DNA of 64,000 nucleotides from contig JACWDT010000001.1 in NCBI GenBank assembly GCA_014653985.1, positions 62,001-126,000 of the forward strand. The letters run 5' to 3'. The DNA is from Pelagibacterales bacterium SAG-MED22 (lineage in GTDB: Bacteria; Pseudomonadota; Alphaproteobacteria; Pelagibacterales; Pelagibacteraceae). This document shows positions 1 to 64,000 of this stretch, piece after piece. How positions within the stretch are numbered: the stretch's first letter is position 1; each line of letters starts with the position of its first letter. The position numbers and the translations under genes are program-made. The notes beneath the pieces were generated by a model. The model was given only the letters and a program-made list of their open reading frames with translations, was not told the origin of the DNA and did no database searches.

Positions 1-168
1 AAGTCGAAATTAATTTCACAAAAATGCAACATTTTAGTATTTGATCGTCATGGATATAAAAAAAATTCATTAAAATCAAAGACATTTAAGCAGCTTAATA
101 AAGATGTACTTAAATTTATTGAATTTAAAAAAGTCAACATTTCATCTTCTCAATTAAGAAAAATTTGA
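1..168 (+). CDS. nadD: Probable nicotinate-nucleotide adenylyltransferase, C-terminal end (partial)
   Basis: An open frame runs from the first base to a TGA and gives 55 residues ending in ISSSQLRKI. NadD proteins end in a closely similar stretch (an ISS motif followed by a short basic helix that helps bind ATP), and nadD commonly sits directly before rsfS, as here. NadD joins nicotinate mononucleotide to AMP in cytoplasmic NAD synthesis. Only the tail is visible, so the catalytic N-terminal motifs cannot be checked. The assignment rests on the end motif and the neighbour. Seventeen bases separate it from rsfS, so co-transcription is likely. Confidence 0.7.
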   Translation, partial: KSKLISQKCNILVFDRHGYKKNSLKSKTFKQLNKDVLKFIEFKKVNISSSQLRKI

Positions 169-185
169 TAGTCTAAATCTAATTA

Positions 186-536
186 ATGGATAAAATTTCA
201 GATCTTAAAAAGATTGTAATCAACACTCTCGATCTTAATAAAGCACAGGACATAATAACAATTGATTTAAAAGATAAGAGTTCAATGGCTGATTATATGA
301 TTATTGCCAGCGGCACCTCTTCAAGACATATTCAGTCATTATCAGAACAAGTTTTAGAAAAGTTAAAAAAAAATGGAGTTCCAGATTCTAAGATTGAGGG
401 TAAACAAAGTAATGAATGGAAATTAGTTGATGGTATAGATTTAATTGTTCATATTTTTCATCCTGAAAAAAGAAAATTTTATGAACTTGAAAAAATTTGG
501 TCAGAATTTATTCCGAAAGAAAAAGTTATGATATGA
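186..536 (+). CDS. rsfS: Ribosomal silencing factor RsfS (Iojap family)
   Basis: This 116-residue protein matches the RsfS/Iojap/DUF143 family over its whole length: it has the typical ADYMIIASGTSSRHIQSL segment and the later segment around residues 74-95 containing EWKLVDG and VHIF. RsfS binds ribosomal protein L14 on the large subunit and blocks subunit joining in starvation or stationary phase. It overlaps the next gene by four bases (ATGA at 533-536), which suggests translational coupling. In many Proteobacteria rlmH follows rsfS; here ctpA follows directly, so rlmH is absent from this spot. Confidence 0.95.
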   Translation: MDKISDLKKIVINTLDLNKAQDIITIDLKDKSSMADYMIIASGTSSRHIQSLSEQVLEKLKKNGVPDSKIEGKQSNEWKLVDGIDLIVHIFHPEKRKFYELEKIWSEFIPKEKVMI

Positions 537-1672
537 AATTATTTAAAACATATTTAATAATTTTTTTATCTGTTTTTTTTTTTAATAGCAGCGTAAATAC
601 AGCTGAGACTGATATTTATAAAAAAATTGATCTTTTTGGTGAAGTCCTAGAAAAAATAAATAAAGAGTACGTAGATGAGATAAATCAGTCTGAAAGTATG
701 GACTCGGCTATCAATGGTCTCCTTCAATCTCTTGATCCTTACTCCGCATATATGTCACCAAAAATTCTTGAACAGATGCAAACGGAGACAAGTGGTGAAT
801 TTGGAGGTCTAGGTATTGAAGTAAGTATGGAGGCTGGTGTAGTTAAGGTAATATCACCTATAGATGATACACCCGCTTCTAAGGCAGGACTAAAAGCTGG
901 TGACTACATTGTAAAAATAAATAACATTCAAGTACAAGGTAAATCCTTAGCAGAAGCTGTAGATTTGATGAGAGGGCCGGTTGGTTCTGGAATAAAACTA
1001 ACTGTGAGGAGAAGAGGAGAAAAAAAAGCACTAACATTTAATATTGTTAGAGAAATAATAGAAATTCAATCAGTCAAATCTGAAATTTTAGAAAATAATA
1101 TAGGATATATAAGACTTACATCATTTAATGAAAATAGTAGCGATCAAATTGAAAAACAGGTTAAAAAATTAAAAAAAAATGAAAGTGTAAATGCATTTAT
1201 TTTAGATCTAAGGAATAATCCAGGAGGACTATTATCTCAAGCTATAACAATCTCAGATTTTTTTTTAGATAATGGTGAAATAGTATCTACAAAAAGTAGG
1301 AAAAAATCAGAAAATAGAAAATGGTTTGCTAAAAAAGGAGATATTACAGATGGAAAAACATTGTTGGTATTGATTAATTACGGTTCAGCCTCTGCATCTG
1401 AAATAGTAGCTGGTGCACTTAAGGACCATAAAAGAGCAATAATTGTTGGAGAAAACAGTTATGGAAAAGGATCTGTACAATCTATCATTCCACTTAAAAA
1501 TAAAGGTGCTATACGATTAACTGTTGCAAAATATTATCTGCCGTCTGGAAAGTCTATTTCTGAGGTCGGTGTCAGGCCTGATATTGAAATCAATGAAGAT
1601 GGAGATGATTTTAAGATAAAGAGTGACACAGACAATCAACTAAGTTACGCCATTAAGTTACTCAACGGATAA
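533..1672 (+). CDS. ctpA: Carboxy-terminal processing protease CtpA (S41 family)
   Basis: A periplasmic serine protease of family S41 that trims or degrades proteins from their C-terminus. I chose the ATG at 533, overlapping the rsfS stop, because it puts a clean signal peptide (MKLFKTYLIIFLSVFFF) at the N-terminus; an upstream in-frame start at 497 would add 12 residues inside rsfS. The 379-residue product has a PDZ domain at about residues 85-163 and the catalytic Ser-Lys dyad: Ser about 287 in YGSASASE and Lys about 312 in SYGKGSV. The DLRNNPGG motif of the family is present. It lies in an operon with rsfS and rppH. Confidence 0.93.
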   Translation: MKLFKTYLIIFLSVFFFNSSVNTAETDIYKKIDLFGEVLEKINKEYVDEINQSESMDSAINGLLQSLDPYSAYMSPKILEQMQTETSGEFGGLGIEVSMEAGVVKVISPIDDTPASKAGLKAGDYIVKINNIQVQGKSLAEAVDLMRGPVGSGIKLTVRRRGEKKALTFNIVREIIEIQSVKSEILENNIGYIRLTSFNENSSDQIEKQVKKLKKNESVNAFILDLRNNPGGLLSQAITISDFFLDNGEIVSTKSRKKSENRKWFAKKGDITDGKTLLVLINYGSASASEIVAGALKDHKRAIIVGENSYGKGSVQSIIPLKNKGAIRLTVAKYYLPSGKSISEVGVRPDIEINEDGDDFKIKSDTDNQLSYAIKLLNG

Positions 1673-1673
1673 C

Positions 1674-2147
1674 ATGGATAAGAAATATAGTAGCTTACCA
1701 CTAAGAAGTGGTGTGGGAATTGTAGTTTTAAATGAAGAAAACAAAGTATTCGTAGCTAAGAGAATTGATAATCCAAAAGATTTTTGGCAGATGCCTCAGG
1801 GAGGAGTTGACTCTGGTGAAGATTTTTTAAAGGCTGCTTATAGAGAGCTAGAGGAGGAAACTAGTATCAAAAGTGTTAAACTTATCAAAGAGTTAGATGG
1901 TATGATAACTTATGAACTTCCAGAACGTCTACTAGGTATTATTTGGAAGGGTAAATATAGAGGGCAGAAACAAAAGTGGTTTTTAATGAGATTTACTGGT
2001 GAGGACAAGGAAATTAATATTAACACATATCATCCAGAGTTTTTAGATTGGAAATGGATAGAGCTAGATCAACTAACTAAAGTGGTAGTAGATTTTAAAT
2101 TGCATGTTTACAAAGAAGTACAAAAAAAAGTTGAAAAATTAATCTAA
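1674..2147 (+). CDS. rppH: RNA pyrophosphohydrolase (Nudix)
   Basis: A 157-residue Nudix hydrolase of the RppH/YgdP type, which removes pyrophosphate from the 5' end of triphosphorylated transcripts and starts their decay. The N-terminus (YSSLPLRSGVGIVVLN) and the WQMPQGGVDSGE segment are typical of RppH, as is the length. The Nudix box is present (GGVDSGED then RELEEE), but the usual glycine near its end is serine (EETSI). The gene starts one base after the ctpA stop. Its last four bases overlap the end of the convergent atpC gene, leaving no room for a dedicated terminator. Confidence 0.93.
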   Translation: MDKKYSSLPLRSGVGIVVLNEENKVFVAKRIDNPKDFWQMPQGGVDSGEDFLKAAYRELEEETSIKSVKLIKELDGMITYELPERLLGIIWKGKYRGQKQKWFLMRFTGEDKEININTYHPEFLDWKWIELDQLTKVVVDFKLHVYKEVQKKVEKLI

Positions 2148-2535
2148 TTGAGCGTTTTTAAAACTTCAATTTTTTGATCAATTAAATACCTAGACTGGTC
2201 ACTTATTTCTTCCTTACCAGACTCTTCCTCAGCTTGTTTCAATAAATCTTGTTGTTTGGATTTATCCATATCAGCAATATTAAATATTGAGCTAGTTAGA
2301 ATTGAAAGATTATTATTTTTAAATTCAACAATGCCATCTTCAATATAATAACTTTCATTACCTGATTTTGATAAAATTTTAATAATTCCAGGCTTTAAAA
2401 AAGAAATAATTGAAATATGATCTTTTAATATTCCCATTTCTCCTTCATAGGCAGGTACAACAACTTCGGAAACGTCATCTTTTACTAAAAAAGATTTTTC
2501 TGGATTTACAATTTCAATTTTAAATTCTTCGCTCA

Positions 2536-2536
<1 letters not shown>
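2144..2536 (-). CDS. atpC: ATP synthase F1 subunit epsilon
   Basis: The 130-residue epsilon subunit of F1-ATPase, part of the rotor foot with gamma. The N-terminal beta-sandwich domain is clear (KIEIVNPEKSFL, then a VPAYEGEMGILKDH segment). The C-terminal helical part that can inhibit ATP hydrolysis is short, as is usual in Alphaproteobacteria. The ATG overlaps the atpD stop (TAATG). It is the last gene of the atpHAGDC group and ends convergently with rppH. Confidence 0.95.
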
Positions 2537-4832
<2,296 letters not shown>

Positions 4833-4838
4833 ATTTTA

Positions 4839-6374
4839 TTAGGATTTAAAGTTTTGTTTAAGTTGTGTGATTACTTCTACCAATAGTTTTTCTTTGTCTT
4901 CTTCAAGTTTTCCAGAACTTTGGATAGAGTCAATTATTTCAGGCTTATCAGATTTACATTTTTCAATTATTTTTGTTTCAAACTCTGCAATATCTTTTAA
5001 ATCGATATCATCCAAATAACCTTTAACTCCACAAAAAACAGATATTACTTGCTCTGCAACTGTCATTGGTGAATATTGTTTTTGCTTTAAAAGTTCAGTC
5101 AACTTTGAACCTCGGTTAAGGAGCTGCTGTGTTGAAGCATCTAAATCTGATCCAAATTGAGCAAAAGCTGCCATTTCTCTGTACTGAGCTAACTCAAGTT
5201 TCATGGAGCCTGATACTTTTTTCATGGCTTTTGTTTGAGCTGAAGATCCAACCCTCGATACAGACAATCCAACATTAATTGCTGGTCTAATACCTTGGTT
5301 AAAAAGCTCTGTTTCTAAAAATATTTGGCCATCTGTAATTGAAATAACATTTGTTGGAATAAATGCAGAAACATCACCTCCTTGTGTTTCAATTATTGGA
5401 AGTGCAGTTAATGAACCTCCACCATGTTCATCACTAAGTTTTGCAGCTCTTTCTAATAATCTACTGTGCAGATAAAACACATCTCCTGGGTAAGCTTCCC
5501 TTCCTGGAGGTCTTCTTAAAAGAAGAGACATTTGTCTATATGCAACAGCTTGTTTCGATAGATCATCATAAATAATTAATGCGTGCATTCCATTATCCCT
5601 AAAATATTCACCCATTGCGCAACCTGTATAAGGAGCTAAAAATTGTAATGGCGCTGAGTCTGATGCTGTAGCAGCAACAATAGTTGTGTATTCCATTGCT
5701 CCAGCTTCTTCTAAAGTTTTTTGAATTTGTCTTACTGTTGATCTTTTTTGACCTACTGCAACATAGATACAGTATAATTTTTGTTTCTCATCACCTGACT
5801 CATTAATTTTTTTCTGATTTATAATTGCATCAACAGCAACAGCAGTTTTACCTGTCTGTCTATCTCCAATAATTAATTCTCTTTGACCTCTTCCAATTGG
5901 CACTAAACTATCAATTGATTTTAAGCCAGTTTGCATTGGTTCACTAACTGATTGTCTCGGAATAATACCAGGGGCTTTAACTTCTACCCTTGTTTTTTTA
6001 ACACTTTTATCAAGCGCTCCTTTTCCATCAATTGGATTTCCAAGACCATCAACCACTCTACCTAAAAGCTCTTTTCCTACTGGTGTATCAACAATATTTC
6101 CAGTTCTTTTAACAACATCACCTTCTTTAATATTTCTGTCGTCACCAAAAATTACAACACCAACATTTTCACTTTCCAAGTTGAGAGCCATACCTTTTGA
6201 ACCATCAGCAAACTCAACCATCTCACCGGCCTGAACATTATCTAAGCCATAAATTCTAGCAATACCATCTCCAACGGATAATACCTGGCCAACTTCAGTA
6301 ACCTCTGTCTTTTCACCAAAATTTTTAATTTGTTCTTTTAATATTTTTGTAACTTCTGAAGGATTGATTTCCAT
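4839..6374 (-). CDS. atpA: ATP synthase F1 subunit alpha
   Basis: The non-catalytic nucleotide-binding alpha subunit (511 residues). The P-loop [13 protein letters not shown] lies near residue 170; the [20 protein letters not shown] and [13 protein letters not shown] segments are hallmarks of AtpA. The ATG immediately follows the atpH stop. Fo genes are not in this window, as is usual in Alphaproteobacteria, where F1 and Fo genes form separate clusters. Confidence 0.99.
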
Positions 6375-6932
6375 TTATGCCTCTATCATTCTGTTTTCAA
6401 TTTGTTGTAATTTATTTTTAATTGAGGTGTCAACCATAGTACTTCCTACTTGAAGTACTAAACCTCCTATTAAACTTTTATCATATTTGTAGTTTAATTT
6501 TATTTTTGAGCTAAAATTTTTAGTTAGCTCCTCTGTAATTTTAGTTATTTCATCATTAGATAATTCTTTTGCTGATTTTAATTCTGCCTTAAGTTCACCT
6601 CTTTTTTTTGAACATATCTCAACAAAACTTTTAAGAATTCTCTCTAAAAAAAAGAACCTTCTTTTTTGAATTAAAAAATTTAAAAAATTTTTAAATAAAG
6701 TTTCAAATTTATAATTTTCTGAAATTGAATTTGTAATCTTTAATAAATCATCCTGTTTTGTTGTTGGATCTTTAATTAAATTTTTAAAGTCATCACTTGT
6801 GTTTATCAATTCTAAGACAGATGAACACTGTTCCTCAATTTGAGTCAAAAGATTGCTTTCGTTGGATAGCTCATAAAGTGCAAGCGAATATCTTTCGGCT
6901 GAAGTTATTGAAAATCCCTTGTCTTTGCTCAA
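6375..6932 (-). CDS. atpH: ATP synthase F1 subunit delta
   Basis: The delta subunit (185 residues) that ties the F1 head to the peripheral stalk. The N-terminal six-helix domain and the C-terminal GGLVLQVGSTMVDTSIKNKL signature fit the OSCP/delta family. The start codon is TTG (6930-6932), supported by GAGG seven bases upstream and by alignment of the N-terminus (SITSAERYSLALYEL). It is the first gene of atpHAGDC, so a promoter is expected in the 108 bases upstream. Confidence 0.94.
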   Translation of the reverse strand: MSKDKGFSITSAERYSLALYELSNESNLLTQIEEQCSSVLELINTSDDFKNLIKDPTTKQDDLLKITNSISENYKFETLFKNFLNFLIQKRRFFFLERILKSFVEICSKKRGELKAELKSAKELSNDEITKITEELTKNFSSKIKLNYKYDKSLIGGLVLQVGSTMVDTSIKNKLQQIENRMIEA

Positions 6933-7040
6933 CTTTGTTCCTCTATAATGTTGAAGATTAAATTAAAATCAGGCTTTAATTAGCATATGACCTTTATGTC
7001 TTCAAGTAACCGATTTGATAAAAAGGCGTTTTTTTACTCA
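6933..7040 (-). promoter_or_regulatory. Spacer between priA and atpH, expected atp operon promoter region
   Basis: This 108-base AT-rich gap lies between the end of priA and the TTG start of atpH. It must carry any atp operon promoter and any priA terminator. I see the atpH ribosome binding site (GAGG) next to the start, and no convincing hairpin-plus-T-run terminator and no strong pair of promoter hexamers. The promoter is inferred from position only. Confidence 0.35.
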
Positions 7041-8996
7041 TTAATTGAAGTTTATAGGGTCAACATCAACTGAAAGTTTTATTCCAGACGCAAACTTATA
7101 ATTTGGTATAATTTTTGCGATTGAGTTTTGTACTTTCATTGATTTAATTCCTCTTATTAACAATCTAACTCTAAATTTTCTCTTCAATCTAAATATGGGT
7201 GCATTTACTGGGCCCAATACTTTTCCTTCAATTTTAGTTTCTATAAAATTTTTAAATCCTAAAGCCTCTGTTTCTAATTTATGCTCATTTTCACCTGTAA
7301 GAATTAGTGAGATAAATCTTTGAAAAGGTGGAAGTTTATTTTTTTTTCTAATCTCTAACTCTCTTTCTAAAAAAATATCAGGATTTTTATTAGTAATATC
7401 ATCAATCACTTTTGTATCATGATTATAAGTTTGAAAATAAACCGTAGCTGGTTTCCCAGTTCTTCCCGCTCTTCCTGAAAGTTGGTGATAAAGTTGTAAA
7501 TTCTTTTCAGCTCCTCTCAAATCATGTCCTTGAGATGAAAGATCGATGTCGACAACTACAATACAATTTAAACTTGGAAAATGAAATCCTTTTGAAATTA
7601 ATTGAGTTCCAACTAAAATATTAGTTTCATTCTTAATAATTTTATCCAACTTATCCATTGAGTCTTTTTTATTCATTGTATCACTTGAAAAGATTTCAAT
7701 TTTCTTATCTGGAAATTTTCTTTTTACTTCGTCTGATATTCTTTCAACACCAGGACCACTAAAAATAAATTCACAATTTCCTTCTTTTGGACAGTCTCTT
7801 TTCAAATGAGATTTATATCCACAGTAATGACAAAGCAAATTACCTTTATTTTTATGATAGACTAAATTGATACTACAGTTTGGACATGAAAAACTTGTGT
7901 AACATTTATTGCATAATACATGTGGTGAAAACCCACGTCTGTTTAAAAAAAATAAAACTTGATCCTTTTTTTCTAAATGAGAATTTACCTTTTTAATAAT
8001 TTCATTTGATAACCACGATTGTTTTTCCAACTTAGAATTATTTAAATTTATAATTTCATAATTAGGGAGAGAAGCATTTTGATATCTCTGGTTTAATCTA
8101 GATAAACCATATTTTCCTTTTTTTATATTTTCATATGTTTCAACAGATGGAACTGCAGTTATAAGATTTATTGGAATATTTTCAAATGATGCTCTGGCTA
8201 TTGCCATGTCTCTCGCGTTGTAGGTTATCCCCTCATCTTGCTTAAATGATTGATCGTGTTCTTCATCAACAATAATTATTCCAAGTTTTTTAAATGGTAA
8301 AAATAAAGACGATCTTGCTCCAATTATAACTTGAATTTTTCCATTAGAAATTCCATTCCATATTATTTCTTTTTTCTTTTTTGATATTCCCGAATGCCAG
8401 ACAGCTGGATTAAAACCAAAATATTCAACAAATTTTTGCTCAAATTGGCCCGTTAGTCCTATCTCTGGTAATAATATTAAGCCTTGAAAGCCCTTCTTTA
8501 TTATTGATTTTAATGCCTCAAAATAAACAAAAGTTTTTCCAGAGCCAGTTGTTCCTTGTAATACGTGTACTCTAAATTTATTGTTTAAAATGACCATTTC
8601 CTTTAGAGATCTCTTTTGGTCCTCAGAGAGTTTTATTGAATTATTTTTTATATTGCTTTCAAAAACTTGAAAATTATTTTTTATATTGTCTTCAATTGCA
8701 TTGTTGCTCAATAGCATCAATTTTAAAGCCATACCCTTTGGAATAATATTGTATTCTGAAAACCAATTTAAAAAGTTTATGGTTGTTTTTTTTAGTGGTT
8801 TAACTTTTAATTTCTTAAAAACTTTTTTTAATTTAAATTTTTTCTGTTCATTTTCTTCTAATTTATCCCATACCACTCCAGTAAGTTTATTTTTACCAAA
8901 GGGTACTGACACATATTCACCAATTTTTAAATCTAAATTACTTTCATATGTGAATGGATAATTAAATATATTTGGTAACAGAATCGGATATTTCAT
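7041..8996 (-). CDS. priA: Primosomal protein N' (replication restart helicase PriA)
   Basis: PriA rebuilds replication forks after collapse by loading the replisome away from the origin. This 651-residue copy has Walker A GTTGSGKT at 148-155, the DEEH box at 244-247, and a zinc-binding region with eight cysteines at 362, 365, 371, 374, 389, 392, 402 and 408. The C-terminal helicase part includes the GTQLISKGFHFP and QLSGRAGRTGKP motifs. Helicase motif III reads TAVPS (280-284) where many PriA proteins have a SATPS-like form. It lies alone between lpdA and the atp operon. Confidence 0.96.
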   Translation of the reverse strand: MKYPILLPNIFNYPFTYESNLDLKIGEYVSVPFGKNKLTGVVWDKLEENEQKKFKLKKVFKKLKVKPLKKTTINFLNWFSEYNIIPKGMALKLMLLSNNAIEDNIKNNFQVFESNIKNNSIKLSEDQKRSLKEMVILNNKFRVHVLQGTTGSGKTFVYFEALKSIIKKGFQGLILLPEIGLTGQFEQKFVEYFGFNPAVWHSGISKKKKEIIWNGISNGKIQVIIGARSSLFLPFKKLGIIIVDEEHDQSFKQDEGITYNARDMAIARASFENIPINLITAVPSVETYENIKKGKYGLSRLNQRYQNASLPNYEIINLNNSKLEKQSWLSNEIIKKVNSHLEKKDQVLFFLNRRGFSPHVLCNKCYTSFSCPNCSINLVYHKNKGNLLCHYCGYKSHLKRDCPKEGNCEFIFSGPGVERISDEVKRKFPDKKIEIFSSDTMNKKDSMDKLDKIIKNETNILVGTQLISKGFHFPSLNCIVVVDIDLSSQGHDLRGAEKNLQLYHQLSGRAGRTGKPATVYFQTYNHDTKVIDDITNKNPDIFLERELEIRKKNKLPPFQRFISLILTGENEHKLETEALGFKNFIETKIEGKVLGPVNAPIFRLKRKFRVRLLIRGIKSMKVQNSIAKIIPNYKFASGIKLSVDVDPINFN

Positions 8997-9017
8997 ATTT
9001 TATAATATGAAAAAAAA

Positions 9018-10418
9018 TTAAGAGTGTATTGCTCTTTTATCTACTGATAAAGCTGCCTCTTTTACTGCCTCTGAAAAAGTTGGGTGAGCATGACATGTAC
9101 GTGCTATATCCTCTGAACTAGCTCCAAATTCCATGGCAACGCCAATTTCAGCAATCAACTCACCAGCATGAGGACCTATTATATGAGCACCCAACACTTT
9201 ATCTGTTTTTTCATCAGCTAAAATCTTCACAAATCCTTCTGCATCATCAATAGCTTTAGCTCTTGAATTAGCCATAAATGAAAATTTTCCAACTTTATAT
9301 TTCATTTTAGAATCTTTTAATTGTTCCTCAGTTTTACCAATCGCTGCAACTTCTGGTGTGGTATATACAACACCTGGAATAGTATCATAATTGACATGCC
9401 CTGATTGTCCTGCAATGTTTTCAGCAACAGCAATACCTTCATCTTCAGCTTTATGAGCAAGCATGGGTCCTGATATTACATCACCAATTGCATATATATT
9501 CTCTAAATTTGTTTTAAATGATTTATCAGTTTTAATTCTTTTTCTATCGTCCAGTTCAACTCCAACAGTTTCTAAATTTAAGCCCTCAGTATTTGCCTTC
9601 CTACCAACAGAAATTAAAACTACATCACAATCTAAATCATTTTTATTTCCTTCTTTATCTACAGTGGATACTGTTGCTCCAGATTTATTTTTTTTAATTT
9701 TTTCAACTTTATTTTGCATATTAAACTTTATGCCTTGTTTCTTTAGAATTTTCATAAATTCTGAGGATATTTCTTTATCCATACCTGGTGTGATGTGATC
9801 TAAAAACTCTACCACCTGTACTTCAGAACCCAGTCTTGACCAAACCGATCCCATTTCTAATCCAATATAACCGCCGCCTACAACAACCATTTTATTTGGA
9901 ACTTTTTCAAGCTTTAATGCACCAGTCGAAGAAACTATTTTTTGCTCATCAATTTCAATTCCTGGTAATGAAGTAGCTACAGATCCTGTTGCTATTATAG
10001 TTTTTTCAGATTGTATAATAGTCTCTTTATTTTCATTATCTTTAATTGAAATTTCGTTTTGAGATTTGAAACTACCATAACCTTTGAAATAAGTTACTTT
10101 GTTTTTCTTAAATAAAAATTCAACCCCTTTTGTAAGAACAGTTACAGCTTTATCTTTACTTTTCATCATTTTATCAAGGTTTAGCTTAACATCTCCTACT
10201 TCTATTCCTTTGTTAGCCAATCCCTTAACTTTATGAAATTCCTCAGATAAATTTAACAAACTCTTTGATGGTATACAGCCAACATTTAAGCAGGTGCCTC
10301 CTAAAGAACCTCTAGATTCTATACATGCTGTTTTCAATCCTAATTGAGAAAGTCTAATCGCACAAACATATCCACCAGGTCCACCACCAATTACTACTGC
10401 TTGAAATTTTTCTGACAT
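9018..10418 (-). CDS. lpdA: Dihydrolipoyl dehydrogenase (E3)
   Basis: The FAD enzyme (466 residues) that reoxidises dihydrolipoamide with NAD+ for 2-oxoacid dehydrogenase complexes. It has the N-terminal FAD motif GGGPGGYVCA, the redox disulfide in GGTCLNVGCIPSK near residue 40, the NAD motif GGGYIGLEMG, and the C-terminal HAHPTFSEAVKEA with the active-site His. It follows sucB by one base, so it is probably the E3 of the 2-oxoglutarate complex. Confidence 0.97.
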   Translation of the reverse strand: MSEKFQAVVIGGGPGGYVCAIRLSQLGLKTACIESRGSLGGTCLNVGCIPSKSLLNLSEEFHKVKGLANKGIEVGDVKLNLDKMMKSKDKAVTVLTKGVEFLFKKNKVTYFKGYGSFKSQNEISIKDNENKETIIQSEKTIIATGSVATSLPGIEIDEQKIVSSTGALKLEKVPNKMVVVGGGYIGLEMGSVWSRLGSEVQVVEFLDHITPGMDKEISSEFMKILKKQGIKFNMQNKVEKIKKNKSGATVSTVDKEGNKNDLDCDVVLISVGRKANTEGLNLETVGVELDDRKRIKTDKSFKTNLENIYAIGDVISGPMLAHKAEDEGIAVAENIAGQSGHVNYDTIPGVVYTTPEVAAIGKTEEQLKDSKMKYKVGKFSFMANSRAKAIDDAEGFVKILADEKTDKVLGAHIIGPHAGELIAEIGVAMEFGASSEDIARTCHAHPTFSEAVKEAALSVDKRAIHS

Positions 10419-11723
10419 CTAAATATCCAAAAACAACCTTCTCGGGTCCTCTAAATTTTCCTTTATCATTTTAAGAAATGACACTGACTCTTTACCATCA
10501 ATAATTCTATGATCATACGACAATGCTAAATACATTATTGGTCTTATTTTAATTTCTCCATCAACAACGGCAGGTCTTTCAACAATATTATGCATTCCTA
10601 GTACCCCAGATTGTGGAAGGTTTAATATAGGTGTTGAAAGCATAGACCCATAAACTCCACCATTACTTATTGTGAATGTTCCTCCTTGAAGATCCTCAAT
10701 TGCCAATTTTCCATCCTTCGCTTTTTCAGAAATTTCTTTAATATTTTTTTCAATATCTGCAAAAGATAACTCATCTGCATTTCTTAAAACTGGTACTACT
10801 AAACCTTTATCAGTTCCAACTGCAAAACTAATATTATAATAATTTTTGTAAATTATTTCATCCCCATCAATTTCTGCATTTACTGCTGGAAAATTCTTTA
10901 AAGCAACAACACATGCTTTTACAAAAAATGACATAAAGCCAAGTTTAATATTATATCTAGATTGAAAATCTTCCTGATTTTCTTTTCTCATTTGCATAAT
11001 ATTTGTCATGTCAACTTCGTTGAATGTTGTTAGTAAGGCTGCATTTTCTTGAGCTTGCTTTAATCTTTTAGCAATAGTTTGTCTTAGTCTGGTCATCTTG
11101 ATTCTTTCTTCTTGACCATATTGAATTTTTCTCTCTGAAGGTTTTGGATTTGCTCCCATCATACTTATCAAGTCACCTTTGAGAACTCGCCCATCTTTTC
11201 CAGAACCTTGAACAGAAGCTAGGTCTATTTTGTTTTCAGCGACAATTTTACGAACAGCTGGTGACAGTGTTTGGCTCTGAGTATTGTTAATTATTGGTGC
11301 TGGATCGACAACTTCATCAGATAATACCAAAGGTTTTTCACTTTGCTCCTCTACTTTCAAAGTCTCCTCAAAAACTTTAGGCTCTTTTTTAATTGGGTCT
11401 AATTTAATCACGTTATTTTCACTAGGTTTAATCTCTTGTTTTTTAACCTCCTCATTCTTTGTAGGAGTGGGTTTGGCACCACTGCCTTTTTCAGAAACAG
11501 AACCCAGTAAAGCTCCCACTTCCACTACTGACCCGTCTTTAGAATTTATTTCAGTTAATACTCCTTTAATTGGAGAAGGAACTTCTAAATTTACTTTATC
11601 AGTTTCAAGTTCAACTATTGGTTCGTCCGCATCAACAGAATCTCCCGTATTTTTTAACCATTTAGCCACTGTTGCTTCAGTTATACTCTCACCAAGTGCA
11701 GGAACTACAATTTTTTCACTCAT
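10419..11723 (-). CDS. sucB: 2-oxoglutarate dehydrogenase E2, dihydrolipoyl succinyltransferase
   Basis: Transfers the succinyl group from the E1 thiamine adduct to CoA. The 434-residue protein has an N-terminal lipoyl domain with the lipoylated Lys in ETDKVNLEV near residue 43. A flexible Lys/Pro/Glu-rich linker and a small E3-binding domain ([14 protein letters not shown]) follow. The catalytic domain ends in [11 protein letters not shown] with the active His and Asp. It sits between sucA and lpdA in the usual order. Confidence 0.97.
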
Positions 11724-11729
11724 TACAAT

Positions 11730-14648
11730 TTATTCAAAAACCTTATTTATTATTTCTTGTTGTTGAGAATTGTGCCTTTTGGCATATCCGGTTGCTGGAC
11801 TTGCATCTGGGCTTCTTCCTATATAAGAAATTTTGTTATTATTAGCCTTTAAACTATCTAATGTCCATTGGATATAATCTCTAACTGAAAACCAGGCACC
11901 CATATTTTTAGGCTCCTCTTGGCACCAGAAAAAATTAGCATTTTTTGCGTATGGTTTTAACTCATTTACAAGAGCTTTTGCAGGAAAAGGATATAATTGT
12001 TCAATTCTAAAAATTATAACATCATCTTTTTTTAGTTTTTCTCTAGCATCCAAAAGATCAAAATATATTTTTCCAGAACATAAAATTACTTTTTTTATCT
12101 TTGAACTATCTTTCAGCTCAATAAAACCATCTACTTTTGGATCAATTGCATGATCCCATAATATTCTATGAAACGTATTTTCTTTATTAAAATCTTTTAA
12201 ATTTGAAACGCAGAACTTATTTCTTAATAAAGATTTTGGTGTCATAATTATTAATGGCTTTCTAAAATCTCTATGCATTTGTCTTCGTAAAGCATGAAAA
12301 TAATTAGCAGGGGTAGTACAGTTTAATACTTGCATATTGTCATTTGAGCATAGTTGTAAAAATCTTTCTAATCTTGCAGAAGAATGTTCTGGCCCTTGTC
12401 CTTCATAGGCATGAGGTAATAACATCACTAACCCAGAAGCTCTATTCCACTTTCTTTCTCCTGATGCTATAAATTGATCTATTACAACTTGTGCACCGTT
12501 AGCAAAATCTCCAAATTGAGCTTCCCACAAAGTTAATGTATTGGGTTCAACTAAACTATATCCATATTCAAATCCCAAAACAGCAAGTTCAGATAAAAAA
12601 CTATCAACGACTTCAAATTTTTTTTGTTTACTTGAAATATTGTTTAATGGAATATACCTAGAATTATCAATCTGATCTCTTAAAACTGAATGTCTTTGAC
12701 TAAATGTTCCTCTACCAGAGTCTTGACCAACGAGCCTAACTGGGTAACCCTCTTCAAGTAAAGAGCCAAAAGCTAGCGCTTCTGCTGTAGACCAATCAAT
12801 ATCAAAACCTTTATCTACTGAATTTTTTCTAATATTCAAAATTTTAGAAATAGTTTTATGAATATTAATTTCAGTAGGCATGGTATTAATACTATCTGAT
12901 ATTTCTTTAAGTTTGTGTTCATCAAAACCAGTCACACCTCTTTTATCTTTGCCTTTGGATGGTTTGTATCTAGACCATGAGCCCTCAAACCATTCTATTT
13001 TAGGTTTATAATCTTTTGCACTTTTATATTGTTCGTCCAACAAATCTTTAAATCCTTTAACATTTTGATCTAAAAGATTTTGGGTAATTGAATTTTCATT
13101 AACTAACTTGTTTCCATATATCTTATAAACACTTGGATGTGCTCTAATTTTTTTATACATTAATGGCTGAGTAAATGAAGGTTCGTCCCCTTCGTTATGT
13201 CCAAATCTTCTATAACAAATTAGGTCAACTACAACATCTCTATTAAACTTCAGTCTAAATTCAGTAGCAATTCTAGTCGCATAAACAACTGCTTCTGGGT
13301 CGTCTCCGTTCACATGAAGAATTGGAGCCTCAACCATCTTTGCAACATCTGATGGGTATGGTGATGACCTAGCAAATCTTGGACTAGTAGTGAAACCAAT
13401 TTGATTATTTACTATAATATGAATGGTACCACCTGTATTATGGCCAGGAAGTCCTGACATAGCAAAACATTCTGCTACCACTCCTTGGCCAGCAAAAGCA
13501 GCATCTCCATGAATAAGAATAGGTATAACTTTATTTCTTTCTTTATCTTTATGAAAAAATTGCTTTGCTCTTGTTTGTCCTAAAACTACTGGATTGACAG
13601 CTTCTAGGTGAGAGGGATTATCTGTTAAACTTACGTGAACAGAGTTTCCATCAAACTGTCTATCTGACGATGCACCAAGATGGTATTTTACATCTCCTGC
13701 ACTTTCCTCAGAGTCTGAGCTTACTTCCCCTGCAAATTCATTAAATATTCTTTTATATGATTTTTGTAACACATTTGCCAAAACATTAAGTCTACCTCTA
13801 TGAGACATTCCAATTTTAACTTCTTTAATCTGATTTTGCCCACCAATTTTAATTATTTGCTCAAGAGCTGGTATTAAACTTTCACCTCCATCAAGACCAA
13901 ATCTTTTTGTACCAACATATTTAGTAGCTAAAAATTTTTCAAAACCTTCTGCTTGTACAAGTTTATTTAGTATTGCCTCTTTACCGTTCTTCGTAAAGTT
14001 TAAAGCATTTTGATCTTGCTCTATTCTGTCTCTAAACCATTTTCTCTCAACTGGATTTGACACATGCATAAACTCATAACCAATATTTCCACAATATGTT
14101 TTTTTTAAAAATTTTAGTATTTCTTTAATATTTGCATATTTTTTATTAATTACTCCATTTAAGAAAATTTTCTTTTCATAATTCTGTTTTTTAAAACCAT
14201 AAAATTCAGGATGTAATTCATCAAGATACTCAGATTCTCTCATTTCTAGTGGATCTAAATTTGCTAATAAATGTCCTCTCAATCTATAAGCACGTATTAA
14301 GGCAACAGCGCTTATGGAATCTTTGTTAGAGTCTGCAAGTAATTGAAAATTAAATTTTTCTGATGAATCTATTTTTTCATTATTTACTTTATTGTTATCT
14401 TCTATCTCTATTTTTTTTTGTAATTCATCAATATCTATTTTTACTTTTGAAGGCCCCCAAGATGGCCCATTTATTTCTGAAGCAATAACTTTTATCTCTT
14501 CGCCTATACCCTCAAAATAATTTACCCAGCTCTCAGGTAATTCAGGATCTTTATTGATAAACTTAAGATACATTTGTTCAATAAATGCACTATTAGACTT
14601 ATTTAAGAATGAAGTTTTTTCAAATTCAAGATTTTTTGATGAAGACAT
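11730..14648 (-). CDS. sucA: 2-oxoglutarate dehydrogenase E1
   Basis: The thiamine diphosphate E1 component (972 residues) that decarboxylates 2-oxoglutarate. Family features seen: an N-terminal FLNKSNSAFIEQMY segment for complex binding, GMSHRGRLNVL, HGDAAFAGQGVVAE, RFGHNEGDEP, and the C-terminal half with GQDSGRGTFSQRHS and PHAYEGQGPEHSSAR. The length is within the family range. It is 35 bases downstream of sucD and part of sucCDAB-lpdA. Confidence 0.98.
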   Translation of the reverse strand: MSSSKNLEFEKTSFLNKSNSAFIEQMYLKFINKDPELPESWVNYFEGIGEEIKVIASEINGPSWGPSKVKIDIDELQKKIEIEDNNKVNNEKIDSSEKFNFQLLADSNKDSISAVALIRAYRLRGHLLANLDPLEMRESEYLDELHPEFYGFKKQNYEKKIFLNGVINKKYANIKEILKFLKKTYCGNIGYEFMHVSNPVERKWFRDRIEQDQNALNFTKNGKEAILNKLVQAEGFEKFLATKYVGTKRFGLDGGESLIPALEQIIKIGGQNQIKEVKIGMSHRGRLNVLANVLQKSYKRIFNEFAGEVSSDSEESAGDVKYHLGASSDRQFDGNSVHVSLTDNPSHLEAVNPVVLGQTRAKQFFHKDKERNKVIPILIHGDAAFAGQGVVAECFAMSGLPGHNTGGTIHIIVNNQIGFTTSPRFARSSPYPSDVAKMVEAPILHVNGDDPEAVVYATRIATEFRLKFNRDVVVDLICYRRFGHNEGDEPSFTQPLMYKKIRAHPSVYKIYGNKLVNENSITQNLLDQNVKGFKDLLDEQYKSAKDYKPKIEWFEGSWSRYKPSKGKDKRGVTGFDEHKLKEISDSINTMPTEINIHKTISKILNIRKNSVDKGFDIDWSTAEALAFGSLLEEGYPVRLVGQDSGRGTFSQRHSVLRDQIDNSRYIPLNNISSKQKKFEVVDSFLSELAVLGFEYGYSLVEPNTLTLWEAQFGDFANGAQVVIDQFIASGERKWNRASGLVMLLPHAYEGQGPEHSSARLERFLQLCSNDNMQVLNCTTPANYFHALRRQMHRDFRKPLIIMTPKSLLRNKFCVSNLKDFNKENTFHRILWDHAIDPKVDGFIELKDSSKIKKVILCSGKIYFDLLDAREKLKKDDVIIFRIEQLYPFPAKALVNELKPYAKNANFFWCQEEPKNMGAWFSVRDYIQWTLDSLKANNNKISYIGRSPDASPATGYAKRHNSQQQEIINKVFE

Positions 14649-14683
14649 CTTTTTTGCTTAATATATCCTTCTAATAGTATTTT

Positions 14684-15559
14684 TCAATTAGACAGTTTAT
14701 TAAACAATGTTTTTCCAATAATTGATGGTGATTCTGCAACTGTAATCCCACATTCTTCCATCTTTTTTATTTTATCTTTTGCCCCACCTTTGCCTCCAGA
14801 AATAATAGCCCCTGCATGACCCATTCTTCGACCTGGCGGAGCTGTAATTCCTGCTATAAATCCAACTATAGGTTTTTTAATTTTATGATTTTTGACAAAT
14901 TCCGAAGCCTCTTCCTCTGCTGTACCACCTATTTCTCCAATCATTAAAATCGACTCTGTCTCATCATCATTTAAAAATAAATCTAAACAATCTATAAAAT
15001 TTGTACCGTTGATTGGATCTCCTCCAATACCAATACAAGTTGATTGACCCAGTCCATTTTCAGTAGTTTGTGCTACTGCCTCATAAGTTAATGTTCCTGA
15101 TCTAGAAACGATACCAACTGATCCTCTCTTATGAATATTTCCAGGCATTATTCCAATTTTACATTCATCAGGTGTAATTATTCCTGGGCAGTTTGGCCCT
15201 ATAAGACGACTATTTGAGCTAGCCAAACTTTGTCTTACTTTAAGCATATCCTGAACTGGGATGCCTTCTGTTATACAAACTATAAGATCTATTGATGCAT
15301 TAATTGCTTCAATGATTGCAGCAGCTGCAAATTTTGCTGGAACATAGATCATGGTAGCGTCTGCACCTACCTCATTTTTTGCCTCTAATACTGTGTTGAA
15401 AACTGGTCTTTCTAAATGTTTTTGGCCTCCTTTTTTAGGGGTTACTCCACCTACGAGATTTGTCCCATACTTTATTGCTTGTTCAGAGTGGAATGTGCCA
15501 TGAGATCCTGTGAAGCCCTGACAAATAACTTTTGTATTTTTATTTACTAATACTGACAT
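14684..15559 (-). CDS. sucD: Succinyl-CoA synthetase subunit alpha
   Basis: The alpha subunit (291 residues) carries the phosphohistidine and the CoA site. The CoA-binding Rossmann segment ([17 protein letters not shown]) is at the N-terminus, and the phosphorylated His is in [14 protein letters not shown] near residue 245. With sucC it converts succinyl-CoA to succinate with formation of a nucleoside triphosphate. The ATG abuts the sucC stop. Confidence 0.98.
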
Positions 15560-16720
15560 TTATTTTATCGCCTCGACAATTTTTTTAGCTGCATCATCTA
15601 AGTTTTCTGCTGATATTAACTTCAAACCAGAACTATCAAGTATTTCTTTACCTTGCTTAAAGTTTGTGCCTGCAAGTCTAACCACTAAAGGAACACTAAT
15701 GTTTATCTCCTTAGCAGCGTCTACTACCCCTTGTGCAAGCACATCACACCTCATAATTCCCCCAAAAATATTAATTAAAATACCTTTAACATTCTTATCA
15801 GAAAGAATAATTTTTAAAGCTGCGGAAACTTTTTCTTTTGATGCGCCACCTCCCACATCTAAAAAATTGGCAGGCTCCTTTCCATATAATTTTATTATAT
15901 CCATTGTAGCCATTGCTAAGCCTGCTCCATTGACCATACAGCCTATGCTTCCATCTAATTTTATATAAGCGAGGTCATGTTTACTTGCCTCAATTTCTGT
16001 TGAGTCTTCCTCATTAAGGTCTCTAAGCTCAACAATTTCAGGATGTCTGAACAACGCATTTGAGTCAAAATTTACTTTTGCATCTAAACAAACTATTTTT
16101 TCTTCTTTGGTCAAAATCAAAGGATTGACCTCAACCATATTAGCATCAGTGCTTATAAACATTTTATAAATTGATTTAATTAAATTTATAGCTTGGTTTT
16201 TTGCATCATTATTTAAATTAAAAATTTTTATAATTTTTTGACAATCAGTATTTGAAATTTCTTCATTAATTTCAACTTTTGTAGTTAAAATTTTTTCTGG
16301 TGTTTTGCTCGCTACTTCCTCAATATCCATGCCTCCTTGATCACTTGATATGAAAGCAATTTTTGAACTAGCTCTATCCACAAGACACGATAAATAAAAT
16401 TCTTTTTCTATGTTTGAGGACTCTTCAACATATAATCTTTTAACTTCTCTTCCCTCTGGACCTGTTTGATGAGTAATAAGTGTTTTACCGAGCAAATCTT
16501 TAGCTGCTAATTCTAGCTCATCAATTGTATTTAAAATTTTTACACCTCCAGCTTTTCCTCTTCCACCAGCATGTATTTGTGCTTTGAGAACGTATTTTTC
16601 AGTTTTAAGTGATTTTACTTTCTCAAGCAGTTCCTCAACATTTAAAGCAAATACTCCTTCTGGGACTACTGCACCATATTTTTTTAAGATTTGTTTGGCT
16701 TGATGCTCGTGTATATTCAT
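15560..16720 (-). CDS. sucC: Succinyl-CoA synthetase subunit beta
   Basis: The ATP-grasp beta subunit (386 residues). It shows the start MNIHEHQAKQILKKYG, the nucleotide-binding segment QIHAGGRGKAGGVK, and the C-terminal CoA-ligase-like half with FLDVGGGASKEKV and NIFGGIMRCD. It begins two bases after the mdh stop, keeping the common alphaproteobacterial order mdh-sucC-sucD-sucA-sucB. Confidence 0.98.
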   Translation of the reverse strand: MNIHEHQAKQILKKYGAVVPEGVFALNVEELLEKVKSLKTEKYVLKAQIHAGGRGKAGGVKILNTIDELELAAKDLLGKTLITHQTGPEGREVKRLYVEESSNIEKEFYLSCLVDRASSKIAFISSDQGGMDIEEVASKTPEKILTTKVEINEEISNTDCQKIIKIFNLNNDAKNQAINLIKSIYKMFISTDANMVEVNPLILTKEEKIVCLDAKVNFDSNALFRHPEIVELRDLNEEDSTEIEASKHDLAYIKLDGSIGCMVNGAGLAMATMDIIKLYGKEPANFLDVGGGASKEKVSAALKIILSDKNVKGILINIFGGIMRCDVLAQGVVDAAKEINISVPLVVRLAGTNFKQGKEILDSSGLKLISAENLDDAAKKIVEAIK

Positions 16721-16722
16721 TT

Positions 16723-17685
16723 TTATTTGGAAAGATCAGGATCTATCTTTGATGCAGCTTCCCAAAGAGCTTTTACTGCATCTATTGAATGCATAAACTC
16801 TTTTTTCTCATTATCATCTAAACTGACTTCCTCAATTTTTTCAACACCACTTTTTCCAATGATAACAGGCACTCCAGCATAAACATTATTTACACTGTAC
16901 TCTCCATTTAATTGGACCGCACATGGTAATAATTTTTTTTGATCATTTAAATATGCTTCAGCCATTTGAACACCTGATGCTGCAGGAGCATAGAACGCTG
17001 AACCTTTCTCTAAAAACTTAACTATCTCAGCTCCCCCATCTCTTGTTCGTTGATTTATTTCTTCAAGTCTTTCTTGAGATATTTTTCCATCTTTAACTAA
17101 ATCAAGTAAAGGTCGGCCAGAGACTTTTGTAAATCTTGGCATAGGAACCATTGTATCACCATGTCCACCCATCACCATCGCCTCAATCTCTTTGACTGGT
17201 AAGTTTAATTCTAGAGATAAAAATAATTTAAATCTAGAACTATCCAATATACCTGCCATGCCCACAACTTTATTAGCTGGTAAACTAGAAAATTTTTGAA
17301 ATGCCATAACCATCACATCTAATGGATTAGTAATACATATAACAAACGCATTCGGGGCGTTTTGTTTAACTCCTTCAGCAACTTGTTTAATAATTTTTAA
17401 ATTTATTCCAAGTAAATCATCTCTACTCATTCCTGGTTTTCTTGGTACACCTGCAGTAATAATTATTACATCTGAGTCCTTAATATCTTTGTAATTATCA
17501 GTACCTGAAAATTTAACATTAAAGCCATCTACAGATGAAGATTGGGCTATATCTAAAGCTTTTCCTTTTGCAATACCGCTCGCTACATCAAATAACACTA
17601 CTTCGTTTACTAATTCTTTTGTACCAATTAAGTGAGCAAGTGTTCCGCCAATTTGGCCTGCGCCAATCAAAGATATTTTTGTCAT
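16723..17685 (-). CDS. mdh: Malate dehydrogenase (LDH-like type)
   Basis: Oxidises malate to oxaloacetate with NAD+. The 320-residue protein is of the lactate-dehydrogenase-like MDH group: NAD motif [12 protein letters not shown], the loop [15 protein letters not shown] with substrate-binding arginines, and the catalytic His in GGHGDTMVP near residue 175. It leads the mdh-sucCDAB-lpd run and lies 10 bases after mmsA. Confidence 0.98.
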
Positions 17686-17695
17686 TATTTTCCTT

Positions 17696-19189
17696 TTATT
17701 TCATTGTTGGCATTACAAATTCCGCATTTGAACGGATACCAGAAGGCCACCTAGATGTTACTGTTTTAAGTTTTGTATAAAATTTTACTCCTTCCATACC
17801 GTGCATTGCACTATCTCCAAATAAAGATCTTTTCCAGCCTCCAAAACTATGAAAGGCCATCGGCACTGGTATGGGTACGTTAATACCAACCATACCTACC
17901 TGAATTTTGCTAGCGAATGTTCTTCCAGCATCTCCATCTCTAGTATAAATACTTACTCCATTTCCATATTCATGATCGTTAATTAATTTTGCAGCCTCTT
18001 CAAAAGTTTTAACTCTTACAACTGATAATACTGGGCCAAATATTTCCTCTTTGTATATTCTCATATCTTTATTGACATGATCAAATAAACAACCACCAAT
18101 ATAAAATCCATTCTCATAACCTTGAAGTTTAAGATCTCTTCCATCAACAACTAGTTTAGCACCCTCTTTAACACCTAAATCTACATATCCTCTAACTCTT
18201 TCTAGGTGTTCTTTTGTTACCAAAGGACCCATTTCAGATGCTTTATCCATTCCAGGGCCAACTTTTAAAGCTTCAGCTTTTTTAGATAATCTTGAAACAA
18301 GCTCATCTCCAATATCTCCAACAGCAACCGCAACTGATTGGGCCATACATCTTTCACCTGCGGAACCATAAGCTGCGCCCATTAAACCGTTAACTGCTCC
18401 ATCTAAATCACAATCTGGCATTACCACCAAATGATTTTTAGCACCACCTAGTGCTTGAACTCTCTTTTCATTTTTAGCTGAATTTTCATAAATATATTTT
18501 GCAATTGGAGTTGAGCCTACAAAGCTTACTGCTTTTATATCTGAGTTCTCCAATATTGCATCTACAGACTCTTTGTCACCATTCACTACATTAAACACGC
18601 CATCTGGAAGACCTGCTTCTGTAAGCAATTGAGCTAACATAATAGAACATGACGGGTCCTTTTCTGATGGTTTTAAAATAAATGTATTTCCACATGCGAT
18701 TGCTATTGGAAACATCCACATTGGAACCATAGCAGGAAAATTGAATGGGGTAATTCCTGCAACAACTCCTAAAGGTTGTCTCATTGACCAACTATCAACA
18801 TTTGTTCCAACATTTTCAGAAAATTCACCTTTTAATAAATGAGGTATTCCACAAGCAAATTCAACAACCTCTAACCCTCTTGTTAAAGAGCCTCTGGCAT
18901 CCTCAAAAACTTTTCCATGTTCAGAAACAATTAGTTTTGTCAATTCATCAGAATTTTTTTCAATTAATTCTTTAAATTTAAACATTACTCTTGCTCTTTG
19001 AAGAGCTGGCTTTAAAGACCATGTTTCAAAAGCTTTTTTGGCAATTCCAATTGCTTGATTTAAATCTGATTTCGACGCTAACTTAACCTCAGATTCTTGT
19101 TCACCTGTAGCTGGATTAAAAACTTTACCTTTTCTATCAGAAGAACCTGAAAATAATTTTCCGCCAACAAAGTGTTCAATTAACTTCAT
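17696..19189 (-). CDS. mmsA: Methylmalonate-semialdehyde dehydrogenase (CoA-acylating)
   Basis: An aldehyde dehydrogenase of the MMSDH group (497 residues). These oxidise malonate or methylmalonate semialdehyde to acetyl-CoA or propionyl-CoA with NAD+ and CoA. The catalytic Cys lies in GERCMAQS and the NAD-binding SFVGSTPIA motif precedes it; KPSEKDPSC is also typical. It lies between sdhB and mdh in the TCA block. Malonate semialdehyde arises from beta-alanine, inositol, or the 3-hydroxypropionate made after DMSP cleavage, so this placement would feed acetyl-CoA into the cycle. The precise physiological substrate is inferred. Confidence 0.9.
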
Positions 19190-19228
19190 GAGAAGGATCT
19201 TTTAAAACAAAAATACTTATTAGTCTAT

Positions 19229-20008
19229 TTAAACATTAGCTGTAGCTAACATTTTCTTGATTTCAGCAATTGCTTTTGCTGGATTTAGCCCTTTAGGACA
19301 AGCACTGGTACAATTTAGAATAGTATGACATCTATAAAGTTTTAGTTCATCAGCAACTTTTTTTAATCTTGCTTTTCTTTCATCGTCTCTACTATCAACG
19401 ATCCATCTATAAGCCTGCAAAAGTACAGCGGGACCTAAATATTTATCTCCATTCCACCAATAACTAGGGCACGAGGTAGAACAGCATGCGCACATTATGC
19501 ATTCATACGCACCATCTAATTTTGCTCTATCTTCTTTTGATTGAAAAATTTCAGTTGTTTCTTTAGATGAGTTATTTTTTAACCAAGGTTCTATTGATTG
19601 GTATTGTTTATAGAGACCATCCAAGTCACCAATTAAATCTCGTTTCACTTTTAAATGTGGTAGAGGATAAATATCAATATCACCATCAATTTCAGCATGG
19701 GGTTTTGTACAAGCAAGACCATTTTTTCCTCCCATGTTCATTGCACATGAACCACAAACACCGTGAGCGCATGACCTTCTGTAAGCCAAAGTTGGGTCAA
19801 TTTCATTTTTAATTTTATTTAGAATATCTAAAACTTTTGAAGGACAATTGTCCATATCCACTTCATAAGTATCAGTTCTTGGATTTTCTTCTGTAGATGG
19901 ATCCCATCTATAAACATTAACTTTACGAATATTTTTTGACCCAGTCTTATCTTTGAAATATTTCCCTTTATTTACCTCAGAATTTTTAGGTAAACTTATT
20001 TGAGCCAT
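19229..20008 (-). CDS. sdhB: Succinate dehydrogenase iron-sulfur subunit
   Basis: The 259-residue electron-transfer subunit of complex II. Three cluster motifs are visible: the 2Fe-2S set in [12 protein letters not shown] with a further Cys downstream, the 4Fe-4S set in [12 protein letters not shown], and the 3Fe-4S set in [17 protein letters not shown]. It starts at the sdhA stop (TAATG-type overlap). It is the last gene of sdhCDAB. Confidence 0.98.
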
Positions 20009-21783
20009 TAATAAACTCTTTCTTGAGGTGGAAAATATTGGACTTCATTAGTCAATGTTGAATTATGAACAGGTCTGTATGTTATTTTAGTATCTTTTCC
20101 ATCACACCAAGCAAGTGTGTGCTGCATAAATTTTTTATCATCTCTGTTAGGATAATCCTCTCTTGCATGAGCTCCTCTACTCTCTTTTCTATGATATGCA
20201 GAGTCTACTGTGGTTACTGCTTGTCTAATTAAATTATCAAACTCTAAGGTTTCTACTAAATCTGTATTAAAAACTAAAGATCTGTCCTTAACTGAGATTG
20301 AGTCCATGCCATCATAAGTTTTTCTAATTTCGTTAACACCTTCCTCTAAATTTTTTTCTGTTCTAAACACTGCACATTTTGACTGCATTGTTTTTTGCAT
20401 TGCTAGTCTTAATTCTGCAGTACTATTATCTCCCTGTGCATTTCTTAATTTATCAAATCTATCTAAACACTTCTGAGTTTCTGTCTCTGGGATTTCTTCA
20501 TGAGGTGCACCTGGTTTGATTAGTTCAGCAGCTCTTTTTGCTGCGGCTCTTCCAAACACAACTAAATCAATTAAAGAATTTGACCCAAGTCTATTAGCTC
20601 CATGAACTGATACACATGCTGCTTCTCCAATTGCCATCAGGCCTGGTACTGTTTTTTCTGACCCATTAACTGTTAAAACTTCTGCTTTATAATTAGTTGG
20701 AATTCCACCCATATTATAATGAACAGTAGGAACAACTGGGATTGGCTCCTTTGTTACATCAACATTCGCAAATAATCTCGCCGCTTCAGTGATCCCTGGA
20801 AGTCTATTTTCAATTACACTTTTATCTAAATGACTTAAATGTAAATGAACATGATCCTGATCTTTTCCTACACCTCTTCCCTCATTAATTTCTATCGACA
20901 TTGATCTACTCACAACATCTCTTGATGCTAAATCTTTCGCATTTGGAGCATATCTTTCCATAAATCTTTCACCTTTAGAGTTTACTAGATATCCTCCCTC
21001 TCCTCTAACGCCTTCAGAAATTAATGTTCCATGTCCATAAATACCAGTTGGGTGAAATTGAACAAACTCCATATCTTGTAACGGCAATCCTGCTCTCAAT
21101 ACCATTGCATTTCCATCTCCAGTACAAGTATGCGCAGAAGTTGCTGAATAATAAACTTTTCCATATCCGCCTGTCGCTATAATTACTGTATGAGCTCTAA
21201 ATCGATGAATTGTTCCATCATTCAAATTCCAAGCTATTAATCCTTTACACTCACCGTCTTTCATTAATAAATCTAGTGCAAAATATTCTATAAAAAATTC
21301 TGTATTGTGTTTCAAAGCTTGCCCATAAAGAGTATGTAATATTGCATGTCCAGTTCTATCTGCAGCTGCACATGTTCTTTGAACTATTCCATTTCCATAA
21401 TTTTTTGTCATTCCTCCAAATGGTCTTTGATAAATTTTTCCCTCGTCTGTTCGACTAAATGGAACTCCATATTTTTCTAATTCTAAAACTGCTTTTGGCG
21501 CTTCTTTACACAAATACTCGATGCTATCTTGATCTCCTAACCAATCAGCTCCTTTAACAGTATCATACATATGCCATCTCCAATCATCTTCACCCATGTT
21601 TCCAAGCGCAGCAGAAATCCCGCCCTGGGCTGCAGACGTATGACTCCTGGTTGGAAATACTTTTGAGATACATGCAGTTTTTAATCCTGCTTCACTCAAA
21701 CCAACGGCAGCTCTCAGTCCTGATCCACCAGCACCTAAAACTACAACGTCATATTCGTGATCTATAATATTGTATGAACTCAT
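20008..21783 (-). CDS. sdhA: Succinate dehydrogenase flavoprotein subunit
   Basis: The catalytic FAD subunit (591 residues) that oxidises succinate to fumarate. Visible are the FAD motif [17 protein letters not shown], the His that binds FAD covalently in [11 protein letters not shown], the active-site HPTGIYGHG region and the capping-domain segment [10 protein letters not shown]. Full length and conserved. The ATG overlaps the sdhD stop. Confidence 0.99.
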
Positions 21784-22109
21784 TACTTTAGATTAAATAT
21801 AATAATTATTGTTAAAAATGAAATACCTATAGCAGAAATATACAATAGTCTGTTTGCGACATTTTTGATTTTTTCATTAGCAATATAGTCCTCAAAAACC
21901 TCACTAATAGTTAATGATGAGAAAAAAAATGCTAATATAATAAATAAACTAAATAGAAATTTATTTATTGGGATGATAAAAAAATTTAAAATTTCTGAAT
22001 AGCCTTGATCGTAAATAGATACAAAACTTAAAATAAACCATAGCATAAGGGGTAATAAAATTACTGATGAAGCTTTTGTAAAAATCCATTTTTTTGTTGC
22101 TAAATTCAT
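21783..22109 (-). CDS. sdhD: Succinate dehydrogenase membrane anchor subunit D
   Basis: A 108-residue protein with three predicted membrane helices, placed between sdhC and sdhA. I use the ATG at 22109, one base after the sdhC stop, rather than a TTG seven codons upstream inside sdhC. The quinone-site Asp-Tyr pair is present near residues 74-75 (FEDYI). The position that holds the heme b ligand His in E. coli SdhD (11 residues before that Asp) is phenylalanine here, about residue 63, and the usual HAxxGM stretch reads FSSLTI. Confidence 0.85.
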
Positions 22110-22110
22110 A

Positions 22111-22494
22111 TTAAAAAAAATTTCTACCAATTAAATAAATAGCTACCGTAAGCAGGAATGAACCAAATATAACAAGTAAGCCCGTTATACGAGTCGTTTG
22201 TAATTCAAAACCATATCCCATATCCATTATTAGATGTCTTATTTCGCTCAAAACTTGGAAACTAAATGACCAAACGATACCTAAAACAACAAACTTTCCA
22301 AAAATTGAGTTAAGAAAAAAATTTATTAAAGTGTAATTTGCTTCACCTAGAATTAACCAGCCAGACCAAACACAAATAAATGTAATAGCTATAATATTAA
22401 TTATACCAGTTATTCTATGAGAAATAGATACCAATGAAGAGATATGCCATCTGTAAATTTGTATATGTGGTGAAAGTGGTTTTTTATCTTCCAT
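22111..22494 (-). CDS. sdhC: Succinate dehydrogenase cytochrome b556 subunit C
   Basis: A membrane anchor subunit with three predicted helices, recognised by the PLSPHIQIY start region and by SISHRITG, which holds the quinone-site Ser and Arg. I prefer the ATG at 22494 (MEDKKPLSPH); an ATG three codons upstream (22503) is possible and overlaps asd further. The IRHLIMDMGYG motif is present. The residue four before the conserved glycine position, His84 in E. coli and a heme b ligand, is Gln here (about residue 80), and that glycine is Glu. Confidence 0.88.
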   Translation of the reverse strand: MEDKKPLSPHIQIYRWHISSLVSISHRITGIINIIAITFICVWSGWLILGEANYTLINFFLNSIFGKFVVLGIVWSFSFQVLSEIRHLIMDMGYGFELQTTRITGLLVIFGSFLLTVAIYLIGRNFF

Positions 22495-23494
22495 AAAAAT
22501 CATTTGTAATCAAACTTTCAGCAATTTGTACTGCGTTCAATGCCGCCCCTTTAACTAAATTATCTGATACGATCCACAAATTTATTGTATTTTCACGAGA
22601 CTCATCCAATCTTATTCTTGATATAAAAGTTTCAAATTTATCCTCAGCCTCAACTGGTGTTATATAACCCCCATCCTGATGTTCATCAATAACCTTGCAC
22701 CCAGGGGAGGTAGATAGAACTTTTCTTATTTCATCCAAATCACATTTTTTATTAAATTCTACATTTGCACTAATGCAGTGCGAAACAAGAACGGGTATCC
22801 TCACACAGGTAGAAGTTACTTTTATTTTTTTATCTAAAATTTTTTTAATTTCGTCAGTAGTTTTTTGTTCTTCTTTTGTGTAACCATTTTCTAAAAAACT
22901 ATCAATATGAGGAATTGCATTAAAGGCTATTTGCTTAGTAAAATTTTTTGAGTCTATTTCCTTATTTTGAAAATAATCCTCTGTTTGAGATAATAATTCA
23001 TCCATAGCTGATTTACCCGCTCCAGATACTGACTGATATGTAGACGCAACTATACGATTTATATTATACAAATCATGCAAAGGTTTTAAAGCTACAACAA
23101 CAGGAATTACTGAACAATTAGCATTAGCAATAATATTTTTATTTTTTACATCAGATAATTTTTTTGAATTAACTTCTGGAACAATTAATGGAATTTCAGG
23201 GTCTTTTCTAAAATATTTTGAATTATCTATAACAATAGTTTTTTCAGCAGCAACATGGGCCCATTTTTCAGCTACCTCGCTTCCTGCTGCAAAAAAAGCA
23301 ATTTTAACAGAGGAGAAATCAAATTTTTCAAGATTAGTTACTGAGTGTTCTTTTCCGTTGTAGCTAATTTTTTTTCCTTCACTATTTTTTGAAGCTAATA
23401 AAAAAAGATTTTCAATATTTATTTGTTTCTTCTCTAAAATTTCTATTATTTTTCTACCAACATTTCCTGTTGCACCTACAATTGCTATATTCAT
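22484..23494 (-). CDS. asd: Aspartate-semialdehyde dehydrogenase
   Basis: Reduces aspartyl phosphate to aspartate semialdehyde for lysine, diaminopimelate, threonine and methionine synthesis. The 336-residue protein has the NADP motif GATGNVGRKI, the catalytic Cys in NANCSVIPVV near residue 125, and the STYQSVSGAGKSAMDEL segment with the downstream His region. It lies between dmdA and sdhC on the same strand; the DapF half of the fusion gene at 35219 acts later in the same pathway. Confidence 0.96.
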   Translation of the reverse strand: MNIAIVGATGNVGRKIIEILEKKQINIENLFLLASKNSEGKKISYNGKEHSVTNLEKFDFSSVKIAFFAAGSEVAEKWAHVAAEKTIVIDNSKYFRKDPEIPLIVPEVNSKKLSDVKNKNIIANANCSVIPVVVALKPLHDLYNINRIVASTYQSVSGAGKSAMDELLSQTEDYFQNKEIDSKNFTKQIAFNAIPHIDSFLENGYTKEEQKTTDEIKKILDKKIKVTSTCVRIPVLVSHCISANVEFNKKCDLDEIRKVLSTSPGCKVIDEHQDGGYITPVEAEDKFETFISRIRLDESRENTINLWIVSDNLVKGAALNAVQIAESLITNDFYGR

Positions 23495-23515
23495 AAAACC
23501 AAATGACTTTTAATT

Positions 23516-24625
23516 TTAGACGAGGGGTAAATCACAAACAGAACCCACATATATTTTTTCATTAATTTCTATATTAAACTGATTTTTTGCATTCCAGTAG
23601 GGTTTATTAATCATTGCAATTCCAATAACTTTATTAAATGTGGGAGAAAATGTGGCTGATCTAACATATCCAACTACTTCTTTATTATCAGCAAATAAAG
23701 TTTTTTCACAATACATATCAATTTTATTGTGTTCAATTTTTACACCCATAAGTTTTCTAGTTATTCCTTTTTCTTGTATTTTCTTAAGTTTTTCTTTACC
23801 TAAAAAATCAACATCGCTGTCTAGGTGAATAAATTTATCAAAATTTGCTTCAAACGGATTGTCTCTGTTGTCAAAATCATTTCCGTATGACAATAGTGCA
23901 CCTTCTATTCTCTCAATTAAATTTGGGCAACCTGGCTTAATATTAAATTCTTTTCCCTCTTCAAATAAATAATCATATAAATTCTGACCTGCAATATCGT
24001 TATCAACATAGACTTCAAATCCACCTTGTTTAGACCATCCAGATCTTGCAATAAAATATTTGTGACCTTTTAATTCAAAGTAATCAAAATTAAAAAATTT
24101 TAATTTTCTAATCTCTTCACCAAATAATTTTGACATTAAATCGTCAGCTAAAGGCCCTTGAACAGCTAAAATATTTACATTTGGTTCATTAATTTCAACT
24201 TCAAATTTGTTTCCAGCTGCAAGTCCTTTTGCAAAAAATATTACATCTGCATCAGCTATAGACAACCACCATTTATCGTCTGCAAGTTTATTAATTATTG
24301 GGTCGTTAACTAAAAGTCCATCGTTATCAATTAATGGAGCGTAATAACATTTTCCAACTTTTGATTTAGATAAATCTCTACAAGTCATTAATTGAACTAA
24401 TTTAGATGAATCTTTTCCAGAGATTTCAACTTGTCTCTCTGCTGCAACATCCCAAACTTGAACATATTTTTTTAAGTGAAGATAGTCGCTTTCTAAAGAT
24501 TTAAATGACGCTGGAAGTAACATATGATTATAAACTGTGTAGCTGCTCACACCATGAGCTTCTATTCTGTCAGTATAAGGTGTACTTCGTAATCTTCTTG
24601 ATTTTGCTATAGAAAAGTTTTTCAT
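23516..24625 (-). CDS. dmdA: Dimethylsulfoniopropionate demethylase DmdA
   Basis: A GcvT-fold enzyme that moves a methyl group from DMSP to tetrahydrofolate, giving methylmercaptopropionate. It has the 369-residue length I know for SAR11 DmdA and the same characteristic segments: [14 protein letters not shown] at the N-terminus, [39 protein letters not shown] at about 194-202, and CDLPLV at the end. These separate it from glycine-cleavage GcvT. It overlaps the hydrolase upstream by four bases (ATGA) and follows dmdC and dmdB, so the window holds a demethylation operon. SAR11 cells need external reduced sulfur, which this pathway supplies. Confidence 0.96.
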
Positions 24626-25398
24626 TTTTTTAAAAATTCTAGGACCTTTTCTCTCATTTCAAATGCTTTTTCAATCATAATCATATGACCACAACCTTCG
24701 AAAATATGGGTAGATGAATTTTTTACCAGATTTGAAAATTTTTTTCCTACTTCTATGTTAACCATCTTATCAAGTGCACCAAATATAAACATACTTGGAC
24801 AATTTATTGACGCGGCAGCCTCTTTACCGTTTGAGTAATTGTTACAAGCAATAAGATCAACAGCCAATATTTCACTTATATCTCTTGGCGATTGAATAAT
24901 CCTTTCAATTGGATTACCACCGATAAATTTTTTTGACCCCTCATACCCCCACTTCATCATCAATTTAACAGCATCTGAGTCTCCATTTTTTGCTAATTCA
25001 ATTAAATCTGGATGAACCGGCATTTTATAAGAACCACCAACAAAAATTAATTTTTTTATTCTGGTTGGATATTTATGAGCAAATTCTAAAATTTCTAAAC
25101 ATCCCTGAGAGTGTCCAACTAAAACTAAATCATTTAAATTTAACTGAATAAATGCTTTTTCTAACCAAACTGTGATTTTTTCTATAGTATTAATACAGGG
25201 ACCATCAGAATTTCCATGTCCAGGTAAATCTATTGATAAAACATTAAAATTTTGATTCGAAAAAAATTGCTCCGTTAAAGACCAAATAATATGTGACATC
25301 CCACTCCCATGCAAAAATACAATAGTTTGTTTTTTTGGATCAATACCTTGACCTGCATCTGATACATGGACATTTTTGTTTTCTACTTGGAAAATCAA
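24622..25398 (-). CDS. Alpha/beta hydrolase in the DMSP demethylation operon
   Basis: A 258-residue alpha/beta hydrolase of unproven substrate. The fold markers are clear: oxyanion HG in FLHGSGMSH, nucleophile Ser in GHSQG near residue 98, acid Asp in FGALDKMVN, and His in GCGHM near the end. The only reasonable start is TTG at 25398; dmdB ends eight bases upstream and no ATG occurs before residue 45. It lies between dmdB and dmdA and overlaps dmdA by ATGA, so its role is probably tied to DMSP breakdown, for example hydrolysis of a CoA thioester. No dmdD (a crotonase-type enzyme) is seen here. Confidence 0.85.
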
Positions 25399-25406
25399 AT
25401 AATTAC

Positions 25407-27023
25407 CTAGAATTGTTTTCTTAGTTCAAACTTCTGAATTTTTCCTGTAGAGGTTTTTGGTAGCTCACAGAAAATTACTTTTTTTGGTACTTTAAAACCT
25501 GCTAAAGTTTCTTTACAAAAATCAATTAATTCTTTTTCACTTGCTGGTTTATCTTTTACCATTTCGATAAAAGCACATGGAACTTCGCCCCATTTTTCGT
25601 CAGGTTTTGCAACTACAGCTGCAATAGAAACTGATGGATGTTTAGAAAGAGTATTTTCAATTTCAATCGAAGAAATATTTTCTCCTCCAGAAATAATTAT
25701 ATCTTTAGATCTGTCTTGTATTTTTACATATCCATCAGGATGCATCACAGCTAAATCACCAGTGTGAAACCAGCCACCCTTCATAGCCTTATCAGTAGCA
25801 TCTTTATCTTTAAAGTATCCCTTCATTACTACATTGCCTCTAATCATAATTTCACCAATAGTTTTACCATCCTTTGGAACTTCTTTCATGGTTTCAGGAT
25901 CTAATATTGTTACACCTTCTGTATTTGGGTATCTTACACCCTGCCTTGCTTTAATTTCATTTTGTTTATCCTCATCAAAGTCATTCCACTCATCATTCCA
26001 AGCACATTGAGTAACATGTCCATATGTTTCTGTAAGTCCATAAACATGCATTACCTCAAAACCCAGAGCTTTCATTTTTTTAAAGATTATACTAGGGGGA
26101 GGCGCTCCAGCAGTTAAAACATAAACTTTATTCTTTAATTTTTTTCTATCAGCTTCTGGGGCACCGGTAATCATGTTTAAAACAATAGGTGCTCCACCAA
26201 AATGCGTTACATCATATTTATCAATTAGTTCAAATATTTTTTTAATATCTATATTTCTTAGACAAATAGTCCTTCCATTCAACATCGGGATCGTCCATGG
26301 GTAACACCAGCCATTACAATGAAACATTGGTACAATTGTTAAAAAATTTAATCGGTTAGGCATATTCCATGCAACAGAACTTCCTGTAGACATTAAATAA
26401 GCACCTCTATGATGATAAACTACACCTTTTGGATTTCCAGTTGTGCCTGAAGTATAACTTAAAGAAATAGACTGCCACTCATCGTTGGGCATTTGCCAGT
26501 CATAATTTTCATCCCCAGTATTTAAAAAATTTTCATATTCATGCTCACCAATTTTTTCACACTTTGATTGGTCGGCATATTTGTCATTTATATCTATAAT
26601 TGTAATTTTTTTATCTAAAGTTTTTAAAGCTTTTTTAACTTCTATATGTAGCTGTCTATCAACGACTAAAACTTTTGCATCACTATGATTTAAAATATAT
26701 GCAATCGTGTTTGCATCTAATCTAATATTAATTGTATTTAAAACTGCTCCTGTCATAGGAACAGAGTAGTGTGCTTCAAATATTTCAGGTGTATTAAACG
26801 CTAAGAATGAAACAGTATCACCCTTTTTAATACCAATTTTAGACAATGCACTGGCAAATTTTACTGCTCTTTTGTAAACTTCACTCCAAGTATAATTTCT
26901 GTCTTCATATACTATCGCTTCATAGTTTGGATAAATTTCTGTTGCTCTTTTTAAAAACGTTAAAGGAGTTAACGGAACATGATTAGCTTGGTTTTTGTCC
27001 AAATTAGTATCATAATGACTCAT
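25407..27023 (-). CDS. dmdB: Methylmercaptopropionate-CoA ligase DmdB (acyl-CoA synthetase)
   Basis: An AMP-forming acyl-CoA synthetase of about 538 residues. It shows the AMP motif SLSYTSGTTGNPKGV, the YGLTET motif, GWFHTGDLAVMHPDGY, and the C-terminal KTSTGKIQK with the acyl-AMP Lys. Such enzymes activate methylmercaptopropionate to its CoA ester after DmdA. The call to DmdB rests on the LDKNQANHVPLTPLTFL start region and on its place next to dmdC and dmdA. I chose the ATG at 27023; a GTG codon just before it (27026) overlaps the dmdC stop and is an alternative. Confidence 0.9.
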   Translation of the reverse strand: MSHYDTNLDKNQANHVPLTPLTFLKRATEIYPNYEAIVYEDRNYTWSEVYKRAVKFASALSKIGIKKGDTVSFLAFNTPEIFEAHYSVPMTGAVLNTINIRLDANTIAYILNHSDAKVLVVDRQLHIEVKKALKTLDKKITIIDINDKYADQSKCEKIGEHEYENFLNTGDENYDWQMPNDEWQSISLSYTSGTTGNPKGVVYHHRGAYLMSTGSSVAWNMPNRLNFLTIVPMFHCNGWCYPWTIPMLNGRTICLRNIDIKKIFELIDKYDVTHFGGAPIVLNMITGAPEADRKKLKNKVYVLTAGAPPPSIIFKKMKALGFEVMHVYGLTETYGHVTQCAWNDEWNDFDEDKQNEIKARQGVRYPNTEGVTILDPETMKEVPKDGKTIGEIMIRGNVVMKGYFKDKDATDKAMKGGWFHTGDLAVMHPDGYVKIQDRSKDIIISGGENISSIEIENTLSKHPSVSIAAVVAKPDEKWGEVPCAFIEMVKDKPASEKELIDFCKETLAGFKVPKKVIFCELPKTSTGKIQKFELRKQF

Positions 27024-27025
27024 CA

Positions 27026-28789
27026 CTAAATAAAATTAAATTTCATTATATTTGAGCTTCCAGAAATTGCAGATTTATAATGATACTCTGCTCTAGGCAA
27101 TACTTTTTCAAAATAAAATTTAGCTGTATTGATTTTATCAGAGTAAAAATCTTTATTTTTCTCATAGTCATTAAAACTAACTTCTAAAACTTTTATCCAA
27201 GAATACGCAATTGAAACATATCCAAGTGTTCTTAAATAATCATTCGCTGCTGCACTTACATCATCTTTTTCAATTTTACTTTGATCACTGATCCAGCCTG
27301 TAAACTTTGATAATATATCTAGGTAATGATTTAATTCTTTTGAAAAAGTTTCAACTTTTCCTTTTTTACTTTCACACTCAGACTTAACCATGTCTAAAAA
27401 TCTAGCAATTACATTGCCATTTTTATTGGATAATTTTCTAAATACTAAATCAGCTGCCTGAACTGAGTTTGTTCCCTCATAAATAGGAGTAATACGATTA
27501 TCTCTATATAATTGCTCAATTCCTTGATCTTTTGTATACCCGTACCCACCATGAATTTGCATTGCGTCATTTGTTATTTCCATGGCTAAATCAGTAAATA
27601 ATGATTTTACTACTGGTGTCATTAATGAAACATAATCAGATGCTTCTTGTTTTATTTTTTCTTCAGGGTGATAAAGGCTAACCTCTGTTTGTTGAGATAA
27701 CCAAAAACATAATGCTCTTTCTCCCTCAATTATTGATTTCATATTTAGTAAAGATTTTCTTATATCAGCATGTTCAATTATAAAATCTGCACCATTAGTT
27801 GACTTGGTATTATTTGTTTTTCCTTGTTTTCTCTCTTTCGCATATGCAAGTGAGTTCTGATAAGCAATTTCGGATAGGCCTAAACCCTGTATCCCAACTA
27901 CTATTCTCTCTAAATTCATCATTGTAAACATCGCACTTAAACCTTTGTCTTTAGCTCCAATCATATAACCAGTTGCATCATCAAAATTTAAAACACAGGT
28001 AGCCGAACCCTTTATACCCATTTTACTTTCAATAGATCCTGTTGATACCCCATTCCTTGGGCCAATGTTTCCATCCTCGTTAACTATAAACTTAGGGACT
28101 AAAAATAAACTTATACCTTTGGTTCCAGCTGGAGAGTCTGTAGCTCTAGCAATTACCAAATGAATAATATTTTCTGTCAAATCTTGATCACCAGAGGTGA
28201 TGAATATTTTCTGACCACTTAGTTTATATGTTCCATCAGTTTGTTTTTCAGCTTTAGTCTTTAGAAGTCCTAAATCAGTTCCACAAACTGGTTCAGTTAA
28301 ACACATTGTGCCACTCCATTTACCCTCAACCATTTTTGGTAAATATTTGTTCTTTATTTCATCTGTAGCATGATGATTAATACAATTATAAGCCCCAATA
28401 CTTAATTCACTATAAAGTTTAAATGACAAGCTTGCAGATGATAACATTTCGTCAAAAAAAGCGCTTACAGTTTTGGGCATCCCTTGACCACCATATTTTG
28501 GATCACAAGATAATGATGTCCATCCATCTTCTATATATTTTTGGTACGCCTCTTTATAACCTGGGGGAGTTCTAACAACTCCATTCTCTAATACTGCAGG
28601 ATTTTCATCTCCTATTTTTGCAAGTGGTAATATTAAATTTTGATTGATTTTAGCTGCTTCCTCTAAAATATCTTTTACCAAATCAGAATTAACTTCATTA
28701 TATTTTTCTAATTCATTATAGTTTTTATTGTCTCTTAACTTGTCATAAAGAAACATCATATCTTTTACTGGAGCTATATAACTTGGCAT
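27026..28789 (-). CDS. dmdC: Methylmercaptopropionyl-CoA dehydrogenase DmdC (acyl-CoA dehydrogenase)
   Basis: A 587-residue acyl-CoA dehydrogenase of the long form with an extra C-terminal domain, as in DmdC. FAD-binding and active-site segments seen: MCLTEPVCGTDLG, KIFITSGDQD, and the catalytic Glu in PIYEGTNSVQAADL near residue 430. DmdC oxidises methylmercaptopropionyl-CoA to methylthioacryloyl-CoA. It is the first gene of the run dmdC-dmdB-hydrolase-dmdA, 26 bases after leuB. Confidence 0.92.
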   Translation of the reverse strand: MPSYIAPVKDMMFLYDKLRDNKNYNELEKYNEVNSDLVKDILEEAAKINQNLILPLAKIGDENPAVLENGVVRTPPGYKEAYQKYIEDGWTSLSCDPKYGGQGMPKTVSAFFDEMLSSASLSFKLYSELSIGAYNCINHHATDEIKNKYLPKMVEGKWSGTMCLTEPVCGTDLGLLKTKAEKQTDGTYKLSGQKIFITSGDQDLTENIIHLVIARATDSPAGTKGISLFLVPKFIVNEDGNIGPRNGVSTGSIESKMGIKGSATCVLNFDDATGYMIGAKDKGLSAMFTMMNLERIVVGIQGLGLSEIAYQNSLAYAKERKQGKTNNTKSTNGADFIIEHADIRKSLLNMKSIIEGERALCFWLSQQTEVSLYHPEEKIKQEASDYVSLMTPVVKSLFTDLAMEITNDAMQIHGGYGYTKDQGIEQLYRDNRITPIYEGTNSVQAADLVFRKLSNKNGNVIARFLDMVKSECESKKGKVETFSKELNHYLDILSKFTGWISDQSKIEKDDVSAAANDYLRTLGYVSIAYSWIKVLEVSFNDYEKNKDFYSDKINTAKFYFEKVLPRAEYHYKSAISGSSNIMKFNFI

Positions 28790-28815
28790 TTTAAAATCTT
28801 AGAATAATTATAGAT

Positions 28816-29922
28816 TTATTGCAATTTTGAAATTATCGCATCACCCATTGCTGAAGTTGATACCTCTTTCATTCCATCTGATAGAATATCTTTAGTTCTT
28901 AAATCATCATTTAATACCTGCTGTACTGCTTTTTCTAATGCATCAGCCTCATTATCTAAGTCTAAAGAATATCTTAGGGCCATAGCAAAACTTAAAATAG
29001 AAGCAATAGGATTTGCTATAGATTTACCAGCAATATCAGGTGCTGAACCATGAATAGGTTCGTACATGGCTCTCATTTCTCCATCCTTATTTTTTGCACC
29101 TAAAGATGCTGATGGTAATAGGCCTAAAGAACCTGTTAGCATTGAAGCTTGATCTGAAAGCATATCACCAAATAAATTATCAGTTACAATTACGTCAAAT
29201 TGTTTAGGATTTCTTAATAGCTGCATTGCACAATTGTCAGCGAGCATATGGCTTAATTCCACATCTTTAAATTCTTTATCATGAAGTTCTTGAACTTCTT
29301 CCTTCCATAACTGTCCAGCTTCCATAACATTTGATTTTTCACAAGAAGTTACTTTATTTGATCTTTTTCTTGCTAGATCAAATGCGATACGTGCTACCCT
29401 TACAATTTCACTAGTAGTATATGTATGAGTATTTATTCCTTTTCTCTCTCCATTCTCAATTGGTTTAATTCCTCTTGGTTCACCAAAATATATTCCACCT
29501 GTAAGCTCTCTAACAATCATTATGTCTAAACCCGACACTACTTCTGGTTTTAAAGTTGAAGCACCTACCAATTGTTCAAAACATATTGCCGGTCGTAAAT
29601 TAGCAAATAGTTTTAGTTCTTTTCTTAATTTTAATAATGCTCTTTCTGGTTTTTTAGAAAATTCTACTTCATCCCATTTTGGTCCACCTACCGCGCCTAA
29701 CATAACAACTTCACTCTCTAAAGCTTTATAAAATACTTCATCAGTAATTGGTGTTCCATGTTTGTCATAAGAACAACCACCAGCAAGATCTTCTTCTACT
29801 TCAAAATCTAGTGATTTTTTATCATTAAACCAATTAATAATTTTTTTCACTTCACCTATTACTTCTGGACCAATACCGTCACCAGGTAATAAAAGAATTT
29901 TTCTTTTTTTTACCTTAATCAT
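28816..29922 (-). CDS. leuB: 3-isopropylmalate dehydrogenase
   Basis: Oxidative decarboxylase of leucine synthesis (368 residues). Visible are [12 protein letters not shown] at the start, the substrate-binding [13 protein letters not shown], the [13 protein letters not shown] motif and the divalent-metal region around [15 protein letters not shown]. Its start overlaps the end of leuD by eight bases. Together with leuC and leuD it forms leuCDB; leuA is not in the window. Confidence 0.97.
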
Positions 29923-30520
29923 TAAAAATCCAAGGTTTTTGATTTTTTAAATTATTTTCAAATGTTTTAATTTTGTCTGATTTTTTTAAAGATAAAGCGA
30001 TATCATCAAGACCTTCAAGTAAACACTTTTTTTTAAATGGATCAATTTCAAACTTAATTTCGCTATTACCGTAAACAATTACTTGTTCATTTAAATCAAC
30101 TGAAATTTCTTCCTTTCTGGTTGTGTATTCTGAAAGCTCTTTTATTTTTTCCTCCTCAAGAATAATTGGCAAAATACCATTCTTAAAACAGTTACTATAA
30201 AAAATATCTGCATAACTTGAACTGATTACACAAGTAATTCCAAAATCTAGAAGTGCCCAAGGAGCATGTTCTCTTGATGAACCACATCCAAAATTTTTAC
30301 CTGCAATTAAAATTTTTGACTTATTGAATGGTTCGTTGTTAAGAACGAAATTATCAATTTCTTTTCCTTGATCATCATATCTCATTTCAAAAAATAGGTT
30401 TTTTCCAAGTCCAGTTCTTTTAATAGTTTTTAAAAATTGCTTAGGTATAATCATGTCCGTATCAATATTAACTATTGGTAAGTATGCAGGAATACTTTTT
30501 AATGTATTAAACTTTTGCAT
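29915..30520 (-). CDS. leuD: 3-isopropylmalate dehydratase small subunit
   Basis: The 201-residue swivel-domain subunit that completes the active site of isopropylmalate isomerase. It has the [15 protein letters not shown] motif and the [13 protein letters not shown] loop that binds substrate. The ATG immediately follows the leuC stop and the gene overlaps leuB, so the three are likely translated together. Confidence 0.97.
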
Positions 30521-31924
30521 TTAATTTTGATACTTTCTAACATCATCAAGGTTTCCTGAAATTGCCGCTGCAGCTGCCATTCCTGGACTCACTAAATGAG
30601 TTCTGCCACCTCTACCTTGTCTTCCTTCAAAATTTCTATTTGAAGTAGAGGCACATCTTTCCTCCGGCTTGAGTTTATCAGCATTCATGGCTAAACACAT
30701 AGAGCAGCCTGGCTCCCTCCACTCAAATCCTGAACTAATAAAAATCTTATCTAATCCCTCTTGTTCAGCTTGTTCTTTAACTAACCCAGACCCTGGAACT
30801 ACCATTGCATTAACATGAGATGATATTTTTTTATCTTTTAAAATTTTAGCTGCCTCTCTTAAATCCTCAATTCTTCCATTTGTGCAGCTTCCAATAAAAA
30901 CCTTATCAATCTTTATATCTGTTGCTGACATATCAGGTTTTAGCCCCATATATTTCAGTGATCTTTCAATTGAATTCTTTCTGTCCTCATCTGTCTCGCT
31001 TTGTGGATTAGGAACTTTTCCATCAATTGTAATAACATCTTGTGGAGAAGTTCCCCATGTTATCATTGGCAAAATTTCTGCTGCATTTAAATTTATTTCC
31101 TTATCAAAATTTGCCTCTCTATCAGTCTTAAGACCATTCCAATAATTCAAAGCTTTTTCCCAATTTTCACCCTTAGGTGACATTGGTTTACCTTTTAAAT
31201 ACTCAAATATTTTTTCATCTGGCGCAATCAATCCTGCTCTTGCTCCACCTTCAATTGTCATGTTGCAGATCGTCATTCTTTGCTCAACGCTCAATGATCT
31301 TATTAAATCTCCTGCATATTCAATTACACAACCTGTTCCACCAGCTGTACCAATTTTTCCAATTATCTGAAGAATTACATCTTTTGAAGTGACACCTAAC
31401 GGAAGTTTACCATTAACATTTATTCTAAAATTTTTTGCTTTCTTTTGAACTAGTGTTTGTGTTGCTAAAACGTGTTCAACTTCTGATGTTCCAATCCCAA
31501 ATGCTAAAGCTCCAAAGGCTCCATGCGTTGCTGTATGACTATCTCCACATACAATAACCGTACCTGGTTGAGTAAATCCCTGTTCTGGACCTATGATATG
31601 TACAATACCTTGTCTTCTGTCATCCATTCCAAAAAGTTGGACACCAAATTCTTTACAATTTGCATCTAAAGTATCTACTTGTATTTTAGATTCTTGATCA
31701 GCTATTCCTTTAGTCCTATCCGTAGTTGGAACATTATGATCTGCAACTGCTAGTGTTAAATCAGGATGTCTTACTTTCCTATTTGAATTTCTTAATCCTT
31801 CAAATGCTTGTGGACTTGTCACCTCGTGAACTAAATGTCTATCAACAAAAAGAAGGGTTGTTCCATCATCTTGTTGATCAACTAAGTGATCATTCCATAT
31901 TTTATCGTAAAGAGTTGTGGACAT
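30521..31924 (-). CDS. leuC: 3-isopropylmalate dehydratase large subunit
   Basis: The 4Fe-4S aconitase-type subunit (467 residues). Cluster cysteines are visible in GSCTNGR and in the pair of CSMCLAMN, and the [14 protein letters not shown] and [18 protein letters not shown] segments are typical of LeuC. It lies 11 bases after rplS, so the leucine genes may be transcribed from the ribosomal-protein operon or from a promoter inside rplS. Confidence 0.97.
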
Positions 31925-31935
31925 TGAGAAAAAAA

Positions 31936-32490
31936 TTATTTTTTTTCTGAAGGGCTTTCTAGTTTTTGATCTTCCTTAGAAGCCTCTTCTTTTGGTGCCT
32001 CCTCAGCTTTAACCGTATCGTCTTGTACTGCTTTTATTTTAGGGGCCTCCTCTTTTGGTGCCTCTACTGCGGGAGCAACGTTTTCTTCTGTTACTGTTTC
32101 TGGCTTAACATCAACATCGATACCGATTTTTTTTCTTATTTTTTCTGCTATTCTTGCTGATTTACCAGTTCTATCTCTTAAATAATATAGTTTCGCTCTT
32201 CTAACTTTACCTGATCTTATAACTTTAATTGAGTCTATTAATGTTCCATATAAAGGAAAAGTTCTTTCAACTCCTTCGCCGAAAGAAATCTTTCTTACTG
32301 TAAAAGAGGAGTTTAAATCTCTACTTTTTTTAGCGATACAGACACCTTCAAAATATTGGATTCTGTCTTTTTTACCTTCAGTAATTCTTACACCAACCTT
32401 AACAACATCACCTGGATAAAAATCTGGAATTTTTTTATCAGAAAGAATTTTCTTGACGTTATGTTGGTTTATTTCTTCAATAGTTTTCAT
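31936..32490 (-). CDS. rplS: 50S ribosomal protein L19 with an Ala/Pro/Glu/Lys-rich C-terminal tail
   Basis: Residues 1 to about 120 match L19 ([13 protein letters not shown], then [14 protein letters not shown] at the end of the core). I use the ATG at 32490 ([12 protein letters not shown]); a TTG five codons upstream is possible but adds residues not expected in L19. After the core comes a low-complexity tail of about 60 residues with repeated EAPKEEAPK-like words. The same kind of tail occurs on S16 in the same operon. L19 lies at the 30S-50S interface. It is the last gene of ffh-rpsP-trmD-rplS. Confidence 0.96.
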
Positions 32491-32506
32491 GTTAGCAATA
32501 ATCAAA

Positions 32507-33193
32507 TTAGTTTTTCTTATATTTTTCCCATAAATCTGGTCTTCGGTCGCGTGTTATAGCCTCAGATTGAGACAAACGCCAGTCTTTAATTTTACTATGA
32601 TCACCAGATAATAGTACATCTGGTACTGATTTTTCCTCCCAAATTTGAGGTTTTGTATATTGCGGATACTCTAATAGACCATTTTCAAAAGTTTCTTCGA
32701 TCTTAGAATTATCGTTTCCTAATACCCCTGGTAAAAGCCTGAGAACACTATCAATAACAACATATGCAGCTGTTTCACCTCCAGACAAAACATAGTCTCC
32801 TATACTGACTTCTTCTATATTTCTTGTAGATAATACTCTCTCGTCAACCCCTTCAAAATGACCACAAATAAGTGATAAGGATTTTGCAGTTGCTAATTTT
32901 TTTGCATAGCTTTGATCAAATTTTTTTCCTTTAGGAGACAAATATAAAATTTTTTCACCTTCAATTCTGTTTTGATCTAATGATTTAGCAAGGACATCTG
33001 CTTTTAGTAACATTCCTGATCCACCTCCATAAGGTGTGTCATCTACAGTTTTATGTTTATCTTCAGCTGCATCTCTTATGTTAACAACCTTTAAATCCCA
33101 TAACTTTTTAGACATAGCTTTTCCATATAACCCTTTTGACAGAGGACCAGGAAAAACTTCTGGATAAAGTGTAAACACTTGAGCTTGCCACAT
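32507..33193 (-). CDS. trmD: tRNA (guanine-37-N1)-methyltransferase
   Basis: A SPOUT methyltransferase (228 residues) that makes m1G37 in tRNAs and prevents +1 frameshifting. The N-terminal [16 protein letters not shown] and PYGGGSGM motifs and the trefoil-knot segment with [15 protein letters not shown] near residue 135 are present. It lies between rpsP and rplS as in most bacteria, but rimM, which usually sits between rpsP and trmD, is not there. Confidence 0.97.
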
Positions 33194-33207
33194 AAATAAT
33201 TTTTAAA

Positions 33208-33687
33208 CTATTTTTTTTCTTCCTTTGGAGCTTCTGCTGCTGGTGCTGCGTCTGCTTTAGGAGCTTCTTCCTTTGGAGCTTCTGCTGCTGGTGCTGCGTC
33301 TGCTTTAGGAGCTTCTTCCTTTGGAGCTTCTGCTGCTGGTGCTGCGTCTGCTTTAGGAGCTTCAGTTTTATCTTCCTCTTTTTTATTTCTTTCTTTTTTC
33401 GGAATAGCTTTATTGGGGTTATTACCATTTACAGGCATTGGCATTAATTCATTTTCTCCCAATATTCTCGCAACTCTAGTTGTTGGTTTAGCTCCTTGAC
33501 CGAGCCAATATTTAATTCTTTCAGCCTCAAGACCTACTCTTTCTTTTTTATCTTTGGGTAAAAGAGGATTAAAAAATCCTACCTTCTCAATAAATCTTCC
33601 ATCTCTTGCAAAACGGCTATCAGCTACAACGACTTTATATACTGGACGTTTTTTTGTTCCTCCTCTTGATAATCTTAGTTTTAACAT
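33208..33687 (-). CDS. rpsP: 30S ribosomal protein S16 with a tandem-repeat C-terminal tail
   Basis: Residues 1 to about 85 are S16 ([39 protein letters not shown]). A long tail follows to residue 159, beginning with a basic stretch ([11 protein letters not shown]) and then three copies of a 16-residue unit ([16 protein letters not shown]). A good ribosome binding site (GGAG) precedes the ATG. S16 helps the 30S 5' domain assemble. The tail is far beyond the usual 80-90 residues of the family. Confidence 0.96.
33221..33364 (-). repeat. Three 48-base tandem repeats coding the S16 tail
   Basis: Three direct copies of a 48-base unit lie end to end at 33221-33268, 33269-33316 and 33317-33364; they differ only in the last base of the third copy. 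Each codes 16 residues in frame in the rpsP tail. The near-perfect DNA identity, including silent positions, points to recent expansion or gene conversion by slippage rather than long-term selection on each copy. Confidence 0.95.
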
Positions 33688-33701
33688 ATCTTCTCCTTTT
33701 G

Positions 33702-35060
33702 TTATTTTAATTGGTTAAATAGCTCTGGTGGTATTCCTTTATCAGACATCCCCTTCATATTTCCTTTAGACATCTTTTTCATCATTTCAGACATCATTTT
33801 AAATTGTTTTAACAATTTATTGATAGTGGCTGGATTGGTACCAGAGCCATTAGCAATTCTTTTTTTTCTAGAACCATCAATTATTTTTGGGTTCTCTCTC
33901 TCTTTTTTTGTCATAGACAAAATAATAGCTTCATTTGTAGTAATAATACTTTCATCAATTCCAGCTGAGTCCATTTGAGATTTAATTTTTGAAACTCCCG
34001 GCATAAATGACATTATTCCTTCGATGCCTCCCATTTTTTTCATTTGTCTTAGTTGAGCCAAATAATCTTGCATTGAAAACTGACCTTTTTTTAAATTTTC
34101 TTCTGCTTTTTTTATATTTTCTTCACCAAGATCTTGAGCAGCTTTTTCAACAAGAGAAACTATGTCTCCCATTCCAAGAATTCTGTTGGCTATTCTGTCG
34201 GGATGAAAAACTTCAAGATTATCAATTTTTTCCCCAATTCCTAAAAATTTAATAGGAACATTTGAAACATATTTCATACTGACCGCAGCACCACCTCTAG
34301 CATCACCGTCAGCCCTAGTTAAAATAATTCCTGATAAATTAACAGTATTTTTAAATTCTTTTGCAACTGAAGCTGCAACTTGACCTGTTAAAGAGTCTGC
34401 TACTAGGAATGTTTCTGTTGGATTAATTACACCTTCAATTTGTTTAATCTCACTCATCATCTGTAAGTCAATTTGAGTTCTTCCAGCGGTATCAAAAAGA
34501 ATAATTTCAGCACCATTTAAATTAGCAGCACCAATTGCTCTTCTACAAATATCTGCTGGTTGCTGCCCTTCAACGATTGGTAAGGTTAAAATATTATTCT
34601 GCTCCCCTAAAGATCTAAGTTGCTCTTGAGCTGCTGGTCTATAAATATCTAAACTCACCATCATTACTTTTTTCTTTTTGTTACTCTCTAAATATTTAGC
34701 AAGTTTTGCTGTTGTTGTTGTTTTACCTGAACCCTGAAGTCCTACCAACATCATTGGGACAGGTGGTACCGCGTTAAGATTTATATCGCTATTAGCCTCT
34801 CCCAACAAACTTACAAGTTCGTCGTAGACAATTTTGACAACCATATCCCCTGGTGAAGTTGATCTAATAATCTCTTGGCCTAGAGCTTTTGGCTTAACTT
34901 TTTCAATAAAATCTTTAGCAACCTCTAAAGATACATCGGCTTCTAAAAGAGCTTGTCTAATTCCTCTTAAACCTTCATCAACTTGAGCTTCATCAAGTGA
35001 AGGTGATTTTTTTAAAGAAGAAAAGATTTCTTCAAATTTATTTGTTAAATTTTCAAACAT
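33702..35060 (-). CDS. ffh: Signal recognition particle protein Ffh (SRP54)
   Basis: The GTPase that binds signal sequences and 4.5S RNA and hands ribosomes to FtsY at the membrane. I use the ATG at 35060 ([13 protein letters not shown]), the normal Ffh start; an upstream start would add eight residues from the leader. NG domain: P-loop [13 protein letters not shown] near residue 107, [15 protein letters not shown]. The C-terminal M domain is Met-rich ([17 protein letters not shown]). It is the first gene of the block ffh-rpsP-trmD-rplS and has a structured leader upstream. Confidence 0.98.
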
Positions 35061-35081
35061 ATTTTCACACAGCAGTAATCG

Positions 35082-35168
35082 CACTAGTGGGCGAAGCCTC
35101 GCTGACTAGTGTCGATCTCTTTGTTTCCAAAGACACCGCAAAGTTAATGTTTTTGCGGAAACGTCGAC
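35082..35168 (-). ncRNA. Structured 5' leader RNA upstream of ffh
   Basis: Read on the ffh strand, this stretch can form several stems. An outer GTCGA/TCGAC stem (35164-35168 with 35111-35115) encloses two hairpins: CCGCAAA/TTTGCGG (35136-35142, 35152-35158) and TCTTTG/CAAAGA (35118-35123, 35128-35133), whose loop is GAAA on this strand, a GNRA tetraloop. A further hairpin pairs ACTAGT with ACTAGT (35083-35088, 35105-35110) around a GCGA/TCGC stem. The GAAA loop fits the minus strand as the transcribed one. As I recall, a conserved RNA motif named after ffh was predicted from Pelagibacter by comparative genomics; I infer this is a member, but I could not align it. Its ligand or function is unknown. 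Confidence 0.7.
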
Positions 35169-35172
35169 AACC

Positions 35173-35178
35173 TATAAT
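35173..35178 (+). promoter_or_regulatory. Candidate -10 element for the dapF-ftsY gene, overlapping the ffh promoter region
   Basis: A consensus TATAAT sits 40 bases before the ATG at 35219. Only a weak -35 (TTTTTG, 35150-35155) lies 17 bases upstream, inside the ffh leader sequence. On the other strand TTGACT (35191-35196) could serve as a -35 for ffh, with a poor -10 near 35169-35176 that would place the start at the outer stem of the leader. The two divergent promoters would therefore overlap. Confidence 0.4.
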
Positions 35179-35218
35179 AGAGGTTCAAAAAGTCAATAAA
35201 TAAGTTAAATATCTATAT

Positions 35219-36961
35219 ATGGATATCAAAGCGTTTAAAATGGATGGTTTAGGTAATGATTTTGTCATTATAGATAATAGGCAAAAAATTACTAATTTAA
35301 GCAAAGAGCAAATTATTAAAATTTGCGATAGAGAATTTATAGGTTGTGATCAGTTAATATTAATAACTAAAAATGATAGTTCTGATGCATCTCTAGAATT
35401 TTATAATTCTGATGGTGGAACTTCTGGAGCATGTGGAAATGGAACAAGATGCGTTGCAGATTTGTTATCTAAAGAAAACAATAAATCATTAGTTACTTTA
35501 ACTACACAATCTGGTGATTTAAAATCTGAGATATTGGGAGAAAAACTAGTCTCTACAGAAATTGGGAAAGGTAGAATAGAGTGGAATGAAATTCCACTTT
35601 CTGAAGAATTGGATACCAATAACCTTAATATAAAAATAACTGATCTAAATAATAATAATCATACAGGAGGTACAGCAGTAAATGTTGGAAATCCACATAT
35701 CATTTTTTTTGTTGATAATAATGAAAATTTTGAAATAAAAAAAATTGGACCAGAAATTGAAAACCATCCTTTATTTCCTGAAAAATGTAATGTTACTTTA
35801 GCAACAGTCGTTGATGAGGAATTAATTAAAGTTAAAGTTTGGGAAAGAGGAGCAGGTCTTACTAAGGCCTGTGGTACAGCTGCTTGCGCTACTGCTTTTG
35901 CTGCAATGAGAAATGGGCTTTCAGGTAATAAAGTTGATATCCAGTTTTCTACTGGGAAGTTATCAATATTTATTGATGAAAATAACAGTATTCACATGAA
36001 AGGACCCGTTTCCGATATTAAAGAAATTAATATAAAAAATTTAATGGGAATTTTTGATAAATTTAAATCTGGTTTTAAGAAAAGTGCGTCAGCATTTAGT
36101 TCAGGTTTAAAAAATATTGTCATAAAAAAAGAAATAGATGACAAAACATTAGATAAGATTGAAGATTATTTGATTCAATCAGATGTCGGTATTGCTGCTG
36201 CATTAGAAATTAGAGAAATTGTTTCCCAAACTAAAATTGATCCAAACAAACATACAGTAGATGAGATAAATATTATTTTAAAAAATTATATAGTTGGATT
36301 GATGAAACCTTTAGAAAATTTTGAATTTTTTAAAAAAAAACAAAAACTTAACGTAATACTTATTTCCGGTGTTAATGGAGTTGGCAAAACAACTACAATA
36401 GGAAAAATTAGTAAAATATTTAAAGGTAATGGAAATAAAGTTATGCTTGCTGCATCAGATACATTTAGAGCAGCAGCAATTGAACAATTAGAAAATTGGT
36501 CAAAAAAAGTAGATGTTTCAATTACTAAATCATCACAAGGATCTGATCCAGCCTCAGTGGCATATAAAGCAATAGAAGAGGCGTTAAATAATCAATTCGA
36601 TCAAGTTTTGATAGACACTGCTGGAAGATTACAAAACAAAAAAAATTTAATGGAAGAATACAAAAAAATTGCAAACGTAACAAAAAAAATAGATTCTGAA
36701 GCTCCCCATGATGTAATTTTAGTTTTAGACGCTACCTCTGGACAAAATGTGATTAATCAAGTTGAAGAATTTAATAAAATTATTCCTATCACAGGGCTAA
36801 TAATGACAAAATTAGATGGAACAGCCAAAGGTGGCATTCTTCTAGCAGTTGCTAAAAAATATAAGCTACCAATTATTGCTCTTGGTTTAGGGGAAAAAGA
36901 AGATGATCTACAGATTTTTGAAGCAGAAAAGTTTGCAGAAGCTTTTACACAAATTAATTAA
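35219..36961 (+). CDS. Fused diaminopimelate epimerase and SRP receptor (DapF-FtsY)
   Basis: One 580-codon frame covers two normally separate proteins. Residues 1-275 are DapF, which epimerises LL- to meso-diaminopimelate, with both catalytic cysteines: Cys72 in GACGNGTRC and Cys218 in KACGTAACA. From Met276 (MGIFDKFKSGFKKS) on it is FtsY, the SRP receptor GTPase: P-loop GVNGVGKTTT at 384-393, DTFRAAAIEQL, DTAGR at 466-470, and TKLDGTAKGG. The join is at an A6 tract (36034-36039): with one A fewer, dapF would stop at a TAA overlapping the ftsY ATG (TAATG). So this is either a true fusion, an assembly indel, or frameshifting at the tract. It is divergent from ffh. Confidence 0.9.
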   Translation: MDIKAFKMDGLGNDFVIIDNRQKITNLSKEQIIKICDREFIGCDQLILITKNDSSDASLEFYNSDGGTSGACGNGTRCVADLLSKENNKSLVTLTTQSGDLKSEILGEKLVSTEIGKGRIEWNEIPLSEELDTNNLNIKITDLNNNNHTGGTAVNVGNPHIIFFVDNNENFEIKKIGPEIENHPLFPEKCNVTLATVVDEELIKVKVWERGAGLTKACGTAACATAFAAMRNGLSGNKVDIQFSTGKLSIFIDENNSIHMKGPVSDIKEINIKNLMGIFDKFKSGFKKSASAFSSGLKNIVIKKEIDDKTLDKIEDYLIQSDVGIAAALEIREIVSQTKIDPNKHTVDEINIILKNYIVGLMKPLENFEFFKKKQKLNVILISGVNGVGKTTTIGKISKIFKGNGNKVMLAASDTFRAAAIEQLENWSKKVDVSITKSSQGSDPASVAYKAIEEALNNQFDQVLIDTAGRLQNKKNLMEEYKKIANVTKKIDSEAPHDVILVLDATSGQNVINQVEEFNKIIPITGLIMTKLDGTAKGGILLAVAKKYKLPIIALGLGEKEDDLQIFEAEKFAEAFTQIN

Positions 36962-37517
36962 TTAAAGTGCTTGAGATTAAAGGTTTGTAAAAACTACATT
37001 TATAATTATCCTTAAAATCATAATGATCACAGCCTTTTGCAATTGAAGAAATAATAAAATCAAATTTTCCATTAACTGGATAAATTTCTAATTTCTTTTC
37101 TATAATATCAAATTTAAAGTTTGCTCTTAAACTTTTAACAGCACTAATCATAACAAGTGTTTTATTATCTTTTAATAAATAATAAGCAAAATCATCTGGA
37201 AAAACTGGAAAATCATATTCTTGTAAAAAATATTTAGCTTTCCTTGGAAACCATTCGTGAGATATCAAAGGTAAAGAACTTTTAGTTTTATAATTATAGA
37301 TATAAAGATCTTTAGGATAATCATTTATATAATTGCTATCTTCTCCCTTGGCCAAAATAGCCTTTTCACGTGTTTTAAAATATAAAGCAAAGCTTTCATT
37401 GTGAGAATTCATTTGATCAATATGAAATAAATTATCAACTGAAGATAAATTTTCATTAGCAGAACTAATGGTTTCGAATGAAAGTAATATAAAAATAAAT
37501 AAATATAACTTTTTCAT
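36954..37517 (-). CDS. Secreted protein of unknown function
   Basis: I do not recognise a family for this 187-residue protein. It begins with a signal peptide (MKKLYLFIFILLSFETISSA), so it is probably exported to the periplasm. The mature part is rich in aromatic and charged residues, with two cysteines near the end (CDHYDFKDNYKC) that could form a disulfide. Its last eight bases overlap the convergent end of the dapF-ftsY gene. Confidence 0.75.
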   Translation of the reverse strand: MKKLYLFIFILLSFETISSANENLSSVDNLFHIDQMNSHNESFALYFKTREKAILAKGEDSNYINDYPKDLYIYNYKTKSSLPLISHEWFPRKAKYFLQEYDFPVFPDDFAYYLLKDNKTLVMISAVKSLRANFKFDIIEKKLEIYPVNGKFDFIISSIAKGCDHYDFKDNYKCSFYKPLISSTLIN

Positions 37518-37566
37518 CCTTAATTATTAAAAAAAAAGTTTGAATTATATTTGTTTAGAATGTGGC

Positions 37567-38382
37567 TTAATTTAACCCTTTTAAAAAGTTATTTAGCTCA
37601 GAAACTAGATTAGAATCGTACTCCATCATGTGGTCATCATATTCTGTAAAATATGAATATTTTGGATTATTTGCTAGATCAAATATTTTTTTTCCCATCC
37701 AGAAAGGAACTATTTGATCAGCTTCACCATGCATGACCAAAACAGGAATTTTAATATTTTTAATTTTTTCTTTGTTTTTGTATTTATCTCTTAAAAGAAG
37801 TCCTACAGGTATGTAGGGATAAAAATTTTTTGCAGCTTCCACCATGGAGGTAAAAGGTGTCTCCAAAATTAATCCAGCAAAATTTTTATTTTGAGCTATC
37901 TCTGTTGCTATCCCTGTACCAAGCGATTCACCATAAATAATTATATCTTTTTCAACTACACCCTTTTTTTTAAGCCAATCAATTGCACTATTTCCATCAA
38001 TATAAAGGTTATTTTCTGTGGGTTTTCCCTCATTGCCACTAAAACCCCTCCAAGCTATGATTAAAAAATTTACATCTAAATCTTTAAAATGATTTAATTT
38101 GTATATTCTATTTTCTAGTTTTCCTGCATTTCCATGAAAATAAAGTATAGTTTTATAATTATCTAAACTCTTGTTATGAAACCAGCCCACAAGATTAATG
38201 TTATCACTTGTTCTAATATTAACCTTTTCTATTTCTACTTCTAGCTTATCCCCAAAATAGTTATTTTCATCGGGATGATACATGAGATTTCGCTGAAATA
38301 TAAAAAGCAAAATTAATATTGAAAGATAAATAGTTATAATCCCAATTATAATTTCCAAGAAATTCCTACGTTTTAGTCTCAT
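37567..38382 (-). CDS. Membrane-anchored alpha/beta hydrolase (BEM46/ABHD13-like)
   Basis: A 271-residue hydrolase with one N-terminal membrane helix (about residues 12-30) followed by an alpha/beta hydrolase domain. Catalytic parts seen: HGNAGKLENR oxyanion region, nucleophile Ser in GESLGTG, Asp in HGEADQIVP, and His in DDHMMEY. The layout resembles BEM46/ABHD13-type serine hydrolases; the substrate is unknown. Its start overlaps the end of the downstream-numbered DMT transporter gene by 17 bases, so the two are probably co-transcribed. Confidence 0.85.
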   Translation of the reverse strand: MRLKRRNFLEIIIGIITIYLSILILLFIFQRNLMYHPDENNYFGDKLEVEIEKVNIRTSDNINLVGWFHNKSLDNYKTILYFHGNAGKLENRIYKLNHFKDLDVNFLIIAWRGFSGNEGKPTENNLYIDGNSAIDWLKKKGVVEKDIIIYGESLGTGIATEIAQNKNFAGLILETPFTSMVEAAKNFYPYIPVGLLLRDKYKNKEKIKNIKIPVLVMHGEADQIVPFWMGKKIFDLANNPKYSYFTEYDDHMMEYDSNLVSELNNFLKGLN

Positions 38383-39271
38383 AATTTTTTTTAGCTAGAT
38401 AAACTCCCAAGAATACCAGAGCTGTACCTACATAATGAAACGATTCAAGATTTTCATCAAATAAAAAATACCCATAAATTGCACCGTATATTGTAAAAAC
38501 GTAAAGGGTAAAACCAGTTAAAGAAGCTCCTAGGCTTTTTTGAGCTTGAGTGTATAACGTAAATGCAATTATCCCTGGGGATATAGCTGCAAATAATACC
38601 CACATATAAAATTCTTCGTTAAAAACAGTTCTAGCTACAAGAAACTCTTCAGTAATATAAAAAGGTAATAAACTAAATGCGCCAAAAAAAGATACTAAAG
38701 TAAATCTTTGAAAAATTGATAATTCAGATTTCCAATAGAAAAGATAGATTGAATATAATGCCCAACCTACAGCTGCTGCAAGCATCCATAGATCACCGAT
38801 TGTAAACTTTAAATTTATTAACAAGTTTAAATCACCTTTTATGATAATTGCAAAAACACCAATTAAACAAGAAATTAATCCAATTATTTTTAGAAAATTT
38901 ATTTTTTCTTGAAAAAATATTGCTGAAATCATAATTATGAAAATTGGTGATGAAGTATAAATAATAGCCATATTAGTAACAGTTGTTGTTGCTCCAGCTA
39001 AAAATGGAAAAGCACCACATACACCACATCCCATAGCGCCTAAGAAAAATAATTTTTTATATTCTTTTTTGATTATAGAATAATTTTTTTTAAGTGATAA
39101 ATATGTAAAAGGTAAAAGAATTATAAAAACAAACGTCCATCTCCAAAACGCTAAAGAAATCGGAGGAACAAATTCAATACCACCTCTAGCAACTATTAAA
39201 TTAGAAGACATAAAAATTGGTTGAATAAAAAGTAATGAAAATGCTAAAAAATTTGTTTTTTGTTTAGACAA
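38366..39271 (-). CDS. EamA-family drug/metabolite transporter (DMT)
   Basis: A 301-residue membrane protein with about ten hydrophobic helices in two repeated EamA halves. Typical pieces are FVPPISLAFWRW in the first half and FTLYTQAQKSLGASLTG with FLGVYLAKK at the end. DMT proteins export or exchange small metabolites such as amino acids; the substrate cannot be read from sequence. It lies between a small membrane protein and the alpha/beta hydrolase, all on one strand. Confidence 0.88.
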   Translation of the reverse strand: MSKQKTNFLAFSLLFIQPIFMSSNLIVARGGIEFVPPISLAFWRWTFVFIILLPFTYLSLKKNYSIIKKEYKKLFFLGAMGCGVCGAFPFLAGATTTVTNMAIIYTSSPIFIIMISAIFFQEKINFLKIIGLISCLIGVFAIIIKGDLNLLINLKFTIGDLWMLAAAVGWALYSIYLFYWKSELSIFQRFTLVSFFGAFSLLPFYITEEFLVARTVFNEEFYMWVLFAAISPGIIAFTLYTQAQKSLGASLTGFTLYVFTIYGAIYGYFLFDENLESFHYVGTALVFLGVYLAKKNYETKT

Positions 39272-39287
39272 TTTAATATTTAAAAAA

Positions 39288-39464
39288 TTATTTCTTATCG
39301 AAAAAGGCTTCGTAGACCATCATGAAAATTGCTATGGCCATTAAGATATAAACAGGGAGTACGTCAAAAAAACCAATCATTGTTGATCTTGTTAAAGTAG
39401 TTGCAAGACCTATTAGAAATGCTGCTGCCAGCAATGATCCCAGAAATGTTGTAAATTTATTCAT
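39288..39464 (-). CDS. Small two-helix membrane protein of unknown function
   Basis: A 58-residue protein with two hydrophobic helices (about 7-27 and 32-50) and a charged end (AFFDKK). I use the ATG at 39464, two bases after the amidase stop; a longer frame would start inside the amidase gene. No family is recognised. Its place between amidase/TRAP genes and a DMT exporter suggests it belongs to the same transcript. Confidence 0.6.
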   Translation of the reverse strand: MNKFTTFLGSLLAAAFLIGLATTLTRSTMIGFFDVLPVYILMAIAIFMMVYEAFFDKK

Positions 39465-39465
39465 T

Positions 39466-40794
39466 TTATTTATTACATTCCTTTTCAAGCCAATTAGCAA
39501 TACCTAAAAATCTGTGATCATCAAATCTTGCACCTATTAACTGAACTCCTAAAGGTAAATTGCCTTCTCCTTGAAGAACAGGAAGAGAAATACATGGTGT
39601 TCCCAAATACGACCAGACTTTGTTAAATTCAGCAGTTCCAGTGCTTTTTAATCCTTTGGGGGCAACCCCTGGACTTGATGGCGATAACACTCCATGATAA
39701 TCCTCAAAAACTTCCTGATATGACTCATAACTTCTTTTCATAAAATCGATTGCTTCAGCATATTCTTTTGCAGAATGCTTATTACCTTTTGCAATCGCAT
39801 CTTGCATATATTTAGATAATTTTTTTTTATACTTTTTGTAATATATAGCAAAATTGTTTGCTAAATCCGTCTCATGAATTATCTGATGATACTTGTGAAT
39901 ATGTTTAAAGTAAGAGGGCGTATCAAAGACCTCAATATTATTTTTGAATGATTTTATAAAATATTCAAAAGCCTCTCTCGATTTTTTTTCAATAATTTTC
40001 CAATGTTCAGTTTTATAAAAAATAAATTTTGGTTCAAATAAAGGCCCTTTTTTTACTTCATCCAACATGTTTTCAGTTGAATAGTGTACGGTTGCACTAT
40101 CGTAGTTATCTTTCTTAATTAAAACTTTCGCAAGAAGTGCTACATCTTCAACTGATCTTCCAAATACACCTATCTGATCTAATTTTTCAGATGTTTTAAG
40201 AACACCATTTCTGGAAATTAATCCATAAGTAGGTTTGTATCCAACTACACCACAATATGAGGCAGGTCTAATAACAGATCCACCAGTTTGAGAACCAATA
40301 GATAATGGAGCCATAAAAGAGGCCACTGAAGCTGCAGATCCACTAGATGATCCTCCTGGAGTTCTTATATAATCATGAGGATTCGTAGTTTTAGAAGGCC
40401 CAAGATAAGCTAGCTCTGATGTTGCTGTTTTGCCCATTACTATTGCCCCTGCAGAAAGTAATAGATCAACTATTTCAGCATTCTGTGAATAAGATTTTCC
40501 TTTTCTAATTACAGTCCCACACTCAGTCGGCATATCAAGAGTGCCTATAATATCTTTTACAGCCACTGGTATTCCATGAAGTGGTCCTGTTGGTTTTCCA
40601 GATCTTCTATGCTCATCTGCTTCAGCAGCTTTTTCTAGTAAAAGTTTTTTATTAAGATGTACCCACGCCTTAACGTCTTTTTCAAATTCATTTACTCTCT
40701 CGATGTATTTCTTACAAATTTCAACTGATGTTAATTGAGAGTCTTTTATTTTCGAAACAAGTTCTTCAACTTTTAACGAAAGTATGTCTGTCAT
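39466..40794 (-). CDS. Amidase (amidase signature family)
   Basis: A 442-residue amidase signature enzyme. The Ser-cisSer-Lys triad can be seen: Lys in HGIPVAVKDI near residue 78, then the GGSSSGSAASVA loop, and the nucleophile region GSQTGGSVIRPA. The C-terminal part (GTPCISLPV, PLGVQLIGARFDD) fits the family. The family hydrolyses many amides. It follows the TRAP transporter genes by six bases, so its substrate may be the transported compound or a product of it. It is not GatA, judging by length and context. Confidence 0.88.
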   Translation of the reverse strand: MTDILSLKVEELVSKIKDSQLTSVEICKKYIERVNEFEKDVKAWVHLNKKLLLEKAAEADEHRRSGKPTGPLHGIPVAVKDIIGTLDMPTECGTVIRKGKSYSQNAEIVDLLLSAGAIVMGKTATSELAYLGPSKTTNPHDYIRTPGGSSSGSAASVASFMAPLSIGSQTGGSVIRPASYCGVVGYKPTYGLISRNGVLKTSEKLDQIGVFGRSVEDVALLAKVLIKKDNYDSATVHYSTENMLDEVKKGPLFEPKFIFYKTEHWKIIEKKSREAFEYFIKSFKNNIEVFDTPSYFKHIHKYHQIIHETDLANNFAIYYKKYKKKLSKYMQDAIAKGNKHSAKEYAEAIDFMKRSYESYQEVFEDYHGVLSPSSPGVAPKGLKSTGTAEFNKVWSYLGTPCISLPVLQGEGNLPLGVQLIGARFDDHRFLGIANWLEKECNK

Positions 40795-40800
40795 TTTATT

Positions 40801-42162
40801 TTATTGCGCAAATAAAGTTTCTGGTAACCATAAAGCTATTGCTGGAAACATATACATTAAAAACATTGCAAAAATAACAATTCCTAAGAATGGCATTATT
40901 CCTCTGAATATTTCCATCAGCTCTACATTTGTTTTTTGAACTCCTTTTAGATAGTAGGCGGACATGGCCATGGGGGGAGTTAAAAAGGATGTTTGCAAAT
41001 TTAAAGCTATTAACATTGCAAAGAAATAGGGATTAACTCCAAAAATTTCTAGTAATGGTAAAAATATAGGGACAAAAATAATTAAAATCTCAGTCCATTC
41101 TAATGGCCATCCTAAAAGAAAAATAATTATTTGAGTAATTACTAAAAATTGCCATGTTGAAATATTTATAGATGTGAAAAAATGCTCAAAAACTTCATGA
41201 CCACCTAAATAAGAAAATACAGATGAAAAAGTCCAAGAACCAATAAATAACCACATGATCATTGCGGTTGTTTTTGCAGTTAAAAATACAGACTCTTTAA
41301 AGTTTTGCCATTTAAGAGTTTTATAAAACCAAGATAAAATCAGTGCCCCAAAAGCTCCAGCTGCAGCAGCCTCGGCCGGTGTAGCTATTCCAGCTAAAAT
41401 AGTTCCAAGCACTAACATAATTAATCCAAATAAAGGTACAAAAGAAACCAACACTTCTTTTAAAATTTCAGCTCTTGGAGGTATATCTTCTGCTGGTGGT
41501 CTTGGAGCTATAGATGGGTTCAGCCAAGCTCTAAAAACTGCATATCCAATATATAAACTTGCTAATAACAATCCTGGGAAAATAGCAGCTGCAAAAAGTC
41601 TTAAAGGAGATAATTGTGCAATTACTGAATAAACAATTAACATTATGCTTGGAGGAATTAAAATACCTAAGCATCCACCTGAACAAATAATCCCTGATGC
41701 AAATTTTTTATCATATCCTGCTTTAACCATTGCGGGCCAAGCAAGTAATCCCATCAAAGTTACTACTGCACCTATAATTCCTGTTGCTGTTGAAAATAAT
41801 GTACATGTAATTAATGCAGCTACTGCCATCGATGCGGGCAATCTATGTGCCGCTAATCTGATTGCAAAAAATAATTTTGCTACTATCCCAGCTCTCTCAA
41901 CTAAGTAACCCATAAATAAAAATAAAGGTACAGCGGTGAGGACATTGTTATCCATTACTGTATAAGTATTTTGAACAAAGAGTTGGAATATTCGGTTATC
42001 AAAAATATGCTCCATCATGGTCGCATCGTAATAAGCGTAATAACCAAAACCAATTCCCATTGCCATTAAAGTAAATGCAATTGGAAAACCTAAAAGAACT
42101 GCAAAAAGAAATATCCCCATCATTAAAATGGCAACTTCTGGATTTGTTAAACTAAACAACAT
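40801..42162 (-). CDS. dctM: TRAP transporter large permease DctM
   Basis: The ion-coupled permease subunit (453 residues, about 12 membrane helices) of a tripartite ATP-independent periplasmic transporter. Typical segments: IIPPSIMLIVYSVI, GIATPAEAAAAGAFGAL and the C-terminal LNLQTSFLTPPMAMSAYYL. Its start overlaps the dctQ end by 11 bases. Together with DctQ and DctP it imports a solute, usually an organic acid, using a sodium gradient. Confidence 0.95.
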   Translation of the reverse strand: MLFSLTNPEVAILMMGIFLFAVLLGFPIAFTLMAMGIGFGYYAYYDATMMEHIFDNRIFQLFVQNTYTVMDNNVLTAVPLFLFMGYLVERAGIVAKLFFAIRLAAHRLPASMAVAALITCTLFSTATGIIGAVVTLMGLLAWPAMVKAGYDKKFASGIICSGGCLGILIPPSIMLIVYSVIAQLSPLRLFAAAIFPGLLLASLYIGYAVFRAWLNPSIAPRPPAEDIPPRAEILKEVLVSFVPLFGLIMLVLGTILAGIATPAEAAAAGAFGALILSWFYKTLKWQNFKESVFLTAKTTAMIMWLFIGSWTFSSVFSYLGGHEVFEHFFTSINISTWQFLVITQIIIFLLGWPLEWTEILIIFVPIFLPLLEIFGVNPYFFAMLIALNLQTSFLTPPMAMSAYYLKGVQKTNVELMEIFRGIMPFLGIVIFAMFLMYMFPAIALWLPETLFAQ

Positions 42163-42736
42163 CTTTTTGTTCCTCAGCTTTTGATTGTCTCATTAGCACC
42201 TGCTCTGTTTCTTCTGCAACAACCATTCTTGATGGCCAGTGATCGGTTCTTATACAAATTACTGATCTGAAAACTTCACTAATCCCCTGAATAATTAAAA
42301 GAACACCAGCGCAAGGTATCATTGACTTTACCATGTAAATTTGTATTTGAGCTGGACTACTCCAGCTAGTTTCTTTAATTTTCCATGCCAATGCTGCGTA
42401 TTCATAGCCATAAAAAGCTAAAGCAATTACTCCAGGAAAAAAGAATATAAAGTATAGAACTAAATCTATCCAAGCCTGAGTTCTTTCTTTAAATAATCTG
42501 TAAATTACATCTCCTCTTACATGAGCTTCTGTAGCTAAACAATAAGCTCCTGACATCATTAGTATTGCACCATACATCTGCATACTAAAATCAAAATTCC
42601 ATAAGGTTGGCTTATTAAAAGCATAAGCCATGATGACCTCGTAGACAGTACCCCCCATTAAAATTACGATACACCATGAAAAAGCTTTACCCATTGAGGT
42701 GCTTAATGTATCGGCAAATTTAATGAATGATTCCAT
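42152..42736 (-). CDS. dctQ: TRAP transporter small permease DctQ
   Basis: A four-helix membrane subunit of about 194 residues that pairs with DctM. I use the ATG at 42736 (MESFIKFADTLS); a TTG three codons upstream is the alternative. The YEVIMAYAFNKPTLW and ATEAHVRGDVIYRLF segments are typical of DctQ. It is separated from dctP by a strong intrinsic terminator hairpin, so it is probably expressed by read-through at a lower level. Confidence 0.92.
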   Translation of the reverse strand: MESFIKFADTLSTSMGKAFSWCIVILMGGTVYEVIMAYAFNKPTLWNFDFSMQMYGAILMMSGAYCLATEAHVRGDVIYRLFKERTQAWIDLVLYFIFFFPGVIALAFYGYEYAALAWKIKETSWSSPAQIQIYMVKSMIPCAGVLLIIQGISEVFRSVICIRTDHWPSRMVVAEETEQVLMRQSKAEEQKDVV

Positions 42737-42762
42737 CGTCAACAATTATATTAAATTTAACT

Positions 42763-42790
42763 AAAAAAAAAGGGGGTTTTTTAAACCCCC
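42763..42790 (-). terminator. Intrinsic terminator between dctP and dctQ
   Basis: On the minus strand GGGGGTTT (42790-42783) pairs with AAACCCCC (42779-42772) around a three-base loop and is followed by nine Ts. It lies 26 bases after dctP and 27 bases before dctQ. The shape is that of a rho-independent terminator and would favour a high ratio of binding protein to permease transcripts. Confidence 0.85.
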
Positions 42791-42815
42791 TCTTTTTAAA
42801 TTTGATAAAAGTTAA

Positions 42816-43973
42816 TTAAATTTTAACTTTTGCAATTGGACCAAACTCATTTTCATAAGCTAATTTGTAGTTCGGTTGATTCATCAACAGATACTTCATT
42901 GTTCTCTTAGCGTATGCTTTTTGTGAGTCTACTACTTTCTTAAAGAAAGCGTCCTTACCAGAAAACTCAGCAACGATTTTATCCCAACCTTTTAATTGCT
43001 CGGCTAAGATAGCATCAGATGTTTGGTAAACATTTACCTTATGCTCGTTCATCAATTTAGCTAAGTCAGCAGAATATCTAACTAAAGCTTTGAAGTAGTT
43101 ATCTGAGTTTGCAGCATAAGCAGCATTCTTCAAGATAGCTTGATGTTTAGGCGCAAGGCTGTTTAGTCTCTTAGTGTTCATAGGAATTTCAAACATTTCC
43201 TGAGATTGGTGGAAACTTCCTAAGTGATAATGTTTAGAGACGTCTTGCATTCCAAACTGTGAGTCTGATGTTGGGTTGTTAAACTCTGCAGCATCAATCA
43301 AACCAGTTTTCATAGCTGGCTGGATCTCACCACCTGGTAATTGTCTTACGACCATTCCCATAGCAGTTAAAACGTTAGTCGCAAGACCAACTGTTCTATA
43401 CTTCATACCTTTAACATCAGATACTTTTGTTACGTTCTTTTTGAACCAACCAAATGGTTGAGCTGGCATAGGCATATGGAAGAAACCAGTGTAATTAAAA
43501 CCTACACTTTTTACTGCTTCCTCGTATAATGCTCTTCCTCCACCATACTCCATCCATCCCATAACTTCTTGAGATGACATTCCGTATGAAGGACCAGTTC
43601 CAAAAAGTGAAGCTGCAGCATTTTTTCCGTACCAGTATGCAGTCACCCAGTGACCCATATCTACCACTCCTGAACTAACTGCTTGTCCAATTTCTGAAGT
43701 TTTTACAACGGCACCAACAGGCTGAAGATCAATTTTTAATTCTCCTCCAGACATGTCACTAACCATTTTCGCATAGTCTCCTGCCATTTCAAAAAAGATG
43801 TTTGCGCCTGAAGGCCAAGCTGCTTGCATCTTTAGAGTTAATGGAGCACCAAAAGCTACATTAGGCATAGCCACAGCTGTCGCTGCTGCTGCACCAGTCG
43901 CTGCTGCTGCTTTGAAGAACTTACGTCTTGAAGGTGTTTTAGCACCTTTTAATGATTTTTTATTTTTAATCAT
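42816..43973 (-). CDS. dctP: TRAP transporter substrate-binding protein DctP (Tat signal)
   Basis: The periplasmic binding protein (385 residues) of the TRAP system. A twin-arginine signal is visible (SRRKFFKAAAATGAAA), as in the TakP-like branch that binds 2-oxo acids. The conserved ligand region GMKYRTVGLATNVL then LPGGEIQPAMKTGLIDAAEF is present, with the Arg that usually salt-bridges a carboxylate. The ligand is therefore likely an organic acid; which one is not clear. A strong ribosome binding site (AGAGGAGA) precedes the ATG, and a terminator hairpin follows the gene. Confidence 0.93.
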   Translation of the reverse strand: MIKNKKSLKGAKTPSRRKFFKAAAATGAAAATAVAMPNVAFGAPLTLKMQAAWPSGANIFFEMAGDYAKMVSDMSGGELKIDLQPVGAVVKTSEIGQAVSSGVVDMGHWVTAYWYGKNAAASLFGTGPSYGMSSQEVMGWMEYGGGRALYEEAVKSVGFNYTGFFHMPMPAQPFGWFKKNVTKVSDVKGMKYRTVGLATNVLTAMGMVVRQLPGGEIQPAMKTGLIDAAEFNNPTSDSQFGMQDVSKHYHLGSFHQSQEMFEIPMNTKRLNSLAPKHQAILKNAAYAANSDNYFKALVRYSADLAKLMNEHKVNVYQTSDAILAEQLKGWDKIVAEFSGKDAFFKKVVDSQKAYAKRTMKYLLMNQPNYKLAYENEFGPIAKVKI

Positions 43974-44097
43974 TTTGTTCTCTCCTCTTGTTAATTAACG
44001 GTCGTAATTAAACATAGAATTAGAATAGAGTCTTTCTAAAAACGCGCGCGGATTGACACTTAACAAAAAATATACAATCTATAGTAGAATTGTTAAT

Positions 44098-45171
44098 TTA
44101 AATAAGAATTTCGTTCTCATAAACGCAGCATTTATCAGCTGGTATGTGTAATTTTACATTACTAGAAGGAACCTCTGTTTCTCTGTTAATTTTTGATTTT
44201 ATTGTAAGTTCACCCATTTTAGCGGTTAATAACTTATAATTTCCAAGGTCTTCTACCTTATCAACTTCAACAGATAGCAAATTATCTTTCTGATCCTCAG
44301 CTAAATTAATAAACTCAGATCTAATACCTAACTTAATTTTTTTATCTTTAAGTTTTGACAAATTAGTGTTTGTTTTAATCAAAGTTCCATTGATTTTAAC
44401 ACAATCATTTGATGATGCTTCTGTTTCGAATAAATTCATTGCCGGTGAACCAATAAAGTATCCAACAAATGTAGTGTTTGGTCTCTCAAATAATTCCTTA
44501 GGAGTTCCTGCTTGCACAACCTCGCCGTTACTCATAACAATAATATTATCGGCAAAAGTCATCGCCTCGTTTTGATCATGCGTGACGTAAACTAGGGTAG
44601 TTTTAAATTCTTCATTAATCTCTTTTAGCTTTCTTCTTAGTCTAAATTTCAAATCAGGATCAATAACTGTTAATGGTTCGTCCATTAAAACTGCAGCAAC
44701 ATCTTCTCTTACTAAACCTCGTCCAAGTGAAATTAATTGTTTTTGATCTGCAGTAAGTTTTCTAGCAGGAAATTTAAGAAAAGATTGTAAATTTAAAGTT
44801 TCTGCAACTGAATTGACTCTCTCATTAATTTTTTCTTTTTCAAAATCTCTACATAGTAAAGGAAATGCTAAATTTTCAAAAACTGTCATGGTATTATAAA
44901 TAACTGGAAACTGAAAAACTTGAGCAATATTTCTATCCTCAGTTTTAAGATCTGTAACATCTTTATCATCAAATAAAATACTTCCTGCAGAGGGTCTTAC
45001 TAGTCCAGATACAATATTTAACATTGTAGTTTTTCCACATCCAGATGGTCCCAATATTGCATATCTTTTTCCGTTTTCCCAAGTCATTGAAAAAGGATTT
45101 AGTGCATAAGTAGGCTCTGTATCTTTTGGGTTATACGTATGGGAAATATTATTTAAATCTATTTTAGACAT
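44098..45171 (-). CDS. ABC transporter ATP-binding protein (CUT1 type) with a degenerate signature motif
   Basis: A MalK/UgpC-like ATPase of 357 residues. The start at 45171 (MSKIDLNNISHTY) is fixed by a GGAGG five bases upstream. Walker A is GPSGCGKTT, Walker B LMDEPLTVID, and the H-loop His is in YVTHDQNEAMTF. The ABC signature, normally LSGGQ, reads LTADQKQ, so one of the two ATP sites of the dimer is probably altered. The C-terminal third is a TOBE-like regulatory domain. It pairs with the ATPase encoded just upstream, overlapping it by eight bases. Confidence 0.92.
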   Translation of the reverse strand: MSKIDLNNISHTYNPKDTEPTYALNPFSMTWENGKRYAILGPSGCGKTTMLNIVSGLVRPSAGSILFDDKDVTDLKTEDRNIAQVFQFPVIYNTMTVFENLAFPLLCRDFEKEKINERVNSVAETLNLQSFLKFPARKLTADQKQLISLGRGLVREDVAAVLMDEPLTVIDPDLKFRLRRKLKEINEEFKTTLVYVTHDQNEAMTFADNIIVMSNGEVVQAGTPKELFERPNTTFVGYFIGSPAMNLFETEASSNDCVKINGTLIKTNTNLSKLKDKKIKLGIRSEFINLAEDQKDNLLSVEVDKVEDLGNYKLLTAKMGELTIKSKINRETEVPSSNVKLHIPADKCCVYENEILI

Positions 45172-46243
45172 AAGAACCTCCAAAAGGTGAAGAAGCTAAA
45201 ACTCCATTTTCATTGAATGCATAGACTTTATTTGAATTGAAATTAATTTTTAACTTGTCATGAATATTAAAATTCAAAACTTCTTCTATGGATGTAATAA
45301 TTCTAGCATTTCCTCTCTTAAGATGAAGTAATGTTTCTGAGCCACTAATTTCTGCGAGTTCAACTTCAAATTCAAAACCACTATCACTTAATTCTATATC
45401 AGATGCTCTAATACCTAAATTAAAGTTTTTCTCTTTTAAATTAGATAAATGACTAGGTAAGTCTACTTTAATTTCTTCAAATATAATTTTATTTTCTTGA
45501 ATAATCGCTTTTAGAATATTCATAGGTGGATCGTTAGAAATTTCAGCGACTTTTAGGGTTTTTGGATTTTCAAAGATTTCTTTAGCAGGTCCAACTTGTA
45601 ATACCTTTCCCTCATCAAGAACAATAACCTCACCATTTAGCTCCATTGCTTCTCTTGGATCTGTAGTAGAAAATACAACAATACTGTCTTCAGATAATCC
45701 TTGAGAAAATATATTCTTAAACTCTTCTCTTAATTGCTCTCTAAGTTTGTAATCCAGATTAACTAAAGGCTCATCCAATAATAAAATCTTTGCATTTTTT
45801 ACTAAAGATCTTGCTAGAGAAACTCTCTGTTGCTGACCGCCGGATAACTCCTGGATTTTTCTATTTTCATAACCTTCTAATCCCACAGATTTAAGGGACT
45901 TTGTAACTTCATCGGCTATCACCTGATCATCTATTTTTCTTTGTTTAAGGGGGAAAGCAACGTTCTCAAAGACATTTAAATGAGGGTAATTTATAAATTG
46001 CTGATAAACCATTGCAATATTTCTCTCCCAAACTGGAACTTTTAAAAAATCCTTGTCTTCGAACTGCATTGCACCTGTGTCAGGTGTTAATAATCCAGCA
46101 ATAGTTTTTAGCAACGTTGTTTTGCCTGACAACGTTCTTCCAAGAATTGTATAAATATTTCCTTTCTTAAAATCAAAAGACACTTCATCGAGATGGAACT
46201 GTTCATCTGGTTTATAGGATAAGTTTTCAGCAACTAAATTCAT
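45164..46243 (-). CDS. ABC transporter ATP-binding protein (CUT1 type)
   Basis: The second MalK-like ATPase of the system, 359 residues from the ATG at 46243 (MNLVAENLSYKPD), which overlaps the permease stop as TAATG; a longer frame would extend into the permease gene. It has a full ABC signature (LSGGQQQRVSLARSL) and Walker B (LLLDEPLVNLD). Walker A is GRTLSGKTT, an uncommon spelling with Leu-Ser before the Gly-Lys. The pair of unlike ATPases recalls the GlpS/GlpT ATPases of rhizobial glycerol-3-phosphate transporters. Confidence 0.92.
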   Translation of the reverse strand: MNLVAENLSYKPDEQFHLDEVSFDFKKGNIYTILGRTLSGKTTLLKTIAGLLTPDTGAMQFEDKDFLKVPVWERNIAMVYQQFINYPHLNVFENVAFPLKQRKIDDQVIADEVTKSLKSVGLEGYENRKIQELSGGQQQRVSLARSLVKNAKILLLDEPLVNLDYKLREQLREEFKNIFSQGLSEDSIVVFSTTDPREAMELNGEVIVLDEGKVLQVGPAKEIFENPKTLKVAEISNDPPMNILKAIIQENKIIFEEIKVDLPSHLSNLKEKNFNLGIRASDIELSDSGFEFEVELAEISGSETLLHLKRGNARIITSIEEVLNFNIHDKLKINFNSNKVYAFNENGVLASSPFGGSYV

Positions 46244-47091
46244 TATTTTATTGCTCCTGACAAGTTTCCTTTTGACAAATATCTCTCTACAACAAAAGCA
46301 ACTATGATGAGTGGTGCAACTGAAATCAAAGCTGAAGCAGATAAACTCCACCAAGGTGTAATTGATGAATTTAAGGCAACAATTTTAACTGGCAAAAGTT
46401 GCACTTCAGTAAAGGTTAAAATAAATGCAAAGAAAAAATCAATCCAGCCAAATATTATACAAAACATACCAGCAACTATTAATCCTGGTATTGAATTTGG
46501 AAGTACAACTTTAAAAAAAGCTTGGTAAGGATTACATCCGTCAATTAAAGCGGTTTCATCAATCTCTCTTGGAACTTTGTTGAAAAAATCAACCATTATC
46601 CAAACTGCAATTGGCATTAACAAGACAATATAAACGACTATTAGTCCGATTAAACTATCCAACAAATTAATTGCGCCTAAGAATAAAAAGAAAGGAATTG
46701 ATAAAACAATTGGTGGCATAATTCTTTGAGAAATAAAAAAGAAGGTAATGTCATTATTTTTTACAAAACCTGCTTTAAATGTGAACCTTGAAAGAGCATA
46801 AGCAGACAAAGTTCCTAATATTATACTAATCAAACTAGCTGTGCAGGTTACAAATAAACTATTGAAATAAGGTTCAATTATATCAACACCTCCATTTGCA
46901 GGAGACTTAATCAGCACTCTCCAACCCTCTAACTTTGGTTCAAAGTCTACCCATGGAATATATGTTGCTCCACCATTCACTGAATTAAAATCCTTAAATG
47001 AGGTTGTAAGAGCCCAAAGAAAAGGAGCTACGACAAAAACTGCCCAGAAGGTTATAAAAAAGTATTTTAAGATTTTATATAGTTTTCCCAT
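46243..47091 (-). CDS. ABC transporter permease (MalG-like)
   Basis: A 282-residue inner-membrane permease with about six helices. The ATPase-docking EAA loop is clear (DETALIDGCNPYQAFFKVVL, near residue 185). The N-terminal FVVAPFLWALTTSFKD is typical of MalG-type CUT1 permeases. It follows the MalF-like permease by two bases. Confidence 0.94.
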   Translation of the reverse strand: MGKLYKILKYFFITFWAVFVVAPFLWALTTSFKDFNSVNGGATYIPWVDFEPKLEGWRVLIKSPANGGVDIIEPYFNSLFVTCTASLISIILGTLSAYALSRFTFKAGFVKNNDITFFFISQRIMPPIVLSIPFFLFLGAINLLDSLIGLIVVYIVLLMPIAVWIMVDFFNKVPREIDETALIDGCNPYQAFFKVVLPNSIPGLIVAGMFCIIFGWIDFFFAFILTFTEVQLLPVKIVALNSSITPWWSLSASALISVAPLIIVAFVVERYLSKGNLSGAIK

Positions 47092-47093
47092 AT

Positions 47094-47954
47094 CTAGTCT
47101 TTAAGCATTAATTTAGTTAGTACTTTTGCTATCACAGTTAAACTTACAATCATAATTATCAAATATGTAAATGACATTGATGCTGCATAACCCATTTGAA
47201 ACTCTCGAAGTCCTTTAATAAAAATATAAAAACTTGAAGTTTCAGTTGAAGTTCCTGGTCCACCTGATGTTAAAACATAAACAGTATCCATAATTTTTGA
47301 AGCTTCAATCAATCTAATTATTATTGCTCCAATAGAAATTGGTGCCATTAATGGGAAAGTTACATATAAAAATTTTCTAACTGGGCTTGCACCATCAATA
47401 GCAGCAGCTAAAAATGGTTCTTTTGGCAACGACAAAAGACCCGCTAATAGCAATAAGAACATGAAAGGTGTCCATTGCCAGACCTCAACAATTATAACTG
47501 TAAATTTTGCGAGAACTGGATCTGTTAACCACTTGGGTGACATTCCAAAATTTGATAGAATGTCATTAACTGGACCAAGAGATTCATGAAAAAAAGTTCT
47601 CCAAATTACTGTCATGATAACTGGTGTTGTCATCATTGGTATTAAAAATAAAACTCTAAAAAATCTTTGAAATTTAATATCTTTCCAAACCATATGAGCT
47701 AGCGCAAAACCAATCACATATTGTAAAACTACTGTTGTAACAGACAAAAAACTTAATCTAAAAAATGATTCCCAAAATCGAGGATCGTCAGTAAATAATC
47801 TTATATAATTTTCAAGACCAATAAAATTTAAACCATTATAACTATTCCACCCTGATAAACTTAAACGAATTACAAAAATTATTGGGAAAATTAAAATACC
47901 TATAAGAACAAATAAGCCCGGAAATAAAAAAACATATTTTTGCTTAAAGTTCAT
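47094..47954 (-). CDS. ABC transporter permease (MalF-like)
   Basis: A 286-residue permease with about six membrane helices (MNFKQKYVFLFPGLFVLIGI at the start). The docking loop lies in AAIDGASPVRKFLYVTFPLM near residue 190, and YVLTSGGPGTSTETSSFYIF is a common MalF/UgpA-type segment. It is the first permease after the binding protein, separated by a spacer with a strong hairpin. Confidence 0.94.
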   Translation of the reverse strand: MNFKQKYVFLFPGLFVLIGILIFPIIFVIRLSLSGWNSYNGLNFIGLENYIRLFTDDPRFWESFFRLSFLSVTTVVLQYVIGFALAHMVWKDIKFQRFFRVLFLIPMMTTPVIMTVIWRTFFHESLGPVNDILSNFGMSPKWLTDPVLAKFTVIIVEVWQWTPFMFLLLLAGLLSLPKEPFLAAAIDGASPVRKFLYVTFPLMAPISIGAIIIRLIEASKIMDTVYVLTSGGPGTSTETSSFYIFIKGLREFQMGYAASMSFTYLIIMIVSLTVIAKVLTKLMLKD

Positions 47955-47976
47955 TTGAGTATTTTGATTTGATTAC

Positions 47977-48005
47977 TATGTGGCCACTATAAAAGTGGCC
48001 ACATA
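47977..48005 (-). promoter_or_regulatory. Perfect 12-bp hairpin between binding-protein and permease genes
   Basis: TATGTGGCCACT (47977-47988) and its exact complement (47994-48005) flank a five-base loop in the 65-base spacer. No T run follows on the transcribed strand, so it is not a classical terminator. A likely role is to protect the 3' end of the upstream binding-protein mRNA after processing, as REP-type hairpins do between malE and malF. Confidence 0.8.
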
Positions 48006-48019
48006 AAATTTAAGTTATC

Positions 48020-49558
48020 TTATAACTTGTTGTCTTCCATTTTAACACCAACAGCGTAGTCTTCTTGAACGTTCTTCTTTCCTACTCTGTTTACAATTGC
48101 TTCCCACTCTTTAGCAACTTCATCAAGTGCTTCCTGTGGAGACAATTGACCTGCAAGAGCTTTAGAAGTTCCAGTTGCAACTGCACTAGTAAACTCAAAT
48201 ACACCTCTAACTCTTAATGGGAAAACTCTATTTTTACTTTTTTCCATATCTTTAAGTGTCTTTGTGTAACTGTTAGCAATGTCAGCATCCCAACCCATAG
48301 TTTTTATATAAAGTTGTGGATCGAAATCTGAGTTTTTAAAAGGGTTAACACCAAAATTTCCAATAGCTAAGTCAGCTTGGTGGTTTGCTCCATTAGAAAA
48401 GAAACATAGATAGTCAAATGCCATCTCTTGTTCTTTACTTTTTTTAGCTACACCAACTGCCCAACCCCATACAATGTATGGTGCTTGGTTATATTGATTT
48501 TCCCATTTACCTGAAACTCTATTCCAAACTTTATCTGCACCTGGAAGAGGAGCTGTACCTACTTTATTTTTAATAGGGCTATCGTCTTGCATTGCTGCAA
48601 TAAACGCGTCATCCCATGAAAAACTAAATAGAGTTTGACCACCACCAAATGATCCAATTTCATCACCTAGTCCAAAGTTAATTCCTCCTGGAGGAACATA
48701 CTTAGTAGCCTCTACCCAGTCACCTAAAGCTTCAACAAATCCCGGATTGTTAATGTTTGGTTTCATAGTTTCTAAATCAAAAAAGAAACCACCTGGAGTT
48801 CTTGGATTTTTAGCATACGCTACTGATCTACTGAAAAAAGCTGCGAACATTAAGTCGTCTTTTTTCATTACTTCAGCTGAACCGTATTCTTTTTCTCCAT
48901 CTCCGTCCCAGTCCCAACCATTAAAGTATTTAGCCATTTCGCCGTACTCTTTCCAAGTTGTAGGAACTTTTAACTCTTTACCAGTATCTGCTTTATATTT
49001 TTTTTGATACTCAGGATTATCTATTACATCTTTTCTATATTTTAGATAATGTCTGTCACCATCCACTGGATATTGATACATAGTTCCATCCCAAGAAGAG
49101 ACTCCTACGTGAGATTTAGTTACATCTTTCATCTCAGTTGAATTCATGTACTTTTTAGGAACTGGTGCTAAATATTGTCTCCAGTCATTAATAAAGTTAG
49201 AAAAACCAAATACGATATCGTATGGAGCTTGACCAGCTTTAAAAGGAACCATAGCTTTTGCGTACAAATCACCCGCTGGTGTATGCGTTACATCAACTTT
49301 TGCTCCTGTTAGCTTAGCAAACTGTTCAGCATGCAAAGCGGTTGGCTGTCCAATTACTGGAACAGCATGTGTGTTTATTTTAAGAGTTTTTCCTTTATAA
49401 TTTTTCTTAGACATTTCTTCATAAGAACAATCACCAGGAATATCCCCTGTTGCTTTGATATGTGGAAATTGATCTCCCCACTTGTCAGCATACGCAACTG
49501 GGCTTAATATCAACATTGCTGAAACTAAACCTGTTACGAAAGTTTTTATTATTTTCAT
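48020..49558 (-). CDS. ABC transporter extracellular solute-binding protein (family 1)
   Basis: A 512-residue periplasmic binding protein with a signal peptide (MKIIKTFVTGLVSAMLILSP, cleavage probably after VAYA). The mature part has the bilobed family 1 pattern seen in sugar and polyol systems (LTGAKVDVTHTPAGDLYAKA; YDIVFGFSNFINDW; the WGWAVGVAKKS segment). Size and associated unlike ATPases resemble systems for polyols, glycerol-3-phosphate or sugars; the ligand is not determined. It lies between the alcohol dehydrogenase and the permeases. Confidence 0.9.
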   Translation of the reverse strand: MKIIKTFVTGLVSAMLILSPVAYADKWGDQFPHIKATGDIPGDCSYEEMSKKNYKGKTLKINTHAVPVIGQPTALHAEQFAKLTGAKVDVTHTPAGDLYAKAMVPFKAGQAPYDIVFGFSNFINDWRQYLAPVPKKYMNSTEMKDVTKSHVGVSSWDGTMYQYPVDGDRHYLKYRKDVIDNPEYQKKYKADTGKELKVPTTWKEYGEMAKYFNGWDWDGDGEKEYGSAEVMKKDDLMFAAFFSRSVAYAKNPRTPGGFFFDLETMKPNINNPGFVEALGDWVEATKYVPPGGINFGLGDEIGSFGGGQTLFSFSWDDAFIAAMQDDSPIKNKVGTAPLPGADKVWNRVSGKWENQYNQAPYIVWGWAVGVAKKSKEQEMAFDYLCFFSNGANHQADLAIGNFGVNPFKNSDFDPQLYIKTMGWDADIANSYTKTLKDMEKSKNRVFPLRVRGVFEFTSAVATGTSKALAGQLSPQEALDEVAKEWEAIVNRVGKKNVQEDYAVGVKMEDNKL

Positions 49559-49576
49559 TATTTCCTCTCTTTTTTT

Positions 49577-50638
49577 TTATGGAACTAAAACAGCTCGACC
49601 CTTAACCTTACCCTCGTTAAGATCATGAAGTGCTTTATTAGCATCGTCTAGTTTGTATTCTGCCATGGATAGCTTAACTAATCCTTTGTCAGCTAGTTCC
49701 ATAAGTTCATACAACTCAGACCACGTTCCCACTAAATTTCCAATTATATTTTTCTCAGCTATAATTACATCCACTGCAAGGATTTTTATTTCCTCACCGT
49801 AACCAACAATATAATAATAACCACCACCTGATGTCATGTTCAAACCCATTGACGTAGAACCTTTTTCACCTACAAAATCTATTACAGCTTCAGCACCTTT
49901 ACCTTTCGTTAACTCCATGACTTGCTCTACTTCATTGCCATCAATCAACACTCCCTTGTCTCCACCAAGTGGCATAGCATGATCAAGTGCAGTTTTTGAT
50001 TTTTCAACTATGATTATATTTGCTGCACACATTGCTTTTAAACATTGGATCGCAATATGCCCAAGACCACCTGCCCCTATAATTACACAGTTCTGTCCTG
50101 GTAAAAGATGTCTTGTAGCTTTTTTTACAACTCTGTATGCAGTCAAACCTGCATCTGAAAAAGGAGCAACATCTTTAGGTGTTAAAACAGTTGGTAACTT
50201 AATTAAGTTTCTAACACTAGTTTTTAAAAGCTCAGCATATCCACCTTCTTTTATATTTAGTCCTGGAAATGCACCTGCTTCGGCGTGCATGTCATTTCCT
50301 CTTCTACAGTCTAAACAAGTTCCACCAGTCCCTGATATTAAAGGATGTAAAATGACTGAATCCCCTTTTTTAAAATTAGTAACGTCTTTTCCTACTTCCT
50401 CAACCCATCCAGCATTCTCATGTCCCATGACACAAGGAAGAAGCTTATCATCTGGATCTTGAATATGTTTCCATACGCCTTCAATTATATGTAAGTCTGT
50501 TCTGCAAACACCTGCTGCACCTATTTTGACTATAACATCTGTGGATTTTTCTAATTTTGGATCAGGCATTTCTTGCTCTGTTACCCAAATTTTTTCTTTC
50601 ATTTCTGGGTCGTATTTATGTAAAACTTGAGCTTTCAT
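49577..50638 (-). CDS. Zinc-dependent alcohol dehydrogenase (MDR family)
   Basis: A medium-chain dehydrogenase of 353 residues. The ATG at 50638 is chosen because a GGGAGAG ribosome binding site precedes it; a longer frame has no support. Catalytic zinc ligands: Cys in GVCRTDLH, His in GHENAGWVEEVG, and probably Asp in FSDAGLTAYR, as in some bacterial ADHs. NAD motif GAGGLGHIAIQ with Glu after the second strand (IIIVEKS) favours NAD. The structural zinc site keeps only two cysteines (TCLDCRRG). As first gene of the ABC operon it may oxidise the imported alcohol or polyol. Confidence 0.9.
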   Translation of the reverse strand: MKAQVLHKYDPEMKEKIWVTEQEMPDPKLEKSTDVIVKIGAAGVCRTDLHIIEGVWKHIQDPDDKLLPCVMGHENAGWVEEVGKDVTNFKKGDSVILHPLISGTGGTCLDCRRGNDMHAEAGAFPGLNIKEGGYAELLKTSVRNLIKLPTVLTPKDVAPFSDAGLTAYRVVKKATRHLLPGQNCVIIGAGGLGHIAIQCLKAMCAANIIIVEKSKTALDHAMPLGGDKGVLIDGNEVEQVMELTKGKGAEAVIDFVGEKGSTSMGLNMTSGGGYYYIVGYGEEIKILAVDVIIAEKNIIGNLVGTWSELYELMELADKGLVKLSMAEYKLDDANKALHDLNEGKVKGRAVLVP

Positions 50639-50678
50639 TAATTCTCTCCCTTTAATTTTTTCAAACCATATTAAAAAT

Positions 50679-50684
50679 AGTATA
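50679..50684 (-). promoter_or_regulatory. Candidate -10 element of the ADH/ABC operon
   Basis: TATACT on the minus strand lies about 40 bases before the dehydrogenase ATG. No good -35 is found at 16-18 bases; that position falls inside the inverted repeat at 50701-50714, which would fit a promoter that depends on an activator. Confidence 0.4.
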
Positions 50685-50700
50685 TGCGAGGGAGTCAATG

Positions 50701-50714
50701 ACACTTTTAAGTGT
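50701..50714. promoter_or_regulatory. Inverted repeat, candidate operator for the ADH/ABC operon
   Basis: ACACTT-TT-AAGTGT, six-base arms around two bases, sits in the 145-base divergent region over the expected -35 of the ADH promoter. It is a plausible binding site for the divergently coded Fis-type HTH regulator. Confidence 0.5.
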
Positions 50715-50732
50715 TCAATAAGTTAACAAATA

Positions 50733-50745
50733 CAACCTTAGGTTG
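50733..50745. promoter_or_regulatory. Inverted repeat, candidate operator near the regulator gene
   Basis: CAACC-TTA-GGTTG, five-base arms, lies 19 bases upstream of the TATAAT at 50764, near the expected -35 of the regulator gene. Its sequence differs from the repeat at 50701, so the two sites may bind different proteins or only one may be used. Confidence 0.4.
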
Positions 50746-50763
50746 GTTGTTCTATTGTTTATT

Positions 50764-50769
50764 TATAAT
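50764..50769 (+). promoter_or_regulatory. Candidate -10 element of the GAF/HTH regulator gene
   Basis: A consensus TATAAT ends 14 bases before the ATG at 50784. Transcription would start only a few bases before the start codon, giving a nearly leaderless message. No clear -35 hexamer is visible. Confidence 0.4.
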
Positions 50770-50783
50770 ATTCTCATCAATAT

Positions 50784-51869
50784 ATGGATTTGATACCTCA
50801 AAACCAAGAGATTAAAAATATCCTTGAAAAAAGAGGAATGATCTCCCAAAAAATCACCAATGAAATTTCTGAAAGTTGGACAAGATGTGTGAACAATGGA
50901 CTAGACCCTTTTAAAGATCCAAAGCAAAGTATTATTTCTTCAATAGAACTTAAAAAGATCAAAGAAAAAAACGAGAGTATAAGAAAATTAATTATACCAG
51001 AATTAGAACTTTTATATTCCCAAATTGCTGGAACTAATTTCATGGTAGCATACTCAGATGAAAGTGGATTAGTACTTGATACCATTTACGATAAAACTTG
51101 TCTTCAAACAGATGTTGGCAAAACAGTTGTGCCTGGATCCATTTGGGCTGAAAATGTTTGCGGCACTAATGGTTTAGGATTGTCAGTTGAATTAAAAAAA
51201 CCAACCATTGTTTCTGGTAAAGAGCATTTCTTTATTGCACACGAAAATATTTCATGTTTTGCAAGCCCAATTATTAACTACGATGGTAAAACAATTGGTA
51301 TCATTGATGCTTCTACTGACTCTATGTCAAGAGAGCAACATACTTTGGCGCTAGTAAAACTTGCAACCAGGAGTATTGAAACAAAATTATTTATTAGAAA
51401 ATTTAATAATGAATTAATTTTGTCTTTCCATCCAAGATTAGAATACTTATCAACAACAAGTGTTGGATTATTGGCAATCAATGGTGATGGTGTAATCGTT
51501 GGAGCAAATCAAAATGCAAAAATTATGCTTAATGGTTTAGTAGATTTAAAAAATGAAAACTTTAATAAGATCTTCACAAATTCTTTTTCCTCTATTGCTT
51601 CAGAATTATTAAACGATAAAACTTTAAAGATAACTGATCACATGGGTTCATCTGTTTTTGTAACAAAAAGCCAAAACTTTAAAGAAAACAAACTTATAGC
51701 TAATAATAGTTCAAAAAAAATTTACGCTTGTAAAAAATGTAATGACACAAAAATTCGAAGAGAAAGATGTAAACTAATTAGATCAACTTATTTAGAATCA
51801 AAGAATATAATGGCTGTCTCTAGAAAATTAGGAGTTTCGAGAACAACTGTTTATAAACATCTTAATTAA
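50784..51869 (+). CDS. GAF-domain regulator with Fis-type HTH (AcoR-like, no AAA+ domain)
   Basis: A 361-residue regulator resembling both ends of AcoR-type activators. The N-terminal part has the SWTRCVNNGLDP motif and a GAF-like sensor (about 60-190) with ENVCGTNGLGLSVEL and GKEHFFIAHENISC. A second sensor-like region follows, then a Cys pair (CKKC), then a Fis-type helix-turn-helix at the end (MAVSRKLGVSRTTVYKHL). The central AAA+ sigma-54 ATPase domain of AcoR is missing. It is divergent from the ADH/ABC operon, which it probably controls; the effector is unknown but may be the imported solute or its aldehyde. Confidence 0.88.
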   Translation: MDLIPQNQEIKNILEKRGMISQKITNEISESWTRCVNNGLDPFKDPKQSIISSIELKKIKEKNESIRKLIIPELELLYSQIAGTNFMVAYSDESGLVLDTIYDKTCLQTDVGKTVVPGSIWAENVCGTNGLGLSVELKKPTIVSGKEHFFIAHENISCFASPIINYDGKTIGIIDASTDSMSREQHTLALVKLATRSIETKLFIRKFNNELILSFHPRLEYLSTTSVGLLAINGDGVIVGANQNAKIMLNGLVDLKNENFNKIFTNSFSSIASELLNDKTLKITDHMGSSVFVTKSQNFKENKLIANNSSKKIYACKKCNDTKIRRERCKLIRSTYLESKNIMAVSRKLGVSRTTVYKHLN

Positions 51870-51875
51870 ATAAAT

Positions 51876-53087
51876 TTATTTATTTTTAACCAAAAAATAA
51901 AAATAAGATGAGAGAGAAGTAAGAAGAACAAAAATCATAGCAAATTTAAAAGAATTTATTTCGGAAAAATTTAGACCAATTCCTAGGTCAATAATCAGTC
52001 CAATTATCCATTGTAAGGAAAATGCTCCTATAAATATTAATAAATTAAAAGATGTTAAGGCTTTACCAGCATTTGATAATGAAAAAGCCATACCAACCGC
52101 AGGCTGAGTTAAAGATAAAAATATTGAACTAACTATGAATATTGCCCAATGAATTGCCCCAGCGTTTGGACCTAAATAAATAATTATTGATAACACTATT
52201 AAATTTATTGGAGCACCAAATCTTAACAGTTTTACAGCATCACTTACACTTTTTGAAAACCTTGGAACAAAATAGCCCCAACTTAAGAAAGAGAAAAGCA
52301 TACAAAAATAAATTAGAAAAAGACCTTGGGCACTTTCTTCTGGAGTGTATCCAGAAACTCTTACCATCCATGGGCCAGCCCACAATGTTTGGATAGCAAA
52401 TAATCCTCCATAATTAAAAAATCCCATTGGAACCAAACTTTTAAATAAGGGATTTTTCCAAACAGTGCTTAATTTTGAATCGCCAGAGTCTTCATTAGTA
52501 ATTCTATCTGAGTCCCACTTGGGGATAAATACAATGATCAAAACTATACTTAAAAAAGTTAAAACAGCTAAATACATAAATATATCTCTCCATCCAATTA
52601 TTGGTAAAAAATATTGAACTGGCAAACTAGAGGATAGCATTCCGATGGCTCCTACCATTAACATCCAAGAATTAGCTCGTTGTTGAGTTTGATCCTGATA
52701 CCAAATTCTATATGCAGTCAATGGTCCCATCAAACATGCACCCACTCCAACACCAATTAAAATTCTTGAAACGAGAAGCATTTTTAAATTTTGTGCTGAG
52801 GCGAATAAAATTAACCCAATAATTGTTAAAGATAAAAAATAAGAAACAATTTTCTTTGGTCCTTTCGAGTCTAATAAATAACCAAGTGGAATTTGAACGC
52901 TCGCAAATCCTAAAAAATATCCGCCTCCTAGAAGACCAAGTTCTCCAGCTGTTAGATTAAATTCGGTAACTAGCTCTGGTGAAATAGTTGCAGTAATTGC
53001 TCTTAGAAGATTTGAAATGAAATATCCTAAAGCAAAAACTAAAAATATCGTAATAGCCTTTGATTTGGCTAAAACAGGTTTATTCAT
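51876..53087 (-). CDS. Major facilitator superfamily transporter
   Basis: A 403-residue carrier with about 12 membrane helices. The MFS signature after helix 2 is present (GYLLDSKGPKKIVSYFL), as is the helix 4 region RILIGVGVGACLMGP. The substrate is not evident. It heads the gene run of hydroxyacid enzymes by nine bases, so a 2-hydroxy acid or related carboxylate is a reasonable guess. It converges with the regulator gene, six bases apart. Confidence 0.88.
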   Translation of the reverse strand: MNKPVLAKSKAITIFLVFALGYFISNLLRAITATISPELVTEFNLTAGELGLLGGGYFLGFASVQIPLGYLLDSKGPKKIVSYFLSLTIIGLILFASAQNLKMLLVSRILIGVGVGACLMGPLTAYRIWYQDQTQQRANSWMLMVGAIGMLSSSLPVQYFLPIIGWRDIFMYLAVLTFLSIVLIIVFIPKWDSDRITNEDSGDSKLSTVWKNPLFKSLVPMGFFNYGGLFAIQTLWAGPWMVRVSGYTPEESAQGLFLIYFCMLFSFLSWGYFVPRFSKSVSDAVKLLRFGAPINLIVLSIIIYLGPNAGAIHWAIFIVSSIFLSLTQPAVGMAFSLSNAGKALTSFNLLIFIGAFSLQWIIGLIIDLGIGLNFSEINSFKFAMIFVLLTSLSSYFYFLVKNK

Positions 53088-53096
53088 GAATTTTGA

Positions 53097-54050
53097 TTAA
53101 TTTACTTTATTCTTACAGCTGCCCCTTTTAAAAAATTCATCAATATTATCTATTGCTAAATTAGCCATTGCTGTTCGGGTTTCTTTAGTAGCACTGCCTA
53201 AATGTGGGAGGATAAATGCGCTTTTATGTTTAAGATATCCAGGATTTAGATTTGGTTCATTCTTATAAACATCCAATCCTACAGCGTAAACTTTTCTTCG
53301 TTCAAGAGCATCTATCAAAGCTTCATCCTCGATAATATCTCCTCTTGCAACGTTTGTAACAATTGCTCCTTTAGGTAAATATTCAATTGTATCTTTATTA
53401 ATCATATCGACTGTTTCTTTTGAAGCTGGACAACAAACAGATAATACATCTGATACTGAAAGTAAGTCTTTTAAATTATCATGGTATGTTGCTCCACCTT
53501 CTTTATCTTCACTTAGCTTAGATCTATTGTGATAATGAATGATCATTCCCAAAGATTTAGCAACTTTTGCAATTTTTTGTCCAATTCTCCCCATGCCAAG
53601 TATTCCAAGTCTGGCGCCTGTTAGTTGTTTGCCAATTAAATAATCTGCTGACCATTTCCAGCCACCTACTTTTGCACTTTCTATTCCCTCAGCAGCACGT
53701 CTGCATGCACCCAAAATCAACAATACTCCAATCTCAGCTGTTGCATCAGTCAAAACATCTGGAGTATTGGTAACCACAATACCTTTTTTCTTTGCAGCTT
53801 CTAAGTCTATGTTTCCAAATCCAACAGCAAAATTTGAAATAATTTTTATCGAGTCTGGAAGTTGATTTATTGTTTCAGCATCTAATTTATCAGTTAAGGA
53901 CGACAATATCCCATCTTGCCCACCACTTAACTCAATTAATTTTTTTTGAGAATATAATTCATCATTTAAATTAAAATTAGCTTCAAATGTTTCTTTGGCT
54001 TTATCCTCACACGATCTTAATAATCTCCTAGTGATCAGGATTTTTTTCAT
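53097..54050 (-). CDS. D-isomer-specific 2-hydroxyacid dehydrogenase (glyoxylate/hydroxypyruvate reductase type)
   Basis: A 317-residue NAD(P)-linked dehydrogenase. Nucleotide motif GILGMGRIGQKIAK near residue 150, the catalytic Arg in NVARGDIIEDEAL, Glu in YKNEP, and His in LPHLGSAT are all visible, as in GRHPR-like enzymes that reduce glyoxylate or hydroxypyruvate. It lies between the MFS gene and the FAD dehydrogenase, so it may interconvert glyoxylate and glycolate in this cluster. Confidence 0.9.
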   Translation of the reverse strand: MKKILITRRLLRSCEDKAKETFEANFNLNDELYSQKKLIELSGGQDGILSSLTDKLDAETINQLPDSIKIISNFAVGFGNIDLEAAKKKGIVVTNTPDVLTDATAEIGVLLILGACRRAAEGIESAKVGGWKWSADYLIGKQLTGARLGILGMGRIGQKIAKVAKSLGMIIHYHNRSKLSEDKEGGATYHDNLKDLLSVSDVLSVCCPASKETVDMINKDTIEYLPKGAIVTNVARGDIIEDEALIDALERRKVYAVGLDVYKNEPNLNPGYLKHKSAFILPHLGSATKETRTAMANLAIDNIDEFFKRGSCKNKVN

Positions 54051-54058
54051 ATTTAAGA

Positions 54059-55432
54059 TTAGTTTAGATCGAAAATTTTTCCAGGATTCATTATATTATT
54101 TGGATCTAATGTTCTTTTAATTGATTTCATTACTGGAATACTATCGGGATGCTGCTCTAATAAATACTCTTTTTTATGGAGACCTACACCATGTTCACCT
54201 GTGATGGTTCCCTCAAGCTCTAAAGCTTTTCTAATTAACGAGCTATTAAAAGCTCTAAGTTGTTTATACATTTCTTTTTTTGCAGGATCGTAAGGTAGAA
54301 CGACATGGAAATTTCCATCACCCATGTGGCCAACCATTGGAGCCCTAACTCCAAATTCTTTTGCTTTTTCTTCTGCAAATTTTACACACTCTGTAATCTT
54401 TGAAATTGGAACACATACATCAGTTGAATAAACTCTTCCGTTATCATTTAAAGCCTTAACAGAATAATATACGTCCCATCTCGCTTGCCAAAGTTTATTT
54501 CTATCTTCTAAATCTTTAGCCCACTTAAAAGAACTACCTTTGTTATCTTTTGATAATTCTTCTACAATTTCAATATTTTCTTTATTCGAGGACTCTGATC
54601 CATGAAATTCAAAAAATAAAGTTGGCACTGCCTCAATATCTTTTAATTTTGAATAATTAATACTAATACCCATTTGATCTGCATTTAACATTTCAATCCT
54701 TGCAATTGGAACACCATACTGAATAACCTGTTGAGCTGTCATTACTGCATCCTCTAATGAAGGAAAATGACAAACTGCACTCATGATACTTTCTGGTATT
54801 GGAGATAATCTTAAATGAACTTCAGTAATAATACCTAGAGTTCCTTCTGATCCCACAAATAGATTAGTTAAATTATAACCTGCTGAAGTTTTTTTAGTTC
54901 TACCACCTGTATTAATGATATCACCATTTGGTAAAACTACCGTTAGACCTGAAATAACAGTCTTCATAGTTCCATATTTTACAGCCATTGTTCCTGATGC
55001 TGAGGTTGAGGCCATACCACCTAAAGCTGCGTTTGCTCCAGGATCAATTGGGAAAAAAACTCCATCTTCTCTCAAATACTCGTTTAATTGTTCTTTTGTT
55101 ACACAAGCTTGAACTCTACAATCAAAATCTTCAGCATTAACACTTAAAATTTTATTCATTTTTTCTAAACAAATAGTTATGCCATCTTCATTTCCCACAA
55201 CATTCCCCTCTAAAGATGTTCCTGTACCATACGGAACTACTGGTATTTTATGTTCATTACAAAGCTTTAATATTTTTGAAACTTCTTCATTAGTTTCAGG
55301 AAAGACCACTGCCTTAGATAGAATTGGATCGTAGGTATCTTCACCTCTTGCATAATTTCCACGAGCAGACTCTGATGTTGAATATCTGCTGTTTAAAAGA
55401 TTTTTTAATTCTATCTCAACTTGCTGGTTCAT
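54059..55432 (-). CDS. FAD-linked D-lactate/D-2-hydroxyacid dehydrogenase
   Basis: A 457-residue flavoprotein of the PCMH/VAO fold, nearest to cytochrome-linked D-lactate dehydrogenases (LDHD) and GlcD. FAD contacts: PVVPYGTGTSLEGN near residue 60-75 and the SGTMAVKYGTMK stretch. The C-terminal domain has MVGHMGDGNFHVV with metal-binding His and ITGEHGVGLHKKEYL. Separate glcE and glcF genes are not next to it, which favours a one-subunit D-lactate or D-2-hydroxyacid dehydrogenase over glycolate oxidase. Confidence 0.88.
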   Translation of the reverse strand: MNQQVEIELKNLLNSRYSTSESARGNYARGEDTYDPILSKAVVFPETNEEVSKILKLCNEHKIPVVPYGTGTSLEGNVVGNEDGITICLEKMNKILSVNAEDFDCRVQACVTKEQLNEYLREDGVFFPIDPGANAALGGMASTSASGTMAVKYGTMKTVISGLTVVLPNGDIINTGGRTKKTSAGYNLTNLFVGSEGTLGIITEVHLRLSPIPESIMSAVCHFPSLEDAVMTAQQVIQYGVPIARIEMLNADQMGISINYSKLKDIEAVPTLFFEFHGSESSNKENIEIVEELSKDNKGSSFKWAKDLEDRNKLWQARWDVYYSVKALNDNGRVYSTDVCVPISKITECVKFAEEKAKEFGVRAPMVGHMGDGNFHVVLPYDPAKKEMYKQLRAFNSSLIRKALELEGTITGEHGVGLHKKEYLLEQHPDSIPVMKSIKRTLDPNNIMNPGKIFDLN

Positions 55433-55477
55433 AATTCTAAGTGTTAATATTAATAAAAAAAAATTAAAAAATACAGC

Positions 55478-56644
55478 TTATTTAGAAAGCATCTTGCCTA
55501 TATTTTCCAATGCTTGCTGTATATTATCTCTAGATGCGGCAAAGCTAAATCTAACATAATCCTGGCAAGTTTTACCAAATGCTGTACCCGGAACAATAGC
55601 AACTCCAGCCTCATGCATAGCTTTTTTACAAAATTCAGAACCATTCATGCCTGTACCTATTACTTTTGGAAAAGCGTAAAAAGCACCACCGGGTAAACTA
55701 CATTCAATTCCAGGTAAATCATTTAATCCTTTATGGATTAAATTTCTTCTTAATGTAAATTTATCTAACATGTCTTTAATCGAGTCATCTGGGCCATCTA
55801 AAGCTGCTATACCTGCATATTGTGCAGCTGCATTTACACAAGATACACTATTTATTAATAATTTATTAACATGTGGAATCATTTCTTTAGGCCAATAACT
55901 CCATCCTAGTCTCCAACCAGTCATTGAGTAAGCTTTACTCCATCCCTCTAAAACAATTAGCCTATCCTTTAAAGCTTCATAATGAAAAAAAGACGGCATT
56001 TCTTTGTAATCAAAAATTTGTCTACTATAAATTTCGTCACTTAGAATAGTTACGTGCGGATATTTTTCTAATTCTTTTGCAAAATAATCTATTACCGGTT
56101 TCTCAACAAAACTGCCAGTTGGATTATTTGGGTTAATCAAAATTAACAATCTAGTTTTATCAGTAATTAAGGATAATATTTTATCTGGATCAAATTTAAG
56201 ATCTTTATCTTCAGTAAGATCATAGGGTACAGGTGTCGAACCGGTATAATTTATCATTGATTCATAAATCGGAAATGCTGGAGTAGGATGAATTATTTCT
56301 GCTCCTGGTTCACCAAAACATTGAATGGCATAACTCATCGTAGGTTTTCCACCAGGCATAATTAAAATTCTTTCGGCATCAATATTAGCGTTATACTGTT
56401 TTTTAATCCACCTTGTTACAGCTTCTCTACATTCTGGAATTCCATTCGACATTACATATCCATGGTGTCCATCATCTAAAGCTTTTTTTGCAGCTTCGAC
56501 TACGTGCTTAGGTGTTTTAAAATCTGGCTGACCTAATCCTAAATGAATCATTGGATTGCCTTTCGCTTCTAATGCTTTAGCTTCAGCTAAGACACTAAAT
56601 GCTGATTCAGTTCCTAAATTATCTAAATTTTTTGCAAGTTTCAT
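55478..56644 (-). CDS. Class I/II pyridoxal phosphate aminotransferase
   Basis: A 388-residue fold type I aminotransferase, similar to aspartate aminotransferases of the AspC/AAT-I group. The PLP Lys is in EGWSKAYSMTGWRLGW near residue 235, the LINPNNPTGS motif binds the cofactor, and the C-terminal Arg is in YVRFSFAAS. The amino donor is not clear from sequence; within the hydroxyacid cluster it could aminate glyoxylate or another 2-oxo acid. Confidence 0.9.
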   Translation of the reverse strand: MKLAKNLDNLGTESAFSVLAEAKALEAKGNPMIHLGLGQPDFKTPKHVVEAAKKALDDGHHGYVMSNGIPECREAVTRWIKKQYNANIDAERILIMPGGKPTMSYAIQCFGEPGAEIIHPTPAFPIYESMINYTGSTPVPYDLTEDKDLKFDPDKILSLITDKTRLLILINPNNPTGSFVEKPVIDYFAKELEKYPHVTILSDEIYSRQIFDYKEMPSFFHYEALKDRLIVLEGWSKAYSMTGWRLGWSYWPKEMIPHVNKLLINSVSCVNAAAQYAGIAALDGPDDSIKDMLDKFTLRRNLIHKGLNDLPGIECSLPGGAFYAFPKVIGTGMNGSEFCKKAMHEAGVAIVPGTAFGKTCQDYVRFSFAASRDNIQQALENIGKMLSK

Positions 56645-56662
56645 AATTTTAAAAAATGAAAA

Positions 56663-56720
56663 CCTAGACGAAAACTAGGCTAATGTCTATTCATGTTTTT
56701 TAAATAACCTGTTTTAGGTT
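56663..56720 (-). promoter_or_regulatory. Two short hairpins in the spacer after the hydroxyacid oxidase gene
   Basis: The 106-base spacer contains CCTAG/CTAGG (56663-56667, 56675-56679) and AACCT/AGGTT (56706-56710, 56716-56720). On the minus strand the first is followed by a T-rich run (TTTTCATTTTTT), so it may act as a weak terminator upstream of the aminotransferase. Both stems have only five pairs. Confidence 0.4.
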
Positions 56721-56750
56721 TTTGCAATAATCCTGAAAATTACTTATTGA

Positions 56751-57902
56751 TTAGTTACGGTAGATTATTTTTGACGCATCCAAGTCTTCAATTTTTTTAC
56801 ATCCCATCAAAATCATATTTCTTCTAATTTCTTTTTGCATATTGTCTAATAATCTTTCAACTCCTTTTTGACCTCCGGCTCCTAAGCTAAAAAGAAATGC
56901 TTTACCAAAACTACAAGCAGTTGCCCCTGCAGCTAGCGCTTTAAGAACATGCGTTCCTCTTCTAATACCACCATCAAGTATAATTTCTAACTTATCACCA
57001 ACTGCATCTGAAATAGCTTTCACTTGATCAAAAGGAGATCTTGAACCATCTAATTGTCTTCCTCCATGATTGGAAATCATTATCGCAGTGCAGCCAATAT
57101 CAATTGCTCTTTTAGCATCTTCAACCGACATCACTCCTTTCAATGCAAAAGGACCATCCCATCTCTTAATACAGTACTCTGCATCTTTCCAATTCATTTT
57201 AGGATCGTATTGCTCATTAATATAATCTATGACCGATTTCGCAATGTTAGTTCCTTTGTCAGTTTTGTGTTTAATGTTAGCTAACTCGAATTTTTTATTT
57301 GTTAAATATTTAAAAACCCATTCTGGACGCATCGCAAAACTTAGTAAGCTTTCCAAGGTTAATTTAGGAGGAGTGGTAAACCCAGTTCTATGATCTCTTT
57401 CTCTGTTTCCTGCAACAAGAGTATCCACAGTCAAACAAAGCCCATCAAAATTTGCTCTTCGACATCTATCAATTAAATCGTCAGTAATAGATTGATCTTT
57501 ATGAACATATAGTTGAAAAAGTTTTGGACCACTTGAGATATTGGCTATTTCTTCAATTGAAAACGATGCCATTGTAGACATGCTATACATCGTTCCAAAT
57601 TTTTCAGCAGCTCTCGCTGAAGCTTTGTCTCCTTCAGGAGTGTACAAACTTTGCATTGCTGTCGGTGCCAAGAAAAGAGGCATATCAATTTTTCTACCAA
57701 ATAATGTTGTGGTTAAATCAGGCTCTCCGACACTTGCTAATATATTTGGAACAAGATCACAATCATTGAAAGCATTTGTGTTTCTATTGAGAGTAATTTC
57801 ATCATCTGCACCACCATCAATGTAATGAAAGATAGGAGATGGTAATTTTTTTTTTGCTAATTTTCTAAAGTCTTCAAAATTATAACAATCATTTATGTTC
57901 AT
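56751..57902 (-). CDS. FMN-dependent alpha-hydroxy-acid oxidase/dehydrogenase (LldD-like), copy 1
   Basis: A 383-residue enzyme of the lactate/glycolate oxidase family (TIM barrel, FMN). Visible are HYIDGGADDE at the N-terminus, the catalytic His in SNHGGRQLDGSRSPFDQ, and the FMN-phosphate motif ILDGGIRRGTHVLKA. It oxidises an L-2-hydroxy acid such as lactate or glycolate to the 2-oxo acid; the exact acid is not readable. It lies six bases after a close paralogue. Confidence 0.93.
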   Translation of the reverse strand: MNINDCYNFEDFRKLAKKKLPSPIFHYIDGGADDEITLNRNTNAFNDCDLVPNILASVGEPDLTTTLFGRKIDMPLFLAPTAMQSLYTPEGDKASARAAEKFGTMYSMSTMASFSIEEIANISSGPKLFQLYVHKDQSITDDLIDRCRRANFDGLCLTVDTLVAGNRERDHRTGFTTPPKLTLESLLSFAMRPEWVFKYLTNKKFELANIKHKTDKGTNIAKSVIDYINEQYDPKMNWKDAEYCIKRWDGPFALKGVMSVEDAKRAIDIGCTAIMISNHGGRQLDGSRSPFDQVKAISDAVGDKLEIILDGGIRRGTHVLKALAAGATACSFGKAFLFSLGAGGQKGVERLLDNMQKEIRRNMILMGCKKIEDLDASKIIYRN

Positions 57903-57907
57903 GATTA

Positions 57908-59059
57908 CTATGTTCTAAATCTTAAATTACTTCTATTTAGATCACTTATTTTAGTGCATCCCATTAATTTCATATCTCTTACTAATTCAGACTTATACTT
58001 CTCTAAAGCTCTTTCAACACCTGCTTGTCCAGCTGCAGCTAAAGCATATAAATATAATCTTCCACCAGAACATGCCTTTGCACCTAATGATAATGCTTTA
58101 AGCATATGAGTTCCTCTGTGAATTCCACCCTCACAAATTACATCCAGTTTATCACCAACAGCATCAACAATTTCAGCAAGTTGATCAAAAGGCGACCTTG
58201 ATCCATCAAGTTGTCTTCCACCATGGTTTGAAACCATTATTCCTGTACATCCAATATCTACTGCTCTTTTAGCATCTTCAACACTCATCACTCCTTTTAA
58301 GGCAAAATGACCACCCCATTTAGAGCAAAGTTGTTCTGCATCTTTCCAGTTCATTGACTGATCCAACATTGTAGAAAAATAATTTCCAATTGAAGAGTTG
58401 GTGCTCGTACCTTCTTTTACAAAATCTTGAAGATGAGGTAGTTCAAACTTACCTTTTGTTAAATAATTTATTCCCCACATTGGTTTTGTGGCGAAACTAA
58501 ATAAACTTGATAATGTTAGTTTAGGCGGTGACGTAAACCCAGTTCTCAAATCTCTTTCTCTATTTCCTCCAGTTATTGTATCAACTGTTAGAGCCATCAC
58601 ATCAAACTTAGCAGCTTTTGCTCTTTCTAAACAAGAATCGTTGAGACCTCTGTCTTTATGAAAATAAAACTGAAACATTTTTGGTGTGTCAACAAGTGAA
58701 GAAATTTCCTCTACACTTACTGTTGCTAAAGCAGATACCCCAAACATGGTATTATATTTCTTAGCAGCTTTACCTACTGCTCTTTCTCCATCATAATGAA
58801 ATAATCTCTGTAAAGCGGTAGGTGATAAATAAAAAGGTAAATCTAATTTCTTTCCAAATATTGTTGTAGATAAATCTACATTCTCTACGCCTCTTAAAAC
58901 ATTTGGCACCAAATCAACATCATCAAATGCACTTGTATTTCTTGCATATGTAACTTCATCATCTGCTGCACCATCAATGTAATGAAAAATTGGAGAAGGT
59001 AACTTTTTCTGAGCTAGTTTTCTGAAATCAGCAAAATTATGACAATCTTTTAAATTCAT
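57908..59059 (-). CDS. FMN-dependent alpha-hydroxy-acid oxidase/dehydrogenase (LldD-like), copy 2
   Basis: A second 383-residue member of the same family, clearly related along its whole length to the next gene (same start MNLKDCHNFADFRKLAQKKL versus MNINDCYNFEDFRKLAKKKL). The catalytic His motif SNHGGRQLDGSRSPFDQ is kept, but the FMN motif reads CEGGIHRGTHMLKA instead of LDGGIRRG, and the following ACSGGRLYLYA also differs. The pair arose by tandem duplication; this copy may have changed substrate or flavin handling. Confidence 0.92.
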   Translation of the reverse strand: MNLKDCHNFADFRKLAQKKLPSPIFHYIDGAADDEVTYARNTSAFDDVDLVPNVLRGVENVDLSTTIFGKKLDLPFYLSPTALQRLFHYDGERAVGKAAKKYNTMFGVSALATVSVEEISSLVDTPKMFQFYFHKDRGLNDSCLERAKAAKFDVMALTVDTITGGNRERDLRTGFTSPPKLTLSSLFSFATKPMWGINYLTKGKFELPHLQDFVKEGTSTNSSIGNYFSTMLDQSMNWKDAEQLCSKWGGHFALKGVMSVEDAKRAVDIGCTGIMVSNHGGRQLDGSRSPFDQLAEIVDAVGDKLDVICEGGIHRGTHMLKALSLGAKACSGGRLYLYALAAAGQAGVERALEKYKSELVRDMKLMGCTKISDLNRSNLRFRT

Positions 59060-59067
59060 AAATCTTC

Positions 59068-59580
59068 TTAAAAGTTTTTTAAGAAATTAAACATATAACT
59101 ATTTGCCCCAGGATTTTTGTCTCCTAAACTCGCATTAGATATGTGATTATATGAGAAGCCCAATTCACTTGTTTTTGATAAATCAAGTGAAAATTGTAAC
59201 TCACTCTTAAATTCAATTAAATGACCCAAATCTTTACCATCTCCCTCATGATATAATCCTGGTGTAAAACTCGGTGTAAAATTTAATGCTCCAATTTTAT
59301 ATTGAGCTTGAACGCCAGTATACAAATAACCTGCAGCATCTGCTGTGATTAAAGCTCCAGTAATTGGTGAAAGATTTCCTAGAAAAGTATCCTTATTCAA
59401 GTTCTCATTTTGATGTTGAAAACCTAACAATGTCGATTTTTTACCATCATCGCTAAAATCAAACATGCCTGTATAAACATTAAATTCTGTATTTTGATTT
59501 TTTATTTTTAATTCTTCAGCATTCACTGAAATAGTAAAAAAAACAAAGAATAATGACGTTAGAAAAGTTTTTAATTTCAT
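59068..59580 (-). CDS. Probable lipid A deacylase (PagL/acyloxyacyl hydrolase family)
   Basis: A 170-residue protein with a signal peptide (MKLKTFLTSLFFVFFTISVNA) and beta-barrel-like alternation, ending in Phe as outer-membrane proteins often do. The C-terminal stretch ELGFSYNHISNASLGDKNPG carries the His-x-Ser-Asn motif and NPG of PagL-type lipid A 3-O-deacylases, whose His and Ser are catalytic. The position of the usual third catalytic residue (Glu) is uncertain here. The call rests on these motifs, length and location. Confidence 0.7.
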   Translation of the reverse strand: MKLKTFLTSLFFVFFTISVNAEELKIKNQNTEFNVYTGMFDFSDDGKKSTLLGFQHQNENLNKDTFLGNLSPITGALITADAAGYLYTGVQAQYKIGALNFTPSFTPGLYHEGDGKDLGHLIEFKSELQFSLDLSKTSELGFSYNHISNASLGDKNPGANSYMFNFLKNF

Positions 59581-59593
59581 AGATAATTAATAA

Positions 59594-59956
59594 TTATTTT
59601 TTAAGTATAAAACTTTTAGCAATTATTGCACCTCCAAATAGAAATATCAATATTGGTAATAACCATAGTAAATACGTATTTTTGTTGAGTCCAGGATCAT
59701 ACAAAATCCAATCACCATATTTTTCTTTAAAATAAATATATATTTCTTTTTCTGATAAACCTTCGTCCAATTTTTTATCTACTAAAATTTTCATGCTATT
59801 TGCAAAGTCAGAGTCTGAGTCATAAACTGATTGTCCTTGACATATCAAGCATCTAAGATTTTTAGTGATTTCATTTCTTTCGCTATTTTCATTTGCATAA
59901 AGATTATTGAAAGTCAGTAATAGAAAAATAATTATAAAATTTTTAAATATTTTCAT
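59594..59956 (-). CDS. ccmH: Cytochrome c maturation protein CcmH
   Basis: A 120-residue periplasmic thioredox protein with an N-terminal signal, the LRCLICQGQSVYDSDSD motif with the CxxC pair near residue 37, and one C-terminal membrane helix (LLWLLPILIFLFGGAIIA). CcmH helps keep apocytochrome c cysteines reduced for heme attachment. It overlaps ccmG by four bases (ATGA). Confidence 0.95.
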   Translation of the reverse strand: MKIFKNFIIIFLLLTFNNLYANENSERNEITKNLRCLICQGQSVYDSDSDFANSMKILVDKKLDEGLSEKEIYIYFKEKYGDWILYDPGLNKNTYLLWLLPILIFLFGGAIIAKSFILKK

Positions 59957-60471
59957 TTTATTGTTTTTTGTATTTCTGTCAGCAACTCTTGATTAAGAGG
60001 TCCAATATATTTTTTAATTATTTTGTTATTATAAATTATAAAAGTTTCAGGTACACCAAAAGCTCCCCATTCGATTGAATTTGTCCCATTATTATCTACA
60101 ATGATTTTTTCATAAGGATTTCCTAATTCATCCAAAAAGCTTTTAGCATTTTTTTTATTGTCTTTATAATTCATGCCAATAAGAGTTAATTTATTATTTT
60201 TACTTAAACTCATTAATATTGGGTGTTCATCTCTACATGGAATACACCAAGAGGCCCAAATGTTTAGTAAATAGAATTTATCTAATTCAAAAATTTCAGT
60301 TGTGGTTGAATTTTCGTTTAAAAACAGAAGATCAGCTGAGAAAATTGGGATATCATCATTGATCTTCGTCTTTGGTGTATAAATATTTGTATCTTTTAAA
60401 CTTTTAAAAAAAACGGCAAAAATAATAAAAAATATTAATGTTATTGAATATGGAATTAATTTTTGTTTCAT
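59953..60471 (-). CDS. ccmG: Thiol:disulfide interchange protein CcmG/DsbE
   Basis: A 172-residue membrane-anchored thioredoxin-fold protein. One N-terminal helix is followed by the active site WASWCIPCRDEHP near residue 75 and the cis-Pro segment GVPETFI. It passes reducing equivalents to the CcmH/apocytochrome c pathway. Overlaps at both ends with ccmF and ccmH indicate tight coupling. Confidence 0.95.
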   Translation of the reverse strand: MKQKLIPYSITLIFFIIFAVFFKSLKDTNIYTPKTKINDDIPIFSADLLFLNENSTTTEIFELDKFYLLNIWASWCIPCRDEHPILMSLSKNNKLTLIGMNYKDNKKNAKSFLDELGNPYEKIIVDNNGTNSIEWGAFGVPETFIIYNNKIIKKYIGPLNQELLTEIQKTIK

Positions 60472-62342
60472 ATTCTTTTTTGTAAAAAACTAACTAAACC
60501 ACCTAAACTTATCATGATAACTGATAACCATATCCACAACATAAAAGGTTTAACTTGATATCTTACATTAAAATAATCTTGATTTTGGACAAGATTAATT
60601 ACAATAAATTTGTCCTTCATTAATGTAGTTTTAATATCTGCCTCACTAGTTGTGATATTGGGTTGATTATATATTCTTAATTCAGGTGATAATTTATTTT
60701 TTATACCTTCGGAATTAATAATGTTAAAATTAGCAATTATAGATTTATAGTTTTTCTCTTTTTTTTGATTTATGCTTTCAAAAACTATTTTTGTTTTTAA
60801 ATTATCATAAGTTTCACCTACTTTTAAATTAGTTATTATTTCACTTGAAAATAAATTGTTAAATAAAATACTTAAAATCAATAAACTAAAACCAAAATGG
60901 GCAGTGTTTTGAGCGAAATTTTTATATTTCTTATTAAAAAAATCTCTCAATGTAATAAAAAATAAATAAAAAGCACTGGAGATTAGAATAGTATTAATAA
61001 GAATATTTGTATTAAAATTTTTGAGGATAAAAAAAGATATTAAAATAGAGATAATTAATAAAGAAATAAGATAGATTTTATCTTTTAAATCGGATCTTAT
61101 CCATTTTAACCTTGGACCGATTGCCATCGCAAATAAAAAAGGAATTAAAAATGGAGCAATGAGTTTATGATAGAATGGCGGCCCCACAGATATTTTTTGG
61201 GAGGATATTACGTCTAAAAAGATAGGATAAACTGTACCAATCAATACAACTGACAGAAAGTACATCATAAACCAGTTATTTACTAAAATTGAAGTTTCTT
61301 TACTTAACCAAAAAAAATTAGATGAATTATTTTTACTAGTTTGATGAAAAAAGAAAAAAATATATAAAGACAAAAAAATTAAAGCAAATAAGAATATTAA
61401 AATAAATAAACCTCTTTCTGGATCATTGGCAAAAGTATGAACAGAATTTAGAATTCCAGATCTTACTAAAAAAGTTCCACACATGCTCAAAGTGAAAGTT
61501 GCAATGGACAATATAATCACCCATGAAGTTAGGATTTCTTTTCTCTCAAGTACTAAAATACAGTGTAAAAGAGTTGTCAAAGCTAGCCAGGGCATTAAGG
61601 AAACATTTTCTACTGGATCCCAAAACCAAAATCCTCCCCAACCTAATTCATAATAAGCCCAAATTGATCCTAGCAAAATACCCAATGTTAAAAAAATCCA
61701 GGAGATTAAAACCCATTTTTTAATATGTACTGCCCAGCTTGTTGAAACCATTTTTAAGGTGGTTGCAGCTAAAGCGGATGAAAAAATAATAGAGGAGCCA
61801 ACATATCCCAAATATAAAATTGGTGGATGAATTGCTAATGCAGGATCCTGCAATATTGGATTTAATCCTAAGCCCTCATCTGGAACTGGAAATAAATAAT
61901 TAAAAGGATTCGAAGTTTGAATTAGAAATAAAAAAAAACCAATTATAATTACCTGCTGAAAACCTAATGTTAAAATTTTATACTTAATTGGTTGATTTTT
62001 AGTTCTTAATAAAAATATAAATATAAATAATGTTAAAACTAACAACCATAGCAGTAAGCTTCCCTCGTGGTTTCCCCAAGTTCCACTAATTTTATAAAAA
62101 AGTGGTTTGGTCGTATGTGAATTGTTAAATACAGTTTCATTACTAAAATCTGATATAACAAAAGAAATAATTAAAGCTAAAAAACTAATTAAAACAAAAA
62201 ATAATTGTAAAAAAGAAAACGATAAAATTTTAGCGTCTAATTGATTTGAATTTTTAAAATTTTGAATTGAAAAAAAAATTAAAATTAAGCCGACACACAA
62301 ACCTAGAATAAGCGAGTAATGGCCAACAACACTGTAAATCAA
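60468..62342 (-). CDS. ccmF: Cytochrome c heme lyase subunit CcmF
   Basis: A 624-residue membrane protein with many helices. The tryptophan-rich WWD motif is seen in YYELGWGGFWFWDPVENVS near residue 235, with the HPPILYLGY and WGNHEGSLLLW histidine-containing segments. CcmF works with CcmH to attach heme to apocytochrome c. The start codon is TTG at 62342, supported by GGAGGAG a few bases upstream; no ATG fits. Confidence 0.95.
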   Translation of the reverse strand: MIYSVVGHYSLILGLCVGLILIFFSIQNFKNSNQLDAKILSFSFLQLFFVLISFLALIISFVISDFSNETVFNNSHTTKPLFYKISGTWGNHEGSLLLWLLVLTLFIFIFLLRTKNQPIKYKILTLGFQQVIIIGFFLFLIQTSNPFNYLFPVPDEGLGLNPILQDPALAIHPPILYLGYVGSSIIFSSALAATTLKMVSTSWAVHIKKWVLISWIFLTLGILLGSIWAYYELGWGGFWFWDPVENVSLMPWLALTTLLHCILVLERKEILTSWVIILSIATFTLSMCGTFLVRSGILNSVHTFANDPERGLFILIFLFALIFLSLYIFFFFHQTSKNNSSNFFWLSKETSILVNNWFMMYFLSVVLIGTVYPIFLDVISSQKISVGPPFYHKLIAPFLIPFLFAMAIGPRLKWIRSDLKDKIYLISLLIISILISFFILKNFNTNILINTILISSAFYLFFITLRDFFNKKYKNFAQNTAHFGFSLLILSILFNNLFSSEIITNLKVGETYDNLKTKIVFESINQKKEKNYKSIIANFNIINSEGIKNKLSPELRIYNQPNITTSEADIKTTLMKDKFIVINLVQNQDYFNVRYQVKPFMLWIWLSVIMISLGGLVSFLQKRI

Positions 62343-62343
62343 T

Positions 62344-62763
62344 TTATTTCTCCTCCAAAGCTTCTTTTACTTCTGGTGGCATATAATTTTCATCATGCTT
62401 AGCTAAAATTTTAGTGGCAGAAAAAAAATTTCTGTCTTTTAAAAATCCTTCTGCGACTACCCCTTTTTCCTCTGCAAAAAGATTAGGGACAGCGCCAGAA
62501 TAACTTACATTTATTTCATTTTTAAAATCTGTAATAATAAAATTTACTTCATCCGAGTTTACATTAATTGAATTTTTTTTAACCATTCCTCCAACTCTAA
62601 TTTTATTTGTATCTAGTTCTGATAATGTTTTAATTTCAGTTGGTGATTGAAAGTAAACAACATTTTCCTCTAAAGATTTTAGAATTAAAAAAACTGTTAA
62701 AATTAATGTAACTAAAATTAATGTTACAAACAAAAATCTTAATTTAACTTTACGACCATACAT
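62344..62763 (-). CDS. ccmE: Cytochrome c maturation heme chaperone CcmE
   Basis: A 139-residue periplasmic heme chaperone with one N-terminal membrane helix and a small beta-barrel. The [10 protein letters not shown] and [11 protein letters not shown] segments are typical, and the heme-binding His lies in [13 protein letters not shown] near the C-terminus (HxxxY). It ends one base before the TTG start of ccmF. Confidence 0.96.
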
Positions 62764-62773
62764 GGTTCAAAAG

Positions 62774-63001
62774 TTAGTTGTTTGTGGCGTTAGCTAAAAT
62801 TTCTTTATTGATTCTTTGTGTTTTTGCAGAATTAGCTTTTTCAGGATTTAAAGACCCAAATTTAGCAACAAATTTACTTTGCTCTTTTACAAATTGTAGC
62901 TTCGTAATCATATACAAGCCTAAAAAACTTAAAAGAGTAAAGCCAAAAGCAGACATTACATACACTGCATATCCATTCATAAAAAGTAATTCATTAATCA
63001 T
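62774..63001 (-). CDS. ccmD: Heme exporter protein CcmD
   Basis: A 75-residue protein with one membrane helix near the N-terminus (AVYVMSAFGFTLLSFLGLYM) and a charged cytoplasmic tail, as in CcmD. The call is mostly from size, topology and place between ccmC and ccmE. CcmD stabilises release of heme-loaded CcmE from CcmC. Its ATG overlaps the ccmC stop (ATGA). Confidence 0.85.
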   Translation of the reverse strand: MINELLFMNGYAVYVMSAFGFTLLSFLGLYMITKLQFVKEQSKFVAKFGSLNPEKANSAKTQRINKEILANATNN

Positions 63002-63705
63002 AATCTATCTAAGCCTTTATTTTTAATTTTTATCAGTTCTGTATTATATTTCATTAAGAAAATTAACAACGAAAATAGAGCAAATGCCGCAGTCATTAAT
63101 AATAAAGGGAAAAGCATTGAAGAATGTATTGAACTTTTTGTTAAAATATTAATTGATGCTGGCTGGTGAAGTGTATTCCACCAATCAACCGAGTATTTAG
63201 TAATTGGAACATTAATAATACCGACAATAGTTATAAAGGTAGTAATCTTAAAAACTTTTTCTTCTTTCTCATAAATTCTCCAGGCTATTAAATACATAGC
63301 AAAAAATAATGCTAAAATTAACATTGATGTAATCCGAGCGTCCCATGCCCACCAAGTTCCCCATGTAGGTTTGCCCCAAATTGCACCTGTAACTAAAGCA
63401 ATTATATTAAAAACAAACCCAGATGGCGCTAAGCTTTTTGCTATTAAAAAAAAATTTTTATTCTTAAAAATAAAACCACTTATCGATAACAAAGTAATTG
63501 ATGAAAAGATTCCAAGTGAGATCCATGCTGATGGAACATGAACATACATAATTCTTACCGCATCGCTTTGTTTGTAATCCTCTGGAGATAAAATTAATGC
63601 CTCAGTCAAACCGACTGTCAAGACAACAATAAATAAAAATAAGATATACTTTGGAGCTTTTGAAGTTATCTGAAAAATTTTATTTGGTTCTAAGATTTTA
63701 AACAT
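62998..63705 (-). CDS. ccmC: Heme exporter protein CcmC
   Basis: A six-helix membrane protein of 235 residues that loads heme onto CcmE. The WWD motif is visible in WGKPTWGTWWAWDARITS near residue 120 and flanking histidines occur in YVHVPSAW and in the NTLHQPAS region. ccmA and ccmB are not adjacent in this window. It begins the ccmCDEFGH run. Confidence 0.96.
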   Translation of the reverse strand: MFKILEPNKIFQITSKAPKYILFLFIVVLTVGLTEALILSPEDYKQSDAVRIMYVHVPSAWISLGIFSSITLLSISGFIFKNKNFFLIAKSLAPSGFVFNIIALVTGAIWGKPTWGTWWAWDARITSMLILALFFAMYLIAWRIYEKEEKVFKITTFITIVGIINVPITKYSVDWWNTLHQPASINILTKSSIHSSMLFPLLLMTAAFALFSLLIFLMKYNTELIKIKNKGLDRL

Positions 63706-63753
63706 GTCTATTATTTAGTAATTAATTTTGGAATTTCTATTATGAAAAAGTTA

Positions 63754-63818
63754 TCTGATCAAGAATGCAGAGGGGGAGACAATAAGACTAAATATAACGT
63801 TTAACATCCTTGATCAGA
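63754..63818. other. Long inverted repeat upstream of ccmC
   Basis: TCTGATCAAGAATG (63754-63767) and CATCCTTGATCAGA (63805-63818) form a 14-pair stem with a 37-base loop. The single non-Watson-Crick position becomes G-U if the minus strand is transcribed, so the RNA stem would be complete in the ccmC direction. The loop has an AGAGGGGGAGAC block on the plus strand. It lies in the 181-base spacer before ccmC, which otherwise shows nothing I recognise. It may be a leader structure, a terminator without a good T run, or two operator half-sites (each arm holds TGATCA). Confidence 0.6.
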
Positions 63819-63886
63819 ATATAAGTTAAATATAATGAATATTTATGGCCTAGATTTGAGCTAAATGTGTTGGAATATTGATATGC

Positions 63887-64000
63887 TTAATTTGAAAGCT
63901 TAAAGTAACTTGAGCCCTTTTTTCCAGAAAAAATTTCTTCAATTAGAGGGTGTTTTATTGGCTCATTAGAGTCGTCCATAAGCAAGTTTTGCTCTGAAAC
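63887..64000 (-). CDS. C-terminal end of an unidentified protein (partial)
   Basis: An open minus-strand frame enters from the right edge and ends with TAA at 63887-63889, giving 37 residues ending in SGKKGSSYFKLSN. Codon use looks like that of neighbouring genes and there is room for a real gene beyond the window. I do not recognise the family from this fragment. Confidence 0.5.
   Translation of the reverse strand, partial: VSEQNLLMDDSNEPIKHPLIEEIFSGKKGSSYFKLSN

Follow-up and report, generated by a model that had tools for sequence, protein, structure and literature searches.

An open reading frame that appears to fuse diaminopimelate epimerase (DapF) with the signal recognition particle (SRP) receptor FtsY in this genome is, judged by comparison with related sequences, probably the product of an erroneous homopolymer indel in the assembled sequence. 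On this reading, dapF and ftsY would be two separate SAR11 (Pelagibacterales) genes overlapping by one base as TAATG, and a surplus A just before the junction, arising from amplification, sequencing or assembly, would shift the dapF stop out of frame and so run the pair together into a single frame. The underlying feature would then be an ordinary overlapping gene pair and the fused protein probably nonexistent. We consider the indel most likely an error because none of the relatives listed has six As at this position and because a matching one-A slip occurs in the essential pheT gene.

The apparent fused frame, seen in this assembly only, occupies positions 35219–36961 (+ strand) of the window, the 64,000-nucleotide stretch of DNA analyzed here, and is stop-free for 580 codons. 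The NCBIfam model TIGR00652 (DapF) matched residues 6–268 with 223.8 bits (cut-off 114.65; model positions 4–264 of 270), and TIGR00064 (FtsY) matched residues 306–575 with 317.5 bits (cut-off 260.7; model positions 2–277 of 279), in agreement with the Pfam assignment of both parts. The original prediction of a complete DapF followed in the same frame by a complete FtsY was thus borne out by the open frame and both family models. Its further details, both DapF cysteines and a retained natural ftsY start, are likewise present in the translation, with the cysteine motifs SGACGNGTR and TKACGTAACA, whose cysteines we take to be the catalytic pair, and Met276 at 36044. The dapF portion (35219–36043, + strand) is whole, with its stop lying one base out of frame; in 14 relatives' loci dapF encodes 274 residues in 12 cases and 272 in two. 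The ftsY portion (36044–36961, + strand) encodes an SRP receptor GTPase of 305 residues, and its own ATG aligns with the start in the relatives. Upstream, the gap between ffh and dapF harbors an ffh sRNA motif (RF01793; 35073–35126, − strand; 54.4 bits against a gathering score of 35); no other Rfam hit in the window reaches its gathering score.

The fused frame depends on a single base. The A run at 36034–36039 consists of exactly six As; with five, as had been proposed, the dapF TAA overlaps the ftsY ATG by one base, which is the arrangement found in close relatives. The same TAATG also recurs elsewhere in the window as claimed: of 52 pairs of neighboring ORFs on one strand, five have it at the upstream stop, and in three of these five the downstream ORF is listed as starting at its ATG.

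To place the junction in context, we collected relatives' loci, 29 from 150 genomes and 79 from among the best 80 of a contig scan of named genomes, many of whose names are of the AG-/AH- type that presumably denotes single-cell plates, with some of these titles bearing the label MAG. In none of the 108 listed loci whose junction could be read, which comprise 104 distinct junction sequences, are dapF and ftsY fused, down to about 50% identity. As scored by script, TAATG with its one-base overlap is present in 93 of the 108, stop and ATG lie side by side (offset 0) in 11, and two show an offset of +6. Direct reading yielded TAATG with five As for L093 and TAATG for L110 (AG-390-L03), where dapF is broken further upstream. 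All 13 of the closest among the loci listed (L032–L041, L056, L087 and L093) carry five As, 12 of them with 93–97% identity to the window in both proteins and L093 with 95% in DapF. The original prediction had named a relatives' dapF ending at a TAA that overlaps the ftsY ATG as the observation that would turn the fusion into an artefact, and this is what the close relatives display; together with their five As it supports the indel-error reading offered there among others. Since TAATG is retained across the close relatives read, ribosomes just finishing dapF may go on to translate ftsY, and from this overlap ftsY translation would probably be coupled to dapF termination.

The uninterrupted 580-residue frame could in principle represent an established fusion gene in which, as one of the initial interpretations had it, the SRP receptor is tethered to a lysine/cell-wall enzyme. 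The relatives at 93–97% identity contradict this, the fused frame being absent from all those listed and confined to one assembly, and it is a single base away from the standard separate arrangement; a literature search found nothing combining diaminopimelate epimerase, FtsY and fusion. We give this explanation next to no chance. The genus-wide searches point the same way: the 20-mer spanning the junction with six As was found in one of the 399 genus genomes searched, namely this genome, and among the places listed by a protein search, which had matches in 324 of the 399, only one spans both proteins, again in this genome. As that list is sorted by E-value, any fused match should rank at its top. 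G180, whose ftsY was listed in an open frame of 585 codons and thus resembled an independent fusion, was rejected, as it displays a normal TAATG junction with many stops between the genes. A surplus T within a run of Ts breaks its dapF, and its sequence is identical to that of L110 across the 2000 bases compared.

For an estimate of the indel background, the window was aligned to 12 close relatives at 91–97% identity, six of them represented by longer stretches and six by shorter loci, such that all 64,000 positions were covered by at least three of these 12. Only one indel of non-triplet length sets the window apart from every relative covering the site, the A at 36034, with 12 of 12 relatives against it; the change was seen in one assembly only and lies within a homopolymer, as an assembly error would. 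Treating each larger relative in turn in the same way, and calling an indel uncompensated if the same genome has no other non-triplet indel within 60 bases, we found one uncompensated private coding indel in each of five of the six and none in the 26.7 kb covered of the sixth. Four of these sit no more than about 50 bases from an ORF end; the fifth is in the middle of a gene. This count provides a background only, in which error and natural change are not told apart, and the positions of the relatives' indels suggest that some probably arose naturally or lie beyond the real limits of the gene. Elsewhere in the alignment, indels common to G151, G153 and G156 cluster at about 42000–51000 of the window, suggesting a more diverged or exchanged stretch, and the ORF at 33208–33687 (− strand), presumably rpsP-like, ends in repeats of an alanine/glutamate/lysine-rich unit where several relatives differ by indels.

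These data bear on the alternative that the six As are real, a recent change private to this cell or strain, with a DapF–FtsY fusion made instead of or beside the separate proteins and tolerated. A +1 insertion upstream of the ftsY ATG can leave dapF and ftsY both whole at only 14 of 824 positions, and the observed site is one of them, where a frameshift does least harm. Selection would tolerate the event there, and errors falling at random would seldom land on such a site; this counts against the error reading and for a natural change, as does the position of the relatives' private indels, mostly near ORF ends and in part probably natural. Furthermore, DapF and FtsY are each intact and show conservation apart from the join, both domains stay whole in the fusion, and E. 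coli FtsY itself bears an extra N-terminal domain; a literature search on the FtsY A domain found nothing. An error that joins two genes at such a site is, however, also the sort that a reader would single out. Against a private mutation, the absence of fused loci among the 108 relatives' loci suggests that such a fusion does not persist in the long term, and the indel of the same type in pheT on the same contig can hardly be real. On balance, we regard a private mutation as unlikely, albeit with some weight. The narrower claim that the extra A is real and that the fusion is actually made, perhaps along with separate DapF and FtsY through slippage at the A run and the ftsY ATG, has in our view a slim chance. 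If true, it would be a fusion caught within one strain, with an amino-acid/cell-wall enzyme riding on the SRP receptor, and a real extra A would show, as is seldom possible, a gene fusion just as it arises.

A second case on the same contig, in pheT, points to an assembly error. Contig C1 of the window's genome, 472 kb once joined, was compared at the protein level with 620 kb of G082, a complete relative consisting of a single 1.44-Mb contig, a comparison that detects ORFs of at least 100 residues and shifts of less than 30 bases and may miss events. Among the 435 C1 ORFs with a match, only dapF–ftsY joins two G082 frames, and among the 457 G082 ORFs with a match, four showed split matches, three of them before natural starts and the fourth being pheT. 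The three other signals, at about 97077–97136, 141765 and 458240 of C1, were accordingly rejected as broken genes, lying upstream of natural starts in over-extended ORFs; we take the genes to be ffh, a hemC-like and a monooxygenase-like gene, with starts and names resting in part on general knowledge.

The break in pheT, which we named as the phenylalanyl-tRNA synthetase beta subunit gene from its sequence and a Pfam family, lies outside the window and mid-gene, at about 271830 of C1 (G000:C1; about 5830 of L144), where the frame stops after 617 of about 802 residues. The run at the break has six As here and seven in all six close relatives read (G150, G151, G152, G154, G157 and G158). Of nine close relatives searched, four have a whole pheT frame (G150, G152, G157 and G158), three have partial frames ending at contig ends (G151, G153 and G154), G155 gave no match, and in G156 the gene appears as two overlapping pieces in different frames at about 2345–2361 of L212, a place different from the C1 break. 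A PF03483 search found one place in this genome, consistent with a single copy, and a cell lacking phenylalanyl-tRNA synthetase should not live. Because the enzyme is single-copy and essential, the missing A in pheT is most likely an assembly error, and homopolymer errors therefore very probably exist in contig C1. The same assembly thus carries, in an indispensable gene, an indel like that at the dapF–ftsY junction. Comparable breaks in two other assemblies, in dapF of AG-390-L03 and in pheT of G156, also speak for the error reading.

For three benchmark cultures, the marine single-cell GORG-Tropics workflow is reported to give 3.0 indels per 100 kb (PMC11247762), a rate that predicts roughly two in 64 kb and roughly 14 in C1, if indeed that workflow is this genome's. 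C1 yielded two, and two frame-changing events in about 430 kb of matched C1 ORFs are far below that benchmark rate, which speaks against the error reading to the extent that the workflow applies. The rate may be lower in this genome, or the method may miss some events.

The A run itself could also produce both forms: in a third proposal, transcriptional or translational slippage, programmed or useful, would yield the fusion as well as the separate proteins. The fused frame reads A-AAA-AAT at this point, presumably a heptamer of slippery type, and a shift either way would end DapF soon after. InDel bypass is reported in repeats of 3–8 bases under laboratory drift (PMC3812077). A programmed event would leave a conserved slippery run at the junction, and the run is not conserved: beyond the 13 closest loci listed with their five As, it is broken or missing in more distant relatives, for example ATAGAAATTTAATG or AAACTATAATG. 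Runs of at least six A or T are moreover commonplace, with 354 in the window alone, 138 of which have at least seven. Slippage by E. coli RNA polymerase is reported to require no fewer than seven Ts, or a still longer run of As (PMC6260861), so that six As fall short, and transcription deletions in E. coli and Buchnera are reported to be seldom tied to homopolymers (PMC5574713). With the fusion in one assembly only, a run that is not conserved and a length below that reported, the slippage proposal is not supported, and we assign it a minute probability. Taken jointly, a useful fusion and programmed slippage are very unlikely.

If the surplus A is an error, as we favor, the case has a wider bearing. 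Where SAR11 genomes are so AT-rich, gaining or losing a single base within a run of As or Ts is enough to make an overlapping gene pair look fused, or an essential gene look like a pseudogene, and fusions called from single assemblies need comparison with close relatives.

Compared with the DapF (TIGR00652) and FtsY (TIGR00064) families, both parts of the frame lie above the curated cut-offs and the join is the sole difference that we found. Set against the SAR11 dapF–ftsY pair that overlaps as TAATG, the genes, their order, the ATG and the flanking sequence are identical in kind, whereas the window has one A more before the junction and the dapF stop out of frame. Another close parallel is the dapF of AG-390-L03, broken mid-gene at about 3485 of its locus, at a T run that is nine long there and eight long in the near relative L103. 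In both genomes one extra homopolymer base shifts the dapF frame; in AG-390-L03 it falls in a T run in the middle of the gene and breaks dapF, whereas in the window it falls in an A run at the extreme 3' end of dapF, so that two complete frames become one.
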